Positions 1 through 64,000 of a stretch of DNA of 64,000 nucleotides are shown here, in pieces; position 1 is the stretch's first letter, and the number at the start of each line of letters is the position of its first letter. The position numbers were made by a program, and so were the translations under genes. The notes beneath the pieces were generated by a model that saw only the letters and a list, made by a program, of their open reading frames with translations, ran no database searches and was not told the origin of the DNA. This stretch comes from Halobaculum roseum. GTDB taxonomy: Archaea; Halobacteriota; Halobacteria; Halobacteriales; Haloferacaceae. The stretch lies in the NCBI RefSeq assembly GCF_019880245.1, contig NZ_CP082286.1, positions 2,374,521 through 2,438,520 on the forward strand, given 5' to 3'.

Positions 1-382
1 GATTTGAACACGGAAGTCGCAGCGCCGAGCGCGACCGAACGGAGTGAGGTCGACGCGAGGCGACCGTCTTCAGGAGTTCAAATCCCTGTCCTGGCGTACT
101 TCTCGGGTCGACAACGCGAACGAGCGTAGCGAGTGAGCCGTCGACCCGTGTGTGCCCTTCCGACGGGGATTTGAAGTAGACGAGTCGCAGCCTGCGCAGC
201 GAGCAACGCGAGCGAGCAGGACCGTCTCGGCGTGGTTCAAATCCCTGTCCTGGCGTCTTCTGACGGAGCCACACGGCGAGCGGAGCGAGCCGTGGCTCCG
301 TGAAACCCGCGTGCAGGGATTTGAGCAGGGAGTGAAGCGAGCGAAGCGAGCGGAACGACCGCGTTCAAATCCCTGTCCTGGC
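1..382. repeat. cluster of hairpin repeats with three tRNA-3'-end-like direct repeats
   Basis: A 20-bp direct repeat (gttcaaatccctgtcctggc) occurs at 76-95, 235-254 and 363-382. Its sequence could form the T-loop, the 3' T-stem and the acceptor strand of a tRNA, but no complete tRNA can be folded around it. Copies 2 and 3 are paired with an inverted arm (ggggatttgaa at 165-175, cagggatttga at 314-324); the window opens inside the arm of copy 1. Between the units lie two other hairpins with perfect 9-bp stems: 104-112/140-148 and 264-272/292-300. All loops are rich in gcgagcg/agcgag words. No credible CDS is present; short ORFs here are frame accidents of GC-rich repeats. Confidence 0.7.
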
Positions 383-454
383 TCTTTAGACTTGGTAACC
401 CGCCACGAGATGGTCCGGTACCGCTGTTGGTACTGACACCGTAGTGAAGACCGC

Positions 455-566
455 GAAAGCCCCCGGTTCGCTCGTGGCCTGCGTCTCGCTGCGCTCCTCG
501 GCCTTCGGCCTGCGGTGCTTGCGTCGCCTCGGCTCACGAGCGAACCGGCCCCTTTCAGTCCCGCCC
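455..566 (+). repeat. dispersed fold-back element, copy 1
   Basis: First of three copies in the window (others at 11556-11684 and 43576-43699). It begins gaaagccccc and ends ggcccctttcagtcccgccc. Internal arms 463-476 and 535-548 are perfect 14-bp reverse complements; the words gctgcgctcctcgg and ctgcggtgctt between them are shared with the other copies. The three stems differ in sequence but all pair perfectly. It may be a structured RNA, a small non-autonomous element or a DNA hairpin signal. The remaining sequence from 383 to 706 shows no gene. Confidence 0.75.
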
Positions 567-706
567 GCCGCGACCGCACCGCAGCCACGACCTCCCCAGC
601 CGATTCGGTCGTCGCGCTCGCTTCGCACCCGCTCCTCCCTCATCCCTCGCGCGCTCCCGGCGGGCACACAGGCCCGCCGGCACGCGACATCCGTAGAATG
701 TCGGCC

Positions 707-1381
707 TCAGTCGTCCGCGGACGGCGTCGGCGGCTCCTCCGACAGCGACTCGGCGTACCCCTCCAGCATGTTCTCCACGTACTTCGCGACCACGTCCACC
801 TCGACGTGCACCGGGTCGCCGACCGCCTTCTCCGAGAGCGTCGTCAGCTCGTACGTGGTCGGGATGATCGCCACGTCGAACTCGTCGCCGCGCTTCTCGG
901 CGACCGTGAGCGAGATGCCGTCGAGCGCCACCGACCCCTTGTCGACGATGTAGCGGCCGAACCCCTCCGGGATCGAGAACGTGAAGCGCCAGTCCTCGCC
1001 GACGCGCTCGATGCCGGTGATCTCGGCGGTCGTGTCGACGTGGCCCTGCACGACGTGGCCGTCGAAGCGGCCGTCGGCCGCGAGCGCGCGCTCGACGTTG
1101 ACCGCGTCGCCCTCGCGCAGGTCGTCGAGGTACGTCTTCGCGACCGTCTCGGCCGCGAGGAACACGGAGAACCACGAGCGGTCGCCGGCGTCGCCGTCCC
1201 CGGTCCCCGCGGCGTCGACCGCGCCGAACTCCTCGACGGTGAGACAGACGCCGCTGACGGCGATCGACTGGCCGTGGTGGAGGTCGTCGAGCCCCTCGGC
1301 GGCGACGCGCAGGCGGAGCCCGTCGGGCGTCTCCTCGCGCCCGACGACCTCGCCGGCGGTCTCCACGATTCCGGTGAACAT
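707..1381 (-). CDS. ribE: riboflavin synthase, alpha-chain type (two lumazine-binding barrels)
   Basis: 224 aa. The enzyme dismutates two 6,7-dimethyl-8-ribityllumazine molecules into riboflavin, the last step of vitamin B2 synthesis in the cytosol. The family's N-terminus MFTGIVE is intact. The internal repeat is visible: barrel 1 (about 1-97) ends in GVCLTV (44-49) and barrel 2 (about 98-200) carries GHVVQGHVDT (108-117) and GISLTV (155-160). An Asp/Gly-rich insert at 56-67 and a loose acidic tail after 210 are halophilic additions. This is the bacterial type, not the unrelated archaeal RibC of methanogens. The ATG at 1381 is set by the conserved N-terminus. A TATA-like gctttccgttt lies ~27 nt upstream, and the gene diverges from the DUF502 gene. 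Confidence 0.95.
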   Translation of the reverse strand: MFTGIVETAGEVVGREETPDGLRLRVAAEGLDDLHHGQSIAVSGVCLTVEEFGAVDAAGTGDGDAGDRSWFSVFLAAETVAKTYLDDLREGDAVNVERALAADGRFDGHVVQGHVDTTAEITGIERVGEDWRFTFSIPEGFGRYIVDKGSVALDGISLTVAEKRGDEFDVAIIPTTYELTTLSEKAVGDPVHVEVDVVAKYVENMLEGYAESLSEEPPTPSADD

Positions 1382-1465
1382 ACCAGATCCGAGTGTCCCG
1401 CAAACGGAAAGCGTTCCGATAGCGTGACGCGAGGAGTTAAGTCGGCCCCCGACCCGTCGGCCGGT

Positions 1466-2116
1466 ATGGACGCGATCGCGCGGCTTCGGTCGAGCTTCGT
1501 GGCGGGGCTGTTCGTCGTGCTCCCGTTGGCGGTGACGCTGTTCCTGCTCGATCTGGCGGTCGACCGGCTCTCGGGGACGCTGGCGCCGACCGTCCGCGGG
1601 ACGGGGCTGGCGGCGCTGGTCGGCAACGAGGCGGTGGCGACGGCGCTCGCGGTCGTGCTCATCGCGCTCGGGATCACCGTCGTCGGGTTCGTCGCCTCCC
1701 ACGAGGCGGGCCGGCGGCTGTTCGGAGGCTTCGAGCGCGGCGTCCGGCTCCTCCCGGTCGTCCGGGCGGTGTACTTCGGCGTCCGACAGGTGAGCGAGTC
1801 GCTGGCGTCGCCGGGCGACGGCTTCGACCGCGTCGTCGTCGCGGAATTCCCCCGCGACGGCACGTGGTCGATCGGCTTCGTCACGAACCCCGCCCCCCGC
1901 AGCGTTCGCCGGACGGCCGGCGAGGAGCTGATGACCGTCTTCTTCCCGCACAGCCCGAACCCCACCGCCGGAAAGCTGGCGATGATGCACCCGGACGACT
2001 ACGCGGAGATCGATATGAGCGTCGCCCGCGGCCTCCGGCTGCTCGTCACGACGGGGTTATCGGTCGAGGACCCCGAGCGGCTCCCCGCGGCGGTCGCCTC
2101 GGACGCCGGCGAGTGA
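1466..2116 (+). CDS. DUF502 family membrane protein
   Basis: 216 aa. Two hydrophobic segments near the N-terminus (about 10-30 and 52-75) are followed by a soluble domain holding ERGVRLLPVVRAVY, FDRVVVAEFPRDG, and FFPHSPNPTAGKL, which is the layout of the DUF502 family. Its function is unknown; in plants related proteins (LCV/COV) are linked to membrane trafficking and patterning, which says little about archaea. The ATG at 1466 lies 27 nt after a ggagttaagtc TATA-like box, so the transcript is probably leaderless. It diverges from ribE and is followed after 69 nt by a small membrane protein gene in the same direction. Confidence 0.85.
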   Translation: MDAIARLRSSFVAGLFVVLPLAVTLFLLDLAVDRLSGTLAPTVRGTGLAALVGNEAVATALAVVLIALGITVVGFVASHEAGRRLFGGFERGVRLLPVVRAVYFGVRQVSESLASPGDGFDRVVVAEFPRDGTWSIGFVTNPAPRSVRRTAGEELMTVFFPHSPNPTAGKLAMMHPDDYAEIDMSVARGLRLLVTTGLSVEDPERLPAAVASDAGE

Positions 2117-2185
2117 CTCCTCGCGATCTATCCCGACTGGAGCGCGGGCGACAGGGTTTCAACGTCCGCCGGTCTACCGGCGAGC

Positions 2186-2443
2186 GTGGCGCTCGGCATC
2201 CTCGAACAGGTCGGACTCGCGGCGACGCTGATCTTCGCGCTCCCGGTCGCAGTCTACGGCGTTCAGACGATCCTCGACGGGGGCACGCTGTTCGGCGCGG
2301 TGACCGTTCTGATCGCGGTCCTGATGGTCGTGTTGCCCCGCCGGCTCACGAGCCCCGACGACGTGCCGGCGAAGGCGGCGGAGACGGCCGTCGACGCCGT
2401 GGTCGACACGCCCGAGGGGTCCGACGGCGACGGCGACCGGTAG
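2186..2443 (+). CDS. small two-helix membrane protein
   Basis: 85 aa from a GTG start. Two hydrophobic stretches (about 9-27 and 34-52) are followed by [16 protein letters not shown] and a short acidic tail. I do not recognise a named domain, although the architecture is common among haloarchaeal hypothetical proteins of this size. It lies downstream of the DUF502 gene on the same strand and ends 9 nt before the convergent peptidase gene. High third-position GC and a length free of stops support coding. The start could also be slightly internal, but the first hydrophobic segment follows the GTG directly. Confidence 0.65.
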
Positions 2444-2452
2444 CCTGCCCGA

Positions 2453-3694
2453 CTACTCGCGGCGCTTCGGAACCAGCGAGAACGGGTACTCGCCGAGGAA
2501 CTCGAAGCCGTCGTCGGTGACGACGATCAGGTCCTCCAGCCTGACTCCGCCCTCCTCGGGATCGTACACGCCCGGCTCGATCGTGACCACGTTGCCAGCT
2601 TCGAGTTCGTCGTCGCCCCCCAGCGACGGCCCCTCGTGGAGGGAGACGCCGACGCCGTGGCCCGTCGAGTGGGTGAACCCGACCTCGTCGGAATCGACGC
2701 GGAAGCCGTGGGCCGCGAGTTCGGCGGCGGCCTCCCCGTGGACGGTCGAGGCCGGGACGCCGGCGGCGACCTCGTCGAGGGCTGCCTCCCGGGCGCGCTC
2801 GACGGCGAGGTACGCCCGGCGCTCCCAGCCGCCGTCGGGGTCGACGGCGAAGGTGCGCGTCACGTCGCCGTAGTAGCCGTCGGGCCCCCGGGGCGACACG
2901 TCGAGCAGCACCGTCTCGCCCGGTCGGATCACGTCGGTGCCGGTGTAGTGGAGGTCGGCGGCGGTCGCGCCCGCGCCGATAACCGTGTTCCCGGCGTCTC
3001 GGACGCCATGGGCCGCGAGGGTCTCGTTCAGCTGCCGGCGGAGGCGCTCGGTCGAGAGCACGCCGCCGTTCCAGCGGACCGCGTCGGCGTCGACGGTCGC
3101 TTCGGCGAGGATCTCCTCGGCCCGTGCGATCCCGCGGATCGCCGCGCGCTGGACGCGCCGCAGGCGATCGATCTCGGCGTCGGTCTTCGTCTCGCGGGCG
3201 CGGGCGACGGCGTCGGTCGAGGTGACCTCGTAGCCGGCCCGTTCGAGATACACGACGGCGTCGTGGGGGATCCCCTGCGGAACGAGCACGGAGCCGGCGT
3301 CGGCGCCGCGGTCGTCGAGCGCGGCGGCCGCGCGGACGCCGGCCGGATCCGCCTGGTCGCCGACGCGGACCTCGTCGCCGGGGAACTCCCGGCGCGCCTG
3401 CTCGTCGAACAGCGCCGGCGCGCACAGCGCCGTGTGGACGCCGTTGGGGTACCCGTCCGCCTCCGAGTCGCCGTCGCCGCCGCTCGCGGGCGTCGCCACG
3501 AACGCGTAGTCGCGATCCGGGCCCGAAACGCGCGTGAGCCACCGGAGGTCGTCGTCGAAGCGGTCGCCGACGGCGACGAACCCCGCGGCGTCGCGGTCGG
3601 CGAGTTCGGTCGCGAGCGGCGCGTAGCTCGTGTCGAGCGCGTCGTCGCCGGCGGCGTCGTCACCGTCGGTATCGCCGTCTCGCTGCGGGGGCAT
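2453..3694 (-). CDS. M24 family metallopeptidase (Xaa-Pro aminopeptidase/dipeptidase type)
   Basis: 413 aa with the pita-bread fold. An N-terminal creatinase-like domain (about 20-165) precedes the catalytic domain. Metal ligands expected of M24 enzymes are visible: D265 (LLDVSPRG), D277 (GDVTRTF), H346 (HSTGHGVG), E373 (IEPGVY) and E387 (GVRLEDLI). The VTRTF and [11 protein letters not shown] contexts point to Xaa-Pro peptidase rather than methionine aminopeptidase. It cleaves peptide bonds next to proline and is probably cytosolic in peptide turnover. The start codon at 3694 directly abuts the stop of the upstream helicase gene (3695), so the two are most likely co-transcribed. The first 20 residues are acidic and unstructured. 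Confidence 0.92.
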
Positions 3695-5554
3695 CTACGC
3701 CTCGACTTCGGGGTCGGGCGCCTCGACCGTCTCGACGATCTCGTCGACGATCTCCTGGGGGTCGCCCTCGCGGATCTCGTTGTGGAGGACCACCGAGATC
3801 GGCAGCGTCGGCGCGCCGGTGACGAGGTTCTGCATGAGGACGAGCCGCTCGCGCGCGCGAGACATGCCGACATAGAAGACCCGGCGCTCGTTGTCCGTGA
3901 GCACCGGCACCGGGCTGGTGGACTTGGTGAACTCCTCGCCGTCGCGGCCGGTCACGTCGAGCCCCTGCTGGTCGGCCTGGGCGGCCATCTGTTCGACGAC
4001 CTTCTCGGTGAGGTCGGTGTTGACGAACACGTGGTCGGCCTCGCGACCCTTCGCGGAGTGGATCGTGCCGAGGCGAACCCGGTCGGGGTCCTCGCCGGCG
4101 TACCCGCCCGCGAAGTACGCCTTCACCGACTTCCGCTGGAAGCTGGTGATCTTGCGGGCCATGTCCCCGGCGGACGGTCCGTCGGGCATGAACGGGACGT
4201 ACTCCTTCACGTCCTCCGGCGACAGCGGGATCTCCGCGAGGTCGTCCTCCTCGGCGGTCTCATCGACCTCGTCGAGGAAGTCGTACAGCTCGTCGCGGTC
4301 GTTGCTCCCGAACGCCGAGTCCTGGAGGATGTCCGCGAGGCGACGGGCCTGCAGCGCCGTCAGCGCCTCGCCCTTGTCGACGGCCTCGACCGCCCGGACG
4401 TAGTCGGTGAGCCGGTCGGTCCACATCCGCTGGTCGGTGAGACACGAGAACGGGATCCCCTCGGAGATGAACTCGTCGATGAAGTCGAACATCTGATAGC
4501 GCGCGCGGAACAGCACCATCACCGTCTCGTCGTCCGTGCTCTGGACGGTGTGGCGGACGTTCCGCACGAGGTCGAGCATCGACGGGGAGTCGACCGCCTC
4601 CACCGCGCCGCCCTCCTTGCGCGGCTTGAGGTCCTTCTCCTGGCGCTTGTCGATGTGGCGGATCTCCGTGTTGACGACGTTGAGGATGTTCGAGGGGAGG
4701 CGGTAGGAGTTCGGCAGCACCTCGTCCTCGTCGACCTCGGTGTCGAGCAAGAGCGCGGGGTCGGCGCCCTGCCAGGCGTACACGACCTGGTCGTCGTCGC
4801 CGGCGATGAGACACGAGTCCATGTGCGGCTTCCACTCCTCGAACACCTCGTACTGCAGCGTGGTGATGTCCTGGAACTCGTCGATCACGAGGTGGTCGAC
4901 GCTGGGGAGCAGCGAGCGCTGTTTCACCCGTTCGAGCATGTCGGCGAACCCGACCAGCCCGTTGTCGCCCTTGTAGGCGCGCCACGCCCGGATCGCCTCC
5001 GGCACGTCGAGGCGGTCGTCGTCGCCGGGCCACGTCGGGGTGTACTTGTTCCCCTCCTGGGCGTTCGGGTCGATCTCCGGCGGGAGCCGGACCTCCTCGA
5101 CGTCCCACTGGAACGGCACGTCGTACCAGTCGGCCACGTCACGCTTGGTGCGCTGGAGCCACTGCGAGGTGGCGATCACCTTGTTGCCGAGCGTCGTCGA
5201 CCGCGCGGTTCGGCGGCCGCCGCCTGAGTACTCGTCCTCGTACTCGACGCCGTAGTCGTCGCAGAACGCCTCCTTGTCGTCCTCGCCGACCACGTCGCCC
5301 CGGGAGAGGTTCAACAGCTCGTACGCCTTCGCGTGCATCGTCGCGACGTTCCCCTGCAGGTGACGCGGGGTGGTGTCGAGACGTTCGGCGAGGCGCTCGC
5401 GCACCTCGGATGCCGCCGCGCGCGTGTACGAGACGACGAGGATGTCACGGATGTCCGCGCCCTCGTCGATGAGCCCCTCGACGCGGTCGAGGAGCGCGGT
5501 CGTCTTCCCGCTGCCCGGGCCACCGAACAGGCGGGTCACCGTCGGGTCGCTCAT
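3695..5554 (-). CDS. UvrD/Rep-type superfamily 1 DNA helicase
   Basis: 619 aa ATP-dependent 3'-5' helicase. Motif I FGGPGSGKTTALL is at the N-terminus, motif II DEFQD is mid-protein, QVVYAWQGADP is motif III, TIHSAKGREAD is motif V and VFYVGMSRARERL is motif VI. It is shorter than bacterial UvrD (about 720 aa) and lacks a recognisable C-terminal extension. A likely role is repair or removal of blocked replication intermediates. An ATG at 5581 would add nine residues, but a cttatga TATA-like box sits ~27 nt before the ATG at 5554 and overlaps the outer ATG, so 5554 is preferred. It is followed with no gap by the M24 peptidase gene. Confidence 0.9.
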   Translation of the reverse strand: MSDPTVTRLFGGPGSGKTTALLDRVEGLIDEGADIRDILVVSYTRAAASEVRERLAERLDTTPRHLQGNVATMHAKAYELLNLSRGDVVGEDDKEAFCDDYGVEYEDEYSGGGRRTARSTTLGNKVIATSQWLQRTKRDVADWYDVPFQWDVEEVRLPPEIDPNAQEGNKYTPTWPGDDDRLDVPEAIRAWRAYKGDNGLVGFADMLERVKQRSLLPSVDHLVIDEFQDITTLQYEVFEEWKPHMDSCLIAGDDDQVVYAWQGADPALLLDTEVDEDEVLPNSYRLPSNILNVVNTEIRHIDKRQEKDLKPRKEGGAVEAVDSPSMLDLVRNVRHTVQSTDDETVMVLFRARYQMFDFIDEFISEGIPFSCLTDQRMWTDRLTDYVRAVEAVDKGEALTALQARRLADILQDSAFGSNDRDELYDFLDEVDETAEEDDLAEIPLSPEDVKEYVPFMPDGPSAGDMARKITSFQRKSVKAYFAGGYAGEDPDRVRLGTIHSAKGREADHVFVNTDLTEKVVEQMAAQADQQGLDVTGRDGEEFTKSTSPVPVLTDNERRVFYVGMSRARERLVLMQNLVTGAPTLPISVVLHNEIREGDPQEIVDEIVETVEAPDPEVEA

Positions 5555-5697
5555 TACCGTGTCCTCTCGTCCACGACTCATAAGCGCCGTGGCTCGCGCT
5601 CGCGGACGGACGTGTTCGGAACGGAGAAGGTCGTCTCGACGCGCTCGCGCCGCGAGCGGGCGGCGACGAGCGCGCGGATCGGTCGGTCGTCAGCCGG

Positions 5698-5886
5698 TCA
5701 GTTCACCGCCTCCGGTCGCCAGCCGCACACCGAGCACTCGGACGCGTCGCCGTCGTGAAGGCCGCCACAGTCGGGACACTGTTTCTTGTTATACGACTCC
5801 TCCCATCGGGCCGTCTCCACGTCGTGGCCGCGACTGGTCAGGAACTCGTCGAACAGGTCGCCATCGGGGCTCGGTGCCGACGCCAT
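5698..5886 (-). CDS. small zinc-finger protein, HVO_0416-like
   Basis: 62 aa. Two CxxC knuckles (C37/C40 in QCPDC, C51/C54 in ECSVC) should bind one zinc. The N-terminal half is a conserved helix (GDLFDEFLTSRGHDVETARWEE). I recall this as a haloarchaeal small zinc-finger (micro-protein) family of unknown function. The gene has its own promoter: ctatatcac lies ~28 nt upstream of the ATG, and a 7-bp palindrome sits directly before the start (separate entry), suggesting a repressor acting on a leaderless transcript. Confidence 0.85.
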   Translation of the reverse strand: MASAPSPDGDLFDEFLTSRGHDVETARWEESYNKKQCPDCGGLHDGDASECSVCGWRPEAVN

Positions 5887-5887
5887 A

Positions 5888-5906
5888 CATGGTACGCTAT
5901 ACCATG
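5888..5906. promoter_or_regulatory. palindromic operator-like site at the zinc-finger gene start
   Basis: CATGGTA (5888-5894) and TACCATG (5900-5906) are perfect reverse complements with a 5-nt centre. The site lies between the TATA-like ctatatcac (about 5911-5919) and the start codon at 5886, so a protein bound here would block a leaderless transcript. No gene starts on the other side within 180 bp, so it most likely serves the minus-strand gene. Confidence 0.5.
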
Positions 5907-6087
5907 GCGGGTGATATAGCTTGTGGCGACTCTCTCGTTCGTGAAATCGGCAGACGGCGACGGGAGAGCGTCCCCACCGGCCGCGGAGTAGTCGGATCGC
6001 GGTTCGGACGCGGGCCGCGTTCGGTTCGTCCTCGGGGGCCGTCTCACGGCGTTCGTCTCTCGGCGATCGTCGGTGGGCGATCGTCGC

Positions 6088-7617
6088 TCAGAGATCGTAC
6101 AGTTCGCCGAACTTCTCCTCCACGTAGTCGAGGAAGTACTCGGCCGTCAGCGGCTCGCCGGTGGCGACCTCGACGAGTTCGTCGGTCGGATACCGGCGGC
6201 CGTGGCGGTGGACGTGTTCGGTCATCCACTCCCACAGCGGCTGGAGGTCGCCCTCGCGGATCAGCGCGTCCACGTCGCCCAGGTCCTCGCGCATCGCGTG
6301 ATCGAGCTGTGCCGCCAGCACCGAGCCGATTGTGTACCCCTGGAACGCGGCGAAGCGGCTGCTCCAGTGGATGTCCTGCAGACAGCCGTCGGCGTCGGTG
6401 TCGGGCACGACGCCGAGGTAGTCGTCCATCTTCTCGTTCCAGACGGCCGGGATCTCCTCGACGGAGACATCGCCCTCGACGAACGCGCGGTCGATCTCAC
6501 ACCGGAGGATGATGTGCAGGTGGTAGGTGAGCTCGTCCGCTTCCACGCGGATAAGATTCTCCGGGTAGATCTGGTTCACCGCCTCGTACGCCTCCCGCGC
6601 GGTGGCGTCGGTGCCGAGGTGGTCGTTCGCCTCGTCGACGAACCCCTCCCAGAACGGCTCGGTGCGCGCGACGTGGTTCTCCCAGAACCGCGACTGGCTC
6701 TCGTGGACGCCCGACGAGAGCGAGGCCCCCAGCGGCTCGCCGAAGCGGCCGTCCGGCAGCCCCAGCTCGTAGCTCGCGTGGCCGAACTCGTGGACGGTGG
6801 CGGTGAACGCGTCCATCGGGTCCTCGGGCTTGAACCGCGTCGTGATGCGGGCGTCGAACTGGTTGCCGGAGGTGAACGGGTGCGCGGACACGTCCAGTCG
6901 GCCGCGGTCGTCGGGGTAGTTCAGCAGGTCGAGCACGGATTCCGACAGGTCGCGCTGTGTCGCGTCGTCGTAGGGGCCCGCCGCGACGAACGGCGACGCG
7001 AGGTCGACGTCGGCGGCCTCGATCTCCTCGATGAGCGGGACGAGCCCCGCCTTCAGTTCCTCGAAGACCTCCTCCAGCCGCTCCAGCGGGAGGTACGGCT
7101 CGCCGTCCTCGTACATGACCTCGTAGGCCGGGCGGTCGGGGTCGATCGCCTCGGCCCGCTCGACGTGGAGGTCCCGCAGCGTCTCCAGCGTCGGCGCGAA
7201 GCGGTCGAAGTCGTCGTCGGCCTTCGCCTCCTTCCACACCTGCTGGCTGGCGGACTGTTGCTCGGTCAGCTCCTCCACCAGCTCCTCGGGGACGCTGCGG
7301 TTGCGCTCGTGGCGCCGGCGGATCTCGCGGACGTTCGCCGTGCGATCGCCGTCGAGACCGGCGTCCTCGGCCGCATCGAGCGCGTCGGCGATCCCCTCGC
7401 CCGTGAGCTTCTCGTGGGTCGTCGCCGACAGCGCCGCGAGCTGCTTCCCGCGGGCGGCGGTGCCGCCGGTCGGCATCGTCACCTGCTGGTCCCAGTAGAG
7501 GACGCCGCTGCCGCTTTCGAGGTGCGAGATGCGGGCGTATCTGTCCATCAAGTCCCGATACGCGTCGGGCGCGTCGTCGGAGGCCGTCGAGTCGAGGTCG
7601 GCGTTCGGCGGTGCCAT
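6088..7617 (-). CDS. carboxypeptidase M32 (Taq carboxypeptidase family)
   Basis: 509 aa zinc metallocarboxypeptidase, close to the ~500 aa usual for M32. The zinc motif HEFGH is near residue 275 within TATVHEFGHASYELG, followed by GVHESQSRFWEN with the third ligand Glu, and the helical IRVEADELTYHLHI segment typical of the family. It removes C-terminal residues from peptides (not proline) in the cytosol. The start at 7617 was chosen because the conserved helical N-terminus (YRDLMDRYARI) follows a short Asp-rich lead; the open frame continues upstream without similarity. It stands alone between genes for a zinc-finger protein and a membrane protein. Confidence 0.95.
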   Translation of the reverse strand: MAPPNADLDSTASDDAPDAYRDLMDRYARISHLESGSGVLYWDQQVTMPTGGTAARGKQLAALSATTHEKLTGEGIADALDAAEDAGLDGDRTANVREIRRRHERNRSVPEELVEELTEQQSASQQVWKEAKADDDFDRFAPTLETLRDLHVERAEAIDPDRPAYEVMYEDGEPYLPLERLEEVFEELKAGLVPLIEEIEAADVDLASPFVAAGPYDDATQRDLSESVLDLLNYPDDRGRLDVSAHPFTSGNQFDARITTRFKPEDPMDAFTATVHEFGHASYELGLPDGRFGEPLGASLSSGVHESQSRFWENHVARTEPFWEGFVDEANDHLGTDATAREAYEAVNQIYPENLIRVEADELTYHLHIILRCEIDRAFVEGDVSVEEIPAVWNEKMDDYLGVVPDTDADGCLQDIHWSSRFAAFQGYTIGSVLAAQLDHAMREDLGDVDALIREGDLQPLWEWMTEHVHRHGRRYPTDELVEVATGEPLTAEYFLDYVEEKFGELYDL

Positions 7618-7712
7618 GCGAGAGGCTCCGTGTCCCGCGGTATCAACCTCCGGGTGGCCCGCACGGATGGCCGACTCTCGGCCGTCGTGGCGCGATCCGT
7701 CGCCGGGGACGG

Positions 7713-8132
7713 CTACCGATCCCCGGCGAAGGTCGCCGCGCCGTCCTCGACGACGACGCCCCGGCGGACGACGCCGTCGAGGGCCCACCCGACCGTGTAC
7801 GCGAGGGCGACGAACACGCCGTAGCCCCCGGCGAGCGAGACGACCTCGTTCACCGTCGACGCGTCGGCGCCGAACGCGGCCGTCGACAGCAGGGTGAGGA
7901 GGGCGATGCCGACGAGCACCCCGACGATGTCCCGGCCGTAGACGGACAGCGGCGACGCCGCGAGGGCGCCGGCGGCGACGCAGGTGCCGACGAGCGCGGC
8001 GTCCGCGAGCGCCGGCGGGTCGAGCGCGCTCGCTGGCGACCCCCACGAGACGCCGAGGACCAGTTGCACTCCGACGGCGCCGGCGGTCCAGAGAGCGAAC
8101 TGCGCGATCAGGGAGCGGGGACTTCGTGTCAT
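7713..8132 (-). CDS. four-helix membrane protein, unknown function
   Basis: 139 aa with four hydrophobic segments (about 8-28, 42-60, 68-88 and 100-118) and a short soluble tail (VVVEDGAATFAGDR). I recognise no domain. The start MTRSPRSLIAQFALW at 8132 puts positive charges just before the first helix; an in-frame GTG/ATG eight residues upstream is possible. It lies between the M32 peptidase and endonuclease IV genes on the same strand but with 95 and 58 nt gaps, so co-transcription is uncertain. Confidence 0.7.
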   Translation of the reverse strand: MTRSPRSLIAQFALWTAGAVGVQLVLGVSWGSPASALDPPALADAALVGTCVAAGALAASPLSVYGRDIVGVLVGIALLTLLSTAAFGADASTVNEVVSLAGGYGVFVALAYTVGWALDGVVRRGVVVEDGAATFAGDR

Positions 8133-8190
8133 CGGATCCGGCGGGCTCGCGGGCACTGTCGCCGAGGCGGTACCGGGAGCGCGGGCGCGG

Positions 8191-9042
8191 TTACTTCCGC
8201 AGTTCCTTCACGCGCTGGATGTTCCACGCGAAGGACTTGCCGTCCTCCGTCGGCGTCTCCAGCACGAGCGGCACGTCGCGCAGGTCATCGTGGTTGACGA
8301 ACGCGCGCATGCCCTCCTCGCCGATGAGCCCCTCGCCGACGTGGGCGTGCTCGTCCTTGTTCGTCCCGCACTCGTGTTTGGAGTCGTTGAGGTGGACACA
8401 CCGGAGGTGCTCCAGCCCGACGACCTCGTCGAGCTCGGCGATCGTCTCCTCGACGCCCTCGGCCGTCGAGAGGTCGTAGCCCGCGGCGAACGCGTGGGCG
8501 GTGTCGAGACAGATGTCGAGGTCCTGCTCGGAGCGCTCCAGCACCGCCGCGAGGTGCTCGAAGTCGCCGCCGAGCTTCGTGCCCGAGCCGGCGTCCGATT
8601 CGACGAGGACGGTCACGCCGTCCGGGATGTCGAGTTCGTCCAGCGCGCTGGCTGCGTTGTCGAGGCCCTGCTCGACTCCGGCGCCGGTGTGGGCGCCCAG
8701 GTGGACGTTCACGTACGGGATGCCCAGCTTGTCGGCGGCGTCGACCTCCTTTTGCATCGAGTCGACGGACTTCTCGCGGAGGTCGTCCTTCGGCGTGCAG
8801 AGGTTCACGAGGTACGACGAGTGGATCACCCACGGGCCGACGCCGTGGTCGTCGCTGGCGGCGCGGAACCGCTCGGCCTCGTCGTCGTCGATGTTCGGGT
8901 CCTGCCACACCTGCGGGGAGTGGGTGAAGATCTGGCCGCAGTTGCCGCCGTCGTCGACCAGCGCGTCGACCGCGTTGTACGTGCCGCCGGCGATGGACTC
9001 GTGTGCCCCGACGCGCAGCGTCGGGTCGCTGTCTGCGCTCAT
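8191..9042 (-). CDS. nfo: endonuclease IV (AP endonuclease)
   Basis: 283 aa TIM-barrel enzyme that nicks DNA 5' to abasic sites in base-excision repair. The family landmarks are visible: [10 protein letters not shown] at the N-terminus, YVNVHLGAH (His ligands), [10 protein letters not shown] (Glu ligand), [14 protein letters not shown] (Asp/His ligands), [12 protein letters not shown] (His/Asp) and DEHAHVGEG. The length matches bacterial Nfo. The start at 9042 follows from the conserved N-terminus a few residues in. It is divergently arranged with the DUF4396 gene. The uracil-DNA glycosylase needed before it in the same pathway is encoded 5.3 kb away at 14354-14962. Confidence 0.95.
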
Positions 9043-9188
9043 ACCCTCCGGTCACGAGGCGGGGGGCAAAGCGGCTTCGGAAGCGGCCGCCGCGTCGCGG
9101 CGGACCTCCGGGGGTCCCCCGTCGTCGCCAGCGACCACGCGGCCACCGCCCCTTTCCGTCCCAACGGCCTAGCCGACGGGCACACGCC

Positions 9189-9890
9189 ATGCAGGTCGAC
9201 ACGGTCGTCAGCCGCCTCGAACGCGCGTTCGAGCCCGCCCGCGAGCTGCTCGTTCCCCCGCTGTCGGACCCGCACGTGATGGGTGCGTGGGCCGTCGTCG
9301 TCGCGGTCTCGACGGCGGTGCTGCTGTGGGACCTCCGCGAGCGCAACGAGTCGATCCCGTCGCTGATGCGGGGCGTCTGGACGCTGACGGTGCTGTACTC
9401 CGGGCCGTTCGGGCTGGCGGTGTACTGGTACGCCGGCCGTACGCAGATCCCGCGCGATTCGCTCGCGCGACGCGGCTTCCGGTCGACGGCCCACTGCTAC
9501 TCCGGCTGCGGCGCCGGCGAGGTGACGGGTATCCTGCTGGCACAGGGGCTGCTCGGACTGGCGGTCGGCTGGGTCGCGGCGGCGACGTTCGGGTTCGCGT
9601 ACCTGTTCGGCTTCTCGTTGACGGTCGGACCCCTGATGCAGGAGGGCGTGGGACTCCGCGAGGCTGTCGCCGACGCGTTCTACAGCGAGACGCCGTCGAT
9701 CACGGTGATGGAGGTGGTCGCGATCGGCACGGACCTCCTGCTCGCGGCCGACGCGCACGTCGGCGACCTCCTGTTCTGGGGCGCGCTGGCGTTCTCGCTG
9801 TCGATCGGCTACCTCGCCGCGTACCCGGTGAACGTCGCGCTCGTCCGCGTCGGCGTCAAGGAGGGGATGGCGAACCCCGCGGAGCTGTAA
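9189..9890 (+). CDS. DUF4396 multi-pass membrane protein
   Basis: 233 aa with about six predicted membrane helices and the conserved segment STAHCYSGCGAGEVTG (about residues 98-113), which carries His and two Cys that could bind a metal. This is the DUF4396 signature; family members are often near copper or other metal-handling genes, but no such gene is next to this one. The start at 9189 gives a short amphipathic lead before the first helix (GAWAVVVAVSTAVLLW). It diverges from nfo and is followed by a separately promoted redoxin gene. Confidence 0.8.
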   Translation: MQVDTVVSRLERAFEPARELLVPPLSDPHVMGAWAVVVAVSTAVLLWDLRERNESIPSLMRGVWTLTVLYSGPFGLAVYWYAGRTQIPRDSLARRGFRSTAHCYSGCGAGEVTGILLAQGLLGLAVGWVAAATFGFAYLFGFSLTVGPLMQEGVGLREAVADAFYSETPSITVMEVVAIGTDLLLAADAHVGDLLFWGALAFSLSIGYLAAYPVNVALVRVGVKEGMANPAEL

Positions 9891-9992
9891 CGGGAGCCGA
9901 CGCCGCCCGCGACCCCGCCCGTCGCGCTCGATTATCACCCCCGACAGCGGGGACCGCACGCTTATTGACGTGACCGCCGTCCGGACCGCTAC

Positions 9993-10541
9993 ATGCCACG
10001 GTCGGATCCCGAGGATCGGCCGAGCGACCCGCTCGACGTGGGGGATCCCGCCCCCGAGTTCACCGCGACGCTCGTCACTCCCGAGGGGGAGACGCGGGAG
10101 GCGTCGCTCTCGGAGTTGCTCGACAGGCCCGTCCTCCTCAGTTTCTACACCGTCGACTTCAGCCCCGACTGCATCGAGGAGTGGTGCGCCTTCCGCGACT
10201 TCGACTGGTTCGCCTCCGGCGAGGAGGTGAACGTCGTCGGCGTCTCGAAGTCCGGCCCGCGCCTGCATCGCCAGTTCATCGACCGCCTGGATCTGGGCTT
10301 CCCGCTGTACGCCGACACCGACCTCGCGATCTCGGAGACGTTCGGCGTCGCCTACCGGACGTTCGGGGTGTTCCGCCGCTCGCGCCGCTCGTGTTTCCTC
10401 ATCGACGAGGACGGCGAGATCCGCTACCGTTGGCTCGGCGAGCACTGGCTCGACCCGACGCGCGACACGCCGCCCGTCGCGGAACTCCACGAGGCGGTGC
10501 GGGCGGAACTGGGCGACGAGCCCGAGACGTTCGGCTTCTGA
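9993..10541 (+). CDS. peroxiredoxin-like (AhpC/TSA, BCP type) protein
   Basis: 182 aa thioredoxin-fold protein. The motif FYTVDFSPDCIEEWCAF places a probable peroxidatic Cys at 60 and a second Cys at 65, the spacing seen in BCP-type 1-/2-Cys peroxiredoxins. FPLYADTDLAISETFGV and FLIDEDGEIRYRW are typical of the fold. It likely reduces peroxides using thioredoxin (a thioredoxin gene lies at 17042-17308). The normal TxxC is SPDC here, so catalytic type is not certain. A cttattga TATA-like box ~28 nt before the ATG indicates its own leaderless promoter. Confidence 0.85.
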   Translation: MPRSDPEDRPSDPLDVGDPAPEFTATLVTPEGETREASLSELLDRPVLLSFYTVDFSPDCIEEWCAFRDFDWFASGEEVNVVGVSKSGPRLHRQFIDRLDLGFPLYADTDLAISETFGVAYRTFGVFRRSRRSCFLIDEDGEIRYRWLGEHWLDPTRDTPPVAELHEAVRAELGDEPETFGF

Positions 10542-10572
10542 CCCGACCGGGTGCTCGCCGTCGGCGCCGCCG

Positions 10573-11445
10573 TCAGCGACTCCCGGGCCGCTCGCGCACC
10601 CAGTCGTCCGATCGGTACTTCTCGTCGGCGATCTCCTCCGCCCGCGCCAGTTCCGCGTCGGTCCATTCGCCCGCCTCGGCGTCGGCCCACCCCGCCAGCG
10701 ACTCCTCGAAGGCGGCGACGGCGTCCCCCCGCGTCGCGTCCGCGTAGTCCGTGATCCCGCCGACGCGCTCGGCGAACCGCTCCTCGCCCACGCCGTGGTC
10801 GCGGAAGACCGCCAGGTGCTCGCGGGGCTTCGCGTCGAACGTCACCGAGCCGTGCTGGATGACGCTCTCGTCGCGTCGGTACTGGGCGTTGCCCGAGAGC
10901 TTCCGGCCGGCGCCGCCGTCGGCGCACACGTCGTGGGCCGGGTGGAGCCCCCGGAGGTAGCAGGCGGGCCGATAGATCGCGGGGCGCTCCTCGTCGGCGT
11001 AGTCGGCGTCGACGCCGAGGGCCCGGAAGGCGGACAGCACCGGCTCACACAGCAGGTGGTAGGCGTCGAGCAACTTCCCGGGCAGCTCCTCGGCGGGCGC
11101 CGTGATCGAGTAGGAGATGTCGCCGTCGCGGTCGTGGTAGATGCCCCCGCCGCCGGTCTGGCGGCGCGTCACGTCGACGCCCGCGTCGGCGCAGTGGTCC
11201 CAGTCGACCGACTCGGGGTCCTGGGCGTACCCCATCGAGAGACAGGAGGGCTCCCAGCGGTACACGCGGACCGTCCGCGGGCCGCCGTCGGCGGCGGTCT
11301 CGGCGGCGACCTCGTCGAGCGCCATGTTCAGCGGACCGGGGCGCGCCTCCTCGCGGATCAGCCGCCACTCGCGGTCGGCGAGTGGGCCGGCGGCGCCGTC
11401 GCCCGTCCCCGCGTCGGCGTCGGCGTCGGCGTCCGTGTCGCTCAT
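10573..11445 (-). CDS. lipoate-protein ligase A family protein
   Basis: 290 aa of the biotin/lipoate A/B ligase fold. The substrate loop RRQTGGGGIYHD and the lysine in GRKLSGNAQYRR are present, so attachment of lipoate (or octanoate transfer) to E2 or GcvH lysines is likely. The N-terminal ~22 residues are an Asp/Ala repeat (DADADADA). The C-terminal ~40 residues are an acidic helical extension (AELARAEEIADEKYRSDDW) that may act as the accessory domain. Whether it ligates free lipoate or transfers from another carrier cannot be decided from sequence. It is divergent from rio2 across a 339-bp region holding a dispersed repeat. Confidence 0.88.
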   Translation of the reverse strand: MSDTDADADADAGTGDGAAGPLADREWRLIREEARPGPLNMALDEVAAETAADGGPRTVRVYRWEPSCLSMGYAQDPESVDWDHCADAGVDVTRRQTGGGGIYHDRDGDISYSITAPAEELPGKLLDAYHLLCEPVLSAFRALGVDADYADEERPAIYRPACYLRGLHPAHDVCADGGAGRKLSGNAQYRRDESVIQHGSVTFDAKPREHLAVFRDHGVGEERFAERVGGITDYADATRGDAVAAFEESLAGWADAEAGEWTDAELARAEEIADEKYRSDDWVRERPGSR

Positions 11446-11555
11446 ACCCGCGATCCGTCGCCGCGAGTGAAAGAGCCGCCGGTCGTCCGCGCCGGGCGGC
11501 CCCGGTTCGCGCGCACACCGAGCAGACGGCCGCGACGCTCGACGGGACAGCCGCC

Positions 11556-11684
11556 GGGTGGGACTGAAAGGGGCCGCGACGCTCGGGGAAGGCGCGGACC
11601 GACAAGCACCGCAGGGGAGCGACCTGATGGGAGCGAGCCAGGGAGCGCAGCGGCCGCACCGACCCGAGCGTCGCGGGGGCTTTC
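11556..11684 (-). repeat. dispersed fold-back element, copy 2
   Basis: Inverted copy of the element at 455-566. Read on the minus strand it starts gaaagccccc (11684) and ends ggcccctttcagtcccaccc (about 11556). Arms 11574-11587 and 11663-11676 are perfect 14-bp reverse complements with a different sequence from copies 1 and 3. It sits between the divergent lplA-like and rio2 genes. The remainder of the 339-bp gap (11446-11784) holds only the rio2 promoter region. Confidence 0.75.
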
Positions 11685-11784
11685 GAACCGTTCCGGTCCG
11701 ACCTCACACCGACGATCCCGTGCACACCCGCCGCTCAGGATCGCCGCGAACCCCTTTTCACCTCGCGGCGACGACACACGGGTA

Positions 11785-12708
11785 ATGGTCGGAAACGTCG
11801 CCGAGACGATGGCCGAACTCGAGCCCGAGGACTTCTATCTCCTCTCGGGCGTCGAGCAGGGCATGCGCTTCTCGGAGTGGGTCAACGTCGAGAAGATCCC
11901 GGAGTACGCCGGGCTCTCCGAGGAGAACGCCGAGTACCGGATCGACCGGTGTGCCGATCGCGACCTCATCCGGCGCAAGACGATCCAGTACGAGGGGTAC
12001 CAGCTCACCTTCGAGGGGTACGACGCGCTGGCGCTGCACACGTTCGCGGAGCGCGAGACGGTCACGGGGATGGGGTCGTCCCTGGGCGTCGGCAAGGAAA
12101 GCGACGTGTACGAGGTGGAGACGTACCGCCCGATGGCGCTGAAGTTCCACCGCGAGGGGTACACGAACTTCCGCGAAGTGAACAAGGAGCGCGACTACAC
12201 CGCCGACAACAACCACGTCTCCTGGCAGTACACCGCGCGCAAGGCCGCCGAGCGCGAGTACGGCGCGCTGGAGGACCTGTACCCCCAGGTGTCGGTTCCC
12301 CGGCCGATCGACCACAACCGCCACGCGATCGTGATGGAGAAGCTCCCCGGCCCGGAGCTGGCGAACGCGAAGCTCCGATCCGAGCAGGCGGTGGGGGTGC
12401 TCGATCTGGTGCTCCGGGAGATGGATCTGGCCTACCGCGCGGGCTACGTCCACGCCGACATCTCCGAGTACAACGTCGCCGTCAGCGACGACGGGATCGT
12501 GATCTTCGACTGGCCCCAGTCGGTCGAGACGGACCACGAGAACGCCGACGAACTGCTCGCGCGCGACGTGGGCAACATCGTGAGCTACTTCGGCCGGAAG
12601 TACCCGAGCGAGACGCCCGACGTCGACGCCGACGCGGTCGCCGACGCGATCGTCGACGGCGAGTTCGAGTCGGTGCGCGCCTTCGCCGGGTCGGAGCCGG
12701 AAGCGTAG
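11785..12708 (+). CDS. rio2: Rio2 family serine/threonine kinase/ATPase
   Basis: 307 aa. An N-terminal winged-helix domain (about 1-90) precedes the RIO kinase domain. The ATP-loop is SLGVGKESDVYEV, the catalytic loop HADISEYNV is near residue 223, and IFDWPQ near residue 240 replaces the DFG motif, all as in archaeal Rio2. It acts in late maturation of the small ribosomal subunit, as a cytosolic ATPase releasing from pre-40S/30S particles. A long open frame extends upstream but the family N-terminus MVGNVAETMAELEPEDFYLL fixes the ATG at 11785. It is followed by rpl15e, so ribosome biogenesis and ribosomal protein genes are adjacent. Confidence 0.95.
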   Translation: MVGNVAETMAELEPEDFYLLSGVEQGMRFSEWVNVEKIPEYAGLSEENAEYRIDRCADRDLIRRKTIQYEGYQLTFEGYDALALHTFAERETVTGMGSSLGVGKESDVYEVETYRPMALKFHREGYTNFREVNKERDYTADNNHVSWQYTARKAAEREYGALEDLYPQVSVPRPIDHNRHAIVMEKLPGPELANAKLRSEQAVGVLDLVLREMDLAYRAGYVHADISEYNVAVSDDGIVIFDWPQSVETDHENADELLARDVGNIVSYFGRKYPSETPDVDADAVADAIVDGEFESVRAFAGSEPEA

Positions 12709-12785
12709 GCACGAGGGGGTCGCCTCCGCCGGTCCCAGCGGGTTCGCAGTGTGACCGGTCCGCACAGTGACGAGCCGAAACGGAG

Positions 12786-12924
12786 CCCTTACAAGCGCCT
12801 GTCCGGAACTACTGGTAACTCGCTGGCAGGTGGGCCGCCAGTGGGCACCCGGTACGCCGGGACGAAATGTGACCGCTCGGGGTTCCCGACGCGGTTGAAT
12901 CGCAAGCGCCCGCGGAGACCACCA
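12786..12924 (+). promoter_or_regulatory. candidate promoter and structured leader of rpl15e
   Basis: A cccttacaag TATA-like box (12786-12795) would start a transcript with a ~110-nt leader, unusual beside the leaderless genes around it. Two small hairpins lie in it: ctggc/gccag (12823-12827/12837-12841) and cccgg/ccggg (12848-12852/12857-12861). A weaker TATA-like gttgaat ~28 nt before the ATG would instead give a leaderless mRNA, so the leader is tentative. Confidence 0.3.
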
Positions 12925-13515
12925 ATGGCACGAAGCTTCTACTCCCACATCAAGGAAGCCTGGCGGAACCAGGACGAGGGCAAGCTCGCGGAACTGCAGT
13001 GGCAGCGCAAGCAGGAGTGGCGCGACGAGGGCGCCATCGTCCGGATCGACCGGCCGACCCGCCTCGACAAGGCGCGCGAACTCGGCTACAAGGCCAAGCA
13101 GGGCGTCGTGATGGCGCGCGTCTCCGTCCGCAAGGGCGGCGCGCGCAAGCAGCGCCACAAGGCCGGCCGCCGAACGAAGCGCCAGGGCGTCAACCGCATC
13201 GGTCGCCGGAAGTCCATCCAGCGCATCGGCGAGGAGCGCGTCTCGCGGAAGTACCCGAACCTCCGCGTGCTCGCCTCCTACCCGGTGGGCCAGGACGGCT
13301 CCCAGAAGTGGACCGAAGTGATCCTCGTCGACCCCGAACATCCCGCGATCCAGAACGACGACGAACTCAACTGGATCTGCGACGACTCCCAGAAGGGCCG
13401 CGCGTTCCGCGGCCTCACGAACGCCGGCAAGCGCAACCGCGGCCTGAGCCAGCGCGGCAAGGGCACCGAGAAGACCCGCCCGTCGGTGTCGCGCGGCGAC
13501 CGCGGCGGAAAGTAA
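12925..13515 (+). CDS. rpl15e: 50S ribosomal protein L15e
   Basis: 196 aa, the usual archaeal length. It is a basic protein of the large subunit core, with MARSFYSHIKEAW at the N-terminus, VRKGGARKQRHKAGRR and KSIQRIGEERVSRKYPNLRVLASY in the middle, and GRAFRGLTNAGKRNRGL near the C-terminus, all characteristic of L15e. It is unusually Lys/Arg-rich among the acidic proteins here, as expected for an rRNA-binding protein. The ATG at 12925 is fixed by the family N-terminus; an in-frame ATG 58 codons upstream gives no homologous sequence. It lies 216 nt downstream of rio2 with its own probable promoter. Confidence 0.97.
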   Translation: MARSFYSHIKEAWRNQDEGKLAELQWQRKQEWRDEGAIVRIDRPTRLDKARELGYKAKQGVVMARVSVRKGGARKQRHKAGRRTKRQGVNRIGRRKSIQRIGEERVSRKYPNLRVLASYPVGQDGSQKWTEVILVDPEHPAIQNDDELNWICDDSQKGRAFRGLTNAGKRNRGLSQRGKGTEKTRPSVSRGDRGGK

Positions 13516-13635
13516 CGTCGCCCGCACCCCCGAGACCGAACTCGAACTTTTCGCCGACGCTACCCAGACAGCGGCAGCCACATCGAAGCCGGACCCGAGG
13601 AAGTGCTAAGGGCGTCTGTCTCCGAGCACCGCTCG

Positions 13636-14322
13636 ATGCAGCCAGCGGACCGACCGGCCTCGACCGCCGACTGGCGCGCGTTCGTCTCCACGCTCCGTCG
13701 TCAGTACCGTGCGGCACGCACGCGGACGACGCTGACGGTCGTCGCGCTCACGTCGACGGTGTTTCTCCTGCAGGTGGTCGCGGCGTGGGCCACGGGAGCG
13801 CCGTCGGTGCGGGCGCTGACGGCGCTGCTGTACCTCGAAGGGGGCGACGCGGTGTTCCTCCTCTCGCCGTTCCTGCACCGGGGCGTCCCCCACTTCCTCA
13901 CGAACGTGCTCGTCCTGCTCGTGCTCGCACCGCAGGAGCGGCACTTCTCCCCCGGCGGCTACTGGCTCTTTCTGGTCGCGGGGGCGACGCTCGCGCTCGG
14001 CGTCGGCTACGCGGTGCTGCTCGCGTACAGTCCGGCATCGAACGTCGCCGTCTACGGGATCAGCGGGCTCGGCTACGCGCTCGGGGGGTTCGCGTTGACG
14101 CGGGCGGTCGGGCGCACGGACGACCTCTCCGAGTTGGACCTCCTCGCCGCTGTGATCGGCGGCTCGTCGGTCCTCACGGTCGCGGTCGACCTCCTCACGA
14201 ACCTCCCTGGGGCCCCCGCGGCGGTGAACGGCGGCCATCTCTCGGGGCTCGTGTTCGGCCTGCTGGTCGGCGCGCTGTGGCGCGGGACGCCCGGCGTGTC
14301 GGGAACCGAAGACGAGTCGTAG
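13636..14322 (+). CDS. rhomboid family intramembrane serine protease
   Basis: 228 aa with about six membrane helices. Catalytic Ser143 lies in GISGLGYALGG (the family GxSG), the partner His201 is in NGGHLSGLVFG, and H86/N90 appear in PHFLTN. Together these are the rhomboid active site, so cleavage of transmembrane substrates in the cell membrane is expected. The first ~30 residues are a positively charged cytosolic segment. The ATG at 13636 is chosen over a GTG at 13603 because a tgctaaggg TATA-like box lies ~28 nt before it. The next gene (uracil-DNA glycosylase) is convergent. Confidence 0.9.
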   Translation: MQPADRPASTADWRAFVSTLRRQYRAARTRTTLTVVALTSTVFLLQVVAAWATGAPSVRALTALLYLEGGDAVFLLSPFLHRGVPHFLTNVLVLLVLAPQERHFSPGGYWLFLVAGATLALGVGYAVLLAYSPASNVAVYGISGLGYALGGFALTRAVGRTDDLSELDLLAAVIGGSSVLTVAVDLLTNLPGAPAAVNGGHLSGLVFGLLVGALWRGTPGVSGTEDES

Positions 14323-14353
14323 GCTCCCGCAGCGCTCGGCGTCGCCGACGCGC

Positions 14354-14962
14354 TCAGTAGTCCCCCAGGGAGGATTGCCCGCCCGACTCCCCGTCCGCCA
14401 GCCCCGCAAGCTCAGCCGCCGTCCGGATCGTCTCCTCGAACGCGTCGGCCTGACTCCGGTCGTACAGCGTCGCGGCCGGGTGGAGACACACCAGCAAGCG
14501 GACCGCTGCGTCGCCGACGCGGGCGTCGAACACCTCGCCGGCCTCCTTCGTCACGGCGACCGAGCGTCCGAGGAGGTGCTGGGAGGGGACCTTCCCGAGC
14601 GTGACGACGAGCTCGGGGTCGGCGCGCGCGAGTTCCTCGGCGAGGTAGCCGCGACAGTTGTCCAGCTCCTCGCTGTGGGGGTCGCGGTTGTCCGGCGGCC
14701 GGCAGCGCACGCAGTTCGTGATGCGAACGTCGGCGCGCGCGAGCCCGACGTCGCGCAGCGCGTCGTCCAGCACCGTCCCCGAGCGGCCGACGAACGGCTC
14801 GCCCTCCTCGTCTTCGTTCGCTCCCGGCGCCTCGCCGACGAACACGAGGTCGGCGTCGGTCGGGCCGGTGCCGTTGACGATCCGCGATCGCGACTCCACG
14901 AGCGCCGGACAGCGCTCGCAGTCGGACACGCACAGGTCCGCGTCCAGCGACTGCTCGCTCAT
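14354..14962 (-). CDS. uracil-DNA glycosylase, family 4 type (Fe-S)
   Basis: 202 aa. It removes uracil from deaminated DNA. Motif 1 VGEAPGANEDEEGEPFVGRSG and the HPAA motif are present. Four cysteines that can ligate the 4Fe-4S cluster of families 4/5 appear as CERC near the N-terminus and in the ITNCVRCRPP region. The acidic C-terminal tail is not conserved. Together with nfo at 8191-9042 it provides the first two steps of base-excision repair. The start at 14962 leads directly into conserved sequence. It is 30 nt upstream, in transcription order downstream, of the DUF99 gene on the same strand. Confidence 0.92.
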   Translation of the reverse strand: MSEQSLDADLCVSDCERCPALVESRSRIVNGTGPTDADLVFVGEAPGANEDEEGEPFVGRSGTVLDDALRDVGLARADVRITNCVRCRPPDNRDPHSEELDNCRGYLAEELARADPELVVTLGKVPSQHLLGRSVAVTKEAGEVFDARVGDAAVRLLVCLHPAATLYDRSQADAFEETIRTAAELAGLADGESGGQSSLGDY

Positions 14963-14992
14963 ACGCGAACGCGACCCGCCGCGGAGGTAAAC

Positions 14993-15688
14993 TTACCCGT
15001 CTCGGGCCTCGTCCGGCGCCGAGTCCGGCGCCGAGTCCGGCGCGCCACCCGACACGGTCCCCGTCCGGCGCTCGACGTACGACCGTCCGGCGCGTGCCGC
15101 GAGCCGGGCGACCCGAAGCGGCTCCGGACGACCCTGCCCGTCCGGGGTGTGTGCGGCGACGACCTGCGCGGCAGTCCCGGCGTCGACGCCGACGGAGCGA
15201 AGCCAGAGGTCGGGGTCGTCACCCGGCTCGTCGCCCGCCCGCTCGCCGCGAGTCGCCTCGCCGTCGAGGCGGATCGGTTCGCGCTCGGGAAGCGACCCGT
15301 AGACGGCCAGCCGACGGTCGAGTGCCTCGCCGGCGAAGTGCTCGCGCAGATGCGGCTCCAGCCCCGTGCTGGCCTCGAACGAGACCGCGACGACGGGCTG
15401 ATCGGCCGCCTCGTGCACCCGGCGGAGGTCGATCAGGTTGAACCACGCGGGGGCGACGCCCGCGATCAGCACGGTGCGGGCGTCCGGCCGGTCCAAACGG
15501 TCGAGGCAGTCGACGACGGCGGCGGTCGCGTCGCTGCCGCCCACGGTACACGTCGAGAACGAGAGTCCGTCGACCACGCGGTCCCCGCGGACGACCGCCG
15601 CCGCGACCGTCGCGCGCGCCGGCGGGTCGGCGTCCGACCGGCCGTCGGCCGAGACGGCGACGCCGATGGCGCGGGTTCCGGAGGTCAC
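14993..15688 (-). CDS. DUF99 family protein (UPF0215)
   Basis: 231 aa from a GTG start. The family core is clear: SGTRAIGVA at the N-terminus, VVRGDRVVDGLSFSTCTVGGSDAT, RTVLIAGVAPAWFNLIDLRRVHE and PVVAVSFEASTGLEP. DUF99 proteins are predicted nuclease-like proteins of archaea with a structure resembling endonuclease V, but the activity is not established. The GTG at 15688 is the closest start to the conserved segment; no ATG is available in frame. The C-terminus carries a short Asp-Ser-Ala-Pro repeat. Location next to a uracil-DNA glycosylase is compatible with a role in repair of deaminated bases. Confidence 0.88.
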   Translation of the reverse strand: MTSGTRAIGVAVSADGRSDADPPARATVAAAVVRGDRVVDGLSFSTCTVGGSDATAAVVDCLDRLDRPDARTVLIAGVAPAWFNLIDLRRVHEAADQPVVAVSFEASTGLEPHLREHFAGEALDRRLAVYGSLPEREPIRLDGEATRGERAGDEPGDDPDLWLRSVGVDAGTAAQVVAAHTPDGQGRPEPLRVARLAARAGRSYVERRTGTVSGGAPDSAPDSAPDEARDG

Positions 15689-15749
15689 GAGGTGGTGCGA
15701 GAGTGAGTGCGATGGCGCGATGCGGTGACGTCCGACGAACGCAGCCCCG

Positions 15750-15920
15750 TCAGTCCTTGATCTGCTCGAGCTTGTCGAGGAGTTCGTCGTTCGAGGCTTC
15801 GAACTCGAACTCGACGTCGCCGTCGTGGTCGGCCTCGCCGCCGCCGACGGTGTCCTGGTCGAGATCCGAATCGAGCTGCTGGTTCTCCTGTTCGGATTCG
15901 TCGTAGCTTCCGAAGCCCAT
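15750..15920 (-). CDS. DUF5786-like small acidic protein
   Basis: 56 aa, MGFGSYDESEQENQ at the N-terminus, then an Asp/Glu-rich middle and an amphipathic C-terminal helix (ASNDELLDKLEQIKD). I recognise it as a small haloarchaeal family (DUF5786) of unknown role. An aaatattt TATA box ~28-30 nt upstream of the ATG is among the clearest promoters in the window, suggesting strong leaderless expression. It lies between DUF99 and the divergent MBL hydrolase gene. Confidence 0.8.
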   Translation of the reverse strand: MGFGSYDESEQENQQLDSDLDQDTVGGGEADHDGDVEFEFEASNDELLDKLEQIKD

Positions 15921-16072
15921 ACCGTGTGTACGTAGCCGGTACCGACAGAAATATTTGTGGGCCGGCGGAGGTCGGTCGACGGGACGAACACGCGACGACG
16001 GCCCGACGGACGCGCGGCCGCGTCGCTGCCGCGGCAGGTCGGCTTTTACGCGCGGCTCCCCAGTGCCCGGAC

Positions 16073-16699
16073 ATGGACGCGGTCAACGTCACGGCCGACG
16101 CCGATGAGTTCACCTGCAACGCGTACTTCGTCGACGGCGCGGCGTCGACGCTCGTCGACGCGGGGACGATGCCCGGCGTCGTCGACGTGGTGGCCGAGCA
16201 CGCCGATGACCTCGACCGGGTGATCCTCACCCACCAACACCACGACCACGTGGGCGAGTTGGACGCCGTGCTCGACGCGTTCGACGCCGAGCTGTACGCG
16301 TACGGCGACCACCCGCGCCGCGATCACGCGCTCGCCGACGGCGACGAGGTCGCGATCGGCGACGAGACGGCCGAGGTCGTCTACACGCCCGGCCACGCCG
16401 CCGACCACGTCTCGCTGGTCGCCGAGACCGCGCTGTTCTCCGGCGACGTGGTCGTGTACAACGACGGCGCCTTCGACGACGGCTCGTTCGGTCGAACCGA
16501 CATGGCCGGCCAGTCGCGCGAGCGCCTCGTCGAGAGCCTTCGAGAGCTTCTCGATCGGCTCCCAGACTCCGTCGAGTCGATGTACGCGGGCCACGGCGAC
16601 GCGTTCCACGCCGACCCCGGCGGCGACTCCGTGCGCGACGTGATCGAGCGGGCGCTCGCGCGTGCCGAGCGCCGCGAGCCGAAGTATCCGGAGGAGTAG
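16073..16699 (+). CDS. metallo-beta-lactamase fold hydrolase
   Basis: 208 aa, a glyoxalase-II-like size. Metal ligands are visible: HQHHDH (about 54-59) matching HxHxDH, a His in TPGHAADHVSL, an Asp in FSGDVVV and a His in MYAGHGD. The substrate cannot be named; thioester or lactone hydrolysis is typical of the group. The ATG at 16073 is supported by a ggcttttacgcg TATA-like box about 27 nt upstream and by MDAVNVTADADEFTCNAYFVDG, the usual short lead into this fold. It diverges from the DUF5786 gene and converges with rpl40e. Confidence 0.88.
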   Translation: MDAVNVTADADEFTCNAYFVDGAASTLVDAGTMPGVVDVVAEHADDLDRVILTHQHHDHVGELDAVLDAFDAELYAYGDHPRRDHALADGDEVAIGDETAEVVYTPGHAADHVSLVAETALFSGDVVVYNDGAFDDGSFGRTDMAGQSRERLVESLRELLDRLPDSVESMYAGHGDAFHADPGGDSVRDVIERALARAERREPKYPEE

Positions 16700-16816
16700 G
16701 GCGCGGTCGACGGCGGCTGCGGGGACCGGGGAGCCGCGTCCGGCGCCGCTGTCGCTGGCGACGCTGCGGGCCGAAACAGAAGACGGTGTCCGCGGGCGCG
16801 ACGGCGACCCGCGACG

Positions 16817-16966
16817 TTATGCGGTCCGCGGCTCCTTCGCCTTGGGGCGGAGGTTCCCGTAGCCGCACTTGCGACAGTTCTCCGCGCGCTGGGGGTTGCG
16901 AGCGTTGCACCGCATGCAGATGAGCTTGTTGAGCGTGCGGCGCTCGGCCGCGTCGAATTGAGCCAT
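16817..16966 (-). CDS. rpl40e: 50S ribosomal protein L40e
   Basis: 49 aa, matching the archaeal L40e length. It has a C4 zinc finger: C17/C20 (ICMRC) and C31/C34 (CRKC), with [20 protein letters not shown] and [15 protein letters not shown] as the family core. It is a small basic protein of the large ribosomal subunit. The gene is only 150 nt and is easily missed. It is followed on the opposite side by the thioredoxin gene on the same strand, 75 nt upstream. Confidence 0.95.
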
Positions 16967-17041
16967 ACGTGTGGGAAGCGGCGCCGTGCGTGTTAACGGT
17001 TGCGAGTCGGATCCGGGCCGTCGCTGCGACGTGCGGGGGCC

Positions 17042-17308
17042 TTACGCGCCGGCCTGCGCGAGCGCCTCCTCCAGGTCCTCGCGCTGGGTGACGCCGACGA
17101 ACCGGTCGACGACGCCGTCGTCGTTCTCGACGATGAGGGTGGGAAGCGAGCGCACCTGGTACTGGTTCGCGATCTCCTGTTCCTCCTCGACGTCGACCTT
17201 CTCGAAGTCCACGTCGGGATAGTCCTCCTCGAGCTCGTCGAGGATCGGGTCCTGGGTCTTACAGGGGCCACACCAGTCCGCGTAGAAGTCCTTGAGTCGG
17301 ACGCTCAT
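17042..17308 (-). CDS. thioredoxin
   Basis: 88 aa, a compact thioredoxin fold with active site DWCGPC (C13, C16), cis-Pro in RSLPTLIV and GVTQREDLEEAL at the C-terminus. It is shorter than E. coli TrxA (109 aa) because the N-terminal beta strand and helix are reduced. It serves as a cytosolic dithiol donor, possibly for the redoxin at 9993. An in-frame ATG ten residues upstream exists, but the start at 17308 has a ccttatgc TATA-like box 28-33 nt upstream and gives the family N-terminus. It is divergent from the Sec61-beta gene. Confidence 0.92.
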   Translation of the reverse strand: MSVRLKDFYADWCGPCKTQDPILDELEEDYPDVDFEKVDVEEEQEIANQYQVRSLPTLIVENDDGVVDRFVGVTQREDLEEALAQAGA

Positions 17309-17442
17309 ACCGACCGCCCGTTGCGACGGGCCGCGCATAAGGATTACTCACTGGCCGTTCCCCCGGGCAATCGGTTCCGGTCGGCGGCCGCGATCGACCG
17401 CCGGTCGAAAGGCTTAGGCGGGGGACTCGCGATCACCGGTGT

Positions 17443-17604
17443 ATGAGCAGCGGCCAGAACAGCGGCGGCCTGATGTCCAGCGCGGGGCTCGTCCGCTACT
17501 TCGACGCGGAGGACCGAAACGCGATCCGGATCGACCCGAAGACCGTCGTCGCCTTCGGGCTCCTCTTCGGGATCCTCGTGTTGATCCTCGGGTTCGCGTT
17601 CTGA
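17443..17604 (+). CDS. secG: preprotein translocase subunit SecG/Sec61-beta
   Basis: 53 aa. This is the single-pass tail-anchored beta subunit of the archaeal Sec61 channel, with a cytosolic N-terminus holding [25 protein letters not shown], which is the family signature, and a C-terminal membrane helix [19 protein letters not shown]. It works with SecY and SecE in protein export. A ggcttaggcggg TATA-like element ~28 nt before the ATG suggests a leaderless transcript. It is followed 94 nt later by pdxT. Confidence 0.95.
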
Positions 17605-17698
17605 GGCTCCGCGGACGACGCACCCGCGGACGACACACCGCCGATCGGCGCTCCGACCGAACGACACCTTTTCACCCGCAGCCCGTCGATTCTCCCCC

Positions 17699-18382
17699 AT
17701 GAAAGCGGGCGTTATCGCCGTCCAGGGCGACGTCTCCGAGCACGCCGACGCGGTCCGCCGCGCGGCCGCGAGCCACGGCGTCGACGTGGCGGTCGTCGAG
17801 ATCCGCGACGCCGGCGTCGTCCCGGAGTGCGACGTTCTGCTGATGCCGGGCGGCGAGTCGACGACGATCTCCCGGCTGCTGCGCGAGGAGGGGATCGACG
17901 AGGAGATCCGCGACCACGTCGCCGGCGACAAGCCGCTGCTGGCGACGTGTGCGGGGCTCATCGTCGCCTCCCGCGACGCCAAGGACGACCGGGTGGCGAC
18001 GTTGGACGTGCTCGACGTGAGCGTCGACCGCAACGCGTTCGGCCGGCAGGCGGACTCCTTCGAGGCGCCGCTGTCGGTGACCGGGCTCGACGAGCCGTTC
18101 CCCGCGGTGTTCATCCGCGCTCCGGTCATCGACGAGGTCGGCGAGGGCGTCGAGGTGCTCGCCGAGTGGGACGGCGATCCCGTCGCCGTCAAGCAGGGCT
18201 CGGTGATCGCCACGTCGTTCCACCCCGAGTTGACGCCCGACTCGCGGATCCACGACCTGGCGTTCTTCGGGCAGGAGCACGCCGCGATCCCGACGGACGA
18301 CGATGCCGAGGCGGACTCAGGTTCCGGCGCGGACGCTGACGCAAATTCCGGTGCCGACGCCGACGCGGAGGTCGACGCGTGA
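17699..18382 (+). CDS. pdxT: pyridoxal 5'-phosphate synthase glutaminase subunit PdxT
   Basis: 227 aa class-I glutamine amidotransferase that feeds ammonia to PdxS for vitamin B6 synthesis. Nucleophile C84 is in LLATCAGLIV, with H175 and E177 in SFHPEL and the GGESTT oxyanion region near 51-56. The N-terminus KAGVIAVQGDVSEH is typical. The last ~35 residues are a halophile-style acidic repeat (SGSGADADANSGADADAEVDA) beyond the family end. pdxS is not in the window. The stop overlaps the hisE start by 4 nt (GTGA), so both are translated from one mRNA. Confidence 0.95.
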   Translation: MKAGVIAVQGDVSEHADAVRRAAASHGVDVAVVEIRDAGVVPECDVLLMPGGESTTISRLLREEGIDEEIRDHVAGDKPLLATCAGLIVASRDAKDDRVATLDVLDVSVDRNAFGRQADSFEAPLSVTGLDEPFPAVFIRAPVIDEVGEGVEVLAEWDGDPVAVKQGSVIATSFHPELTPDSRIHDLAFFGQEHAAIPTDDDAEADSGSGADADANSGADADAEVDA

Positions 18383-18720
18383 GCGACGACGCCGCGGCCG
18401 GCGATGACATCGAACCCGAGTCGGAGACGGTTCCCGACGAGGAGGTGCTCGGCGCGCTGTTCGCGACGATCGAGGACCGCAAGGAGCGCCTCCCCGAGGG
18501 CTCCTACACCGCTTCGCTGTTCACCCACGAGAAAGGCGAGAACGCGGTGCTGGAGAAGATCGGCGAGGAGGCGACCGAGACCATCCTCGCGGCCAAGGAC
18601 GACGACCTCGAGGAGCTGACCGCCGAATCGGCCGACCTCGTCTACCACCTCCTCGTGCTGTTCGCGCGAAAGGACCTCGACGTGGCGGACCTGCAGGCGG
18701 AGCTGCGCGATCGCTTTTGA
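18379..18720 (+). CDS. hisE: phosphoribosyl-ATP pyrophosphatase HisE
   Basis: 113 aa. It hydrolyses phosphoribosyl-ATP to phosphoribosyl-AMP in the second step of histidine synthesis. The MazG-like helical core is clear: LFATIEDRKERLPEGSYTASL, ENAVLEKIGEEATETILAAK with the metal-binding Glu residues, and SADLVYHLLVLFA. GTG start, translationally coupled to pdxT by a GTGA overlap. The first ~18 residues are acidic and unstructured. Another histidine gene, hisH, is 1.1 kb downstream on the opposite strand, so the pathway is scattered rather than in one operon. Confidence 0.94.
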   Translation: MSDDAAAGDDIEPESETVPDEEVLGALFATIEDRKERLPEGSYTASLFTHEKGENAVLEKIGEEATETILAAKDDDLEELTAESADLVYHLLVLFARKDLDVADLQAELRDRF

Positions 18721-18810
18721 CGCGTGACTCCCGATCGTGGGCGACCGCGATCGTGTGGAAGTTCTGACGAACCCGGTGTCCTTATCGGGGTCGACGGCGC
18801 ACGGCGGGGT

Positions 18811-19632
18811 ATGCAGGCAGTCACGCTCGGTCCCGCCGGTACGTACTCACACCGCGCCGCGCGGGCCGTCGCCGACGATGTCGCCTTCCGCGAGTCGGTC
18901 ACCGCCATCGTCGAGGCGGTCGCCGGCGGGGAGTACGACCGCGGGGTCGTCCCCGTCGAGAACAGCATCGAGGGGAGCGTCACCGAGAGCCTCGACGCGC
19001 TCACCGAGGCGGACGTGGCGGTCGTCCGCGAGATCGTCACCCCGATCCGCCACGCGCTGCTCGCGCAGGCGGAGACGTTCGAGGTGGTCGCCTCCCACTC
19101 GCAGGCGCTCGCGCAGTGTCGCGACTACCTGGAGCGCGAGTATCCCGACGCGCGGCGGGAGGCCGTCGCCTCCACCGCCCGCGGCGTCGAGCGCGCCCGC
19201 GAGGACCCGTCGGTCGCCGGCATCGGCCACCCCGCCAACGCGGCGTCCGACGACGGCGGCGTGGACCTGCGGGTGCTGGCCGAGGACATCCAGGACCAGT
19301 CGTCGAACGCGACGCGCTTCCTCGTCGTCGCCGGCGACGACGAGCGGACCGAGGCCGGCGGGAAGACCTCGGTGGTCGTCTACCCCGACGCCAACTACCC
19401 GGGGCTGCTGCTGGAGCTGCTCGAGGCGTTCGCCGACCGCGACGTGAACCTCTCGCGCATCGAGTCGCGCCCGAGCGGCGAGCGCCTCGGCGACTACCTG
19501 TTCCACATCGACTTCGAGGCCGGCCTCTACGAGGAGCGTGCGCAGGCGGCGCTCGGCGATGTCGAGGAGCTCGTCGGCGACGGCTGGGTCCGCGTCCTCG
19601 GCTCGTACGACACCGAGCACGTGGTGTACTGA
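18811..19632 (+). CDS. pheA: prephenate dehydratase with ACT domain
   Basis: 273 aa, monofunctional. The dehydratase domain (about 1-180) converts prephenate to phenylpyruvate for phenylalanine synthesis; LGPAGTYSHRAA, VVPVENSIEGSV and SSNATRFLVV are the family motifs, with the catalytic Thr in TRF. The C-terminal ACT domain (about 190-268) has GLLLELLEAFADRDVNLSRIESRP, the ESRP signature that binds phenylalanine for feedback inhibition. The ATG at 18811 has a gtccttatcgg TATA-like element 26-32 nt upstream; the longer frame upstream is not conserved. There is no chorismate mutase domain. Confidence 0.95.
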   Translation: MQAVTLGPAGTYSHRAARAVADDVAFRESVTAIVEAVAGGEYDRGVVPVENSIEGSVTESLDALTEADVAVVREIVTPIRHALLAQAETFEVVASHSQALAQCRDYLEREYPDARREAVASTARGVERAREDPSVAGIGHPANAASDDGGVDLRVLAEDIQDQSSNATRFLVVAGDDERTEAGGKTSVVVYPDANYPGLLLELLEAFADRDVNLSRIESRPSGERLGDYLFHIDFEAGLYEERAQAALGDVEELVGDGWVRVLGSYDTEHVVY

Positions 19633-19868
19633 CGGGCGGCGACCCGGTCGGACAGGACGCATTCGGCTGGCGAACAGGCGACGCCCCGCGTCCGCGCCCC
19701 GACGCCGGCGTCGCGCACCCGCTGCCCGCCGGGGGTCGTTCTCACCGCACGGCGGCACTGGTCCCGGCTTCCGGGTTCAACGTTCGCGAGAACGAGTCGA
19801 TCCGCCGTCGTCTATGGTCGGTCGGCGGGTCGCGCGATCGCCGCCTCGTCGCGGGGCGCGACCGTCCG

Positions 19869-20513
19869 TCACTCGGCGGCGGCGACCTCGCCGGCGTGGT
19901 ACGCCTCCGCGTAGTCGACGAAGTTGCTCAGAATCTGCAGCCCGGTCTCGCCGCTCTTCTCGGGGTGGAACTGCGTGCCGATCACGTTTCCGGCCTCGTT
20001 GGCGGCGACGGCGGCGAAGCGCCGACCGTACTCGCAGGAGGCGATGGTGCGTTCGGTCACGTCCGCGCAGTAGGAGTGAACGAAGTACGCGTAGTCGCCC
20101 GCCTCGATCCCGTCCGTGATCGGGTGGTCGCGCTCGGGCGTGAGCTCGTTCCAGCCCATGTGCGGCACCTTCACGGAATCGGGGAGCCGCTCGACGCGCC
20201 CCGGAATGAGGCCGAGCCCCTCGACGGTCTCGCCCTCGGGCGCGCCCTCGGTGCTCTCCTCGTACATGAGCTGGAGCCCGACGCACACGCCGAGGATCGG
20301 GGTGTCCTCGGCCTTCTTGACGAGCACGTCGTGGAACGGCTCGGAGTTGTTCACGCACTCCCGAAACGCGCCGACGCCCGGCAACACGAGCGCCTCCGCG
20401 TCGCGGATCGCGTCGGGGTCGTTGGAGACGCTCACGTCCGCGCCGGCCCGTTCGAGCCCGCGGCGGAGGCTCCGGAGGTTGCCAACGCCGTAGTCGATGA
20501 CGGTGACGTTCAT
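19869..20513 (-). CDS. hisH: imidazole glycerol phosphate synthase glutaminase subunit HisH
   Basis: 214 aa class-I glutamine amidotransferase giving ammonia to HisF in histidine synthesis. C77 (LGVCVGLQL), H183 and E185 (FHPEKS) make the triad; VIDYGVGNLRSL at the N-terminus and LPGVGAF are HisH-specific. The length is normal. hisF is not in the window. It stands alone between pheA and the Hsp20 gene, with a 236-bp gap on its 3' side in which I see nothing. Confidence 0.95.
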   Translation of the reverse strand: MNVTVIDYGVGNLRSLRRGLERAGADVSVSNDPDAIRDAEALVLPGVGAFRECVNNSEPFHDVLVKKAEDTPILGVCVGLQLMYEESTEGAPEGETVEGLGLIPGRVERLPDSVKVPHMGWNELTPERDHPITDGIEAGDYAYFVHSYCADVTERTIASCEYGRRFAAVAANEAGNVIGTQFHPEKSGETGLQILSNFVDYAEAYHAGEVAAAE

Positions 20514-20659
20514 ACCCGATCTGCGGGGCGGGCGGTGAAAACGGTTGCCCGTCCGGCGGCGTGCGCCGCACGGTCACGTGCTTCGGCTCATCGACCAACC
20601 GAAACTCGCAGATGTGTCGAATCCGGCGGCGTGAGCTAGGCTATCACGCGTTCAGCGAC

Positions 20660-20697
20660 GTTTAATATCTCAGCGAGCGTACTACGTGTCGGTGAGA
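20660..20697 (+). promoter_or_regulatory. Hsp20 gene promoter and Shine-Dalgarno
   Basis: tttaatatct at about 20660-20669 is a strong TATA box. The distance to the ATG (20702) leaves a short leader of roughly 5-10 nt carrying ggtgag, so unlike most neighbours this mRNA has a possible ribosome binding site. Confidence 0.5.
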
Positions 20698-20701
20698 TTC
20701 A

Positions 20702-21157
20702 ATGAGTAACATCGCTCCCTTCGACGAGATGAACCGGATGTTCGACCGCATGTCCCGCAACGTCGGGCGGATGGACTGGGGTGACCTCGACGCGATGCGA
20801 CGGTCGGGCATCGACGTCGACATCGCCGAGTACGACGACGAGATCGTCGTGATGGCGGACCTCCCCGGGTTCGACCGCGAGCACATCGACCTGACCGTCC
20901 GCGACGACGTGCTCTCGATCGTTGCCGAGCGGGAGTTGACCCGCGACGACGGCGACGACGGCGACACGGGCGCGTACCTCCGCCGCGAGCGCCGCGCCGA
21001 GTCGCTGCGCCGCTCGATCACCCTCCCCGCGGAGGTCGTCGAGGACGACGCGAGCGCGACCTACTCGAACGGCGTGCTCACCGTCACCCTGCCCAAGGTC
21101 CACATGGACGAGGAGGGCGACGAGGGACACCACATCGAAGTGAACGAGTCGGACTGA
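20702..21157 (+). CDS. Hsp20/alpha-crystallin small heat-shock protein
   Basis: 151 aa. The N-terminal Met-rich segment (FDEMNRMFDRMSRNVGRMDW) precedes the alpha-crystallin domain, which holds DIAEYDDEIVVMADLPGFDREHIDLTV and ends with ATYSNGVLTVTLPK, the A-x-x-x-N-G-V-L signature. It is an ATP-independent holdase that keeps unfolding proteins soluble. An Asp/Gly-rich loop (DDGDDGDTG, about 81-89) lies in the usual dimerisation loop position. The promoter has a strong TATA box and a possible ggtgag ribosome binding site, suggesting stress-inducible expression. Confidence 0.93.
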   Translation: MSNIAPFDEMNRMFDRMSRNVGRMDWGDLDAMRRSGIDVDIAEYDDEIVVMADLPGFDREHIDLTVRDDVLSIVAERELTRDDGDDGDTGAYLRRERRAESLRRSITLPAEVVEDDASATYSNGVLTVTLPKVHMDEEGDEGHHIEVNESD

Positions 21158-21212
21158 GTTCACACCGATACCGACGGGACACCGCTACCGACGGGGAAAC
21201 GCAGCGCCCGAG

Positions 21213-21336
21213 CGCCCGCTCGTTCCCGTTCCGGTTTTCCCTCGTTTCCTGCCCTCGCTTCGTCTTCTGCCCTCGTCCTCTGCTTCCTTCCCGTCTACTT
21301 CCCTCATCCCGCCTCCCAACCGCCTTCCGTAAGCTG
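21213..21336. repeat. long pyrimidine-rich tract
   Basis: About 120 nt downstream of the Hsp20 gene are almost purely C and T on the plus strand, with many ttcc/ctcc/cctc words and only scattered purines. No ORF of quality covers it. It could favour triplex (H-DNA) formation or act as a U-rich terminator region for the Hsp20 transcript, since haloarchaeal termination depends on T-rich stretches. It lies just before the start of a membrane protein gene. Confidence 0.5.
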
Positions 21337-21368
21337 CCGGCACCCCTCTCCGGTCGTCCGATACCGAC

Positions 21369-21872
21369 TTGCCCGTGCCGACCGTCGCTCCGGCCGTGTC
21401 CACAGATCGCCGACCCGGAACCGTCCGCGACCGGGCCGTCGCCGGCGCCGCGTACGCGCTCGCGACGGTCCATTTCGGGATTTCGCTCGCCGGGCTCGCC
21501 GCGTTCCTCGACGCTCCGGGCTGGACCGGCGGGTTCGCGGGACCGGCGGACGGCGCCCTGATCGCCGTCGCGGCCGCCCTCGCGGGCGCCGTCGGCGCGT
21601 GGCGCGGCGGGCTCCCGGCGACGACGACCGAACGCGCCCGGCGGGTCGAACTCGCCGGGGGGCTCGTCGTGCTTCCGGGCGCGTGGGTCGCGCTGCTCAT
21701 TGCGTTCGTCCCTCGGAACGTTCTCGCCGGCGTCCCGTTCGACCTCCTCCCGCTGGCGGCCAACGCGCTGCCGGCGCTGGCGGTGTTGGTCGTCGTGTAC
21801 GGCTTCGGCCCGTTCGCGGCCGGCGAGGACGCCCGCCGCGACGTGGACCTTGACTGGAACGAACGGAACTGA
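21369..21872 (+). CDS. membrane protein, unknown function
   Basis: 167 aa from a TTG, with in-frame GTGs at 21375 and 21396 as equally possible starts. Four hydrophobic segments (about 25-50, 56-75, 92-113 and 128-148) and a short acidic tail (DARRDVDLDWNERN) are seen. I recognise no family. It lies between Hsp20 and the convergent leuS gene, 59 nt from the leuS stop. Coding is supported by third-position GC and the regular spacing of hydrophobic segments. Confidence 0.65.
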   Translation: MPVPTVAPAVSTDRRPGTVRDRAVAGAAYALATVHFGISLAGLAAFLDAPGWTGGFAGPADGALIAVAAALAGAVGAWRGGLPATTTERARRVELAGGLVVLPGAWVALLIAFVPRNVLAGVPFDLLPLAANALPALAVLVVVYGFGPFAAGEDARRDVDLDWNERN

Positions 21873-21931
21873 CGCGCGGGACCGCGAGGCGCGGGACCGG
21901 CTCCGTGCGAGGTCTCGCCCGCGGCGCCTCC

Positions 21932-24631
21932 CTACTCCGCGATGTCGATCGCCGGGCGGCCCGGCTCGGCCTTGTTCGCGACCGCGTCGTCGGCCTCCTC
22001 GGCCGACAGCACTCGAACCGGGGACTCGAACTCACGCTCGATCAGCCACGCGGCGGCCTCCAGCGCCTCGTGCTCGCGGTCGGGCGCCAGCGCGGGACGC
22101 AGCGCCTCGCGCTCGGCCTGCAGGTCCTTGGCGTAGTCGGACGCCGCGGAACCGTGGCGCTGGATCTCGGGCGTCTGCATCAACTCGCCGACCAGGTTGT
22201 CGGCGTCGCTGTCGATCGCGATCGCCAGCGCCTCGTGTTTCCACTCGGGGGCGACGACCACGTCGATTCGCTCGGGGTCGTCGATGCCCGCCACGTCGAC
22301 GATGTTGCGGACGTCCTCGCGGGTGTTCTCGACCAGCTGGCGGCGCTTTTCGGCCTCGTCGGTGTCGACATCGGCGGTCGGCCAGTCGGCCTCGACCAGC
22401 ATGCCCTCGTCCTCGTCGGTCAGCTCCGCGTACAGCTCCTCGGTCAGGTGCGGCGCGACCGGCGCCAGCAGCTTCAGCGCGACCGTCAGCCCGCGCTCGA
22501 ACGTCGTCGCGTGCACCTCGTCGACGTACGCACGGTAGCTGCGCAGCGTGCCGACCAGCTGCTGGGCCTCCCGCGTCGCCAGGTCGAAGCCCAGGTCGTC
22601 GAAGTTCTCGGTGGCGACGGCGACCGCGGCGTCGACCTCCGAGCGGACGTACCGCGCGGCCGGATCGGCGTCGTCGTCCCCGCCGGCGCCGCCCGCGTCG
22701 ACGCCGCCTGCGTCGCCCCCGGCGAACGAGCGCACGGTGTCGGCCAGCCGCCCCAGGAACCGGTGGGTCGACTTGACGCCCTCCTCGGACCAGTCGAACG
22801 CCGTGTCCGGGCGGGCCGCCTGCATCATGAACAGCCGGGCGGTGTCGGCGCCGTACTCGTCGACGATGCGCTGCGGGGAGACGGTGTTGCCCTTCGACTT
22901 GGACATCTTCTCGCCCTCCAGCTGCACCATCCCCTGCCCCAGCAGGTTCGTGAACGGCTCGCGGTGCTCCAGCATGTCCATGTCCGCGATGGCCTTCGTG
23001 GCGAACCGCGCGTACAGCAGGTGCATCACCGCGTGCTCCAGCCCGCCGACGTACTGGTCGACGGGCATCCAGTCGTTCGCGCGCTCGGCGTCGAACGGCG
23101 CGTCGTCCAGGTCCGGCGAGACGTAGCGCAGGAAGTACCACGAGGAGTCGACGAACGTGTCCATCGTGTCCGTCTCCCGCACCGCGTCGGCGCCGCAGTC
23201 GGGACAGGTCGTGTGTTTCCACTCGTGAGCCTCGTCCAGCGGGTTCCCCGTCGTGTTGACGAACTCCGGCAGCTCGACCGGCAGGTCCTCCTCGGGGACC
23301 ATCACGGGGCCGCAGTCGTCGCAGTGGATCACCGGGATCGGGGTGCCCCAGTAGCGCTGGCGGGAGATCAGCCAGTCGCGCAGGCGGTACTGGGTGTGGA
23401 ACGCCGCGGAGTCGATGTCCTCGGTCAGCGCCTCGCGCGCCTCGGCGCTCGTCAGCCCGTCGTACTCGCCGCTGTTGACCAGCACGCCGTCCTCGGTGTA
23501 GGCGCCCTCGCTCACGTCAGGCGCCTCCGGCTCGGCGTCGCCGTCGCCGTCCTCCTCCGGATCGGGCGCGACGACGGGGACGATGTCGACGCCCATGCGC
23601 TCGGCGAACGCGTGGTCGCGCTCGTCGTGGCCGGGGACGCCCATCAGCGCGCCCGTCCCCACGTCCGAGAGGACGAAGTCGGCGACGAAGACGGGCACCT
23701 CCTCGCCGGTCGCGGGGTTGGTGGCGGTCAGATCCGTCTCGACGCCGTTGGGCTCGTCGCCGTCGGGGTCGGCCACCTCCTCGATGAAGTGGGCGACCTC
23801 GTCGTCCTCGGCGGCCAGCTCCTCGGAGATGGGGTGGTCCGGGGCCAGCGCGAAGAACGTCGCGCCGTAGATGGTGTCCAGTCGGGTGGTGAACGCCTCG
23901 ACCGGCCCGTGGTTCCCGATGTCGAACTCGACGCGGGAGCCCTCCTGCTTGCCGATCCAGTTGCGCTGCATCTCGCGGACGCTGTCGGGCCACCCCTCCA
24001 GGTCGTCGATGGCCGAACGCAGCTCGTCGGCGTACTCGGTGATACCCAGCGTCCACTGGTCCAGCTCGCGCTGTTCGACCAGCGTGTCACAGCGCCAGCA
24101 GCGTTCCTCCTCGCCCTCGACCTGCTCGTCGGCCAGTACCGTCTCACAGGAGGGACACCAGTTGACCTCGGCGGCGCGACGCTCGACCAGCCCCTCCTCG
24201 TGGAACTGCTGGAACAGCCACTGGTTCCAGCGGTAGTACTCCGGCTCGCAGGTGGTGATCTCCCGCTCCCAGTCGTAGCCGAAGCCCATCGCCTCCATCT
24301 GCCCGCGCATGGTCTCGATGCAGTCCATCGTCCAGTCGCGGGGGTTCGAGTCGCGCTCCTTGGCGGCGTTCTCGGCGGGCAGCCCGAAGGAGTCCCACCC
24401 CATCGGGTGGAGCACGTCCTCGCCCTGCATCCGCCGGTAGCGGGCGTACGCGTCCGTGATGGTGTAGTTGCGGACGTGGCCCATGTGGAGCTTCCCCGAC
24501 GGGTACGGGAACATCCCCAGCACGTACGTCGGGTCCTCGGCGTCGTCCGGCGTCCGGTAGGCGTCGGCCTCCGCCCACGCCTCCTGCCAGCGTCGTTCGA
24601 CCGCCGCGTGGTCGTAACCCTCCTCGGACAT
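21932..24631 (-). CDS. leuS: leucyl-tRNA synthetase, bacterial type
   Basis: 899 aa class-Ia synthetase charging tRNA-Leu. HIGH motif is HMGH (49-52) in PYPSGKLHMGHVRNY and the KMSKS loop is near residues 575-580 (GEKMSKSKGN). The zinc-binding CxxC pairs are in NWCPSCETVL and EERCWRCDTL, and the CP1 editing domain has GVPGHDERDHAFA. The FPYPSGKLHMGHVRNYTITD segment is the bacterial/organellar form, not the archaeal/eukaryotic one. A Gly/Ala/Asp-rich insertion of ~20 residues lies between the catalytic core and the anticodon-binding domain. The start at 24631 matches the family N-terminus. Confidence 0.96.
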   Translation of the reverse strand: MSEEGYDHAAVERRWQEAWAEADAYRTPDDAEDPTYVLGMFPYPSGKLHMGHVRNYTITDAYARYRRMQGEDVLHPMGWDSFGLPAENAAKERDSNPRDWTMDCIETMRGQMEAMGFGYDWEREITTCEPEYYRWNQWLFQQFHEEGLVERRAAEVNWCPSCETVLADEQVEGEEERCWRCDTLVEQRELDQWTLGITEYADELRSAIDDLEGWPDSVREMQRNWIGKQEGSRVEFDIGNHGPVEAFTTRLDTIYGATFFALAPDHPISEELAAEDDEVAHFIEEVADPDGDEPNGVETDLTATNPATGEEVPVFVADFVLSDVGTGALMGVPGHDERDHAFAERMGVDIVPVVAPDPEEDGDGDAEPEAPDVSEGAYTEDGVLVNSGEYDGLTSAEAREALTEDIDSAAFHTQYRLRDWLISRQRYWGTPIPVIHCDDCGPVMVPEEDLPVELPEFVNTTGNPLDEAHEWKHTTCPDCGADAVRETDTMDTFVDSSWYFLRYVSPDLDDAPFDAERANDWMPVDQYVGGLEHAVMHLLYARFATKAIADMDMLEHREPFTNLLGQGMVQLEGEKMSKSKGNTVSPQRIVDEYGADTARLFMMQAARPDTAFDWSEEGVKSTHRFLGRLADTVRSFAGGDAGGVDAGGAGGDDDADPAARYVRSEVDAAVAVATENFDDLGFDLATREAQQLVGTLRSYRAYVDEVHATTFERGLTVALKLLAPVAPHLTEELYAELTDEDEGMLVEADWPTADVDTDEAEKRRQLVENTREDVRNIVDVAGIDDPERIDVVVAPEWKHEALAIAIDSDADNLVGELMQTPEIQRHGSAASDYAKDLQAEREALRPALAPDREHEALEAAAWLIEREFESPVRVLSAEEADDAVANKAEPGRPAIDIAE

Positions 24632-24773
24632 TTCTTACTTCCTCGTTCGGCCGCTTCCGCCCCTATACCTTTCCATCGAACACGGCGGTAGTTGCCAGCA
24701 CGTGACATGCGAACGTCCTCCCGCGGTCCGGCACCGACGGAGGCTTTTTCTCGGTCGCCTCTCACCCCACCTC

Positions 24774-25244
24774 ATGGCGAGGGGTCCTGTGAGCGGTCGT
24801 CGATGGATCCGGGCGGGGGGCGTCGTGTTGTCGTTCACGGCGGTGTTGACCGCCGCGTTCGTCGGGATCCTCGGACTGCTTCGGGGCAGCGTCACCGACA
24901 CTGGGTCGAGACTCCCGCTGTACACGCTCGCGTTCGCGGTGACGTTCGTCGCCGCGATCTACCTGTTCTCCCGGTACGGCGCCGACGCGAGGACGGTGCT
25001 GTTCTCCGGGCTCGGGTTCGGGGCGGTGGCGTTCGTGCTGTTCGGCCTCGGCGCCGAGGGCGTCGTCTACGCGGTTCGGTCCCCGGCGGCCGTGTTCGGC
25101 TCCCACCTGGTGATCTACTTCCTGTCCGCGGGGATGATCGTGACCGGCGTGGGCTTCTGGCTCGTCACCCACTGGCGCGAACTGATCGGGGATCCGTTCC
25201 TCGCGGGCTCGGAGTCGCCGGAGCGATCGAAGTCGTCGGAGTGA
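24774..25244 (+). CDS. membrane protein, unknown function
   Basis: 156 aa with about four hydrophobic segments (15-37, 51-68, 76-96 and 107-132) and a short Ser/Glu tail. I recognise no family. The start MARGPVSGRRWIRAGGVVLSF at 24774 has a ggctttttctcgg TATA-like box ~28 nt upstream, so the longer frame from 24702 is unlikely. It diverges from leuS, sharing a 142-bp promoter region. The ~470 bp that follow hold no gene. Confidence 0.7.
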   Translation: MARGPVSGRRWIRAGGVVLSFTAVLTAAFVGILGLLRGSVTDTGSRLPLYTLAFAVTFVAAIYLFSRYGADARTVLFSGLGFGAVAFVLFGLGAEGVVYAVRSPAAVFGSHLVIYFLSAGMIVTGVGFWLVTHWRELIGDPFLAGSESPERSKSSE

Positions 25245-25715
25245 TCGCGGTCGCCGGAGCGATCGGGTCGCAGCCGCGGCGCCGTGGCGGGGGGAGAGAT
25301 ACGCCGCAAGCGAGGGGGTCGTCTCGCTGGCACCGATCCCTTCCGATACCTGAAAACCCCGAAATCACTGCAGACGAAGCTGATCGAACCCGATCCGCGG
25401 ATCGAACCTGTGGCTCGTCACAAGACTAATACCGGCTCCCGCCGACCTGCGAGTCGCTACAGAGGACAACTGCACGGAGAACGGAGGTCGTAGGACAACC
25501 GAACGTTCTCTTCCGAAGCGGATAAACGTTTCCCCAGTGGGAACGCTGCTTCGGCGGCTCGCGCGGACCGGTGTCACCGCGTTCAACCGATGACGGACGT
25601 GCCAACACATGACAGACGTTCACACACGAACGAGACGGACCCGGACGGACGCGGTCGCCGCCAGCGTCCGCCGCGACCGCCCCGCCACAGCGGCGGCGCC
25701 GGGGGTGCCGCCCTG
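25245..25715. other. intergenic region with a palindrome
   Basis: No convincing gene. At 25528-25544 lies gtttccccagtgggaac, an interrupted palindrome (arms ttccc/gggaa around cagt), with gaacgttc (a perfect 8-bp palindrome) at 25501-25508 nearby. These may be regulatory sites for the following membrane protein gene. If that gene starts at the ATG at 25590 instead of 25716, the gap is shorter. Confidence 0.35.
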
Positions 25716-26312
25716 ATGGGAGAGATACGGATCAGCGACGACTCCGGCGAGGAGCGGATCGTGACCGGAGCGTTGAACGACAGGATCGAGGTCAGGATCG
25801 AGGAGGGACGACCGCGCGTTGTGATCCCGGAGGACGGGCAGTTGACCGCGAGGGACGTGGACGTCGTCGAGGAGGACCTCCGTGGCGACCCCTCGCTGTT
25901 CGCGAGCCCCTGGTGGTTCCTCTACGTCCCGACGCTGCTCGGGACCGTTCTCCTCGTCGCCATCGCCGCGGACGTCTTCGCCGGGTTGCCGCCGGCGTAC
26001 GGCCCGCAGGTCGCCGCGAGCGCGGGCGTGTTCTTCGTCCTGACGGCCGGCACGGGGACCTACTTCATGGTGGCCGACGCCCGGACCGTGTCGGGCGAGG
26101 GCTCGACGTGGCAGCCGACGGCGCTCCCGTACGTCGCGGGCGGCGGCACCGTGTCGACGGCGGTCCTGCTGGCCGCCGGCGGGGGGCTCTCGCCCGGGTC
26201 ACTGACGGTCCCGGCGCTGGCGGGCGCCGCGATCGTCGGGATGACGACGGCCTCGGCCGTCTCCGGACCGGTCTACCTGTTCCGTCGATACCGGCACATC
26301 GGCCTCGAGTGA
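25716..26312 (+). CDS. membrane protein with N-terminal soluble segment, unknown function
   Basis: 198 aa. A soluble N-terminus (GEIRISDDSGEERIVTGALNDRIEV...RDVDVVEEDLRGDPSLF, about 1-65) is followed by four hydrophobic segments (about 70-93, 101-120, 137-155 and 163-184) and a basic end (FRRYRHIGLE). I recognise no domain. An in-frame ATG at 25590 would add 42 residues of Arg/Pro/Gly-rich sequence that looks non-coding; the start at 25716 gives a cleaner protein but has no obvious TATA box, so the start is unsure. Confidence 0.65.
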   Translation: MGEIRISDDSGEERIVTGALNDRIEVRIEEGRPRVVIPEDGQLTARDVDVVEEDLRGDPSLFASPWWFLYVPTLLGTVLLVAIAADVFAGLPPAYGPQVAASAGVFFVLTAGTGTYFMVADARTVSGEGSTWQPTALPYVAGGGTVSTAVLLAAGGGLSPGSLTVPALAGAAIVGMTTASAVSGPVYLFRRYRHIGLE

Positions 26313-26406
26313 GTCCGTCCCGCCGGCGTCGCTCGGCGGGGTTCCGAGGATCGGTGCCGGATCCCGCGATCGCTGGTCGTCTCCGACCGGCGTGCCCCGC
26401 CCGGAC

Positions 26407-27675
26407 TCAGACGAGCCAGACGCCCACGACGATCGCCAACGCGACGAGCAGCAGGAGGACGACCACCTGGGGGTCGGTCGACACTCGACGGTCGTCGTCG
26501 GACCGGAGACCGGCGGCCGTGGCGGTGCCGACGCGACGCGTCGTCCGCGCCGTCGTCGCCGACAGCCGTCGAAGCGCCGTCCGGGAGCCGCGATAGCCGA
26601 CTCGAATGAGGTAGGTCACCAGCTGCCCGGCCTCCCAAACGATGTCGTCCCGCTCGCTCGTCGTTCTCGATCCGGAACGGCCGGTGTCGCCCGCGTCAGC
26701 GTCCCGGGTGCCGCCAGTCCGGGTGGTCGCCCCCGAGTCGTCCGTCTCGGGTGTGACCGTGCCCGTGCCCGCGTCCGTGTCCGATCCGGGATCGGTTCCC
26801 GCCCCGGATCGCTCCGGGTCGGCGTCGCCGCCGATCCCGTCGAGGAGTCCCGGCGGGAGGGGTCGCAACTCCGGCGGGTCGGTCGACTCGAACCCCGGGG
26901 TCGCCCCGGCGTCGTACGTCTCCTTGCGGCGGAACCGGACCTCGTGGACCCCGTCGGCCCAGTCGCCGACGACGAACGCCTCGCCGGCGTCGAGCGACTC
27001 GATGCGGTTCGCGTACGACGCGTCGAGGTGCTTGCGCACGACCTCCACGTCGTTGTTCCAGGTGAGGCGGTGCCAGACGAGCCAGTTGCACTGGGTGATG
27101 AAGTCCTTGTCCACGGCCGCGGGTCGCTGACTCACCGCGAGCATCCCGAGGCCGCGCTTGCGACCGCGCTTCGCCACCCGGATGACCGTCTCCGCGAGGT
27201 CGTCGGAGCGTCCCGACTGCGGGACGTACTCGTGGGCCTCCTCCAGCACCACGAGGAAGGGCTGTTTCCGCTCGTTCTCCAGGTGAAAGAGGTGCTTCAG
27301 GGTCTCCTCCACGAGGGCATCGACGACGTCGCCGTCGAGGTACCCCGAGAGGTCCAGAACGACCGGAACCGACTCGTCCAGCGCGAGTCGCGCGAGCGCT
27401 TCCGCGTCCCCCGGGCCGACGCGAACGTCGCAGTCGTCGCCGTCGCCGGCGCGAACGACCTCGTACGACTCCTTGAGGCCGAAGTACTCCCCGTCGGAGT
27501 CGACGACCAGACAGCCGAGGTCGCGCTCGAGCAGCTCCTCCAGGATCACGGTGACGGTGTTGCTCTTTCCGGACCCGCTCTTCCCGAACACCGCCCCGCG
27601 GCCGGTCAACACCTCGGTGACGGGGAGTTCGAACCCGTCGACTGTCGGCGCGATCGGCGCGTCACGGTCCGGCAT
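26407..27675 (-). CDS. HerA/DUF87-like ATPase with C-terminal membrane anchor
   Basis: 422 aa. A P-loop (GAVFGKSGSGKSNTVTVILEEL, about 26-47), Walker B region (PFLVVLEEAHEYVPQ) and QRPAAVDKDFITQCN belong to the HerA/FtsK-like DUF87 group of hexameric ATPases. After the ATPase core (about 1-270) come ~85 disordered Gly/Thr/Asp-rich residues, a basic helix region and one terminal membrane helix (VVVLLLLVALAIVVGVWLV). HerA itself acts with NurA in DNA end resection; a membrane-tethered version suggests another role such as DNA translocation at the membrane. The outer ATG (27702) lies inside the cttatgtc TATA-like box, so 27675 is preferred. Confidence 0.85.
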   Translation of the reverse strand: MPDRDAPIAPTVDGFELPVTEVLTGRGAVFGKSGSGKSNTVTVILEELLERDLGCLVVDSDGEYFGLKESYEVVRAGDGDDCDVRVGPGDAEALARLALDESVPVVLDLSGYLDGDVVDALVEETLKHLFHLENERKQPFLVVLEEAHEYVPQSGRSDDLAETVIRVAKRGRKRGLGMLAVSQRPAAVDKDFITQCNWLVWHRLTWNNDVEVVRKHLDASYANRIESLDAGEAFVVGDWADGVHEVRFRRKETYDAGATPGFESTDPPELRPLPPGLLDGIGGDADPERSGAGTDPGSDTDAGTGTVTPETDDSGATTRTGGTRDADAGDTGRSGSRTTSERDDIVWEAGQLVTYLIRVGYRGSRTALRRLSATTARTTRRVGTATAAGLRSDDDRRVSTDPQVVVLLLLVALAIVVGVWLV

Positions 27676-27783
27676 GAGCGGAGGAACCGACGACACAGAC
27701 ATAAGCCTTCAGGGGCGCGGCGCCGGTCACCTCCGACACCGCGCCCCGTAACAGGTATCCTGTCAGCGAGCCTATCAACGCAC

Positions 27784-28041
27784 ATGGGTACGGACATCGA
27801 CACCGCAGAGGAGTCCGCGGAGGGAGCCGACCCGGGTCCGTTGACGACGGCCTACCGCACGGTTACCCCGGGGTATCGCTCGCGTTCGGACGACGAGATG
27901 AACGCGATCGGGTGGGCTGTCTTCATCGGCATGCTGGCGCTGTTGTTCCCGCTGCTCCCGTTCGTCGCCATCGTCTGGCTCGTGAGCAAGGGGATCGACG
28001 CGATCACGGGATCGGACGACGCCGACGCGGAGGAGATCTGA
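27784..28041 (+). CDS. small single-helix membrane protein (DUF7535-like)
   Basis: 85 aa. An acidic N-terminus, the conserved block TTAYRTVTPGYRSRSDDEMNAIGW, one or two hydrophobic stretches (VFIGMLALLFPLLPFVAIVWLVS) and an acidic tail. I recognise the TVTPGYR...DE...NAIGW pattern as a small haloarchaeal family of unknown function. A ggtatcctgtc TATA-like element ~28 nt upstream supports the ATG at 27784. It is divergent from the HerA-like gene and converges closely (22 nt) with the alanine dehydrogenase family gene. Confidence 0.75.
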   Translation: MGTDIDTAEESAEGADPGPLTTAYRTVTPGYRSRSDDEMNAIGWAVFIGMLALLFPLLPFVAIVWLVSKGIDAITGSDDADAEEI

Positions 28042-28063
28042 TCCGGAGCGAGTCGGCGGACCG

Positions 28064-29056
28064 CTACTCGGCGAGGCCGAGCAGGTCGAACGCGTAGCCG
28101 TTGTCGCGCTCGTCCGCGTGCTCGTAGACGACGTGGGCCGCCGCGACGTCCTGGATCGCGAGCCCCGTGGAGTCGAAGACCGTGATCCCGTCGCTCGCGA
28201 CTCGGCCGTCCTTCTCGCCCACGACGATCTCGCCGATCTGTCCGTAGATGTCGTCGTCGCCGAGGACGCCCGCCGCGTAGGGGACGTTGATCTCCCCCGA
28301 GTGGGTCGTCTGCTCGTAGTCGTCGATGACGAGTTTCGCGTCCAGCAACACCTCGTCGGCGAGTTCGTGTTTCCCCTCGGCGTCGGCGCCCATCGCGTTG
28401 ATGTGGGTGTGGTCGCCGACGGCCTCGCGCGAGACGATGGGATCCTCGACGGGCGTCACCGTCGAGAGCACGTCGCAGGCGGCGGCCTCCTCGACGGAGC
28501 CGGCGCGCACGTCGAAGCGGTCCTCGAACGCGTCGATAAAGCGGGCGACGCGCTCCTCCGAGAGGTCGGAGATGACGACCTCCTCGATGTCGCGGACGGC
28601 GGAGATGGCCTCCAGTTGGGTGTACGACTGGGCGCCCGCGCCGACGATCCCCAGCGAGGAGGCGTCCGCGACCGCGAGGTGGTCGGTGGCGACGGCGGCG
28701 GCCGCGCCCGTGCGCTTCATCGTCAGCTCCGTGCCGTCGAGGATCGCCAGCGGGAAGGCGTTCTTCGGGTCCGAGTAGATCATCGTCCCCATCACCGTCG
28801 GGAGGTCGTACTGCTCCTCGTTGTCGGTGTGGACGTTGACCCACTTCACGCCCGCCGCGTCCCACTCGCCGGCGTCGAGGTAGGCGGGCATCGACCGGAA
28901 GTCGCCGTTGTACGTCGGGAGGTCGATGTAGCTCTTGGGGGGCATCTGCGCGTCCCCGCGCTGGTAGGCGGCGAACGCGTCCTCGATGGCGGGCACGAGC
29001 TCGTCCATCGCGGCGTTCTCGTGCACGTCGTCGCTGTTGAGCAGCAGCGTCTTCAT
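28064..29056 (-). CDS. ornithine cyclodeaminase / alanine dehydrogenase family (mu-crystallin type)
   Basis: 330 aa NAD-dependent enzyme. The Rossmann motif GIVGAGAQSYTQ is at 136-147, with substrate-site residues K71 (VKWVNVH) and R115 (MKRTGAAAAVATDHLA). Related enzymes deaminate ornithine to proline, or interconvert alanine and pyruvate in archaea; the sequence alone does not separate the two, and the archaeal alanine dehydrogenase is a plausible choice. The length is standard. A ttctaatcgg TATA-like box ~27 nt upstream of the ATG supports the start and a leaderless mRNA. Confidence 0.9.
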   Translation of the reverse strand: MKTLLLNSDDVHENAAMDELVPAIEDAFAAYQRGDAQMPPKSYIDLPTYNGDFRSMPAYLDAGEWDAAGVKWVNVHTDNEEQYDLPTVMGTMIYSDPKNAFPLAILDGTELTMKRTGAAAAVATDHLAVADASSLGIVGAGAQSYTQLEAISAVRDIEEVVISDLSEERVARFIDAFEDRFDVRAGSVEEAAACDVLSTVTPVEDPIVSREAVGDHTHINAMGADAEGKHELADEVLLDAKLVIDDYEQTTHSGEINVPYAAGVLGDDDIYGQIGEIVVGEKDGRVASDGITVFDSTGLAIQDVAAAHVVYEHADERDNGYAFDLLGLAE

Positions 29057-29307
29057 GCTCGCAAGAATTGCGCGGGCCGATTAGAAGCCACCGGTACGGC
29101 GTCGGGGTCCCGGGGACACCGCGCGCGTCGGGTCAACGACGGGGGATCGCGACGGCGGCGACGGTGGCTCCTGCGCCGAACCCCGGCGGTGACGGCATCT
29201 CTCGCATTAAGCCGACTTAATCGGGCTTATCGAGGGCCGAAACGCCCGAATTCGGCTTTCCGGTCTGCACCCCTCTTTACCCCGGAGGCCACAAGGACGA
29301 GCGCAAC

Positions 29308-29610
29308 ATGAGCCGAACCAAACTCGCCGCGATCGCACTCGCGGCATTGCTCGCAGTGACCGGTGTCGCCGCCGCGGCCCCGGGGAACGCCCCCGCGGAC
29401 GCGGGCTCGAACGACGGCGCGGTCGGCCAGGCCGGCCCGCCCTCGGAACTGCCCGATCCCGTCCCGGACTTCGTGGGCGACATCCACGACCAGATCAGCT
29501 CGTTCATCGACGGTAACGTCGAGAACCTCGGCGAGGCCGTCTCCGGCATCGCCGGCGGCGACGCGGGCGACGGTGCTGACGACGGTACCGACGACGCCGC
29601 GGACGCGTAG
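29308..29610 (+). CDS. small secreted protein, unknown function
   Basis: 100 aa with a clear Sec signal peptide (SRTKLAAIALAALLAVTGVAAAA, cleavage near 23-24). The mature part is Gly/Asp/Ala-rich with one amphipathic segment (PDFVGDIHDQISSFIDGNVENLGEAVSGI) and a C-terminal run GDAGDGADDGTDDAADA. I recognise no family. A 45-nt sequence covering the last 15 codons and part of the stop is repeated directly after the gene (separate entry). A tctttacccc TATA-like box is ~30 nt upstream of the ATG. Confidence 0.75.
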   Translation: MSRTKLAAIALAALLAVTGVAAAAPGNAPADAGSNDGAVGQAGPPSELPDPVPDFVGDIHDQISSFIDGNVENLGEAVSGIAGGDAGDGADDGTDDAADA

Positions 29611-29654
29611 GGCGACGGTGCTGACGACGGTACCGACGACGCCGCGGACGCGTA
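29565..29654 (+). repeat. 45-nt perfect tandem duplication spanning a stop codon
   Basis: 29565-29609 and 29610-29654 are identical. The first copy ends in the TAG of the secreted-protein gene (29608-29610); the second copy is in the same frame and ends in TAA (29653-29655). If the TAG were read through, 14 more residues (GDGADDGTDDAADA) would be added. The absence of any mismatch indicates a recent event or an assembly effect. Confidence 0.9.
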
Positions 29655-29788
29655 ACGTGTGGAAACTGTTCGCTGACCCGCCCGGCCCTCACGCGGCCTG
29701 ACCTCGTTTTCGCGGACGTCGATACGGTCAGACGACCGTTTGTCCCTCCAGAAGACACTTTCCGGGCTGTGCTGTACGACGGCGTGGT

Positions 29789-30298
29789 ATGCCCTCCAGA
29801 TCGAGTCCGCTGGCGGCCCTGCTCGTCGTCGTGATCGTCACGGCCGGCTGTCTCGGGGGTCCGGCGCCGGGAACGGACCCGACCGCCGACGGCACGCCGA
29901 CGGCCTCGCCGACCCCGACAGCGTCGCCGACGCCGCCCGACGAGACGCCGACGTACACGCCGCCAGGGACGGAGTACGCCTCAGAACAGCCGGACGCCAG
30001 CCACTCCGTCACCGTGGCGAACGAGTGGAATCGGAGTGTGACGGTTCAGGTGACGGTCGTCCGCGAGGCGACGAACGAGACCGTCCACGAGGGGACCTAC
30101 GATGTCGCCGCGGGCGGGGAACAGGCCGTCTACGACACCGCCGACGCGAACCCCGACGGGATCGAACGGTTCACCGTCGAGGCGACCGCGCTGAACGCGA
30201 CCGAGTCGGTCACGATCGAGACGTCGAAGTGCTACGGGAACGTGTACGTCGAGATCACGCCGGACGGGGAACTGTACCCGTACTACGCGATCTGTTGA
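29789..30298 (+). CDS. lipoprotein, unknown function
   Basis: 169 aa. The signal peptide ends in a lipobox (VTAGCLGG, Cys 21), so the mature protein is probably lipid-anchored outside the cell. A Thr/Pro-rich linker (TPTASPTPTASPTPPDETPTYTPP, about 36-59) is a likely O-glycosylated spacer. The C-terminal domain (about 70-169) has a beta-sandwich-like pattern (SHSVTVANEWNRSVTVQVTVV, GIERFTVEATALNATESVTI) and two late Cys residues (KCYGN and final C) that could pair. I recognise no named family. It lies downstream of the other exported-protein gene but with its own spacing of 134 nt. Confidence 0.8.
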   Translation: MPSRSSPLAALLVVVIVTAGCLGGPAPGTDPTADGTPTASPTPTASPTPPDETPTYTPPGTEYASEQPDASHSVTVANEWNRSVTVQVTVVREATNETVHEGTYDVAAGGEQAVYDTADANPDGIERFTVEATALNATESVTIETSKCYGNVYVEITPDGELYPYYAIC

Positions 30299-30437
30299 TC
30301 CCGCGGTCATCGTCGCGGGGCCGAACGACGACGGCGCCGTCGCTGGTGGGTCGCGGCGTCGAAAGAAGTCGAAGGTTCGGTCGAAAGCGGTTCGGCGGTC
30401 GGGTGCGCGCGTGAGTGTAGTTAGGCCGTACCCGAAT

Positions 30438-32111
30438 TCACATCGCGCCGCCCATACCGCCCATGCCGCCCATACCGCCCATGCCGCCGCCGGGCGCGCC
30501 GCCCTCCTCGTCGTCGTTGCCGCCGGTGGACAGGTCGCCCGCGGCGATGATGTCGTCGATCTTGAGGACGAGGTTCGCGGCCTCGGTGGCGCTGGAGAGC
30601 GCCTGTTCCTTGGCGTGGGCCGTCTCGACGACGCCCGACTCGAAGGTGTCCTCGATCTCGCTGGAGAACACGTTCAGGCCGGCGGTCTCGTCGCCCGCCT
30701 CGTGAGCGGCGCGCAGGTCGACCAGCGTGTCGATGGAGTCGAGCCCGGCGTTCTCGGCGAGGACGCGCGGGACCAGTTCCAGCGCGTCGGCGAACGCCTC
30801 GACGGCGAGCTGCTCGCGACCCTCGACGGAGTCGGCGAAGTCGCGGAGGCGGGAGGCCAACTCGACCTCGATGGCGCCGCCGCCGGCGACGATGCGGCCG
30901 TCCGAGACGGCCGTGGAGACGACGTCCAGCGCGTCCTGGACGCCGCGCTCCAGCTCGTCGACGACGTGGTCGGTCGAGCCGCGCAGCAGCAGCGTGACGC
31001 CGTGGGCGTCCGCGCCGCCCTCGACGTAGAACAGCTCGTCGGCGTCGTCACGCGACACCGAGCCGCGGCCGAGGTCGTCGGCGGTCGCGGAGTCCAGATC
31101 CGAGACGATGTTGCCGCCGAGGATGTTCTTGAGGAAGCCCAGGTCGGACTTCTTCACGCGGCGGGCCGCGAGGATGCCCTCCTTCGCGAGGTAGTGCTGG
31201 GCGAGGTCGTCGACGCCCTTCTGACAGAAGACGACGTTCGCGCCCGTCTCCTTGATCTGCTGGACCTTCTGCTTGAGCTGGTCCTCCTCCTGGTCGAGGA
31301 ACTGCTGGAGCTGGTCGGGCGAGTCGATGGACACCTGCGTGTCCACGTCGGCCTCCTCGACCTCGATGGGGTCGTTGAGCAGGAGGACGTTCGCGTCCTC
31401 GACTTCCGAGGGCATGTCGTCGTGGAGCGGGTCCTTGTCGACGACCGCGCCCTGCAGGAGCTCGGACTCGCCGGCCGAGCGCCCGGTCTGGGTCTCCATC
31501 GCGACGTTCTCCAGGTCGACCACGTGGGAGCCGTCGTCGGCTTCGACGGTGACCTGCTTGACGGCGCGGTAGATGAGGTCCGCGAGGACCTCCTTCTCCA
31601 GCTCCGCACCCTTGCCGGTCATCGAGGTCTCGGCGACCTTCGTGATCAGCTCCTCGTCGTCGGGGTCGACGGCGGTCGCGACCTCGTCGACCTCGGCGCG
31701 GGCCTGCTCGCTGGCGAGGTGGAAGCCCTTGATGATCGCCGTCGGGTGGATCTCCTGTTCGAGGAGGTCCTCGGCGTTCTTGAGGAGCTCGCCCGCGATG
31801 GCGACGGCCGTCGTCGTCCCGTCGCCGGCCTCGTCCTCCTGGGTCTCGGCGACCTCGACGATCATCTCGGCCGTCGGGTTGTCGATGTCCATCGTCTGGA
31901 GGATGGTGACCCCGTCGTTCGTGATGGTCACGTCGCCCATCGAGTCGACGAGCATCTTGTCCATCCCTTTCGGGCCGAGCGTCGAACGAACGGCCTCGGC
32001 TACGGCACGCGCCGCGGAGATGTTGTATTCCTGCGCGTCCTTGTCCTTCACCCGCTGGGAGTCCTCACCCATGATGATCATGGGCTGTCCCTGCATTCGT
32101 CGCTGGCTCAT
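30438..32111 (-). CDS. ths: thermosome subunit (group II chaperonin)
   Basis: 557 aa ATP-driven chaperonin. [12 protein letters not shown] (43-54), TNDGVTIL (64-71) and [15 protein letters not shown] (96-110) are the ATP-binding motifs; [14 protein letters not shown]-type apical domain sequence and [14 protein letters not shown] follow. The C-terminus is the Gly-Met-rich tail ([16 protein letters not shown]) that projects into the cavity. Haloarchaea usually have two or three paralogues, and I cannot say which one this is. An AT-rich ggttttatgtag promoter ~33 nt before the ATG leaves a short leader, as for the Hsp20 gene. Confidence 0.97.
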
Positions 32112-32291
32112 GTACGGGAGTCAGTGAGGTTGTGATTCTACATAAAACCTTGGTTCGACTGTGGTTGCGGTTCACCGCGCGCTCGGCTCGGCCAATCGAG
32201 AGAACCGCACGACTACGGACCTATGTTCCGTGCCAACTGGTGACAATCTCCGTAAAACATCCGACCGATCCGTCGGGTCAGGAAGCGTGGT

Positions 32292-32699
32292 TTATATACT
32301 ATCGTCGGCGGCGTCGACGGGTTCCTTCCAGTGGACGCGGACCGTCCCGACGGCGAACGCGTCGTCGGTGTCGGTGTCGCGCGAGACCGCGAGCGTGTTC
32401 GTGCCCTCGCGGAGGTCGGCGCCTGTCACGGTGTCGGTCCACAGCTGCCATCCCTCGTTCGGCGGGATGTCGAACCCCGACAGCGGCTCGCCGTTCACGA
32501 GCACCTCGTGGCCGTACTCCGCGACGTCGAACGCCTGGATCTCGAGGTACGCCTCGCGGGGGTCGTCGGTCGACACCTCGAACTCGTGATCGTCGGTCCG
32601 ATCGCCGGCGCCGTCGGCCCAGTCGAGATCCAGCTCCGAATCCGTCGGCGAGAGCTGTGCGCCGAGGTAGACGGTGGCGTACGTCGCGCGTTCGGTCAT
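32292..32699 (-). CDS. haloarchaeal beta-sandwich-like protein, unknown function (DUF7383-like)
   Basis: 135 aa acidic soluble protein. Conserved-looking blocks are ATVYLGAQLSPTDSELDLDW, REAYLEIQAFDVAEYGHEVLVNGEPLSGFDIPPNEGWQLW and EGTNTLAVSRDTDTDDAFAVGTVRVHWKE. The pattern of a jelly-roll segment with 'LxIQ.fdv...h.v.iNg..l' resembles carbohydrate-binding or galactose-binding-like domains, but I cannot assign function. The start at 32699 has a tctttttgcc TATA-like element ~28 nt upstream; the nine-residue upstream extension is rejected. It is the third gene of a minus-strand run with ths and the 58-aa gene. Confidence 0.7.
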   Translation of the reverse strand: MTERATYATVYLGAQLSPTDSELDLDWADGAGDRTDDHEFEVSTDDPREAYLEIQAFDVAEYGHEVLVNGEPLSGFDIPPNEGWQLWTDTVTGADLREGTNTLAVSRDTDTDDAFAVGTVRVHWKEPVDAADDSI

Positions 32700-32754
32700 C
32701 GGCCGCAGTTGGCGACCGCGCGGCAAAAAGACGGCTCTTCGCGCAGTCCCGCGG

Positions 32755-32931
32755 TCACTCCGCTTCCTGCGGTGGCGCGGACAGCAGATCGGATCCGGTG
32801 TCCTCCGGGGGATAGTCCGGAAGCGCGTCGTCGTCGTCGAGCGTCTCGATCTCTCGCTCGGTGAGGTGTTGCTCCAACTGCTCGAGCTTCTTGCGCCCCT
32901 GCCGTTCGCGTCCGCGCTTCGTGTCTGGCAT
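32755..32931 (-). CDS. small hypothetical protein
   Basis: 58 aa, MPDTKRGRERQGRKKLEQLEQHLTEREIETLDDDD, then a Pro/Asp-rich tail. A basic N-terminus runs into a probable short coiled-coil helix. I know no named family but small proteins of this pattern occur in haloarchaea. A ttcataacc TATA-like element ~28-30 nt upstream of the ATG at 32931 gives it its own leaderless promoter, divergent from the penicillin-acylase gene. Confidence 0.65.
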   Translation of the reverse strand: MPDTKRGRERQGRKKLEQLEQHLTEREIETLDDDDALPDYPPEDTGSDLLSAPPQEAE

Positions 32932-33022
32932 TGACAACCGTGACAACTACACCCATGGTTATGAATCTTTCCGGGGCGCCCACACCGACGGGACTTATCA
33001 CAGCCCGCGCCCGTCGGGGCGT

Positions 33023-35473
33023 GTGACCGAACGCTCAGGCGATCTCACGAGGCGGGCGCTGTTGGCGGCCGTCGCCGGCGGCGCGACGGCTGGCGGCGCC
33101 CTCGGTCCGGTTCGCGGCTACCTCTCGACGTTCGCGCCGCTGTCGGGCGGGGCGTGGGACGCCGCGAGCGACGATCCGCCCTCCCGCGTCCGGAACCCCC
33201 ACGGCGAGGCGACTCTCCGCTACGACGACGAGGCGGTCCCCCGTATCGAGGCGGACGAGGAGGCAGCGCTGTGTTTCGCCGCCGGCTACGCCCACGGCGC
33301 CGACCGGCTGTTCCAGATGGACCTCCAACGACGCCAGCTTCGCGGGCAGCTCTCCGAGGTCGTCGGCGAGGCGACGCTCGAGTCCGACCGCTTTCACGTC
33401 CGGATGGACTTCGCGGCCGCCGCCGACGCCACGTGGGACCTCGTGCGCGACACCGAGGCGGCCCCGCTCGTCGAGGCGTACTGCGAGGGCGTGAACCGGG
33501 CCCGGGAGGACCTCCCGGCGCCGGTGGAGTTCGAACTCCTCGACTACGAGCCGGCGCCGTGGACGCCCGCGGACGTGATGCTGGCCGAGAAGCAGATCGC
33601 GTGGACGCTCACCGGGAGCTTTGGGACGCTCCGCACGGAGACGCTCCGGGCGGAGATGGGCGCCGAGGCGGCCGAGGCGCTCATGCCCGACCGGTTGGAC
33701 CACGACGCGGCGATCCTCGGCCACGCCGAGGCGACTGACGACTGGGAGGTCCCCGACGGCGATGCAGCACGGCGTCCTCCGGCGACCAACGACGCCCGCG
33801 ACGGGAGCAGTCGCGCCGCGATCGGGACCGACCCCGAACTCGACCGCCGGCTCTCGGCCGCCGAGCCCCCGGAGTGGGCGGGGTCCAACTCGTGGGCGGT
33901 GGGCGCCGAGCACACCGAGGGCGGCGCGCCGATCGTGGCGAACGACCCGCACCTCTCGCTGATGGCGCCCCCGGTGTGGTACGAGCAGGTGCTCCGTCAT
34001 CCGGACTATCAGGTCCGGGGGGTCACCTTCCCGGGCGTCCCGTTCGTGATCATCGGCGAGAACGACCGCGGGGCGTGGGGGTTCACCAACGCCGGCTGCG
34101 ACGTGATCGACTTCTACGAGTACGAGACCCGGAACGACGGCACGGAGTACCGTCACGGCGACCGCTGGCGGTCCTTCGACACCGAGACCCGGACGATCGG
34201 GGTCGCGGGCGCGTCGGACCGCGAGGTCGAGGTGAAGAAGTCCGTCCACGGCGCGGTGCTGGGCGCGGACGCCGGCGGCGACGAGTTCCGGAGCGAACTC
34301 GGCGTCGCGTGGACCGGCCTCTCGGCGACGAACGCGACCAACGGCATCCTCGGGATCAACCGCTCGCGAGGCGCCGAGGACATCGACGAGGCGTTGCGCG
34401 ACTTCGGCGAGCCGACGCAGTGTTTCGTCTACGCCGACCGCGAGGGCTCGGTCCGCTACCGGGTCACCGGCCGCGTCCCGATCCGGCGAACCGACGGCGA
34501 GATGGTGCCCGGAACGCGCGTGTTCGACGGCTCCGCCCGCGAGGGCGAGTGGGTCGGCTACACGCCGTACGGCGAGTCGTCGTGGGAGGGGTTCATCCCG
34601 TACGATGAGATGCCCCACGACGACGACCCCGACTACGTCGGCACCGCGAACCAGCGCGTCGTCGACGACGCGGACTACCCGTACTACCTCGCGGAGGCGT
34701 ACAGCGAGCCGTTCCGGGGGCTCCGCCTATGGGAGCGGCTCGACGCGCTCGTGGACCGCGGCAACGTGACTCCCGCCGACATGCGCGACCTCCAGCGCGA
34801 CGTGCGCGACGGTCGGCTCGACCACTTTCGTCCGGTGCTGGAAGAGGCCAGGGGCGAACTCTCGGGCGACGCGCGCTCGGACATCGATGCCGTCCTCGAT
34901 TGGGACGGCGAGGCAGCGCGCGACGCCCGGGAGCCGCTGCTGTTCGTCCGCTTCCTCGACGCCTACGAGGGGCGGTTCGTCGCCGACGGGCTCTCGGAAC
35001 TCGACGACCGTCGCGACCCGTCCGCGTACGCCCCGAACCAGTGGGTGCTCGCGACGCTCGGCGACGAGTGGTTCGAGCCGGACCGCGCGAGCGCCGCGGC
35101 CGACGCGTTCGAGACGGCACGCGAACAGGTCGACGCCGGCGGCTGGGAGACCTACGGCGACTACAACCGGACCGCGATCGATCACCCGTTCGACCAGTCG
35201 TTCCTCAACTACCCGCGCTATCCGATCGACGGCTCGGCGGCGACGCTGTTCAACTTCCGCGTCGAGTCCAGCGCCGGCAGCAGTTGGCGACAGGTGTGCC
35301 CGATGGACGCCACGACATCGCGGTGCATCCTCCCCGGGGGCAACGACGGGAACGTCTACGCCGACGACTACGACGGCCAGTTGCGTCGCTGGGCGGACGG
35401 CGAGTACAAGCCGATGGACCGGGAGATGCGCGGCGACCTCGCGGTCCGGTTCGCCGGAGGTGACGACGAGTGA
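33023..35473 (+). CDS. penicillin acylase family (S45) Ntn-hydrolase, Tat-exported
   Basis: 816 aa from a GTG start. The N-terminus TRRALLAAVAGGATAGGAL is a twin-arginine signal, so the enzyme is exported folded. The precursor has the S45 layout: an alpha region (about 50-230), a ~50-residue spacer, then the nucleophile Ser288 in WAGSNSWAVG, which becomes the N-terminus of the beta chain after self-cleavage. NDPHLSLMAPPVWYEQ and GVTFPGVPFVIIGEND follow as expected. Substrates could be acyl-homoserine lactones, cyclic lipopeptides or other amides. A gacttatcac TATA-like box ~28 nt before the GTG supports this start over longer frames. It overlaps the next gene by 4 nt. Confidence 0.9.
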   Translation: MTERSGDLTRRALLAAVAGGATAGGALGPVRGYLSTFAPLSGGAWDAASDDPPSRVRNPHGEATLRYDDEAVPRIEADEEAALCFAAGYAHGADRLFQMDLQRRQLRGQLSEVVGEATLESDRFHVRMDFAAAADATWDLVRDTEAAPLVEAYCEGVNRAREDLPAPVEFELLDYEPAPWTPADVMLAEKQIAWTLTGSFGTLRTETLRAEMGAEAAEALMPDRLDHDAAILGHAEATDDWEVPDGDAARRPPATNDARDGSSRAAIGTDPELDRRLSAAEPPEWAGSNSWAVGAEHTEGGAPIVANDPHLSLMAPPVWYEQVLRHPDYQVRGVTFPGVPFVIIGENDRGAWGFTNAGCDVIDFYEYETRNDGTEYRHGDRWRSFDTETRTIGVAGASDREVEVKKSVHGAVLGADAGGDEFRSELGVAWTGLSATNATNGILGINRSRGAEDIDEALRDFGEPTQCFVYADREGSVRYRVTGRVPIRRTDGEMVPGTRVFDGSAREGEWVGYTPYGESSWEGFIPYDEMPHDDDPDYVGTANQRVVDDADYPYYLAEAYSEPFRGLRLWERLDALVDRGNVTPADMRDLQRDVRDGRLDHFRPVLEEARGELSGDARSDIDAVLDWDGEAARDAREPLLFVRFLDAYEGRFVADGLSELDDRRDPSAYAPNQWVLATLGDEWFEPDRASAAADAFETAREQVDAGGWETYGDYNRTAIDHPFDQSFLNYPRYPIDGSAATLFNFRVESSAGSSWRQVCPMDATTSRCILPGGNDGNVYADDYDGQLRRWADGEYKPMDREMRGDLAVRFAGGDDE

Positions 35474-35787
35474 CCGCCGCAGGCGACCGCCCGACGCGCT
35501 GGATCGCGACGGCGCTGGCGCTGATCGCCGGTCTCGGTCTCGCGTCGGTTCACTGGATCGGCCTCGTCGCGGGCGCGGCGCTGGTCGCGCTCCCGCAGCG
35601 GACGACGGCCCGGGGCGTCGCCGCCGGCGTCGGCTTCGGCCTCCTCGCGCTCGCGGCGACCGCGGCGTCGCTGTCGCTGGCAGGCGGACTCGACGTGGCG
35701 CTCGCGATGACGCAACCGCTCGGCGTCGCGGTCGGCGTCGCCGTCGTGGGGGGTGCCGTCGGCGGCCTCGCTCGCGGCGTAGTGTAG
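35470..35787 (+). CDS. small membrane protein coupled to the acylase gene
   Basis: 105 aa with about four short hydrophobic segments covering most of the protein (RWIATALALIAGLGLASVHWIGLVAGAALVAL, then two more). GTG start overlapping the acylase stop (GTGA), so the two are translationally coupled. I recognise no family. It may simply be a co-transcribed hypothetical gene, or a membrane partner for the exported acylase. High Ala/Gly/Val content makes the exact number of helices unsure. Confidence 0.65.
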   Translation: MTAAGDRPTRWIATALALIAGLGLASVHWIGLVAGAALVALPQRTTARGVAAGVGFGLLALAATAASLSLAGGLDVALAMTQPLGVAVGVAVVGGAVGGLARGVV

Positions 35788-35989
35788 GGGCTGACAGGCG
35801 GTCCTCGCGTCACGGCTTCGCCCGGCTCACCGTGTCTTCGTCGGGGGTGGACCACACACCCGCCTGGGTCCCCGACGACCCGATTCAGGTCACACGGCGA
35901 CTGGTCCCGTTCCGGTATTTGAACCCTCGCGAGCGACGCGTGGGTCCGATGACGCGCCCGTTAAGTGGTTCCGAACCCAGGTCGGGATA

Positions 35990-36046
35990 ATGAGTGGCAG
36001 AGCCGTGCGTTACCGAGTCGTCGCCCCCGGACGGGGTGAACGGTAG
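35990..36046 (+). CDS. possible upstream ORF of uvrA (18 codons)
   Basis: ATG at 35990 opens 18 codons ([18 protein letters not shown]) ending in TAG (36044-36046), whose last base is the first base of the uvrA GTG start. A cccgttaagtgg TATA-like box lies ~27 nt before this ATG, the usual leaderless distance, so the mRNA may begin at the ATG of this ORF. It is out of frame with uvrA. It could couple or limit uvrA translation; it could also be chance. Confidence 0.35.
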
Positions 36047-39000
36047 TGCCCAAGGAGTTCATCGAGGTTCGCGGCGCCGAGGAGAACAACCTCAAGGACC
36101 TCGACGTGGAGATCCCCCGCGAGCAGTTCAACGTCGTCACCGGCCTGTCGGGGTCGGGGAAGTCCTCGCTCGCGTTCGACACCGTCTACGCCGAGGGCCA
36201 GCGTCGCTACATCGAGTCGCTGTCGGCGTACGCGCGGAACTTCCTCGGACAGATGGACAAGCCGCAGGTCGAGAGCGTCGAGGGGCTCTCGCCGGCCATC
36301 TCCATCGACCAGAAGAACGCCGCTAACAACCCCCGATCGACCGTCGGGACGGTCACGGAGCTGCACGACTACCTCCGCCTGCTGTACGCCCGGGTCGGCC
36401 ACCCGCACTGCCCCGAGTGCGGCCGCGAGGTCGGCGAGCAGTCGGCTCAGCAGATGGTCCGCCGCGTGTTCGAGCTACCGGAGGGCACCCGCGCGATGAT
36501 CGCCGCGCCGGTCGTGCGCGACCAGAAGGGCGCTTTCGAGGACCTCTTCGACGAGCTCGTCGCCGACGGCTACTCCCGCGTCGAGGTCGACGGCGAGCAG
36601 TACGACCTCTCGCTGGAGCGCCCCGAGCTGGACGAGAACTACGACCACACGATCGACGTGATCGTCGACCGCGTGAAGGTCCGCGAGGAGGACCGCTCGC
36701 GGATCACCGACTCCGTCGAGACGGCGCTGGAGGAGGCCGACGGCGTCCTGAAGCTGATCCTGCCGGACCCGCCCGAGGGTGACGACCTCGACGTGGACTT
36801 CGGCGGCAACGAGTCTCGCTCGACGGGCGACCTCGCCGGCGACGGGGACGACCGCCTCGTCGTGGAGTTCTCCGAGGACCTCGCGTGCACCCACTGCGGC
36901 ATCGACTTCTCGGAGATCGAGACGCGCTCGTTCTCGTTCAACTCCCCGCACGGCGCCTGCCCCGAGTGTGAGGGCATCGGGTCGACGAAGGAGGTCGACG
37001 AGGACCTCGTCGTCACGGACCCGAGCCAGCCGATCAAGCACGTGTTCGAGCCGTGGAGCTACAACCGGTCGTACTACCGCACCCGCCTCGACAACGTCGC
37101 CGAGCACTTCGGCGTCGACGTGGAGACGCCGTTCGAGGAGCTGTCGGACTCGGAGCAGCGACAGTTCCTCTACGGCACCGACGAGGAGGTTGAGTTCGAA
37201 CAGCAGACGCGAAACGGCGTGCGTCGCAAGACCCAGCGGTTCGAGGGCGTCATCCCGAACCTCGAACGGCGTCACGTCGAGACGGACTCCGACCGCACGC
37301 GCGAGCACATCGAGGAGTTCATGGCCGTCACCACCTGCCCCGAGTGCGAGGGGACGCGCCTGAAGCCCCAGTCGCGGTCCGTCTACGTCGACGGCACGTC
37401 GATCACCGACGTGAACGAGCTGTCGATCGGCGACGCGCTGACGCACTTCGAGGGGATGGAGGAGACGATGAGCGAGCGCGAGCGGACCATCGCCGAGGAG
37501 ATCCTCAAGGAGATCCGCGCGCGCCTCGGCTTCATGGAGGAGGTCGGGCTGGAGTACCTCACCCTCGACCGCGAGGCGTCGACGCTGTCGGGCGGCGAGA
37601 GCCAGCGTATCCGGCTGGCGACGCAGGTCGGCTCCGGACTGGTAGGCGTGCTGTACGTCCTCGACGAGCCGAGCATCGGCCTCCACCAGCGCGACAACGA
37701 CCGCCTGCTCGACACGCTGGAGGGGCTACGCGACCTCGGGAACACGCTGCTCGTCGTCGAGCACGACGAGGCGACGATGCGCCGGGCGGACAACATCATC
37801 GACATCGGGCCCGGGCCGGGCAAGCGCGGCGGCGAGATCGTCGCCCAGGGCGACTTCGACGACATCGTGAACACCGACGAGTCGGTCACGGGCGACTACC
37901 TCGCCGGCCGCGAGGTCGTCGAGGTGCCGGGCGGCCGTCGCGACAGCGACGCCGCGCTCACGGTCGAGGGCGCGCGCCAGCACAACCTGAAGGACGTGGA
38001 CGTGGACATCCCGGTCGGGCAGTTCACCGCCATTACCGGCGTCTCCGGCTCCGGGAAGTCGACGCTCATGCACGACGTGCTGTACAAGGGCCTCGCCCGC
38101 GAGATGAACGACAACACCGAGGTCGACCCGGGCGAGCACGACCGCATCTCGGGGATGGACAACATCGAGGGCGTGCGCCTCATCGACCAGTCGCCGATCG
38201 GCCGCACGCCGCGCTCGAACCCCGCGACGTACACCGACGTGTTCGACTACATCCGCGAGCTGTTCGCGGAGACCAAGCTGGCGAACCAGCGCGGCTACGA
38301 CAAGGGTCGCTTCTCGTTCAACGTGAAGGGCGGACGCTGCGAGGAGTGCGGCGGGCAGGGTACCGTCAAGATCGAGATGAACTTCCTGTCGGACGTGCAC
38401 GTGCCCTGCGAGGAGTGCGGCGGCGCGCGCTACAACGACGAGACGCTCGACGTGACGTACAAGGGGAAGACGATCGCCGACGTGCTCGACATGAGCGTCG
38501 AGGAGGCGTACGACTTCTTCGAGTCCCACTCCGGGCTCGAACGCCGGCTCGGCCTGCTGAAGGACGTGGGGCTCGACTACATGCAGCTCGGCCAGCCGTC
38601 CACGACGCTCTCTGGCGGCGAGGCCCAGCGCGTGAAGCTCGCCGAGGAGCTGGGCAAGAAGGACGCCGGCGACACCCTCTACCTGCTGGACGAGCCGACG
38701 ACGGGCCTGCACAAGGCCGACGAGCGCAAGCTCATCGACGTGCTCCACCGGCTCACCGACAAGGGGAACACGGTCGTCGTCATCGAGCACGAGCTCGACC
38801 TGGTGAAGAACGCCGACCACATCGTCGATCTGGGTCCCGAGGGCGGCGACGGCGGCGGCGAGGTCGTCGCCGAGGGCACCCCCGAGGCGGTCGCCCGGGT
38901 CGCGGCGTCCCATACGGGTCGGTACCTCCGTGACTACCTCCCGGAGGTCGACATGGAGGGCCCCCGCAGCGACCGTCGGATGCCGGCGCTGGCGGCGGAC

Positions 39001-39072
39001 GCGACCGACGCGGACGGCGAGGAGGGTGCCGACGAGGGCGAGGCTGTCGAGGCGCCCGCGACCGACGACTGA
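36046..39072 (+). CDS. uvrA: excinuclease ABC subunit A
   Basis: 1008 aa. It is the damage-sensing ATPase of bacterial-type nucleotide excision repair. It has two ABC modules: Walker [14 protein letters not shown] near residue 32 and [12 protein letters not shown] near 665, with signatures [14 protein letters not shown] near 514 and [14 protein letters not shown] near 858. Zinc CxxC pairs are in [13 protein letters not shown]...CPECEG and CEECGGQG...CEECGG. UvrB/UvrC are not in the window. Haloarchaea are known to have acquired UvrABC from bacteria. The GTG start is fixed by [19 protein letters not shown]. The C-terminal ~35 residues are an acidic halophilic tail. Confidence 0.97.
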
Positions 39073-39135
39073 GGCGAGGCCGAACGCCGGCGAGGCGGAC
39101 GCCGTTTCGGACGGTCGTCGGGCGAGGAGGAACGA

Positions 39136-39879
39136 TCAGCCCTCCTCGCCCTCGTCGCCGTCCTCCGGCGTCTCCGGCAACCGAGACGGGTCCGCGTACC
39201 CCTCGACCCCTGACGCGCGGAGGTACTCGCGAAGCAGCGTCGGGAACTGTCGCCCGCGGACGTACCGCAGGCCGAACTGGTCGGCCCACGAGATGATGCC
39301 GCGGTCCTCGGTGACGACGCCCGCCTCGAGTTCGCGCGCGAGCACGAGGAGGTCGAAGTCCTCGCGGGAGTCGAGCACCCCCTGTCGGAGCGCGCGGCGG
39401 TACTTGTCACGGAGGTCCGAGACGACGCGGTCGGCGTCGGACATGTACTCGTGGTCGTCGTCGCCGGCGGGCTCCCCGGCGGTGAGTTGTTCCGGGTCGA
39501 GGGCTTCCACCTCCCGAACGGCCTCCTCGGACACGCGCAGTCCCCGGTCCACGCGGTCGTTCATCTCGTCGACGAACTGGTAGACGATATCGGCGGGGAT
39601 CTGGACGCCGTAGCGGTCGGGGCTCTTGCGGATCACCCACGTGTCGAGCTTCGAGAACACCTCGTCGCTCACGTCCCGGTCCCGCAGCATCGTCGCCAGC
39701 TCGTCGTGGATGGACGGCGGCACGTAGCAGGAGGCGTTCAGCTCCAGACGGGCGGTCGCGATCAGGTCGAGCAGTCGCAGCACCGCGTCCTCGACCGACT
39801 CGTCCTCACGACGGATCCCCTCGGTGATGAACAGCGACGTGTCGAGGACGAACTGCTGGCGCGGCGGCGTCGCCGGCAT
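39136..39879 (-). CDS. RNA ligase partner protein (PIN-like)
   Basis: 247 aa. [15 protein letters not shown] at the N-terminus and [32 protein letters not shown] toward the C-terminus give PIN-domain acidic residues (D in LDTS, D in FDLLVL, E/D in VTEDRGI). I recognise it as the archaeal 'RNA ligase partner' family, found next to the ATP-dependent RNA ligase gene, here divergently arranged. It is probably a nuclease or an inactive PIN working with the ligase. The start at 39879 has a ggtttttgccg TATA-like element ~28 nt upstream; 38 further codons upstream overlap the promoter and are rejected. Confidence 0.85.
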
Positions 39880-39991
39880 ACCCGGCGATACCCGGGCGAG
39901 CGGCAAAAACCCCGGCGTCGTCATCGTCGGCGCTCGCGTCCCGTCGGAGTCGTCGCCGGCTTTTCGGGCACCGTGTGCGTATCTCTCACAC

Positions 39992-41125
39992 ATGGGGAAC
40001 GCAGCGGAGACGCTGTACGACCGGCTGGATCCCGACGTAACCGACCCCGCGGACCTGGGCGAGCACCTCGAACGCCACGAGCGGCTCGGGCGCGAGTGCG
40101 CGGCGCTTCCGGACGCGCGCCACGGGCTCGAACGCGGGACGGTCGTCGTGGACGGCGACGCCGTCGTCCGCGGCTACCCGAGCGTCCCCCGCGCGCTCGT
40201 CCTCGATCCGACCGTCTCCGAGCACTTCGACGCCGAGCGGGTCGTCGTCGAGGAGAAGCTCAACGGGTTCAACGTTCGGATCGTCGACCTCGGGGACGGC
40301 CAGCCGCTGGCGTTCACCCGGAGCGGCTACCTCTGTCCGTACACGACCGATCGCGCGCGGACGCTGCTCGACCTCGGGGCGTTCTTTCGGGATCACCCTC
40401 GGGCGATGGTGTGTGCGGAACTGATCGGGCCGGAGACGCCGTACACGACCCACGACTACGACGGCGTCGACTCCCACGCGTTGCGCGTCTTCGACGTTCG
40501 CGACCGGGTCACGGGCGAACCGCTCCCGGTCGACCGGCGACGCGAGCGGTGTGCGTCCTACGGACTCCCGCAACCGCGCGTGTTCGGGGCGTGGGGGCCC
40601 GAGTCGGCACCGAGGCACGTCCGACGCGTGATCGAGGACCTCGACGAGCACGGGCGCGAGGGCGTCGTCATGAAGTCGCCGGACGCGACGACGGCGCTGA
40701 AGTACACCACCGAGACACACCACCACGCGGAGGTGGCGTACGCGGCGGGAACCCCGTTCGAGCGCGGGCGGGACTTCCTCTTCTCGCGGGTGATGCGGGA
40801 GGCGTTCCAGGCGTACGAGTTCGACGAGAACGGCGACCGGCTGCGCGAGCGGGCACACGACCTCGGGGAGTCGCTGCTGGTGCCGTTCGTCGAGACGATC
40901 CGCGAGGTCGCCGCCGACGGGGGAGTCGGCGACGAACACGTCGCCCGCGGCGATCCCGAGCACGTCGGCGCGCTGCTCGATCACCTCCGGGCGTTCGGCG
41001 TCGAACTCGAGGTGATCGCCGACGAGACCGACGGGGACGATCGGGTCGTCCGGTTCCGAAAGGTCGCCGAGGCGACCCGGGACCGGACGCGTCACTACCT
41101 CTCGGGCGGCACGTACGACGAATGA
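39992..41125 (+). CDS. ATP-dependent RNA ligase, Pab1020 family
   Basis: 377 aa nucleotidyltransferase. The adenylated lysine is K89 in [11 protein letters not shown] (KxNG motif I); [12 protein letters not shown] is motif Ia/III-like, [20 protein letters not shown] is motif III/IIIa, [17 protein letters not shown] covers motifs IV-V. The Pyrococcus homologue circularises and adenylates RNA, so a role in RNA end sealing or RNA circle formation is likely. A ggcttttcggg TATA-like box ~28 nt before the ATG shows a leaderless promoter back to back with that of the partner gene, so the two may be co-regulated. Confidence 0.9.
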
Positions 41126-41182
41126 CCGCGGACCGTTCCGGTCGACGGTACAGATTTCCCGCGAGCGCCCGACGCGTTCGGT

Positions 41183-42184
41183 ATGGCCACCGTCCACGCC
41201 GCGATGCGCGATCACGTCCGTGTCGTCGACCCGGAAGCCGGAACCGTCGCCGCGGCCCCCGACCTCGACGGCCGCGCGCTCGAATGCGTCGCGGTTCACC
41301 CCGCCGCCCCCGACCGCGTGTTCGTCGGCACGTTCGAGTCGGGGCTGTGGCGATCGACCGACGACGGCGAGCGGTTTGAGCGCGTCGGCGCCGACGCGCT
41401 CGAACAGGACGCGGTGACGGCCGTGACCGTCTCCCCGAACGACCCGGACGTGATCTGGGCCGGGACCGAGCCCTCACGGGTGTACCGCTCGACCGACGGC
41501 GGCGAGACGTGGGAACACCGCGACGGCCTCGTCGACCTGCCCTCCAGCGACGGGTGGGCGTTCCCGCCGCGACCGCACACCCACCATGTCCGCTGGATCG
41601 AACCCGACCCGCACGACCCCGGACACCTGTACGTCGCCGTCGAGGCCGGCGCGCTCGTGACGACTGACGACGGCGGCGAGACGTGGGACGACCGCGTGCC
41701 TGGATCGCGGCGAGACACGCATTCGATGGCGACGCATCCGGACGCCCCGAACCGGGCGTGGGGCGCCGCCGGCGACGGCTACGCGGAGACGGCCGACGGG
41801 GGCGAGACCTGGAGCCACCCACAGACCGGTCTCGATCGAACCTACTGCTGGAGCGTCGCCGTCGACGCCGGCGACCCCGACCGCGTACTGGTCTCGGCCG
41901 CCCGCGGCGCACGCGAGGCACACACCGCCGCGAGCGCGGAGACGTACGTCTATCGCAGAGTCGGCGACGCCGACTGGGAACGCCTCGACGGCCGCGGCCT
42001 GCCGCTCGGCGAGGGCGTCACCCGGCCGGTCCTCGCGGCCGGCGATCCGGGGGAGTTCTACGCGCTCTCGAATCGCGGGCTGTACCGCACGCCGGACGCG
42101 GGGGATTCGTGGGACGAAGTCGCGGTCGACTGGCCGGATCGGATCGCGGACCAGACCGCTCGCGGGCTGGCGGTCCTCCCGTAG
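41183..42184 (+). CDS. Asp-box (BNR) repeat beta-propeller protein
   Basis: 333 aa. Asp-box repeats of the S-x-D-x-G-x-T/F-W type are visible at least five times: STDDGERF, STDGGETWEH, TTDDGGETWDD, TADGGETWSH and TPDAGDSWDE, each starting a propeller blade as in sialidase-like and photosynthesis-assembly-like propellers. The protein has no signal peptide and is probably cytosolic. No catalytic sialidase residues are evident, so I call it a propeller of unknown function. It starts 57 nt after the RNA ligase stop on the same strand. Confidence 0.85.
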   Translation: MATVHAAMRDHVRVVDPEAGTVAAAPDLDGRALECVAVHPAAPDRVFVGTFESGLWRSTDDGERFERVGADALEQDAVTAVTVSPNDPDVIWAGTEPSRVYRSTDGGETWEHRDGLVDLPSSDGWAFPPRPHTHHVRWIEPDPHDPGHLYVAVEAGALVTTDDGGETWDDRVPGSRRDTHSMATHPDAPNRAWGAAGDGYAETADGGETWSHPQTGLDRTYCWSVAVDAGDPDRVLVSAARGAREAHTAASAETYVYRRVGDADWERLDGRGLPLGEGVTRPVLAAGDPGEFYALSNRGLYRTPDAGDSWDEVAVDWPDRIADQTARGLAVLP

Positions 42185-42419
42185 TCCGTCGTCCATCCTG
42201 GCTCGGACGAGGGTTGATACGCCATGACGCGGCCAGCCACCCTATGACCTGACCTTCGCCGCGCGGCGGTCCGCGGGTGCGAGGTCGACGAATCGGAGAC
42301 CTCGATGCGAGCGGCGCGAGCCGTGAGCGCGTGTGGTCACCCGTCGTGCGTAGGACCCGGCCGCCTGTCAGCCATCGAGGACCCACGAGATATATCTCCG
42401 TCCGCGTGCACTCCGAAGT

Positions 42420-43499
42420 ATGTACGACTTCGTCGTGGTCGGCGTGGGTCCGGCGGGCGCGCGCTTCGCCCGGCGGGCCGCGGAGGCCCACTACGACGTG
42501 CTCGCCCTCGAGAAGGGGACGGTCGGCGAGCCGTTGGCCTGCTCGGGGCACGTCTCCACCGACATCTGGAACTACGTCCCCGCCGACGCGAAGGAGCGGC
42601 TGCTCCAGAACCGGGTGTACGGCGCCGACTTCCACGTCGGCGGACCCGAGTCGTCGAGCGACCGCTTCTACAAGCGCGAGGAGGTGTCGAACGTCATCGA
42701 CCGCGTCGAGCTGGACCACACGCTAGCGGACGCTGCCCGCGACGCCGGCGCCGACGTGCGAGAGGGCCACACCGTCACGTCGGTCGAGGAGCGGCCGGGC
42801 TACGTCGAGGTGACCGCCAGCGTCGGCGGCGACGAGGAGACGTTCGAGGCGCGGATGGTCGCCGGCGCGGACGGGCCCGTCTCCCGGGTCCGCAAGCAAC
42901 TGGACCTTCCCGAACCGACGGAGACGCTCCACGGCGTGCTCGCGTTCACCGACGAGGCGGACCACGGCGACTACGTGAGCGTGCACCTCACCGCCCCGCG
43001 CTTCTTCGCGTGGCGCATCCCCCGCGGCGACGCCGGCGTCGAGTACGGGCTCGCGGCGCCGCCGGGCCACGAGGTCAACGAGCTGTTCGACCGCCTCACC
43101 GCGGAGTACGGCGTGGAGACCGACCGCTTCTGCTCGGGAGCGATCCCCATCGGCCCGCCCGCGCGGACGACTGCGAAGCGCGGGTTCCTGCTGGGCGACG
43201 CGGCCGCCCAGACGAAGCCGTTCACCGGCGGCGGCATCCTCTACGGGATGCGCGCAGCCGACGTGGCCGCCGATGTCATCGATCCCCAGGACCCGAACAC
43301 GCTCCCCCGATACGAGGAGGGGTGGCGCGAGGAGTTGAGCAGGGAGATCCGACTGGGTCACTGGATCCGGCGGGCGTACTCACTTCCGGAGCCGGTGCAG
43401 CGGGCCGGGCTGTGGGCGCTCTCCGGGGAGATCGGCGTCCACATGGACGAGCCGAGCTCGTTCTTCTCGCGCGAGCACCTGCGGAAGCTGTTCTCGTAG
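42420..43499 (+). CDS. geranylgeranyl reductase family FAD-dependent protein
   Basis: 359 aa. The N-terminal FAD motif VVVGVGPAGARFARRAAEAHYDVLALEK and the GDAAAQTKPFTGGGILYGMRAA motif are those of the digeranylgeranylglycerophospholipid reductase group, which saturates the isoprenoid chains of archaeal membrane lipids or related isoprenoids such as menaquinone tails. CSGHVSTDIW contains the conserved Cys. Haloarchaea have several paralogues, so the exact substrate is open. A strong TATA box agatatatct (42389-42398) stands 22 nt before the ATG, giving a leaderless transcript. It was probably a single-gene unit; the next feature is a dispersed repeat. Confidence 0.88.
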   Translation: MYDFVVVGVGPAGARFARRAAEAHYDVLALEKGTVGEPLACSGHVSTDIWNYVPADAKERLLQNRVYGADFHVGGPESSSDRFYKREEVSNVIDRVELDHTLADAARDAGADVREGHTVTSVEERPGYVEVTASVGGDEETFEARMVAGADGPVSRVRKQLDLPEPTETLHGVLAFTDEADHGDYVSVHLTAPRFFAWRIPRGDAGVEYGLAAPPGHEVNELFDRLTAEYGVETDRFCSGAIPIGPPARTTAKRGFLLGDAAAQTKPFTGGGILYGMRAADVAADVIDPQDPNTLPRYEEGWREELSREIRLGHWIRRAYSLPEPVQRAGLWALSGEIGVHMDEPSSFFSREHLRKLFS

Positions 43500-43575
43500 T
43501 CGGCGCTGTTCGTGTTGTCGTTGACTTCGGTGCCTTCGTACCCGACTCGACCGATCTGACCGCGACGACGACCGC

Positions 43576-43699
43576 GGAAGCCCCCGCGTCGCTCGCGGTC
43601 GAATCCTCGCTGTGCTCCTCGGCTCGCTCCCTTCGGTCGCTCGCCTGCGGTGCTTACATCGGAGTCTCCCGCGAGCGACGCGGCCCCTTCCAGTCCCAC
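43576..43699 (+). repeat. dispersed fold-back element, copy 3
   Basis: Third copy, same orientation as copy 1. It begins ggaagccccc and ends ggccccttccagtcccaccc. Arms 43584-43598 and 43669-43683 are perfect 15-bp reverse complements. The internal words gctgtgctcctcgg and cctgcggtgctt match copies 1 and 2. It lies between the convergent stops of the reductase and ygfZ genes; nothing else is seen in 43500-43788. Confidence 0.75.
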
Positions 43700-43788
43700 C
43701 CGGCAGAAAGTCGATCGAGCGTCGAACCCGGACTCCCGCCCGTGCAGCTTCGGGGAGTCGAGGATCGTCGCGTCCGGCTTGCCCGTCG

Positions 43789-44898
43789 TTACGTCTGTTC
43801 GGTCGCCTCGGGGTACGTAGGTAGCCGCAGCGACCGCGCGCCCCCCTCGACGAACGGGAGGTCGGCGCGCTCGGCGGCGACCTCGTCGCCGTCGACGCGG
43901 ACCGCGAGGTCGCCGGCGTCAGCGTCGGCGTCGAAGTCGAGATACGCGAGCGCGATCGGCGCGTCGAGCGACGGTGACTCGACCGCGCGAGTGATCTCGC
44001 CGACCGAGGCGTCGCCGTCGAATACGGCCGCGCCGGACTCCGGGAGGGCATCGGGGCGGAGGCCGACGAGTCGCTTGCTCGGCCGGCCGCGGTTCTCCAC
44101 CTTCGAGACGACCTCCTGGCCGACGAAACAGCCTTTCTCGAAGTCGACGGCCGAGCGGACGCCCGCGACGTTCGGCAGGCGACCCCGGAGTTCGGTGTCG
44201 AACAGCGGCGTGCCGGCTTCGGCGGTGAGCATGCCCCAGGTGGTGTAGCCGAACGGGGCGGCGTTGAGGCCGCGCGTCAGGAGGGTGTCGAACACGCGTT
44301 CGGCCTCGTCGGCGGCACAGACGACCTCGTACCCCTCCTCGCCGGTCGGGTTGTCGCTCGCGATCACCGTGACGCCCACGTCGTTCATCCGCCCGCGGAC
44401 GAACGTGAGCTCGGGCTCGGGGGAGCCGGCGCCGTTGAGGACGGAGGCGATCTTCTCGGTCGAGGTCGGGCCGTGGACGCCGAAGACGCCGAACTCGTCG
44501 CTTGCGTCGCGCAACTGGACGTCGTCGATGAAGACCTTCCCCTCCCAGTCCTCGACGAGCGGCTCGGCGCGGTCGGGGGGCGTGAACAGCAGGAGGCGCT
44601 CGCCGGCGTTGTAGACGAACAGCTCGGTCTCGATCGCGCCCTGTGGGTCGAGCAACAGCGTGTAACAGCCCTCGCCGTCCGCGCTCGGGACCCGATTGGA
44701 GACGGCGTTGTCGACGAACTCGACGCGGTCGTCGCCCTCGACGATCACGACACCGTAGCCCATCTCGATGGCGCCCACGCCGTTGCGGACGGCGCGGGCG
44801 GCGCTGTCCGGCCGACCGTAGTCCGCGACGACCTCGCGGCCGCCGCGGTCGGTGAAGGTGGCGCCGTGGTCGGCGTGCACGTCGGCGACGAGACTCAT
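43789..44898 (-). CDS. YgfZ/GcvT-fold folate-binding protein
   Basis: 369 aa of the aminomethyltransferase fold. The motif EKGCFVGQEVVSKVENRGR near residue 250 is the YgfZ signature K-G-C-(Y/F)-x-G-Q-E, which separates it from glycine-cleavage T protein. YgfZ proteins bind tetrahydrofolate and help the assembly or repair of some Fe-S enzymes; the conserved Cys is needed. The N-terminus AIEMGYGVVIVEGDDRVEFVDNAVSN follows the T-protein pattern. The start at 44898 was chosen as the ATG next to conserved sequence; 35 further codons upstream are not conserved. Confidence 0.88.
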   Translation of the reverse strand: MSLVADVHADHGATFTDRGGREVVADYGRPDSAARAVRNGVGAIEMGYGVVIVEGDDRVEFVDNAVSNRVPSADGEGCYTLLLDPQGAIETELFVYNAGERLLLFTPPDRAEPLVEDWEGKVFIDDVQLRDASDEFGVFGVHGPTSTEKIASVLNGAGSPEPELTFVRGRMNDVGVTVIASDNPTGEEGYEVVCAADEAERVFDTLLTRGLNAAPFGYTTWGMLTAEAGTPLFDTELRGRLPNVAGVRSAVDFEKGCFVGQEVVSKVENRGRPSKRLVGLRPDALPESGAAVFDGDASVGEITRAVESPSLDAPIALAYLDFDADADAGDLAVRVDGDEVAAERADLPFVEGGARSLRLPTYPEATEQT

Positions 44899-44974
44899 AC
44901 GCGTACGCACACCCGCGGACGCCAAAAGGGGAGCGGAAGCGGTGGGTCGGTGTCGACGCCCGAGCGGGAAGCGC

Positions 44975-45274
44975 TTACAGCCCGAGTCGACGGCGGATCG
45001 CATCGAGGAGCCCCGGATCGCCGTCGACCTGCTCGCCCGGGTCGGGAACGACGCGGTCGTCGGGGTAGATGCGCACGCGCCCGTCGGCCTGCTCGATCTC
45101 GATGAGCCCGGCCGACTTCAGCGCCGACAGCGCCTCCTCCACCTCGTCGATCGTCGCGTCGACGCCGGACCGGAGCTCCAGCACCGTCATGCCGTCGTCG
45201 GCGCGGCCGACGAGCGCGTCGAGAACCGCCACCTCCGTGTCGTCCCTGTCGCGGAACTCGGGCGGCACCCTCAT
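44975..45274 (-). CDS. winged-helix protein (DUF6432-like)
   Basis: 99 aa. The central part (EVAVLDALVGRADDGMTVLELRSGVDATIDEVEEALSALKSAGLIEIEQADGRVRIYP) is a winged helix of MarR/ArsR-like type: recognition helix around IDEVEEALSALKSAGL and wing EIEQADGRVRI. It may regulate transcription or bind another protein. The C-terminal DAIRRRLGL is a short basic helix. It lies 76 nt upstream of ygfZ on the same strand, so the two may share a transcript. Confidence 0.8.
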   Translation of the reverse strand: MRVPPEFRDRDDTEVAVLDALVGRADDGMTVLELRSGVDATIDEVEEALSALKSAGLIEIEQADGRVRIYPDDRVVPDPGEQVDGDPGLLDAIRRRLGL

Positions 45275-45413
45275 GGACGAGCGATCGCTCGGGTGTGGCT
45301 TACGTGTACCGGCGTCGACGGCCCGCAGCCGGGCTCGTCGCCGCCGGCGGCGCGCGTGCCAGGCGTCCGACGCGAGCGAACCCTTTTATGGGTTTGAGCG
45401 ATTCGTAGGCACA

Positions 45414-46757
45414 ATGGGACTCAGATGTCTCCTCGGCCACGACTTCTCGGAGCCGAGGACGGAACGTGACCGCGAAGTGCGGGGGGACGAGGTCATCACC
45501 ACCATCACGGAGGTGAAAGAGTGCGGGCGCTGCGGCGAGACGCGCGTCGTCTCCGAGAACAAGGAGGTGACCTCGGCCGGCCGGGGTCGGGCGGACGCGG
45601 CGAGCGCTCGGTCCGCGGGATCGGCGGCCGACGGAACCGACGGCATCGACGACGCGACACCGGATGCGACCCCGGACGCGACGACCCCGAACGGGCAGAT
45701 GTCCGACGCGGCGACGCCCGACGAGTCGACGCCCGATGCCACGACGGCCGACGCGACGCTCGACGATCGGGCGGTCGGCTCGGACGCGCCCGCCGACGGG
45801 ACGGTCGCGGCCGGCGAGGCCGGCGACGGTGACGCCGCCGACGGAACCGCGGCGCCCGAGGACGGCTTCGACCACCCGACGGCGGAGTCGGCCGACGGCG
45901 CCGTCGACGCGGACGTTGACGAGGACGCCGAGATCATCGACGCCGAGGGCGATGCCAGCGGGCAGCCCGCCCAAAGCCGGACCCCGGAGCCGGAGACGAG
46001 AGAACGCGGGCACGGCGAGTGGCCGGACGCCGACGCGAACCGCCGCGGCGACGACCCGTCGGGCGATCCCGACTCGGCGGAGTGGCCCGACGCGGAGGGC
46101 GCCCCCCGTCCCGCCGAGGGCGAGGACGAGGACGTGGAGTTCATCGGCGACGACGACCCGGCACCCGAGGACGACGCCGCGAGCGAGGCCCGGACGGACG
46201 TGGTTCCGGACGCGAAGCGAGCCGACGAGCCGGGTGCGGCCGCCGACCCGACCGACGAGGACGCGGAGTTCATCGACAGCGACGGCCCGGGCGACTGGCC
46301 CGAGCGGGCGGGCGAGGACGAGGGCTACGACGCCGAGCTCGGCGGCGACGACGAGGGGGTCTCCGTCGACGGCAACCTCACCCCGCAGGTCGACCCCGAG
46401 GTCAGCGAACGGGAGGACGTGGAGTTCATCGAGGCCGACGCCGAGGCGGCCGTCGACGAGCGATCCGCCGCTCCGGCCTCGGCCGACGACGCGCACGGCG
46501 GCACCGGCGCCGACGAGGTCGCCGGCGGCACCGGGCCCGCGTCGGACGCCGGTGGCACCGAGCGCGGGTCGAACACCGGCGGTTCCGGTCCCTCGGCGTC
46601 CAACGTCGAGCTACGGACGACCGTCGACAACGTCGACACCGTCTACGTCTGCCCCGACTGCGGAAACAACGAGCCCGTCGGCGCCTCCTCGATGCGCGCC
46701 GGCGACATCTGTCCCGAGTGCAAGCGCGGGTACATCGAGGAGCGCGAGATCCGGTAG
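45414..46757 (+). CDS. acidic protein with zinc knuckles at both ends (DUF7093-like)
   Basis: 447 aa. The N-terminus (GLRCLLGHDFSEPRTERDREVRGDEVITTITEVKECGRCGETRVVSENKEVT) holds a CxxC pair with an upstream Cys/His, and the C-terminus (TVYVCPDCGNNEPVGASSMRAGDICPECKRGYIEEREIR) is a zinc ribbon. The ~340 residues between are disordered and very acidic. Four copies of an E-D-x-E-(F/I)-I motif (EDAEIIDAE, EDVEFIGDD, EDAEFIDSD, EDVEFIEAD) and three WPDA/WPER motifs recur in it. The zinc ribbon resembles those of transcription factors. A cccttttatggg TATA box ~27 nt upstream supports the ATG at 45414. Function unknown. Confidence 0.8.
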   Translation: MGLRCLLGHDFSEPRTERDREVRGDEVITTITEVKECGRCGETRVVSENKEVTSAGRGRADAASARSAGSAADGTDGIDDATPDATPDATTPNGQMSDAATPDESTPDATTADATLDDRAVGSDAPADGTVAAGEAGDGDAADGTAAPEDGFDHPTAESADGAVDADVDEDAEIIDAEGDASGQPAQSRTPEPETRERGHGEWPDADANRRGDDPSGDPDSAEWPDAEGAPRPAEGEDEDVEFIGDDDPAPEDDAASEARTDVVPDAKRADEPGAAADPTDEDAEFIDSDGPGDWPERAGEDEGYDAELGGDDEGVSVDGNLTPQVDPEVSEREDVEFIEADAEAAVDERSAAPASADDAHGGTGADEVAGGTGPASDAGGTERGSNTGGSGPSASNVELRTTVDNVDTVYVCPDCGNNEPVGASSMRAGDICPECKRGYIEEREIR

Positions 46758-46903
46758 CCCGGTCCGTTCGACAGGGACCTCGCCGTCCGCGCGTCGGGCG
46801 TTCCGAGACGCTCGATATCGGGCGTCGTACGGCCGTCACGGACGGACGCGTCCGATCGCCGTCTGACGAAACGTGTTTACCGGACCCGGGCAAACGGGCG
46901 GGC

Positions 46904-47287
46904 ATGAAGGAGTACAAGATGCGTCGCGGCGAGCACCTCGAGGACCGGATGCCCGACCTGAAGGGCGAGATCGAAGAGCGGTTCGGCCCGGTCGCGGGCA
47001 CCGAGGAGTTCGACGGCCACGAGCTGTACGTCGTCGAGGACCCCGACAACCCCGTGTTCGAGCGCATCGTCGCCGGCGCGGCGTCGTACTCGGGCAAGAA
47101 GGACAAGCTCGCCGTCCACTTCGAGGAGCGCCCCGCCGAGGAGGTCATCGCCGAGGGCAACGCCGACGCCGCCGCCGACGCGGTCGACGCGAAGAACTCG
47201 TTCCTGCTCGATGCGACCGGCCGCGACGCCAAGTCGCGTCGCGAATCGCTGAAACGCGAGGTCGAGGACGACGCACCCGACTACTGA
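46904..47287 (+). CDS. DUF5611 family protein
   Basis: 127 aa. MKEYKMRRGEHLEDRMPDLKGEIEERFG, then ELYVVEDPDNPVFERIVAGAASYSGKKDKLAVHFEERPAEEVIAEG, then a helix-rich end (AKSRRESLKREVEDDAPDY). I recognise it as DUF5611, a haloarchaeal family of unknown function with a mixed alpha/beta pattern. A cgtgtttaccgg TATA-like element ~27 nt before the ATG at 46904 supports this start; the long frame upstream is a shadow of the preceding gene. Confidence 0.8.
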   Translation: MKEYKMRRGEHLEDRMPDLKGEIEERFGPVAGTEEFDGHELYVVEDPDNPVFERIVAGAASYSGKKDKLAVHFEERPAEEVIAEGNADAAADAVDAKNSFLLDATGRDAKSRRESLKREVEDDAPDY

Positions 47288-47489
47288 TTCTCCCCGTTCC
47301 CCGCCCGGGGGCCGACCGTCGTCGAGGTCGACATCGACCGTTCCTGTCCGGTCCTCGACCGGTCACTGTGCCGTGTTTCGATCGCCGAGTAGTCCCCCGC
47401 CTGCGCCGCCGCTGAATTCTGTCCTCGGTCGATCGACTGAACCTCCTCGACTCCGAGATCGCCCGGCTCGACGCGTCATAATCGTTCAT

Positions 47490-47527
47490 TCGATATCGAG
47501 TAAAGTTTCGCGATAGGTTTTTTACAC
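47490..47527 (+). promoter_or_regulatory. UspA gene promoter with upstream palindrome
   Basis: tcgatatcga at 47490-47499 is a perfect 10-bp palindrome. A gttttttacacc TATA-like box follows at about 47516-47527, ~27 nt before the ATG at 47548. The surrounding 60 bp are AT-rich against a GC-rich background. The palindrome is placed where an activator next to BRE/TATA would bind. Confidence 0.45.
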
Positions 47528-47547
47528 CCGGGCTCGTATCGAGCCGT

Positions 47548-47991
47548 ATGAGCATCGAGACGATACTGCTGACGGTGAAGCGAGACGACGGCGACCGACT
47601 GGACTACGTGACCCGGGAGGCGATCGAACTGGCCGAACAGACCGGCGCGAACATCGTCGTCGGGCACGCGTTCGAGAGCCAGTCCGACGTGGACGAGGCG
47701 CTCACGCGGCTTGAGGGCGTCGACGGCACTCCCAACGACGTGGCCCGTCGCCTCGGAGGCGTCCGCCGCGCGACGAAGGCGATCGAGGCCGCCGGCGTCG
47801 AGTTCCAGGTCGAGGGCGTCGTCGGCGACCCCGGGGAGGCCATCGCGGACCTCGCCGAGCGCGTCGGCGCCGACCGCGTGTTCGTCGGCGGTCGCAGCCG
47901 CTCGCCGACGGGGAAGGCGGTCTTCGGGTCGACCGCCCAGCAGATCCTCCTGTCTGCGCCGTGTCCCGTGACGTTCGTCCGCGAGGAGTAA
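47548..47991 (+). CDS. universal stress protein UspA family
   Basis: 147 aa single Usp domain. The N-terminal strand IETILLTVKRDDGDRLDYVTREAIELAEQTGANIVVGHAF and the C-terminal ADRVFVGGRSRSPTGKAVFGSTAQQILLSAPCPVTFV carry the ATP-binding G-x-x-(S/R)...G-(S/N)-(T/V)-(A/S) pattern typical of nucleotide-binding Usp proteins. Probably a cytosolic dimer responding to stress. It has its own AT-rich promoter with a palindromic element, and lies alone between DUF5611 and the ROK kinase gene. Confidence 0.92.
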   Translation: MSIETILLTVKRDDGDRLDYVTREAIELAEQTGANIVVGHAFESQSDVDEALTRLEGVDGTPNDVARRLGGVRRATKAIEAAGVEFQVEGVVGDPGEAIADLAERVGADRVFVGGRSRSPTGKAVFGSTAQQILLSAPCPVTFVREE

Positions 47992-48084
47992 CGCCAGCCC
48001 GTCTCGGGCGCTCCCGTCGGCGATCCACTCGCGGCCGTGTGAGAAAGCGGTATCCGTAAGTGCGGGCGCTCGGACACACGAACG

Positions 48085-49050
48085 ATGGCCTACTACGTGG
48101 GCGTGGACCTGGGGGCCACGAACCTCCGCGCCGTCGTCGGCGACGACCGGGCGGAGGTTCTCGCGCGTGCGGAGACCGCCACTCCGCGAACCTCCGGCAT
48201 CGCGATCACCGAGGCAGTCCTGCGCGTCGTCCGCGAGGCGTGCGCGGAGGTCGGCCTCGACCCCGGGGACGCGACGGCGGCGGGGATCGCCTCCATCGGT
48301 CCGCTCGATCTCGCGGAGGGGATCATCGACGGTCCGGCGAACGTCCCCGGCATCGGACAGGTCCCGCTGGTCGGCCCGCTGCGCGAACTGCTCGACACCG
48401 AGCGGGTACACCTCCACAACGACACCATCGCGGGCGTCATCGGCGAGCGCTTCCACAGCGACCGCAACCCCGACGACATGGCGTACGTCACCATCTCCTC
48501 GGGGCTGGGCGCCGGCGTCTGCGTCGACGGCCACGTCCTCTCGGGGTGGGACGGCAACGCGGGCGAGGTCGGCCACATGGTCGTCGACCCCGACGGCAGG
48601 ATGACCTGTGGCTGTGGCCGGGACGGCCACTGGGAGGCGTACTGCTCGGGGAACAACATCCCGAAGTACGCCAGACACCTCGGCCACACGGAGGCCGCGG
48701 ACGTGCCGACGGACCTCCCGATCGACGACCCCGACTTCTCCGCAGTCGACGTGTTCGAGGCGCACGGCTCCGACCCGCTGGCCGACCGCGTCATCGACCG
48801 CGTCGCCGACTGGAACGTGATCGGCTTCACGAACCTCGCGAACGCGTACGCGCCGCTGGTGGTGCGTGTCGGCGGCGCCGTCGCGCTCAACAACCCCGAG
48901 GTCGTGCTCGACCCCGTCCGCGAGCGTCTGGAGGAGACCACCTTCGTCAACGTCCCCGACGTGCGCCTCACCGACATGGGCGACGACGTGGTCGTCAAGG
49001 GCGCGCTCGCGTCCGCCATCACCGGCGGCACCGGCGATCGCACGGCGTAG
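48085..49050 (+). CDS. ROK family sugar kinase (glucokinase-like)
   Basis: 321 aa. The phosphate loop YYVGVDLGATNLRAVV is at the N-terminus, the sugar-binding region is LHNDTIAGVIGE with the catalytic Asp, and EVGHMVVDPDGRMTCGCGRDGHWEAYCSG is the ROK signature with zinc-binding Cys residues (about 165-188). It phosphorylates glucose or a related hexose in the cytosol. Haloarchaeal homologues are annotated as glucokinase, but substrate needs testing. A ggtatccgtaag TATA-like element lies ~28-30 nt before the ATG. Confidence 0.9.
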   Translation: MAYYVGVDLGATNLRAVVGDDRAEVLARAETATPRTSGIAITEAVLRVVREACAEVGLDPGDATAAGIASIGPLDLAEGIIDGPANVPGIGQVPLVGPLRELLDTERVHLHNDTIAGVIGERFHSDRNPDDMAYVTISSGLGAGVCVDGHVLSGWDGNAGEVGHMVVDPDGRMTCGCGRDGHWEAYCSGNNIPKYARHLGHTEAADVPTDLPIDDPDFSAVDVFEAHGSDPLADRVIDRVADWNVIGFTNLANAYAPLVVRVGGAVALNNPEVVLDPVRERLEETTFVNVPDVRLTDMGDDVVVKGALASAITGGTGDRTA

Positions 49051-49078
49051 CTCCCCGGTTCGATCGCTTCGTCCGGGC

Positions 49079-49148
49079 CGACGGTGACGCTTCAGTCGCC
49101 CCGACGGTGACGCTTCGTTCGCCCAGAGGGTGGCGCTTCGTTCGGACC
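49079..49148 (+). repeat. short imperfect tandem repeat
   Basis: Three imperfect copies of a ~23-bp unit (ccgacggtgacgcttcagtcgc and variants ending cgcttcgttcg) lie directly after the ROK kinase gene, with a fourth partial copy. No ORF uses them. They may be remains of slippage in the 3' untranslated region. Confidence 0.55.
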
Positions 49149-49196
49149 GACGACGCTTGCCGCTAGCCATATCCGGCTCGGCCCCGACCGGACGGT

Positions 49197-50768
49197 ATGC
49201 GACGCCGTCGCGTCCTCCGCGCCGCCGGGGCGGCCCTCGGCACGGGCGCCATCGCCAGTTCGGCCGGTCGGTCCCCTCCCGTCGCCGTCGCGGGCGCACA
49301 CTCGACGCCCGACAGCGACGGCACCGCAGACGGTACCGGTGACGGCTCCGGCGACGCTGCAGGGGACGGTTCCGACGGGGGGGCGTACGGCCCGATGGGA
49401 TCCGTCGAGGTCGCCGGCACGCGCGAGGCCGTCGTCTCCGAGGACGGGAGCGTCGCCTACCTCGCGCTCGGCGACGGCTACGCCACGGTCGATGTCTCGG
49501 ATCCGTCGGCCCCGGCGGTGCTTGCCGAGCGGCGGGACCGCCTCGCCGAGCGCGAGAACGGCCCGCTGCGCGGCCTCGACGACGTTGCGGTCTCGGGGGA
49601 CCGGATCGCGGTCGTCGGCCCGGCGAACCCCCGCGACGGTGTTCCGTCGGGCGTGCTCGTCGTCGATGTCTCCGACCCGGCGGACCCCCGGGAGACCGGC
49701 TTCTACGACACCGACTTCCCGATCCACAACGCCGACATCGACGGCCCCCACTGCTATCTCACGGGCAACGGCGCGGCCGACAACGCCCTCGTCGTCGTCG
49801 ACGTGGCCGCCGGCGAGGAGGTCGCCCGCTGGTCGCTGTTCGACGCCGACGACTCCTGGCGCGACGTCTCGCGCGCGCTCCGGCCGATCCACGACGTGAC
49901 CGTCCGCGACGGCGTCGCCGCCGTCGCCTACTGGGACGCCGGCACGTACCTGCTCGACGTGTCCGAGCCGTCGAGCCCCGCCCTGCTGGGCGCCGTCGAC
50001 CCCGGCGACCCCGCCGACCTGCGCGACCCGCCGCCGCGCTCGGGGACCGTGCCGCCCGGCAACCACCACGTCGCGGTGCTCGCGCCCGGCGGCGACGTCC
50101 TCGCGGTCGGCCGCGAGAGCTGGGCCGTCGAGCACGACGGCGACCTGATCGGCGGGCCCAGCGGCGTCGACCTGTACGACGTGTCCGACACGGGCGACCC
50201 CACCCACCTGTCGAGCATCGAACCGCCGCCGTCGCCCGACCCGCGGTTCGGCGGGACGTGGACGACCGCGCACAACCTGGACCTGACCGGCGACACGCTG
50301 TACTCCTCGTGGTATCAGGGCGGCGTGAAGCGCCACGACGTGTCCGACCCGGCGAACCCGGTCGAGGAGACGTGGTGGGCGGACCCCGACGCGACCCGCT
50401 TTTGGGGCGCCGTGCTCGCGGTCCCCGGCGAGTTCTTCGTCGCGCCGTCGATGGGGACCCGCGACGGCGCACCCGCGGGGCTGTGGACGTTCCCCGACCG
50501 CGCGGGCGTCGGCGGCGACCGCTCGCGGCTGGACGGGGAGACCGCCGGGACCGCGCCGGCAGCGACTGGGTCGACGCCGACGGACACCGACGCGGCGTCC
50601 GGGACAGGGGAATCGTCGCCGGACACGTCGTCGGACTCCAGCGCGGCTGCCCCCGGCTTCGGCGTCGCGAGCGCGGTCGCGGGTGCGGGCGTCGCCGCCG
50701 CGCTCGCCGGACGGCGGTCGGCTCGCCGCGGCGACGAGGGGGACGAGGGCCCGGGCGACACCGAGTGA
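49197..50768 (+). CDS. Tat-exported LVIVD-repeat propeller with PGF-CTERM
   Basis: 523 aa. The N-terminus [21 protein letters not shown] is a twin-arginine signal. After a Gly/Asp-rich linker comes a beta-propeller of LVIVD-like repeats: [63 protein letters not shown] and [15 protein letters not shown]. The C-terminal end is a Thr/Asp-rich spacer, then [26 protein letters not shown], matching the PGF-CTERM sorting signal cleaved by archaeosortase A, with an unusual further acidic tail. The protein should be lipid-anchored at the cell surface. Function of the propeller is unknown. Confidence 0.87.
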
Positions 50769-50881
50769 CTCGCCCCCCGGAGGCGCGATCCGTCCACAAC
50801 GACCGTGAGGGTGTTTCTTTCGGGCGGTCGGCGGGTCCCGCAACCGCAAGCTTTCAACCCTCCGGCCACCAACTCGAAGTA

Positions 50882-51202
50882 ATGAGCGACCTCGCGGAGC
50901 GCGTCGAGACGTGGATGGTCGGACAGATGCCGATCATCCAGATGCACGGCGGGACGAGCGTCGTGCGCGAGGCCGACGCCGAAGAGGGCGTCGTCGTGGT
51001 CGAACTCGGCGGCACCTGCTCGGGCTGTGGCATCTCGGACATCACCGCACAGAACATCAAACGGGACCTGATCATGGACTTCGACGAGGTCGAGGAGGTC
51101 CACGTGAAGGTGCCCGATACCGGCGAGATGGGCTCCAGCACCGTCGAGGGCGGCCGCGGCGGCGACCTCCAGTACTCGACGGAGTCGTCCGACCACTTCT
51201 GA
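50882..51202 (+). CDS. NifU C-terminal domain Fe-S protein
   Basis: 106 aa. The CxxC motif (C46, C49 in [11 protein letters not shown]) is that of the NifU/Nfu scaffold domain, which carries and delivers Fe-S clusters. The sequence before it ([29 protein letters not shown]) is typical. After the domain a Gly/Ser-rich tail ([23 protein letters not shown]) extends the protein. The ATG at 50882 has an aagctttcaa TATA-like element ~30 nt upstream. YgfZ, another Fe-S helper, is encoded 6 kb away. The following acetyltransferase gene starts 48 nt downstream. Confidence 0.9.
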
Positions 51203-51250
51203 GGCGGCCGCGGCGGTACCGCTTTCATCCCGGCCGCCGCCGGTTCACGC

Positions 51251-51805
51251 GTGCCGAGCGAACGCGAGCGGATGGTGTCCGGCGAGCCGTACGACCCCGA
51301 CGACCCCGAGCTGGTCGCCGCCCGCCGGCGCGCGCGAACCCTCACGAGCGAGTACAACGACACCGGACCCGAGGAGCCCGAACGCCGCCGCGACCTCCTC
51401 GCGGAGCTGTTCGGCGCGGTCGGCGACGGCGTCGCCGTCGAACCGCCGTTCCGCTGCGATTACGGCGACAACGTCGCCGTCGGCGACGAGTTCTTCGCCA
51501 ACTTCGACTGCGTGATCCTCGACGTGGCGCCGGTCGAGTTCGGCGACCACTGCCAGCTCGGACCGGGCGTTCACGTCTACACCGCGACGCACCCGATGGA
51601 CGCCGAGGAGCGACGGGGAAGGGAATCCGGCGAGCCGGTGACCGTCGGGGACGATGTCTGGATCGGCGGCAACGCGGTCATCAATCCCGGCGTCACCGTG
51701 GGCGACCGCGCGGTGGTCGGCTCCGGCGCGGTCGTCACCCGGGACGTGCCGCCGGACACGTTCGTCGGCGGCAACCCGGCGCGGGTGATCCGAGAGTTGG
51801 AGTGA
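51251..51805 (+). CDS. maltose/galactoside O-acetyltransferase family
   Basis: 184 aa from a GTG start. The N-terminal MAT domain (SERERMVSGEPYDPDDPELVAARRRARTLTSEYN) is followed by left-handed beta-helix hexapeptide repeats (DYGDNVAVGDEFFANFDCVILDVAPVEFGDHCQLGPGVHVYTATHP and VTVGDDVWIGGNAVINPGVTVGDRAVVGSGAVVTRDVPP). The catalytic His is in YTATHPMD. It transfers acetyl from acetyl-CoA to a sugar. The length is standard for the family. It converges with the FAU-1 gene 22 nt away. Confidence 0.92.
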   Translation: MPSERERMVSGEPYDPDDPELVAARRRARTLTSEYNDTGPEEPERRRDLLAELFGAVGDGVAVEPPFRCDYGDNVAVGDEFFANFDCVILDVAPVEFGDHCQLGPGVHVYTATHPMDAEERRGRESGEPVTVGDDVWIGGNAVINPGVTVGDRAVVGSGAVVTRDVPPDTFVGGNPARVIRELE

Positions 51806-51827
51806 GCGAGGTCGCAGCCGAACCGAC

Positions 51828-53330
51828 TTACAGCGCCCGTTCCAGCGCCGACGCGACGCTGCGGGCCTTCTCGGCCAGTTCCTCGGTGAGCTCGCCGCGC
51901 TCGACCGCATCGTCGAGCTCGTCGTCGTCGACGCGCTCGACGCGGCCGTCGCCGTGTTTGACCACGTCGACGTGGAGGTCGACGTAGCGCACGGCCTCGG
52001 GGAACGCCTCGACGGGCGTGCAGACGTTCACGTACGTGCCCTTGCGCTCGCCGTCCTCGTCGCGGTAGACGGTCGGGTACCACCACCGACCCTCGCGGAA
52101 CGTGGTCGTCGCCACGTCGCCGGCCTCGCGTCGGGCGTCGAGCGCGTCGTAGCTGCCGCCGGCGGTCATCCGCCGCTCGACCGTGACCGAGCCGTCCGAT
52201 GGGTCGAGGTCGGTCACCTCGCCGCGCCCGAGGACGATGAGTCGCCCGTCGGGCTTCCCGTGACCGATGGCGATCCGGTCGCCCACGTGCGGGCCGAACT
52301 GGTCGGCGACGACGCCGAACGGGAAGTCCGTGTCGTCGTCGGGGTCGCGCGCGAACCCGCCGGCGGCGACGAGCGCCTCCGCGAGGTCGACGCCGGCGGA
52401 GGCCGATCGCGAGGCCGCCTTCGTGCGGTGGTGGCCGGGCATCGTCGTCGTCACCTCGCGGCGCAGGTCGTCGAGCGCGAAGCGACAGTCCCGGCCGAAC
52501 CACACCCACGCGCCGGCGGTCGGGGCGGCGAGCGGTCCCGGTTCCCCCTGCGGCTCCTCCAGCGCGTCGTCGAGCGTCCGCGCGTGGTCGCTCGCTCGCG
52601 CCAGCGCGTCGCCGAGGGCGTCCATGTCGGCGTCGCGGGCGTCCCGGCCCCACTCGATCCCCCAGCCGTCGGGTACGTCGACCGAGAGCAGGTCGGTCAT
52701 CCCCGCCAGTTCCCGCGCCGCCGCGTCGTCGGCGCCGTCGACGCGGACGCCCTCGCGGCCGGGGACGAGCGTCGCGAGGCCGGCCATCGCGCGGATCCGC
52801 GTGTCGAGGACCGGCCGGTCGTCCTCCCAGGGGGCCGCCGGGTCGAGCACCTGCACGCGGAGGGTGTCGTCCTCGCCGACGTAGCCGTCGGCGTTGTCGA
52901 ACGGCAGGTACCCCTCGGCGCCCGACTCGCCCAGATCGACGACGGCCCCGCCCCCGAGCGTCTCGCTCACGACGCCGTCGAACACCGCGCCGAGGGGCGC
53001 GAGGTCGTCCCACGCCAGCGCGTCCAGGCCCAGGTCGAGCAGGTGCTCGCGCAGCGTCGCCACCGCGTCCGGGTCGCCGGCGACGCCGACCCCCTGGCGG
53101 TCCTCGGTCGTCTCCACGCTCGCGTCGTGGTCGGCGGCGGGGAGGTCGGCGTCGAAGCGCCGCCGGATCGGGGGACTCGCCTGCACCACGCTGTGCCCGG
53201 CGGAAAGCAGCGACCGGGTGAGCGCCGTCGTGTAGATGCCGCGGACGCGAACGCGGTGGCTCGCGGGCCCGGCACCTGCGCCGTCGTCGCCGCCGGGGTT
53301 CTCGCCGCGGTCGCCCCCGCCGCCGCTCAT
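51828..53330 (-). CDS. FAU-1 family RNA-binding protein/ribonuclease (DUF402)
   Basis: 500 aa. The N-terminal block VRVRGIYTTALTRSLLSAGHSVVQASPPIRRRF is the S1-like RNase E/G-type domain of FAU-1; GVGVAGDP and VLREHLLDLGLDALAWDDLAPLGAVFDG lie in the middle; the C-terminal DUF402 domain is TTTFREGRWWYPTVYRDEDGERKGTYVNVCTPVEAFPEAVRYVDLHVDVVKHGDGR. The Pyrococcus protein binds AU-rich RNA and processes pre-5S rRNA, so RNA maturation is the likely role. The first ~25 residues are Gly/Asp-rich. Its start overlaps the upstream gene stop by 4 nt (ATGA), so both are co-translated. Confidence 0.9.
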   Translation of the reverse strand: MSGGGGDRGENPGGDDGAGAGPASHRVRVRGIYTTALTRSLLSAGHSVVQASPPIRRRFDADLPAADHDASVETTEDRQGVGVAGDPDAVATLREHLLDLGLDALAWDDLAPLGAVFDGVVSETLGGGAVVDLGESGAEGYLPFDNADGYVGEDDTLRVQVLDPAAPWEDDRPVLDTRIRAMAGLATLVPGREGVRVDGADDAAARELAGMTDLLSVDVPDGWGIEWGRDARDADMDALGDALARASDHARTLDDALEEPQGEPGPLAAPTAGAWVWFGRDCRFALDDLRREVTTTMPGHHRTKAASRSASAGVDLAEALVAAGGFARDPDDDTDFPFGVVADQFGPHVGDRIAIGHGKPDGRLIVLGRGEVTDLDPSDGSVTVERRMTAGGSYDALDARREAGDVATTTFREGRWWYPTVYRDEDGERKGTYVNVCTPVEAFPEAVRYVDLHVDVVKHGDGRVERVDDDELDDAVERGELTEELAEKARSVASALERAL

Positions 53331-53701
53331 AGCGCCTCTGGGTCGCGGGCGAAGCGAACGCGGTCGTTGACGGTGTGCCCGAGCGTCAGCTCGACGACCT
53401 CGTCGTTCAGCACGCGGCCGTCCTCGACGGGGACGCCCCAGCGGTCGAACTTCAGATATCCTCGGAGGTCCGCCGCGTGGGTGTACACGTCGAGGTGATC
53501 CACGTCGTGCTCGCGGAGCCCGCCGTCGCTGTGGGCGGTGCTCATGTCCGAGTGGTACGTCCCGCCGCCCTCGAAGAAGTCGGCGAGGTCGGCGGCCGCC
53601 TCGTCGACCGCGTCGGCGACGAGGTCGGAGGCGGCGTCGAGGTCGTCGGCGTCGAGCCCGACCTCGCGGAGCGCTGCCTGTTCGCGCGGGTCGAAGTGCA
53701 T
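53327..53701 (-). CDS. hypothetical acidic protein coupled to FAU-1
   Basis: 124 aa: MHFDPREQAALREVGLDADDLDAASDLVADAVDEAAADLADFFEGGGTYHSDMSTAHSDG, then LREHDVDHLDVYTHAADLRGYLKFDRWGVPVEDGRVLNDEVVELTLGHTVNDRVRFA. The N-terminal half is helical and acidic, the second half looks alpha/beta. I know it only as a haloarchaeal protein of unknown function (DUF7532-like). The ATGA overlap with the FAU-1 gene suggests a functional link to RNA handling. An in-frame ATG seven codons upstream is less likely. Confidence 0.7.
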   Translation of the reverse strand: MHFDPREQAALREVGLDADDLDAASDLVADAVDEAAADLADFFEGGGTYHSDMSTAHSDGGLREHDVDHLDVYTHAADLRGYLKFDRWGVPVEDGRVLNDEVVELTLGHTVNDRVRFARDPEAL

Positions 53702-53891
53702 ACCGCGGCTTCGGCGGGGCACGTGTCAAACGTACCGGTCCTGCGAAGCGAGGGGACCCGCTACCGATCCAGCAGGCCGGCCGACGCGTCGACCACGGGG
53801 GCCGGCCACGGGGCCTGATCCCGCGATCCGACCGGCGGCTCCGGCCTGCAACAAGACACAAGGCGTCGGCGCGTCTCGCCACCCACACACG

Positions 53892-54908
53892 ATGGGTAAG
53901 AAGGAGCGAACTGATCCGATCGAGGAGGCGGCGGACTCCTCGATGGATCTGTACGACGTGGCGACCTGGGAGGAGCGAACCTCGCTCGACGGTCTCTCGG
54001 TCGCCATCTATCGACTCCTCTCGGGCTCGGCCCGGTGGGGGACGATCATCGTCGCGGCGCTGTTGCTGATCGGGATCGGCGGGTTCTCGGCGGTGACGAA
54101 CCCGGCGATCGGCGCGCTCACGCTGCTGTCGGCGATCCCGGCGCTCGCGCTCGCCGCGTACGTGTACCGCTCGGACATCACCACGAGCGAACCGCTCGGG
54201 CTGCTGGTCGCGACCTTCCTGCTCGGGGTGCTCACCGCGAACTTCGCGGCGATCCTCAACTCCGTCGCCCAGCCGTACTTCCGCCCGATCGGCTTCCTCG
54301 GGACGGTGGCGTTCTTCTTCCTGATCGTCGGCCCCGTCGAGGAGACGGTGAAGCTGCTCGCGGTCAGGCTGTACGCCTACAGCCACGACAGCTTCGACTC
54401 GGTCCTCGACGGCGCGGTGTACGGCGCGATGGCCGGCCTCGGCTTCGCGTTCATCGAGAACGCGCTGTACATCTCACGGGGCATCGAGCAGACCGGACTC
54501 GACCTCGGGCTGGGCCTGATCGGGATCGGCGGGGGGATCACGTTCACCCGCGCGCTCGCGGGGCCGGGACACGTCATCTACTCGGCGTTCGCGGGCTACT
54601 ACCTCGGCCTGGCGAAGTTCAACCCCGAGAACCGCGGGCCCATCGTCGTGAAGGGGCTGATCATCGCGGCGCTCATCCACGCGACGTACAACTCCACCGT
54701 CGGCATCGGGTCGGGCGTGTTGAACGTGTTCGGCGGGCTGCCGCCGCTGGCCGCCTCGTTCGTCTACATCGCGCTGTTCGACGGCGTGTTCGGGCTGATC
54801 CTCGTGCGGAAGATCAACCGGTACCGGGCGGCGTACAACGACGCTCACGAGGCGGACGCCGCTGCCGAGGAGGAACAGCGCTCGGAGCTGACCGAGTTCG
54901 ACGCCTGA
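53892..54908 (+). CDS. PrsW family intramembrane metalloprotease
   Basis: 338 aa with about eight membrane helices. The family motifs are present: EETVK (about 149-153) in VGPVEETVKLLAVR, FAFIENALYIS (about 186-196), GHVIYSAFAGYYLG, and AALIHATYNS with a conserved His. These make the metal site of the CAAX-protease/PrsW superfamily. PrsW in Bacillus degrades an anti-sigma factor; the archaeal substrate is unknown. A soluble acidic N-terminus of ~40 residues and an acidic tail are cytosolic. The start at 53892 begins a conserved MGKKERTDPIEEAADSSMDLYDVATWEERTSLD lead. Confidence 0.9.
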   Translation: MGKKERTDPIEEAADSSMDLYDVATWEERTSLDGLSVAIYRLLSGSARWGTIIVAALLLIGIGGFSAVTNPAIGALTLLSAIPALALAAYVYRSDITTSEPLGLLVATFLLGVLTANFAAILNSVAQPYFRPIGFLGTVAFFFLIVGPVEETVKLLAVRLYAYSHDSFDSVLDGAVYGAMAGLGFAFIENALYISRGIEQTGLDLGLGLIGIGGGITFTRALAGPGHVIYSAFAGYYLGLAKFNPENRGPIVVKGLIIAALIHATYNSTVGIGSGVLNVFGGLPPLAASFVYIALFDGVFGLILVRKINRYRAAYNDAHEADAAAEEEQRSELTEFDA

Positions 54909-54938
54909 CTGTTCGGAGAAGAGGCGCGTCGACCTGGG

Positions 54939-55295
54939 TCAGTCGCCGAGCTTCTCGCGGCTCACCGTCACGCCGGTGGGCGTGATGACGAGCTGGTCGT
55001 CGCCCTTCTGGACGATGTCGCCGTCGACCTCGCCGACGACCTGCCGGAGCTCGTCGATGATGCGTTCGACCGTCTGATCCGTCGTCGAGTGGCGGGTGAT
55101 GTCCGCGATGACGAAGTCGCCGTCGTAGACGGCGTCCTTGATGTCGATCACGTCGCGCTGGTCGGAGATCTCCGCGATGTGGACCTGCATCCCGGCACCG
55201 CCCCGGGCGTTCTCGAAGTCGTCGAGGTCCAGTTCGACGTAGTCCTCGGCGCTGTGGGTCCCCCCGCCCCCGAGGATCTTACTCATGATGCCCAT
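54939..55295 (-). CDS. sepF: archaeal cell division protein SepF
   Basis: 118 aa. SepF anchors FtsZ to the membrane at mid-cell in archaea. The N-terminal MGIMSKILGGGG is the amphipathic membrane-binding segment. The core (YVELDLDDFENARGGAGMQVHIAEISDQRDVIDIKDAVYDGDFVIADITRHSTTDQTVERIIDELRQVVGEVDGDIVQKGDDQLVITPTGVTVS) is the SepF domain. The ATG at 55295 rather than 55286 is preferred because the MGIMSKIL start is what I recall for haloarchaeal SepF and a gacttatggg TATA-like box lies 25-34 nt upstream. No ftsZ in the window. Confidence 0.92.
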   Translation of the reverse strand: MGIMSKILGGGGTHSAEDYVELDLDDFENARGGAGMQVHIAEISDQRDVIDIKDAVYDGDFVIADITRHSTTDQTVERIIDELRQVVGEVDGDIVQKGDDQLVITPTGVTVSREKLGD

Positions 55296-55501
55296 GTACG
55301 CCACCAAACTCCCTCCACCCATAAGTCTGTACGTCGGACGCGACGCACACGTCCGTCACACTGCGTCGGTTCGGTCGCCGCGTCGCCCCAGTCAGGGTAT
55401 TCCGGTCGCCGTCGCGGTGTCCTGACCTGTCCCGTCTCGCCCCGCCGCCGCGTTCCGGGAACCCCGCCTTTTTGCTCCGACCCGACCCAGCGACGCACGA
55501 C

Positions 55502-56239
55502 ATGACCTTCAGCATCTGCGTCCGCGAGGAGTACACCGACGAGCAGGGCGACCGGCAGACCCGCTTCGGCGTCGCCGTCACCACCCGCCTGCCCGGCGTC
55601 GGCACCCTCTGTCCGTTCGCCTCGGAAAACGGCGCGGTCGCGACGCAGTCGCTCGTGAACGTGGAGCTGGGCCGCAAGGGCATCGAGTACATCGACGACG
55701 GGCTCGCCGTCGAGGACGCGCTCCAGTCGCTGCTCAACGCCGACGACGGCGCCCCGCAGCGCCAGCTCCACGGCGTCGACGCCGACGGGACGTTCACGTT
55801 CTCGGGCGAGGAGTGCAACGGCTGGTACGGCCACACGAGCGGGGAGAACTACACCGTCGCGGGAAATCTCCTCACGGGCGAGGCGGTGATCGACGCCGTC
55901 GCGAGCGCCTACGAGTCGGACGCCTTCGGCGACGCCCCCCTCGCGGAGCGGCTGATCGACGCGCTGGAAGCCGGCCACGCCGAGGGCGGCGACAAGCGCG
56001 AGCACCTCCCGGTGCAGTCGGCCGCGCTGAAGGTCGAGACCACCGAGGAGCGCGAGGTCGGCACCTACTACGACGACCTGCGGGTCGACGCCAGCGAGAC
56101 GCCCGTCGCCGACCTGCGCGAAACGTTCGAGGAGGCCCGACGCGGGCGGGAGATCCTCATGGAGGAGTACGCCGACGAGTTGGAGGAAGATCAGGACGAC
56201 CTCGACGCCGGCGAGGACGCGACGGACGACCGGGAGTGA
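55502..56239 (+). CDS. DUF1028 family Ntn-hydrolase-like protein
   Basis: 245 aa. The start MTFSICVREEYTDEQGDRQTRFGVAVTTRLPGVGTLCPFASENGAVATQSLVNVELGRKGIEYIDDGLAVEDALQSLLNADDGAPQRQLHGVDADG follows the DUF1028 pattern: a strand-rich start, then GAVATQ and the Q-R-Q-(L/V) motif. The fold is that of Ntn-hydrolases/proteasome-like proteins, but no reaction is established. The C-terminal ~45 residues are an acidic helical extension. A ccgcctttttgctcc TATA-like element ~28-35 nt upstream supports the ATG. It diverges from sepF across ~205 bp. Confidence 0.87.
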   Translation: MTFSICVREEYTDEQGDRQTRFGVAVTTRLPGVGTLCPFASENGAVATQSLVNVELGRKGIEYIDDGLAVEDALQSLLNADDGAPQRQLHGVDADGTFTFSGEECNGWYGHTSGENYTVAGNLLTGEAVIDAVASAYESDAFGDAPLAERLIDALEAGHAEGGDKREHLPVQSAALKVETTEEREVGTYYDDLRVDASETPVADLRETFEEARRGREILMEEYADELEEDQDDLDAGEDATDDRE

Positions 56240-56306
56240 CGACCGACCGTCGCCCCCGAACTCGACCCCGAGTTCGGCCTCGACGGTTCGGCCGACAGCC
56301 GACCGA

Positions 56307-56801
56307 TCAGACCGAGAACTCGTACAGCTCGTCGCCGACGTGGTGCAGCGACTTCACGACCTTCCCGGCGTCCCCGACCATCTCGTCGCCGTCGACGAGC
56401 GCGCGGCCGACGCCGAGCACCTTCCCGTGGGTCTCCTCGGCGACCGCGACGAGGTCGCCCTCGGCGATCGAGCCGTCGGCCTCGGTGATGCCCGGGCGCA
56501 TCACGTCGGCGCCGTCGGAGACGAACGACACCGCGCCGGCGTCGACGGTGACGACGCCGCGCTCGGGCGGGTGGTCGTTGGCCCCTCGGACCGTGAGGAA
56601 CGGCTCTCGGTCGCGGCCGTCGCCCTCGTAGTACAGCACGTCCGGCTCGCCGTCGACGAGCACGAGATCGAACGGGGAGTCGGTGAGCTCGACCAGCTCG
56701 AAGGAGTCGCCCCCCAGATCGACGCCGAGGCGGTCGGCGAGCGCGTCGCGGATCTCGGAGACGGCGTCGCTCCGGAGGTGGTGGCGTGACTTGACTTCCA
56801 T
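56307..56801 (-). CDS. PUA domain RNA-binding protein
   Basis: 164 aa. The N-terminal half (VKSRHHLRSDAVSEIRDALADRLGVDLGGDSFELVELTDSPFDLVLVDGEPDVLYYEGDGREPF type) is the pre-PUA domain of MCT-1/Tma20-like archaeal proteins. The C-terminal half is a PUA domain (GVVTVDAGAVSFVSDGADVMRPGITEADGSIAEGDLVAVAEETHGKVLGVGRALVDGDEM). Eukaryotic relatives work in translation re-initiation and ribosome recycling; a role with tRNA or rRNA is likely here. A ggaggaga Shine-Dalgarno-like stretch lies 4 nt before the ATG, and a gatttatccg TATA-like box ~28 nt upstream. Confidence 0.88.
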   Translation of the reverse strand: MEVKSRHHLRSDAVSEIRDALADRLGVDLGGDSFELVELTDSPFDLVLVDGEPDVLYYEGDGRDREPFLTVRGANDHPPERGVVTVDAGAVSFVSDGADVMRPGITEADGSIAEGDLVAVAEETHGKVLGVGRALVDGDEMVGDAGKVVKSLHHVGDELYEFSV

Positions 56802-56949
56802 GTGGTCTCCTCCGCGCGTCGGCGGATAAATCGCCCGCTCGGCGCCGCACCGACCCCCGGGCTCCGGCCCGGGTGGACGGCTTTCGGGCGTGGGCGTGTG
56901 CGACGTTCCCACGATAAACGCTAAGTCCACCGACGCCGGATCACGAATC

Positions 56950-57279
56950 ATGTGGGGATCCCGGCGGGACCGGGACCGGTCCGCCGTCGTCTGTATCGCC
57001 TGTGGCGAGTCCCTCTCGCGCGAGGACGCCCGCGAGTACGACAAGCAGGGGAATCGGTGGGACCGCCGAGACAAGGAGTTCGAGTACCTCTGTAAGGAGT
57101 GTTATCGCGACATCTCACACCAGCCGCGCGAGGACCTGGAGGCGCTGTTGGTCGACGTGGAGGCGGACGCGGGCGGCGACTCACAGGAGGCGTACGTCGA
57201 GGCGTACCAGCGCGAGGTCGCCCGTCGCTACGGCGGGACGGAAGCCGACGCCGAGGACACCGAAGGTCGGAGGGACTGA
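56950..57279 (+). CDS. small zinc-binding protein (DUF7562-like)
   Basis: 109 aa. A treble-clef-like zinc site is formed by CIACGESLSREDAREYDKQGNRWDRRDKEFEYLCKECYRD: C-x2-C and C-x2-C separated by about 30 residues. The rest is a helical acidic tail (ALLVDVEADAGGDSQEAYVEAYQREVARRYGG). I know it as a haloarchaeal family without a known function. An aaacgctaagtcc TATA-like element ~27-30 nt before the ATG at 56950 supports this start over an upstream GTG. Confidence 0.8.
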   Translation: MWGSRRDRDRSAVVCIACGESLSREDAREYDKQGNRWDRRDKEFEYLCKECYRDISHQPREDLEALLVDVEADAGGDSQEAYVEAYQREVARRYGGTEADAEDTEGRRD

Positions 57280-57301
57280 ACCGACCTCGCTCCGTTGCTG
57301 A

Positions 57302-57428
57302 CGCGGTTCTCGCCGCTCACTGCGTTCGTTCCTCGAACCGCGCGTTTGATGGGCGGCGCGCCAGCAAGCGCGCCGCCGTCCGTCCGTCGGCTCGCTCGTT
57401 CGCGTTGCTCACTCGCTCGCCGACGCGC
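57302..57428. repeat. triple-hairpin repeat unit A
   Basis: Three consecutive hairpins: cgcggttc/gaaccgcg, gcggcgcg/cgcgccgc and cgtcggc/gccgacg, with loops of tcactgcgttcgtt and tcgctcgttcgcgttgctcactcgct type. The same arrangement is repeated at 57471-57600. No gene is seen between 57280 and 57640. Confidence 0.7.
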
Positions 57429-57470
57429 TTTCGATGGGCGGCTCGGCCCCAGACCTCGCCGCCGGTTCTC

Positions 57471-57600
57471 CGCGGTTCTCGTCACTCACTTCGTTCGTTC
57501 CTCGAACCGCGCACGTTCTGTGGGCGGCGCGCACGCAAGCGCGCCGCCGTCCGTCCGTCGGCTCGCTCGTTCGCGTTGCTCACTCGCTCGCCGACGCACT
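57471..57600. repeat. triple-hairpin repeat unit B
   Basis: Second copy of the unit at 57302-57428, about 90% identical, with the three hairpins in the same order. The last 70 bp (gcgccgccgtccgtccgtcggctcgc...) are nearly identical to unit A. It lies 40 bp upstream of the RNase R start, so the element could influence that gene's promoter. Confidence 0.7.
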
Positions 57601-57640
57601 CCCCGAAACCCTCACGTACCACACTACCGTACCCCGCGCC

Positions 57641-58972
57641 ATGAGTGACGCAACGCCCGAGGAGGAGCCGGCCCAGGGGACCGCCGAGGACCAGGGTCCG
57701 GTCACCATCACGCAGGGCCTCGCGGACGCGCTCGCCGACAAACGCGAGTCGCTGTTCGCGGAGTTCGAGATCCGCGACGAGTTCCCGCCCGAGGTACGAC
57801 GCGAAGCGAAAGACCGCACCGAGGGCGTTCAACAGGAGATCCAGGACGAGGTCGACGAGCGACGGGACCTCCGGGAGCTGACGACGTGGACGACCGACCC
57901 CGCCGACGCGCAGGACTTCGACGACGCCATCTCCATCGAGGACGACGGCGACGAGTACCACCTGTGGGTGCACATCGCCGACGTGAGCCACTACGTCCAC
58001 CCGGACTCCGCGATGTGGGAGGAGGCCGTCGAGCGCGGCAACACCGTTTACCTGCCGGGCTACACCATCCACATGCTCCCGCCGATCCTCGCGGAGACGG
58101 TGTGCTCGCTGGTGCCCAACGAGGACCGCCTCGCCCACACCGTCGAGATGCGCCTCGACAAGGAGACGCTCTCGTTCGAGGAGCTGGACATCTACAAGTC
58201 GGTCATCAACTCCGACGAGCGCCTCACCTACAAGCAGTGCGAGCGCCGCCTGGAGGACCCCGACGCGCCGCTGCACGAGAAGTGCACCCTCGCGTACGAC
58301 GTGGCCGACCAGCTCCACGAGCAGCGCAAGGCGGACGGCTCGCTCGTGTTGAACCCGAGTCGCGACCGCGCACACACCATCATCGAGGAGTGCATGCTGA
58401 AGGCGAACAAGGCGGTCACCCACGAGCTGATGTGGAACCGCGGGGTCGAGGCGATGTACCGCGTCCACCCGCAGCCGACGCCCGAGCAGTGGAACGAGGC
58501 GCTCAAGGAGATCCAGGAGCTCGACGGCGTCTCCATCCCCGGCGACGCGTGGGGCGACGACCCCCGCATGGCCGTCAACGCCGCCCTGGAGGAGGCGCCC
58601 GACCGGCAGCTCAACAAGATCCAGCGCGCGGTGCTGAAGGTGATGCCCCGCGCGAAGTACATGAACGACCCGTTCGGCGGCCACCACGCGCTCAACTTCG
58701 ACATCTACGGCCACTTCACCAGCCCCATCCGCCGCCTGTCGGACCTGATCAACCACTGGATCGTCCACGAGAACGACGTGCCCGAGCACCTCGTCGAACT
58801 GTGCGACAGCGCCTCGGACAAACAGAAGGACGCCGAGACGGCCGAACGCCTCTACAAGCAGTTCATGCAGGAGGTCGGGCTCGACCCCTACGCCGTGAAC
58901 AACCGCGGCGTCGAGGTGATGGACGACCCCGAGGACGCACAGTACGACCGTCCGGACACCGTCCCGGAGTAA
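57641..58972 (+). CDS. rnr: RNase R/RNB domain exoribonuclease
   Basis: 443 aa. The RNB catalytic domain has TTDPADAQDFDDAISI with the metal-binding Asp residues, HIADVSHYVHPDSAMWEEAVERGNTVYL, and GHFTSPIRRLSDLINHW near the end, all typical of RNase II/R enzymes that degrade RNA 3' to 5'. It lacks the N-terminal cold-shock domains and the C-terminal S1 domain of bacterial RNase R, the compact form seen in haloarchaea. The open frame extends 69 codons upstream through a repeat, but MSDATPEEEPAQG at 57641 is the natural start. Bacterial in origin among archaea, which otherwise rely on the exosome. Confidence 0.94.
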   Translation: MSDATPEEEPAQGTAEDQGPVTITQGLADALADKRESLFAEFEIRDEFPPEVRREAKDRTEGVQQEIQDEVDERRDLRELTTWTTDPADAQDFDDAISIEDDGDEYHLWVHIADVSHYVHPDSAMWEEAVERGNTVYLPGYTIHMLPPILAETVCSLVPNEDRLAHTVEMRLDKETLSFEELDIYKSVINSDERLTYKQCERRLEDPDAPLHEKCTLAYDVADQLHEQRKADGSLVLNPSRDRAHTIIEECMLKANKAVTHELMWNRGVEAMYRVHPQPTPEQWNEALKEIQELDGVSIPGDAWGDDPRMAVNAALEEAPDRQLNKIQRAVLKVMPRAKYMNDPFGGHHALNFDIYGHFTSPIRRLSDLINHWIVHENDVPEHLVELCDSASDKQKDAETAERLYKQFMQEVGLDPYAVNNRGVEVMDDPEDAQYDRPDTVPE

Positions 58973-59041
58973 TCGCGCCGGCGATCCCTCGCCGTTCGAC
59001 GCACTATCCCTTCCCTCCGTTCCCGTCCCGAATCCCGTCGG

Positions 59042-59224
59042 CTACTCCGTCACGACGACCAGGTCGGTCGTCGCGCCGCGGCGTTCGAAGTGCACGCGAC
59101 ACTCGTTGCGTCGGAGGAACGCCTCGACCTCGTGGACGCTCGTCTCCGTCACGTCGATGCGGGCACGACTGCTCGTCTCGATGTCGACGCGTTCCGGGTG
59201 GGCGACCGGCGAACTCGTGCTCAT
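59042..59224 (-). CDS. small hypothetical protein
   Basis: 60 aa: MSTSSPVAHPERVDIETSSRARIDVTETSVHEVEAFLRRNECRVHFERRGATTDLVVVTE. A compact alpha/beta pattern (strand, helix SVHEVEAFLRRN, two strands). I recognise no family. A gtacaagtcc TATA-like element ~27 nt upstream and a short palindrome next to the start (separate entry) support real expression. Confidence 0.6.
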   Translation of the reverse strand: MSTSSPVAHPERVDIETSSRARIDVTETSVHEVEAFLRRNECRVHFERRGATTDLVVVTE

Positions 59225-59225
59225 A

Positions 59226-59237
59226 CACACTACAGTG
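59226..59237. promoter_or_regulatory. short palindrome before the 60-aa gene
   Basis: acact (59226-59230 region) and agtgt form 5-bp arms around a 2-nt centre, immediately before the start codon at 59224. The position, between the TATA-like gtacaagtcc and the start, resembles the palindrome at 5888-5906. It is short enough to be chance. Confidence 0.3.
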
Positions 59238-59398
59238 TACGGAGGGGACTTGTACGCGAGCCATGCGGAGTGAAAGTGAAACCGGGGTACGGTGCCGAGG
59301 TAGCGATTCGGTCGGTGCGCCCGTCGGGACCGTGACCTCCCGATCGGAGGTCGCGGGAGACCCGTCAGCCTCATGGAGCCGGGACCGTTGGAGGTGCC

Positions 59399-60070
59399 AT
59401 GGAGTACGACGCCGTCGTGTTCGACATGGACGGGGTGTTGGTGGAGCGGTCGCCGTCGTGGGTGTTCGACGACGCTGCCGAGCGGACGCTGGCCGAGGCG
59501 GGCATCGACGACCCGACCGCCCGGGAGTTCCGGGTCGTCCGGACGCTGGAGGGCGGGCTCGAGACGGCCCGCGAGCTCTTCGAGTCGTCCCACGGGGTCG
59601 CCTTCGACGACCTGTGGCGCCGCCGCAACGAACTCGTCACGGAGAACCAGGTGACCGCGATGACGGAGGGCGAGAAGGCGCTGTACGACGACGCCCACGC
59701 CCTCCTCGATCTCCCTGCCGCCCGCGGTATCGTGAGCAACAACCAGCACGGCGCCGTCGAGCGCGTTCTCGAACAGTTCGGTCTCGACGACCGCTTCGAC
59801 ACCTACTACGGCCTCGGTCCGGGCGTCGAGGACGTCGGCGCCGAGAAGCCGGGAACGCGGTACATGGACCGGGCGCTCGCGGACCTGGCGCCCGACCGGG
59901 CGGTGTACGTCGGGGACCGCTCCTCCGACGTTGCCGCCGCGCACAACGTCGGTATCGACGCCGCGTTCGTCCGCCGGGAGTTCAACACCGACGACGACCT
60001 CGACCCGGAGCCGACGTTCGACGTCGACTCGCTGCACGAGCTGCGCGAGACGCTCGTCTCCGGGACGTAG
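59399..60070 (+). CDS. HAD superfamily hydrolase
   Basis: 223 aa. Motif I VVFDMDGVLVERS with the nucleophile Asp, motif II RGIVSNNQHG, motif III lysine in AEKPGTRYMD and motif IV VYVGDRSSDVAAAHNVG are all present. The helical cap (about 20-90) places it in subfamily I near phosphoglycolate phosphatase and beta-phosphoglucomutase. Substrate unknown. The ATG at 59399 is set by the conserved motif I only a few residues in. It is the last clearly housekeeping gene before the accessory region. Confidence 0.9.
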   Translation: MEYDAVVFDMDGVLVERSPSWVFDDAAERTLAEAGIDDPTAREFRVVRTLEGGLETARELFESSHGVAFDDLWRRRNELVTENQVTAMTEGEKALYDDAHALLDLPAARGIVSNNQHGAVERVLEQFGLDDRFDTYYGLGPGVEDVGAEKPGTRYMDRALADLAPDRAVYVGDRSSDVAAAHNVGIDAAFVRREFNTDDDLDPEPTFDVDSLHELRETLVSGT

Positions 60071-60147
60071 GCGTCGGGAGAATCGGGAGTGGACTCGCTG
60101 GGAACGTTCCACTACGCCTGTCTTGCGGATTCACAACGCACGACTGC

Positions 60148-60306
60148 TCACAGCGCATTCGTGTAAGTCACTTCGAGGGCGTGAACGGCCGGCGGGAGGC
60201 TGAACACCCTGATCTGGAACGCGAGCACGCCAGCGGCGAACCAGGCGATCGAGCCGCCGACCGCCGTGAGCATTTCTGCGTCGACGGACGACGGATTAGT
60301 CAGCAT
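60148..60306 (-). CDS. possible small membrane protein or gene remnant
   Basis: 52 aa: MLTNPSSVDAEMLTAVGGSIAWFAAGVLAFQIRVFSLPPAVHALEVTYTNAL, with one hydrophobic stretch. The same frame stays open upstream with plausible coding sequence (VVEWIVYHGVEVVRVLASIA) but has no start codon there, so this could be the 3' end of a broken gene. The rest of the 60071-60412 gap shows nothing else. Confidence 0.35.
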   Translation of the reverse strand: MLTNPSSVDAEMLTAVGGSIAWFAAGVLAFQIRVFSLPPAVHALEVTYTNAL

Positions 60307-60412
60307 AGCGATAGATGCGAGGACGCGGACGACCTCGACGCCGTGATAGACGATCCACTCGACGACGGGGACTGACCGAAGGCTTTTGCCCGATTTCGGA
60401 CAACTACCGAGC

Positions 60413-60652
60413 ATGAGCACGAAGCGCGACATCCGTCTCATCGAGACGGACGACGGCGAATTCGCCGCCGTCGACGAGGAATCCGGCGTCACCGGAACCG
60501 GGATGACCCGGGAAGAGGCGCTATCAAACCTCGACGCCGAGACCTCGACTCCCGACGACGACGCGGCGCTCGGAGATCGCCTCCGCGGCATGGCCGGAGA
60601 CCTCGACGTGGACCCCGTCGAATCCGTCCGCGAGATCCGCGAGCGAACGTAG
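60413..60652 (+). CDS. HicB-like antitoxin
   Basis: 79 aa. The HicB-type partial RNase-H fold is recognisable in RDIRLIETDDGEFAAVDEESGVTGTGMTREEALSNLDAE, where E-E-A-L-x-N-L is the family mark. In haloarchaea such antitoxins are often followed by a PIN-domain (VapC) toxin, and here a truncated PIN gene begins 2 nt after the stop. A ggcttttgcccg TATA-like box 23-32 nt before the ATG at 60413 gives a leaderless operon promoter. The C-terminal part (DRLRGMAGDLDVDPVESVREIRERT) is a probable toxin-binding helix. Confidence 0.75.
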   Translation: MSTKRDIRLIETDDGEFAAVDEESGVTGTGMTREEALSNLDAETSTPDDDAALGDRLRGMAGDLDVDPVESVREIRERT

Positions 60653-60654
60653 CG

Positions 60655-60732
60655 ATGCGGTATTTTCTGGACACGAACGTATTCGTCGCGGCTGTCCTCG
60701 ACGCCTCGGACCTCGAATGCGACGATGAGTGA
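60655..60732 (+). pseudogene. PIN-domain toxin (VapC) remnant, first 25 codons
   Basis: MRYFLDTNVFVAAVLDASDLECDDE then TGA. The start is the classic PIN N-terminus with the first catalytic Asp (FLDTNVFVAAV), but the protein ends before the second acidic cluster, so it cannot be an active nuclease. It begins 2 nt after the HicB-like gene stop, where a full toxin gene is expected, and its last 8 bases overlap the start of the next gene. The deletion junction is probably near 60715-60735. Confidence 0.75.
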
Positions 60733-61099
60733 CGGGCCGCGCGAGTACGACCGCGAGTTCACCACGCCGCTCCAGTGCCGCGTTCGGCGGCGGATCGGCT
60801 ACACCTCCGACAACGGGACGATAACCCGCTTCGTCGTGCAGATCGAGTACGACCGCGGCGACGAGTGGGAACCCGTCGTCCGCTTTGACCATGACCCCGA
60901 ATCGGATTTCGGGCACGACGTGCTAGAAGAGGGGGTCCACATGGACGTGTACCGTGACGGCGAGAAGATAGACGGCGGCGAGGTGTTCCCGCCGATGCCG
61001 CCGAGCGAGGCGTTGTCGTTCGCCGAAGAACACTTATCCGAACACGGCGAACGGTATGTCAAGAGGTACGAGGAATGGCACGGAATACGGAACCAATGA
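60725..61099 (+). CDS. protein of unknown function in an overlapping two-gene module
   Basis: 124 aa: SDGPREYDREFTTPLQCRVRRRIGYTSDNGTITRFVVQIEYDRGDEWEPVVRFDHDPESDFGHDVLEEGVHMDVYRDGEKIDGGEVFPPMPPSEALSFAEEHLSEHGERYVKRYEEWHG. An alpha/beta protein with several conserved-looking His/Asp residues (RFDHD, GHDV, HMDVY). I recall homologues as haloarchaeal proteins in accessory regions (DUF7718-like), always short. The pattern distantly recalls TumE-type toxins, which I put forward only as a possibility. Its ATG lies inside the PIN remnant, and its stop overlaps the next gene by 4 nt (ATGA). Confidence 0.65.
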   Translation: MSDGPREYDREFTTPLQCRVRRRIGYTSDNGTITRFVVQIEYDRGDEWEPVVRFDHDPESDFGHDVLEEGVHMDVYRDGEKIDGGEVFPPMPPSEALSFAEEHLSEHGERYVKRYEEWHGIRNQ

Positions 61100-61245
61100 C
61101 CGACGAGGAACTCGCGGAGTTCAAGGAGTCGATGGACGAGCAGGGCGAGGAACTGCGGGAGGCGCTCGCCGAGGATCTCGGCGGCGACCCCGAGGACTAC
61201 CGTGCCGGCGGGAAGCGGATCGCGGACGGCGGCGACGAGGAGTAG
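61096..61245 (+). CDS. small acidic partner protein
   Basis: 49 aa: MTDEELAEFKESMDEQGEELREALAEDLGGDPEDYRAGGKRIADGGDEE. A single long amphipathic helix (about 3-28) and a disordered tail. It starts by ATGA overlap with the preceding gene, so it is co-translated with it. Small, acidic, helical and coupled is what an antitoxin often looks like, but no DNA-binding domain is seen. Too short for usual gene finders. Confidence 0.65.
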   Translation: MTDEELAEFKESMDEQGEELREALAEDLGGDPEDYRAGGKRIADGGDEE

Positions 61246-61288
61246 AAGCGCTCGGTTTTGTGCTTCGACCTTACATCTGACAGCGATA

Positions 61289-61309
61289 GATACAGAGAAA
61301 GCATTTACC
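61289..61309 (+). promoter_or_regulatory. promoter element shared with 62397-62417
   Basis: gatacagagaaagcatttacc, containing the TATA-like catttacc, ends exactly 22 nt before the ATG at 61332. The same 21-bp sequence with one mismatch lies inverted at 62397-62417, also 22 nt before its gene. The match covers TATA, BRE and a few bases upstream. Confidence 0.7.
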
Positions 61310-61331
61310 GGAACAGGGCGGACTGTATTTG

Positions 61332-61799
61332 ATGAAATACAGATCGGAGTTTGCGTATCTTTCTGCGACGATCGGTGCGGCGGTTTTGGGAGTCGTTGGG
61401 TTGTTGCTTCCGTGGGTTCGAAAGCTTCCTGCCGGTTACACTGACGGGCAGGCGTATTATACGTCAGAAGGCGTCTGGGGATTAGAATTCGGAATGGACG
61501 GCCTTGACCCTGCCCTACTCTTTCTTCTTCTCGGCGTCGTCGGTGTCGTCATCGTCGCAGGAATAACTTCGCTCTCGTGGCAACGCGATCTCGCACTCAT
61601 CGGCACCGGAGCGGTGCTACTTGTTGTATTCACTAACCGCTTCCTCACCTACCAGTCAGTTGTCCGGTATGAAGTTGAGTCGGGACTGTTCGTTCTACTT
61701 GTGAGTGGTCTCCTCTTTGTACTCGTTGGTGCAGGCTCATTGCTCAACGAGTACCTGATGATGAATAGAGACACAGACAATAACCCTCAAGCAGAATAG
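61332..61799 (+). CDS. four-helix membrane protein, lower-GC
   Basis: 155 aa with four membrane helices (about 8-28, 60-80, 86-104 and 116-138) and a polar tail (MNRDTDNNPQAE). A soluble loop after helix 1 (RKLPAGYTDGQAYYTSEGVWGLEFGMDGLD) would face outside. I recognise no family, though the layout resembles small haloarchaeal membrane proteins found in clusters. Base composition is clearly lower in GC and third-position GC than the neighbours, suggesting recent transfer. Its promoter matches that of the convergent lipoprotein gene. Confidence 0.75.
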   Translation: MKYRSEFAYLSATIGAAVLGVVGLLLPWVRKLPAGYTDGQAYYTSEGVWGLEFGMDGLDPALLFLLLGVVGVVIVAGITSLSWQRDLALIGTGAVLLVVFTNRFLTYQSVVRYEVESGLFVLLVSGLLFVLVGAGSLLNEYLMMNRDTDNNPQAE

Positions 61800-61864
61800 C
61801 CCATTCAAATTCATGCAACGAGTAGATCGCACCGTCGCCTGATTGATCGGTGCAGGCACTGTAA

Positions 61865-62374
61865 TTAACAGTTGATTCTGTGTTCGTTAAGGTCTGCTTC
61901 GCTAAGGCGAGGAGAGAGCGCCAGTAATTCTCGCACACTGTCTTCCGTCTCGGGGGCAGCTGACTGAGTCATCGTTGGTGGCGCTTCTGGTGTGAATGTT
62001 CGCTGTTCTGTGCCTGTACTCGCCGCAATCGCGTACCCATCTATGGCGATCGCTATCTGCCAACCCGCACAAGCCAAACTCCGCGCGTTTCCTTCTGAGA
62101 ATCCTTCTTCCGAATCCATCACCACGAACTCGTAGGAATACCCGTCTGGTCCTTGGTACTGGCCGATAGCACCGTCAGTCGCTCCCAATGGTGACCAAGC
62201 GGGTTCGTGTTCTTGAGTGCCCTGATACTCCCACACATCGGTTGAATCTGGCAGGTAGGATTCAGGGCCGGATTCGGCCACTGCTCCCGGTGTCGAACCT
62301 GTTTCTCTGCCTGAGCAGCCCGAAACAGCTGTAAGAACAACACTTACTCCAAGACAGAACTGTCGACGATTCAT
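61865..62374 (-). CDS. Tat lipoprotein, unknown function, lower-GC
   Basis: 169 aa. MNRRQFCLGVSVVLTAVSGCSG is a twin-arginine signal ending in a lipobox (Cys 20), so the protein is a lipid-anchored surface protein. The mature part (PESYLPDSTDVWEYQGTQEHEPAWSPLGATDGAIGQYQGPDGYSYEFVVMDSEEGFSEGNARSLACAGWQIAIAIDGYAIAASTGTEQRTFTP) looks like a small alpha/beta domain that binds or measures something outside the cell; no family is recognised. Low GC like its convergent neighbour, with which it shares a promoter sequence and 65 nt of 3' spacing. Confidence 0.78.
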   Translation of the reverse strand: MNRRQFCLGVSVVLTAVSGCSGRETGSTPGAVAESGPESYLPDSTDVWEYQGTQEHEPAWSPLGATDGAIGQYQGPDGYSYEFVVMDSEEGFSEGNARSLACAGWQIAIAIDGYAIAASTGTEQRTFTPEAPPTMTQSAAPETEDSVRELLALSPRLSEADLNEHRINC

Positions 62375-62396
62375 AAATTACGCAGATGCCGTCTTA

Positions 62397-62417
62397 GGTA
62401 AATGCTTTCTCCGTATC
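62397..62417 (-). promoter_or_regulatory. promoter element shared with 61289-61309
   Basis: On the minus strand gatacggagaaagcatttacc, identical to 61289-61309 except one base, and again separated by 22 nt from the start codon (62374). Marks the two convergent genes as one regulatory unit. Confidence 0.7.
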
Positions 62418-62774
62418 GGTCAATCGAGAGCAGTGTGAACTACGCAGTCCCTTCCTAACCGCCGTTTCTCTTTTCTTCCGCCGAAATTTTTCGCGCGCCC
62501 CGAGGGGGCGCTTCGCCTGCGGCTCGCGTTGCGGGGGCGGTGGTCTGTTGATGGGGTGGCCTTAGCCACACCCCTAACGGCGAACCGAACCCCTCCCGTT
62601 CGGTTCGGCGTCGACGCTCGCGCTCGAAGCGATCGCTCGTCGACTCGAAGATTCCAAACGAAACGAGGGTTCGGGGAGAAACGGGCTCAAATCGCCGGTA
62701 TTCGGGGGTTCGGGAGAGAGTCGCCACTACCCGGCCGGCGCCGCGTATCGGCCGCCGGCCGGGGCGATCGTCGG
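62418..62774. other. intergenic region with strong hairpins
   Basis: No gene seen. A 7-bp GC hairpin gcgcccc/ggggcgc with a 3-nt loop lies at 62495-62511 next to an AT-rich aaattttt stretch, and a perfect 10-bp stem cgaaccgaac/gttcggttcg with a 7-nt loop lies at 62581-62607. They could be transcription terminators of the convergent flanking genes or signals of the element to the right. Confidence 0.45.
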
Positions 62775-64000
62775 CTAGACGTGCTCGCGGAGTTCGAGGA
62801 GACGGGTCGCGTCCATCACCTGGGGACTCCGGCGGTCAGATCTGCGGAACATCACCGCGGCGTTCTTGAAGTCAGCGGGGTTTCGGCCGGCGTCGGTCCA
62901 CAGGCTCAGTCCGCGGCGTAGTTCGTCCTTCACGTTCTGATACCCTCTCAGTCCGGACGGATCGAACTCGCCGAGCCGGAGCTTCTTGATCGCCTGTCCG
63001 CGAGACTCGGTTTCGCAGCCGTGCTTCGCGAGCCACGTCCGGAGCGCGCTCGTCGTCTCATCGAGCCCGCGCGTCGCCGAGACGAGCGCCTCGCCGGTCG
63101 CTTCCGAGAGGCGGGTACTCGCGTCGCGGAGTTCGGAAACCGCGCTGTGGAGCATCTCAGCGATGTGGTTAGACGCAAGTGCGACCTCGCCGTACTTCCG
63201 ATCGATCAGGTCGTCCATGCGCCGGAGCGCGCGGCGGACCGACCCGACATGACGGCCGTGTTCCTCGGCGATATCGGCGGCGCTGGCGGTCCCACCGTCC
63301 GCAAGGAGGTACTCGATAACCTCCCCTTCCACGGGTGAGACGCCGCCGGTCTTGGCGAGTTCACGAACGACGACGTGCTCTTGCTCAGATTCGAGCTCGG
63401 TGAGATTCAGTTTCGGCGGCTCAGTGTGGTCGCCGATCTCGGCCGGGAAGTACGGATCGGGTTGGTAGGGAGGAGAGCCGTCACCGCCCGGCGGGTCGAG
63501 CGGCACACCGGCTTCCCGGAGCACCGAGTGAAGCGCTTGATCTAGCTCGCGTTCGAGGCGAGCGAGATCGTCGTCGGTGACACCGAGCGATCCATCCCAT
63601 CGGTTCACCTGATAGGAGGCGCCGACCTTCGGGTGTCGCAGCGGGTTGTCCTCGTCGAGCGGCTCGGCGTGACGGGCGCGGTAGTGCTTGATCTCTTTCG
63701 GGAGTTCGTGGTTGGGCCACGCTTCAGCGACGCGCCCCGGACCGAGCGTGACGGTGTGATAGTACCCCGGAACGTCGTTGCCTTCGCCGTCCGTGTCGTT
63801 CTGCACGACCTTGCGGTAGCCGCTCCGGTCGTTTTCGAGCAGATGACCGAGCTTCGCGATCGGACCGTCGCGGGCGTGAACGGGACCGCTCGCGTCCTCC
63901 AGGAGGCGAACGTACCGCTCGGCGTCGCGGACCGTGCTCGTCTCGTCGGGCTCGGTGAAGTAGTCGGGATTCAGATCGAGCGCTCGGGCGGCGTCGCGCA
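62775..64000 (-). CDS. winged-helix protein of plasmid/provirus type, partial
   Basis: At least 408 codons; the frame stays open to the right edge, so the true start is outside the window. The C-terminal part has a winged helix (VSPVEGEVIEYLLADGGTASAADIAEEHGRHVGSVRRALRRMDDLIDRKYGEV) followed by a long helical region. An upstream block (GYYHTVTLGPGRVAEAWPNHELPKEIKHYRARH) is conserved among proteins I associate with haloarchaeal plasmids, proviruses and integrated elements (DUF7845-like). It may bind DNA at a replication or partition site. A GTG at 63806 lies inside the frame and is not the start. Confidence 0.7.
   Translation of the reverse strand, partial: RDAARALDLNPDYFTEPDETSTVRDAERYVRLLEDASGPVHARDGPIAKLGHLLENDRSGYRKVVQNDTDGEGNDVPGYYHTVTLGPGRVAEAWPNHELPKEIKHYRARHAEPLDEDNPLRHPKVGASYQVNRWDGSLGVTDDDLARLERELDQALHSVLREAGVPLDPPGGDGSPPYQPDPYFPAEIGDHTEPPKLNLTELESEQEHVVVRELAKTGGVSPVEGEVIEYLLADGGTASAADIAEEHGRHVGSVRRALRRMDDLIDRKYGEVALASNHIAEMLHSAVSELRDASTRLSEATGEALVSATRGLDETTSALRTWLAKHGCETESRGQAIKKLRLGEFDPSGLRGYQNVKDELRRGLSLWTDAGRNPADFKNAAVMFRRSDRRSPQVMDATRLLELREHV

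Follow-up and report, generated by a model that had tools for sequence, protein, structure and literature searches.

What kind of element keeps its ends and its base pairing while its stem differs in sequence from copy to copy? The question is raised by a fold-back sequence dispersed in a 64-kb window of Halobaculum roseum, the window being the whole stretch of DNA that was analysed. The original prediction offered a small RNA family, a hairpin bound by protein, or a non-autonomous element folding as single-stranded DNA. The last of these fits best, and with a confidence a little above even we regard the family as a dispersed, intergenic, palindromic REP/BIME-like repeat that works as folded G-rich single-stranded DNA.

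All three predicted copies were found in their places (Table 1). The coordinates of copies 1 and 2 stood as given, and the end of copy 3 was moved from 43699 to the position listed. Conservation of the ends holds for the family; the clamp of copy 3 differs, GGAAG...CTTCC being a compensated change of GAAAG...CTTTC. The internal words are present but not strictly constant, with GCTGCGCTCCCTGG in copy 2 and GCTGTGCTCCTCGG in copy 3. The gene contexts were confirmed as well, copy 1 lying next to the 3′ end of ribE, copy 2 within a divergent gene pair and copy 3 within a convergent pair, and the family is tied to no single one of them. The end word occurs three times in the window against 0.03 expected from dinucleotide shuffles. 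A covariance model of 64 elements, mostly from other genomes (copies 1 and 2 included, copy 3 excluded), recovered exactly the three copies, with E values of 1.6e-17, 2.7e-17 and 1.3e-15, the next match having an E value of 0.41. Every copy was more stable than its shuffles on either strand (z −2.4 to −5.1). Single-strand folding of both strands gave one common architecture for the three copies: the clamp has 5 bp, the mismatch loop is 3x3 and symmetric (CCC/CCC or GGG/GGG), a long stem leads to an imperfect apical part, and the 10 bases of the tail are unpaired.

Table 1. Positions of the repeat copies, their parts and neighbouring features in the 64-kb window of Halobaculum roseum.
Feature	Position	Strand	Description
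Copy 1	455-566	+	Whole element, 112 bp
Copy 1, clamp	455-459 with 552-556		
Copy 1, mismatch loop	460-462 with 549-551		
Copy 1, stem	inward from 463 with 548		
Copy 1, apical part	mid-element		
Copy 1, tail	557-566	+	Conserved AGTCCCGCCC; opposite strand GGGCGGGACT, two GGG tracts, foot of the hairpin
Copy 2	11556-11684	−	Whole element, 129 bp, flanked by divergent genes
LplA-like gene	10573-11445	−	Neighbour of copy 2
RIO-kinase-like gene	from about 11784	+	Neighbour of copy 2
Copy 3	43576-43701	+	Whole element, 126 bp, clamp GGAAG:CTTCC
Gene	42420-43499	+	Neighbour of copy 3, convergent
Gene	43789-45003	−	Neighbour of copy 3, convergent
eL15-Euryarchaeota ribosomal protein leader	12848-12906	+	Sole Rfam match within the window

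A tRNA-Ser (GGA) gene lies upstream of the window. In the region formed by window positions 1-400 and about 620 bp upstream (L390 1856-2400), the last 19 bases of this tRNA recur three times in tandem across the following 470 bp, with fold-back sequence between the recurrences, an arrangement that looks like repeated integration at the tRNA gene.

The count of three copies was a large underestimate, the family being class-wide. With up to three mismatches in the end word, the H. roseum genome contains 39 copies and the reversed pattern occurs 0 times; reversed-pattern controls were near zero across the copy counts. The distribution is patchy. The first 60 relatives carry 0 to 106 copies per genome, three genomes of one genus carry 85-143, with a G-for-C variant of the tail, and many haloarchaea have few copies or none. 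Genomes G025, G042 and G059 have 106, 85 and 56 copies, respectively. In a phylum-wide sample the pattern was present in 51 of 393 genomes, nearly all from one order, with a single match outside it; the named hosts among the matches listed belong to many haloarchaeal genera. The family thus extends beyond this genome, across Halobacteria. Viral contigs contained no exact match and phages gave only short chance matches, so a viral origin was rejected. The original prediction named no known family; no Rfam family matches the repeat, and literature searches by topic or by sequence words found no description of the hairpin family. As far as searched, the repeat is confined to haloarchaea, and it seems to be an archaeal counterpart of the bacterial REP repeats that has gone undescribed.

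Elements are usually 105-130 bp in size and consist, in order, of the clamp, the CCC/CCC mismatch loop, a variable paired stem of 12-14 bp, a semi-conserved interior and the tail AGTCCCACCC. The mismatch loop and the ends are constant across the class, and the left CCC, which is not part of the retrieval pattern, is kept in nearly all elements. The clamp takes the forms GAAAG:CTTTC, GGAAG:CTTCC and, in one genus, CAAAG:CTTTG; it covaries, since GGAAG goes with CTTCC and CAAAG with CTTTG. Among 227 elements, stem positions 2-11 formed Watson-Crick pairs in 77-98% of cases versus about 32-48% with shuffled partners, and three or four base-pair types were found at most stem positions. Minimal copies of 32 bp without the hairpin are rare; at one site of sister genomes (L063/L134) the 32-bp form is present in one genome and the full element in the other. 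Tail-to-tail pairs of copies recur, with shared spacer types, and in one copy (L338) the mismatch loop has been converted to perfect pairing. The interior was rejected as a separate mobile insert, as 13 of 15 core-word matches lie inside known elements; one further match lies about 500 bp upstream of a gene for an RPA-like protein.

A second fold-back family with two hairpins, GTCGTTCGA-hairpin-TCGTGATGACGA-hairpin-TCGAACCAC, sits inside the apical part of several elements. Its loci are L011, L013, L025, L062, L024 (reversed), L171, L178, L212 and L318, and its stems differ from copy to copy with pairing kept. At L330 and L336 of G025 and at L322 and L337 of G042, left half-ends of the repeat follow one another in tandem at a spacing of about 57 bp, and the roughly 30 bp between them are unrelated in sequence.

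Covariation of the stems had been taken as a sign of selection. Pairing is indeed far above chance; step-by-step compensation was not supported, as sister genomes mainly replace the whole hairpin. Orthologous sites of H. roseum were compared with those of the sister genome G009, and an element counted as retained if its two versions were alike to 90% or more. The 12 retained elements had five stem changes, all one-sided, and no two-sided change, whereas 46 two-sided and 14 one-sided changes fell on the ten sites whose hairpin was different or altered. Recent covariation therefore comes mainly from hairpin replacement. Most element sites are common to both sister genomes, and at orthologous sites hairpins were replaced, inverted or deleted; one replacement, at L004/L128, left the ends fixed and inverted the hairpin that lies between them. 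Different loci within genomes have hairpins 93-98% alike and flanks at background identity. Such alike hairpins with unrelated flanks, together with the replacements at sites, indicate that the hairpin is the unit copied or exchanged and that covariation is inherited with it. On the longer time scale of 18 plasmid orthologues, compensated stem changes occur in place too. This is a warning for covariation analysis: strong stem covariation between loci may mostly reflect exchange of whole hairpins.

The mismatches of the stem are not distributed equally between the strands. Read on the plus strand, 270 distinct stems contained 137 A:C mismatches versus 27 G:T, and an A:C on this strand is a G:T on the other. 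The excess has the same direction in every group listed, survives removal of the most affected position and comes equally from the two arms (71 and 66). A sign test over elements gave 2e-17, which is indicative only as elements share ancestry. In 129 elements the G-rich strand gives the more stable outer stem, in 25 the less stable one. In the conserved interior the predicted G-U pairs lean slightly towards the non-G-rich strand, so that it is the variable stem which carries the strand inference. A process acting symmetrically on a palindromic stem would not yield such an asymmetry. Selection on the folded G-rich strand is the simplest reading, and a strand-specific mutational bias could account for the asymmetry in part.

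Comparison of the sister genomes revealed neither a clean insertion into an empty site nor a target duplication; the genomes differ by deletions at short repeats, by replacements or by change of a whole intergenic stretch. A Y1/RAYT partner was rejected, as no match to the Y1 transposase (PF01797) was detected in the three high-copy genomes G025, G042 and G059, of which G042 is just 81% complete. Beside the chromosomal copies no gene family recurred widely, transposases included, when an older, antisense-prone gene caller was used. An autonomous element was not found near the copies; the repeat itself has short fixed ends.

On plasmids the setting is more uniform. In 16 of 20 plasmid matches inspected, the element lies about 420-620 bp upstream of a gene on the same strand; the encoded protein has about 290 aa and carries an RPA/SSB-like OB fold as its C-terminal part. 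The noncoding stretch between element and gene, about 500 nt long, is itself conserved and contains several palindromes, being found on plasmids of many haloarchaeal genera (L370-L378, L381-L384, L387-L389, L016, L021) and giving no significant Rfam match; it is possibly a structured leader or a replication region. The fixed position of these copies suggests that some of them serve the host or the plasmid. As a mobiliser the RPA-like protein was rejected: G042 and G059, with 56-85 copies, have just a distant homologue. We do not claim it as the mover of the repeat because it does not track chromosomal copy number.

In the explanation that we favour, the working form would be the G-rich single strand 5′-GGGTGGGACT-GAAAG-GGG-[stem-loop]-GGG-CTTTC-3′, recognised when folded by a putative protein acting on single-stranded DNA. 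Alternatively, copying driven by the hairpin in the course of replication or repair may spread the repeat. Decayed hairpins at existing sites would be replaced by fresh ones whose stems are intact, and these would presumably found new sites at times, under a constraint that would keep the stem pairing and the ends and leave the stem sequence free. That neither a clean insertion nor a mobilising enzyme was found counts against this explanation, as do the lean of the interior G-U pairs to the other strand, the possible share of mutational bias in the asymmetry and the plasmid copies fixed upstream of the RPA-like gene.

A structured RNA, either a small RNA or a cis element, transcribed from the G-rich strand would tolerate G-U pairs on that strand, which matches the mismatch asymmetry. 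For the gene context a gene-finding model was trained on acid-rich ORFs; it reproduced the three window contexts and called four of six annotated plasmid genes correctly. By this model 265 of 266 elements are intergenic. At its accuracy of 4/6, left ends face gene starts in 163 cases versus gene ends in 102, and divergent sites number 74 versus 46 convergent; elements are weakly biased in orientation. In 163 of 265 elements the start of the adjacent gene lies in sense with the G-rich strand, which also agrees with an RNA. A sense location at gene 3′ ends was rejected as an artefact of a caller accepting antisense ORFs in GC-rich DNA. Against an RNA, no TATA-like word was found in the 75 nt before the 5′ end of the G-rich strand in 341 elements, and TTTT followed within 30 nt of the hairpin in just 8 of 342 and 5 of 341 on the two strands; an intrinsic terminator and a standalone RNA gene are disfavoured by these signals. 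The missing Rfam match, the weakness of the orientation bias and the patchy copy number (0 to 143) argue in the same direction. We consider the structured RNA unlikely, the small RNA family of the original prediction included; an RNA gene seems to us less likely than a DNA element.

Two explanations at the DNA level were also weighed. The elements might be immobile old palindromes homogenised by ectopic gene conversion and palindrome repair, with pairing as a by-product of template switching. The sites common to sister genomes, the restriction of exchange to the hairpin and the perfectly paired loop of L338 are as expected from this, but the strand asymmetry is not what a symmetric process produces, one-sided changes in retained copies were left uncorrected, and the mismatch loop and ends are constant across the class; we hold it to be improbable. 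Little probability is likewise given to a DNA site with host function, such as the target of a protein of the nucleoid or of replication, or a G-quadruplex next to a duplex hairpin, although its location is strictly intergenic and it is fixed upstream of the RPA-like gene on many plasmids. Among 113 copies (G000, G009, G025) the G tracts were changed in 0-3%, versus 19% for the base between the two tail tracts and 12% for another linker base, a count biased by the tail-based retrieval. The four GGG tracts could possibly form a quadruplex, yet many copies in G059 have an interrupted tail tract (GTCCACCC, GTCCGCCC). That many haloarchaea have few or no copies speaks against an essential role. 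A rather doubtful but more inclusive idea is a class-wide haloarchaeal REP-like system, in which a single-stranded hairpin, bearing a 3x3 G loop as well as a G-rich foot and maybe forming a quadruplex-duplex hybrid, would be copied by a non-Y1 enzyme, the ancestral or functional copy maybe being the plasmid one upstream of the RPA-like single-strand-binding protein.

Integron attC sites conserve structure over sequence, and one folded strand is recognised. The haloarchaeal repeat resembles them in keeping structure rather than sequence and in the probable folding of one strand, but cassette arrays and an integrase were not noticed beside its copies. Copies of SMR-A of Haloquadratum walsbyi are nearly identical, have fixed inverted ends and target IS605-type palindromes (PMC3119063). 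The present repeat is like SMR-A and the 'SwitchRepeats' (PMC3119063) in its length of about 110 bp, inverted ends, many copies, lack of a transposase, same-site swaps or inversion, and core deletion; unlike SMR-A (PMC3119063), its hairpin stem varies and its sites are intergenic, the HqIRS elements being compared by description alone. With the haloarchaeal PATEs derived from IS200/IS605 (PMC3119063) it shares a non-coding nature and near-terminal palindromes. It differs from the PATEs (PMC3119063) in that no IS605-type gene with the ends of the repeat was found and the presence of Y1 transposases is unrelated.

Bacterial REP, BIME and REPIN sequences have a 20-40 bp unit with a GTAG or CGTC tag and are associated with RAYT (Y1) transposases (PMC2817692, PMC3733652, PMC3116915). 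The haloarchaeal repeat shares with them many intergenic palindromic copies per genome, stems that vary yet stay paired, a patchy species distribution, a conserved tag at one foot, and tail-to-tail inverted pairs with characteristic spacers. The differences are the archaeal hosts, a size of about 120 bp versus 20-40 bp, a tag of AGTCCCACCC / GGGTGGGACT with GTAG or CGTC not seen, and three high-copy genomes without a Y1 transposase. We do not file the repeat as REP because two defining features fail, namely tag with size and the Y1 partner. Most work on REP-type repeats concerns bacteria, and there a Y1 transposase is taken to explain them. An archaeal family with signs of strand-specific folding, some of whose rich hosts are without Y1, makes the question of copying directly testable in culturable haloarchaea, and the plasmid copies beside the RPA-like gene are a concrete place to seek a function.

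Follow-up and report, generated by a model that had tools for sequence, protein, structure and literature searches.

In the haloarchaeon Halobaculum roseum, genes for an RNA ligase and a nuclease-like protein lie back to back, which raises the question of whether the two products work on the same RNA and, if so, which acts first. Both genes lie in the window (the whole stretch of 64,000 nucleotides analysed, contig NZ_CP082286.1, positions 2,374,521 to 2,438,520; Table 1). Here we report that they belong to two known families, have intact active sites and point away from each other, that across genomes the ligase depends on its partner, and that within the genus the two are present or absent together at one site. 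Based on these observations, we infer that in H. roseum the two enzymes act on the same RNA, the nuclease ahead of the ligase, and that this RNA is circularised. We give roughly an even chance to the full reading, in which the nuclease (HARP) acts first and makes 5'-phosphate ends, the ligase (Rnl3) seals or circularises the product, and within haloarchaea the two genes, served by divergent leaderless promoters, have for the most part been passed on, transferred and lost as a single two-gene unit.

Table 1. Positions of features in the window
Feature	Position	Strand	Remarks
eL15-Euryarchaeota ribosomal protein leader, RF03144	12848-12906	+	48.1 bits
Stretch between uvrA and the BNR-repeat gene, holding both genes here and in G014	39073-41182	.	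uvrA and BNR adjacent in the genus's 9 other species
HARP ('RNA ligase partner protein'; homolog of Aquifex RNase P), PIN_5 nuclease	39136-39879	-	247 aa, ATG at 39879
Acidic loop of HARP, variable in length, near residues 125-146	39442-39507	-	N-terminal to the helix with the RNA-contact arginines
Divergent promoter region	39880-39991	.	112 bp between both start codons; same arrangement in G014
TATA-like box of HARP, TTTTT	39905-39909	-	-30 to -26 from the HARP ATG
TATA-like box of the ligase, TTTT	39961-39964	+	-31 to -28 from the ligase ATG
ATP-dependent RNA ligase, Pab1020/MthRnl type (Rnl3)	39992-41125	+	377 aa, K89 in KLNG
GcvT-like folate-binding protein	43789-45003	-	near the pair; CAF17/YgfZ domain 62.8 bits (cut-off 49)

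Judged by its sequence, the minus-strand gene is that of HARP, a member of the RNA-free (protein-only) RNase P family, because its product matches TIGR03875 (241.3 bits; cut-off 95.3) and PF08745, PIN_5 (247.9 bits; cut-off 27), and because all seven solved-structure sequences that it matches significantly are named RNA-free ribonuclease P. The original prediction had described a PIN-like partner, which was right as to the nuclease family but missed the HARP identity. The family name "RNA ligase partner" is itself older than the 2025 paper on the pairing. The HARP ATG aligns with an ATG in all 44 genera kept for the start-codon check, and a longer open reading frame, to 39993, is a mechanical extension only.

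Conservation of the acidic residues, on which the prediction had laid weight, is complete: the putative catalytic residues D13, D170, D174 and D192 are invariant in 87/87 haloarchaeal HARPs (68 come from genomes with the ligase and 19 carry the label ligase-less, including one that is a second copy inside a ligase genome; three partial rows were excluded). The same 87 all keep R157 and R161, arginines of the spike-helix domain that are predicted to contact RNA. These residues were matched to those of Aquifex Aq880 by eye, from alignments to solved relatives and motif spacing; there D7, D138, D142 and D161 are indispensable, and R125 and R129 variants are impaired in the activity table, according to the available part of PMC8266387. 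Haloarchaeal HARPs thus share the PIN_5 family, the four aspartates and the two arginines with the Aq880-type enzyme; unlike it, they have a variable acidic loop, which differs in length over the 87 proteins and is long in the window's HARP. This loop falls between helices 95-124 and 147-164 in a monomer model of low confidence (pLDDT 57). The sequence matches to solved HARPs are strong. A further difference is that the window's HARP, whose cleavage activity is predicted, coexists with RNase P RNA in the same genome (95.7 bits, cut-off 84), so that it is not required as the sole or main RNase P. The locus touches on why a protein-only RNase P is retained in some prokaryotes next to the RNA-based enzyme.

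The plus-strand gene matches TIGR01209 (339.6 bits; cut-off 136.9), the Lig_C domain PF18330 (120.6 bits; cut-off 25) and PF09414 (RNA_ligase), has the solved relatives 5d1o (E 1.9e-87) and 2vug, PAB1020 (E 6.5e-48), and gives a confident structure model (pLDDT 85); it is predicted with confidence to encode an RNA ligase of the TIGR01209/Pab1020 type, Rnl3. The nucleotidyl-acceptor lysine, within the KxxG motif (VEEKLNG), is kept in 70/70 haloarchaeal ligases. In family, C-terminal domain and lysine the protein resembles Pab1020 and MthRnl; it differs in being a haloarchaeal copy whose ligation activity is predicted. Rnl3 of the MthRnl type joins 5'-phosphate RNA ends, as stated in the accessible text of PMC5599603.

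The region between the two start codons holds two T-rich boxes about 55 bp apart. For leaderless haloarchaeal transcripts a promoter box is expected at about -28 from the start codon, and both boxes fit such promoters. With 44 genera aligned, the A+T fraction peaks at 0.78 at -28 of the HARP ATG, against about 0.23-0.36 further upstream, and the HARP box is more than chance; upstream of the ligase it is 0.73 at -28 in the 15 genera with one candidate or unambiguous start. No sigma-70-type site was found, a result that is uninformative for archaea. The original prediction of divergent genes with TATA boxes about 50 bp apart, one of them for a Pab1020-type ligase with K89 in KLNG, has been borne out.

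That prediction also took the pair for a cut-and-seal or RNA-circularising system. The evidence favours this, but the pairing and a circularisation model were already in print and had been overlooked: in mBio in April 2025, Seshadri and Gopalan described divergent pairing of HARP and Rnl3, their co-occurrence and a cut-then-circularise hypothesis (PMC12153264). Our findings agree with theirs in both families, in the typically divergent arrangement, in co-occurrence in archaea and bacteria, and in that every ligase-positive genome is HARP-positive. The window's copy is ordinary for its kind; what goes beyond the 2025 paper is the uvrA/BNR site in its two states (pair present or absent), the distance correlations referenced to uvrA, the ligase remnants and the megaplasmid copies.

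Cleavage of the RNase P type gives the body of the RNA a 5'-phosphate end. In the mechanism that we favour, both genes would be expressed from the two divergent leaderless promoters, HARP would cleave a structured precursor RNA to leave such an end, and Rnl3 would join this 5'-phosphate to a 3'-hydroxyl, forming a circle when the ends lie close. HARP would act before the ligase and, in genomes that no longer have the latter, could have a second use as a weak back-up RNase P.

We place HARP first, and allow it a spare role, because the dependence between the genes is one-way. The order sample comprised 391 genomes, at least 90% complete and drawn evenly, with overlap counted by hand from the lists. 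Over the cut-offs, HARP was found in 176 and the ligase in 130; all 130 ligase genomes also have HARP, so that ligase-only genomes number 0, as against about 71 expected under independence, and 46 of the 176 HARP genomes have HARP alone. The family sample of 170 genomes, which overlaps the order sample and in which species are likewise non-independent points, has HARP in 55 and the ligase in 22, all 22 of them with HARP. The dependence, then, runs in one direction, from the ligase to HARP. This asymmetry is the one expected if HARP supplies the ligase: on its own the ligase would be of no use, and HARP may retain a spare function.

The same pattern appears within genera. Four of them (g1, g3, g19 and g20) include species with both genes as well as species in which neither passes the cut-offs, and among their listed species none has the ligase alone. 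In the window's own genus the BNR-repeat gene is present in all 11 genomes; the order uvrA-HARP-ligase-BNR occurs in two species, those of the window (G000) and of G014, and in the other nine uvrA adjoins BNR, with about 50-200 bp between them. Neither HARP nor ligase was found over the cut-offs anywhere in the genomes of those nine, G012 and G013 giving no more than sub-threshold matches to the HARP model. Because two species have both genes and nine have neither, with uvrA and BNR adjacent, HARP and ligase came or went together at this site. The uvrA-GGR neighbourhood also holds the pair in G177 and G280 (family f9), and G020 (family f1) has HARP alone near the same uvrA-GGR genes; the f9 and f1 loci are at different places relative to BNR. 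With the one-way dependence, and with related species of one genus that differ by just these two genes at a single site, the co-occurrence already published becomes an order of events that can be tested.

Linkage of the two genes was counted in the 118 of 130 pairs with coordinates listed for both. No more than 2.6 kb separates the matches in 108, every one of these pairs is divergent, and 74 have under 400 bp between them; the remaining pairs are on different contigs (six, some perhaps through assembly breaks) or more than 5 kb apart (four). The window's pair, with both genes present, is divergent and within 5 kb. Strains of Haloarcula, Natrinema and Halobellus are among other carriers of a divergent pair. 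Linkage is tighter in this sample (108/118) than among the archaeal pairs of PMC12153264, where 163/501 lie within 5 kb. In 34 of the 118 genomes 0.5-2.6 kb separates the HARP and ligase matches. In family f5 this space holds a conserved open reading frame of 132-147 aa on the HARP strand (e.g., L262, G268:C2:68340-68774), whose product starts MR(I/L)ELRVCQHCL and matched no family over a cut-off. We rejected this protein as a third partner and regard it as a neighbour only, since its relatives occur in 122 of 293 genomes searched, many of which have no HARP or ligase.

The divergent arrangement of HARP and ligase bears on a rival explanation, raised in PMC12153264 and in our judgement somewhat unlikely, that the two proteins have separate jobs in a shared niche. 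HARP would be a back-up RNase P that withstands stress, the ligase would repair or circularise broken RNA, each would be of use under harsh conditions, and the genes would travel together for no other reason than being neighbours. Such an association does not predict the one-way dependence (0 ligase-only vs 46 HARP-only among the 391 genomes), and it sits poorly with divergence as the sole arrangement among the 108 close pairs. What it does predict, if linkage drives the correlation between the two proteins' distances, is a loss of that correlation in unlinked pairs, and this was found in three of five.

Over 28 genomes the distances of HARP and ligase correlate with r 0.65, and 0/2000 permutations were as high (2 of 30 genomes had no match at threshold and were dropped). 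Correlation with uvrA distances is weak for both (r 0.19 and 0.17), and the partial correlation of HARP and ligase given uvrA is 0.63; this yardstick is a single gene, which separates families (0.176 within, 0.221 between). With one genome per genus (49 genomes) r is 0.68, rising to 0.74 for the 44 linked ones, and the five unlinked genomes give 0.86, 0.54, 0.21, -0.04 and -0.51, so that clear agreement is kept in two. As three of the five lose it, physical linkage may account for much of the correlation, and the partners seem open to exchange, which is evidence against an obligate complex of co-adapted proteins. The lowest value belongs to G169, where HARP and ligase (L106, L107) are on different contigs and have conflicting affinities; an exchange of one partner is possible there. 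The G169 ligase appears as two matches in one frame.

Coupled action of HARP and Rnl3 remains our preferred reading, although the 10 unlinked pairs of 118 and the 46 HARP-only genomes of 176 count against it. In the HARP tree the window's protein belongs to a clade with support 100/100, whose 18 rows come from three families. Five of the six long end branches are ligase-less, as are 19 of the 87 rows, with group sampling that differs; we make no claim of faster evolution in ligase-less HARPs, as sampling is uneven and one of the ligase-less rows comes from a genome that has the ligase, where it is the second HARP copy.

The pair is also found outside main chromosomes, as a divergent pair on megaplasmids of Natrinema thermotolerans and Halocatena salina; among plasmids, there are five HARP records, two with a divergent ligase. 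Viruses were considered as carriers and set aside: HARP had no match in phages or IMG/VR, nor the ligase in IMG/VR, the IMG/VR scans being by single protein and reaching close relatives only. A second HARP in one genome (L096, G008:C10) has no adjoining ligase and clusters with other ligase-less HARPs; the same genome has the divergent pair on another contig.

Remnants of lost genes bear on which partner goes first. Among 18 ligase-less HARP loci searched, two hold remnants of the ligase: in G334, 36 residues of a ligase (86% identical) survive at the expected ligase start, next to an intact HARP, and in G067 a weak 19-residue match (E 0.009) lies in the same place beside HARP. G071 retains no more of HARP than a fragment some 54 residues long, within a frame of 110 codons and with no ligase nearby (L071, G071:C1:254001-254168); this is likely a decayed locus. 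Together, the G334 and G067 remnants and the G071 fragment agree with the ligase having been lost first.

This order is awkward for a toxin-antitoxin-like pair, discussed in PMC12153264, in which HARP would damage tRNA or other RNA and the ligase would repair it. PIN domains are common toxins, and the two genes adjoin and move together; a toxin, however, should not be kept without its antidote, and HARP is kept in the 46 genomes without ligase, its active site is intact in 19/19 HARPs labelled ligase-less (the second copy included), and the supposed antidote is the one that decays first, beside an intact HARP in G334 and, weakly, in G067. The asymmetry predicted is the opposite of that seen, and we regard this explanation as highly improbable.

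Genetic evidence touches the coupled model from another side. According to the review PMC10941002, growth is as in the wild type when HARP is knocked out in H. volcanii or in M. mazei. In our controls H. volcanii has HARP and no Rnl3, the latter stated also in the accessible text of PMC9014305, so the H. volcanii knockout could not reveal anything that HARP does jointly with the ligase. M. acetivorans, a relative of M. mazei, does have the ligase, and together with the wild-type growth of the M. mazei knockout this speaks against an essential shared role.

As to what the pair might act on, the original prediction knew of no established natural substrate in haloarchaea, and none came up in the literature searched. 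In Pyrococcus abyssi, relatives of Rnl3 circularise RNA, as recounted in PMC12153264. The accessible part of PMC9014305 reports that knockout of the Thermococcus kodakarensis ligase leads to loss of circular C/D box sRNAs, and that the enzyme requires a terminal stem. Such sRNAs, known Rnl3 targets in Thermococcales on the evidence of that part of PMC9014305, have been proposed as HARP-Rnl3 substrates (PMC12153264), and haloarchaea could follow the same scheme, with HARP preparing the 5' ends and Rnl3 closing the circles. Two points make this unlikely. One is that, to our knowledge, bacteria have no C/D box guide RNPs. Yet 164 bacteria carry both genes (PMC12153264). The other is that circular C/D RNAs, tRNA introns aside, are confined to thermophiles in the available text of PMC12558985.

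Whole circular tRNAs, with CCA at the junction, are a second candidate; PMC12558985 reports them in H. salinarum, H. volcanii and Haloferax mediterranei. Rnl3 would be well served by 5' ends of the RNase P type, and the pair might on that ground be the maker of these circles. Their presence in H. volcanii, which has no Rnl3, indicates that Rnl3 is not needed and that another ligase can make them; this weakens circular tRNA as the shared substrate, and we see only a slim chance that the pair is its source.

A bolder form of the coupled model, which we offer tentatively and consider rather doubtful, is that HARP and Rnl3 form a mobile two-gene circularising unit in which HARP serves mainly as the maker of 5' ends for the ligase and not as a spare RNase P, and whose products are an unseen class of haloarchaeal circles. 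Such a class could have escaped notice because Haloferax and Halobacterium, the genera with circRNA-seq, appear to be without the ligase: H. volcanii has none in our controls, and in Halobacterium (genus g43) ligase and HARP were over the cut-off in 0/13 genomes, a set that may not include H. salinarum. Genus g43 was taken for Halobacterium on the strength of two plasmid records that match contigs of G236 and G277 identically over 6 kb. The literature searched contained no published circRNA-seq on any haloarchaeon in which the pair has been shown.

No tRNA genes were found in the window, and the eL15 leader is the only Rfam family there over its gathering score. Close to the pair, the window also encodes a GcvT-like folate-binding protein (Table 1).
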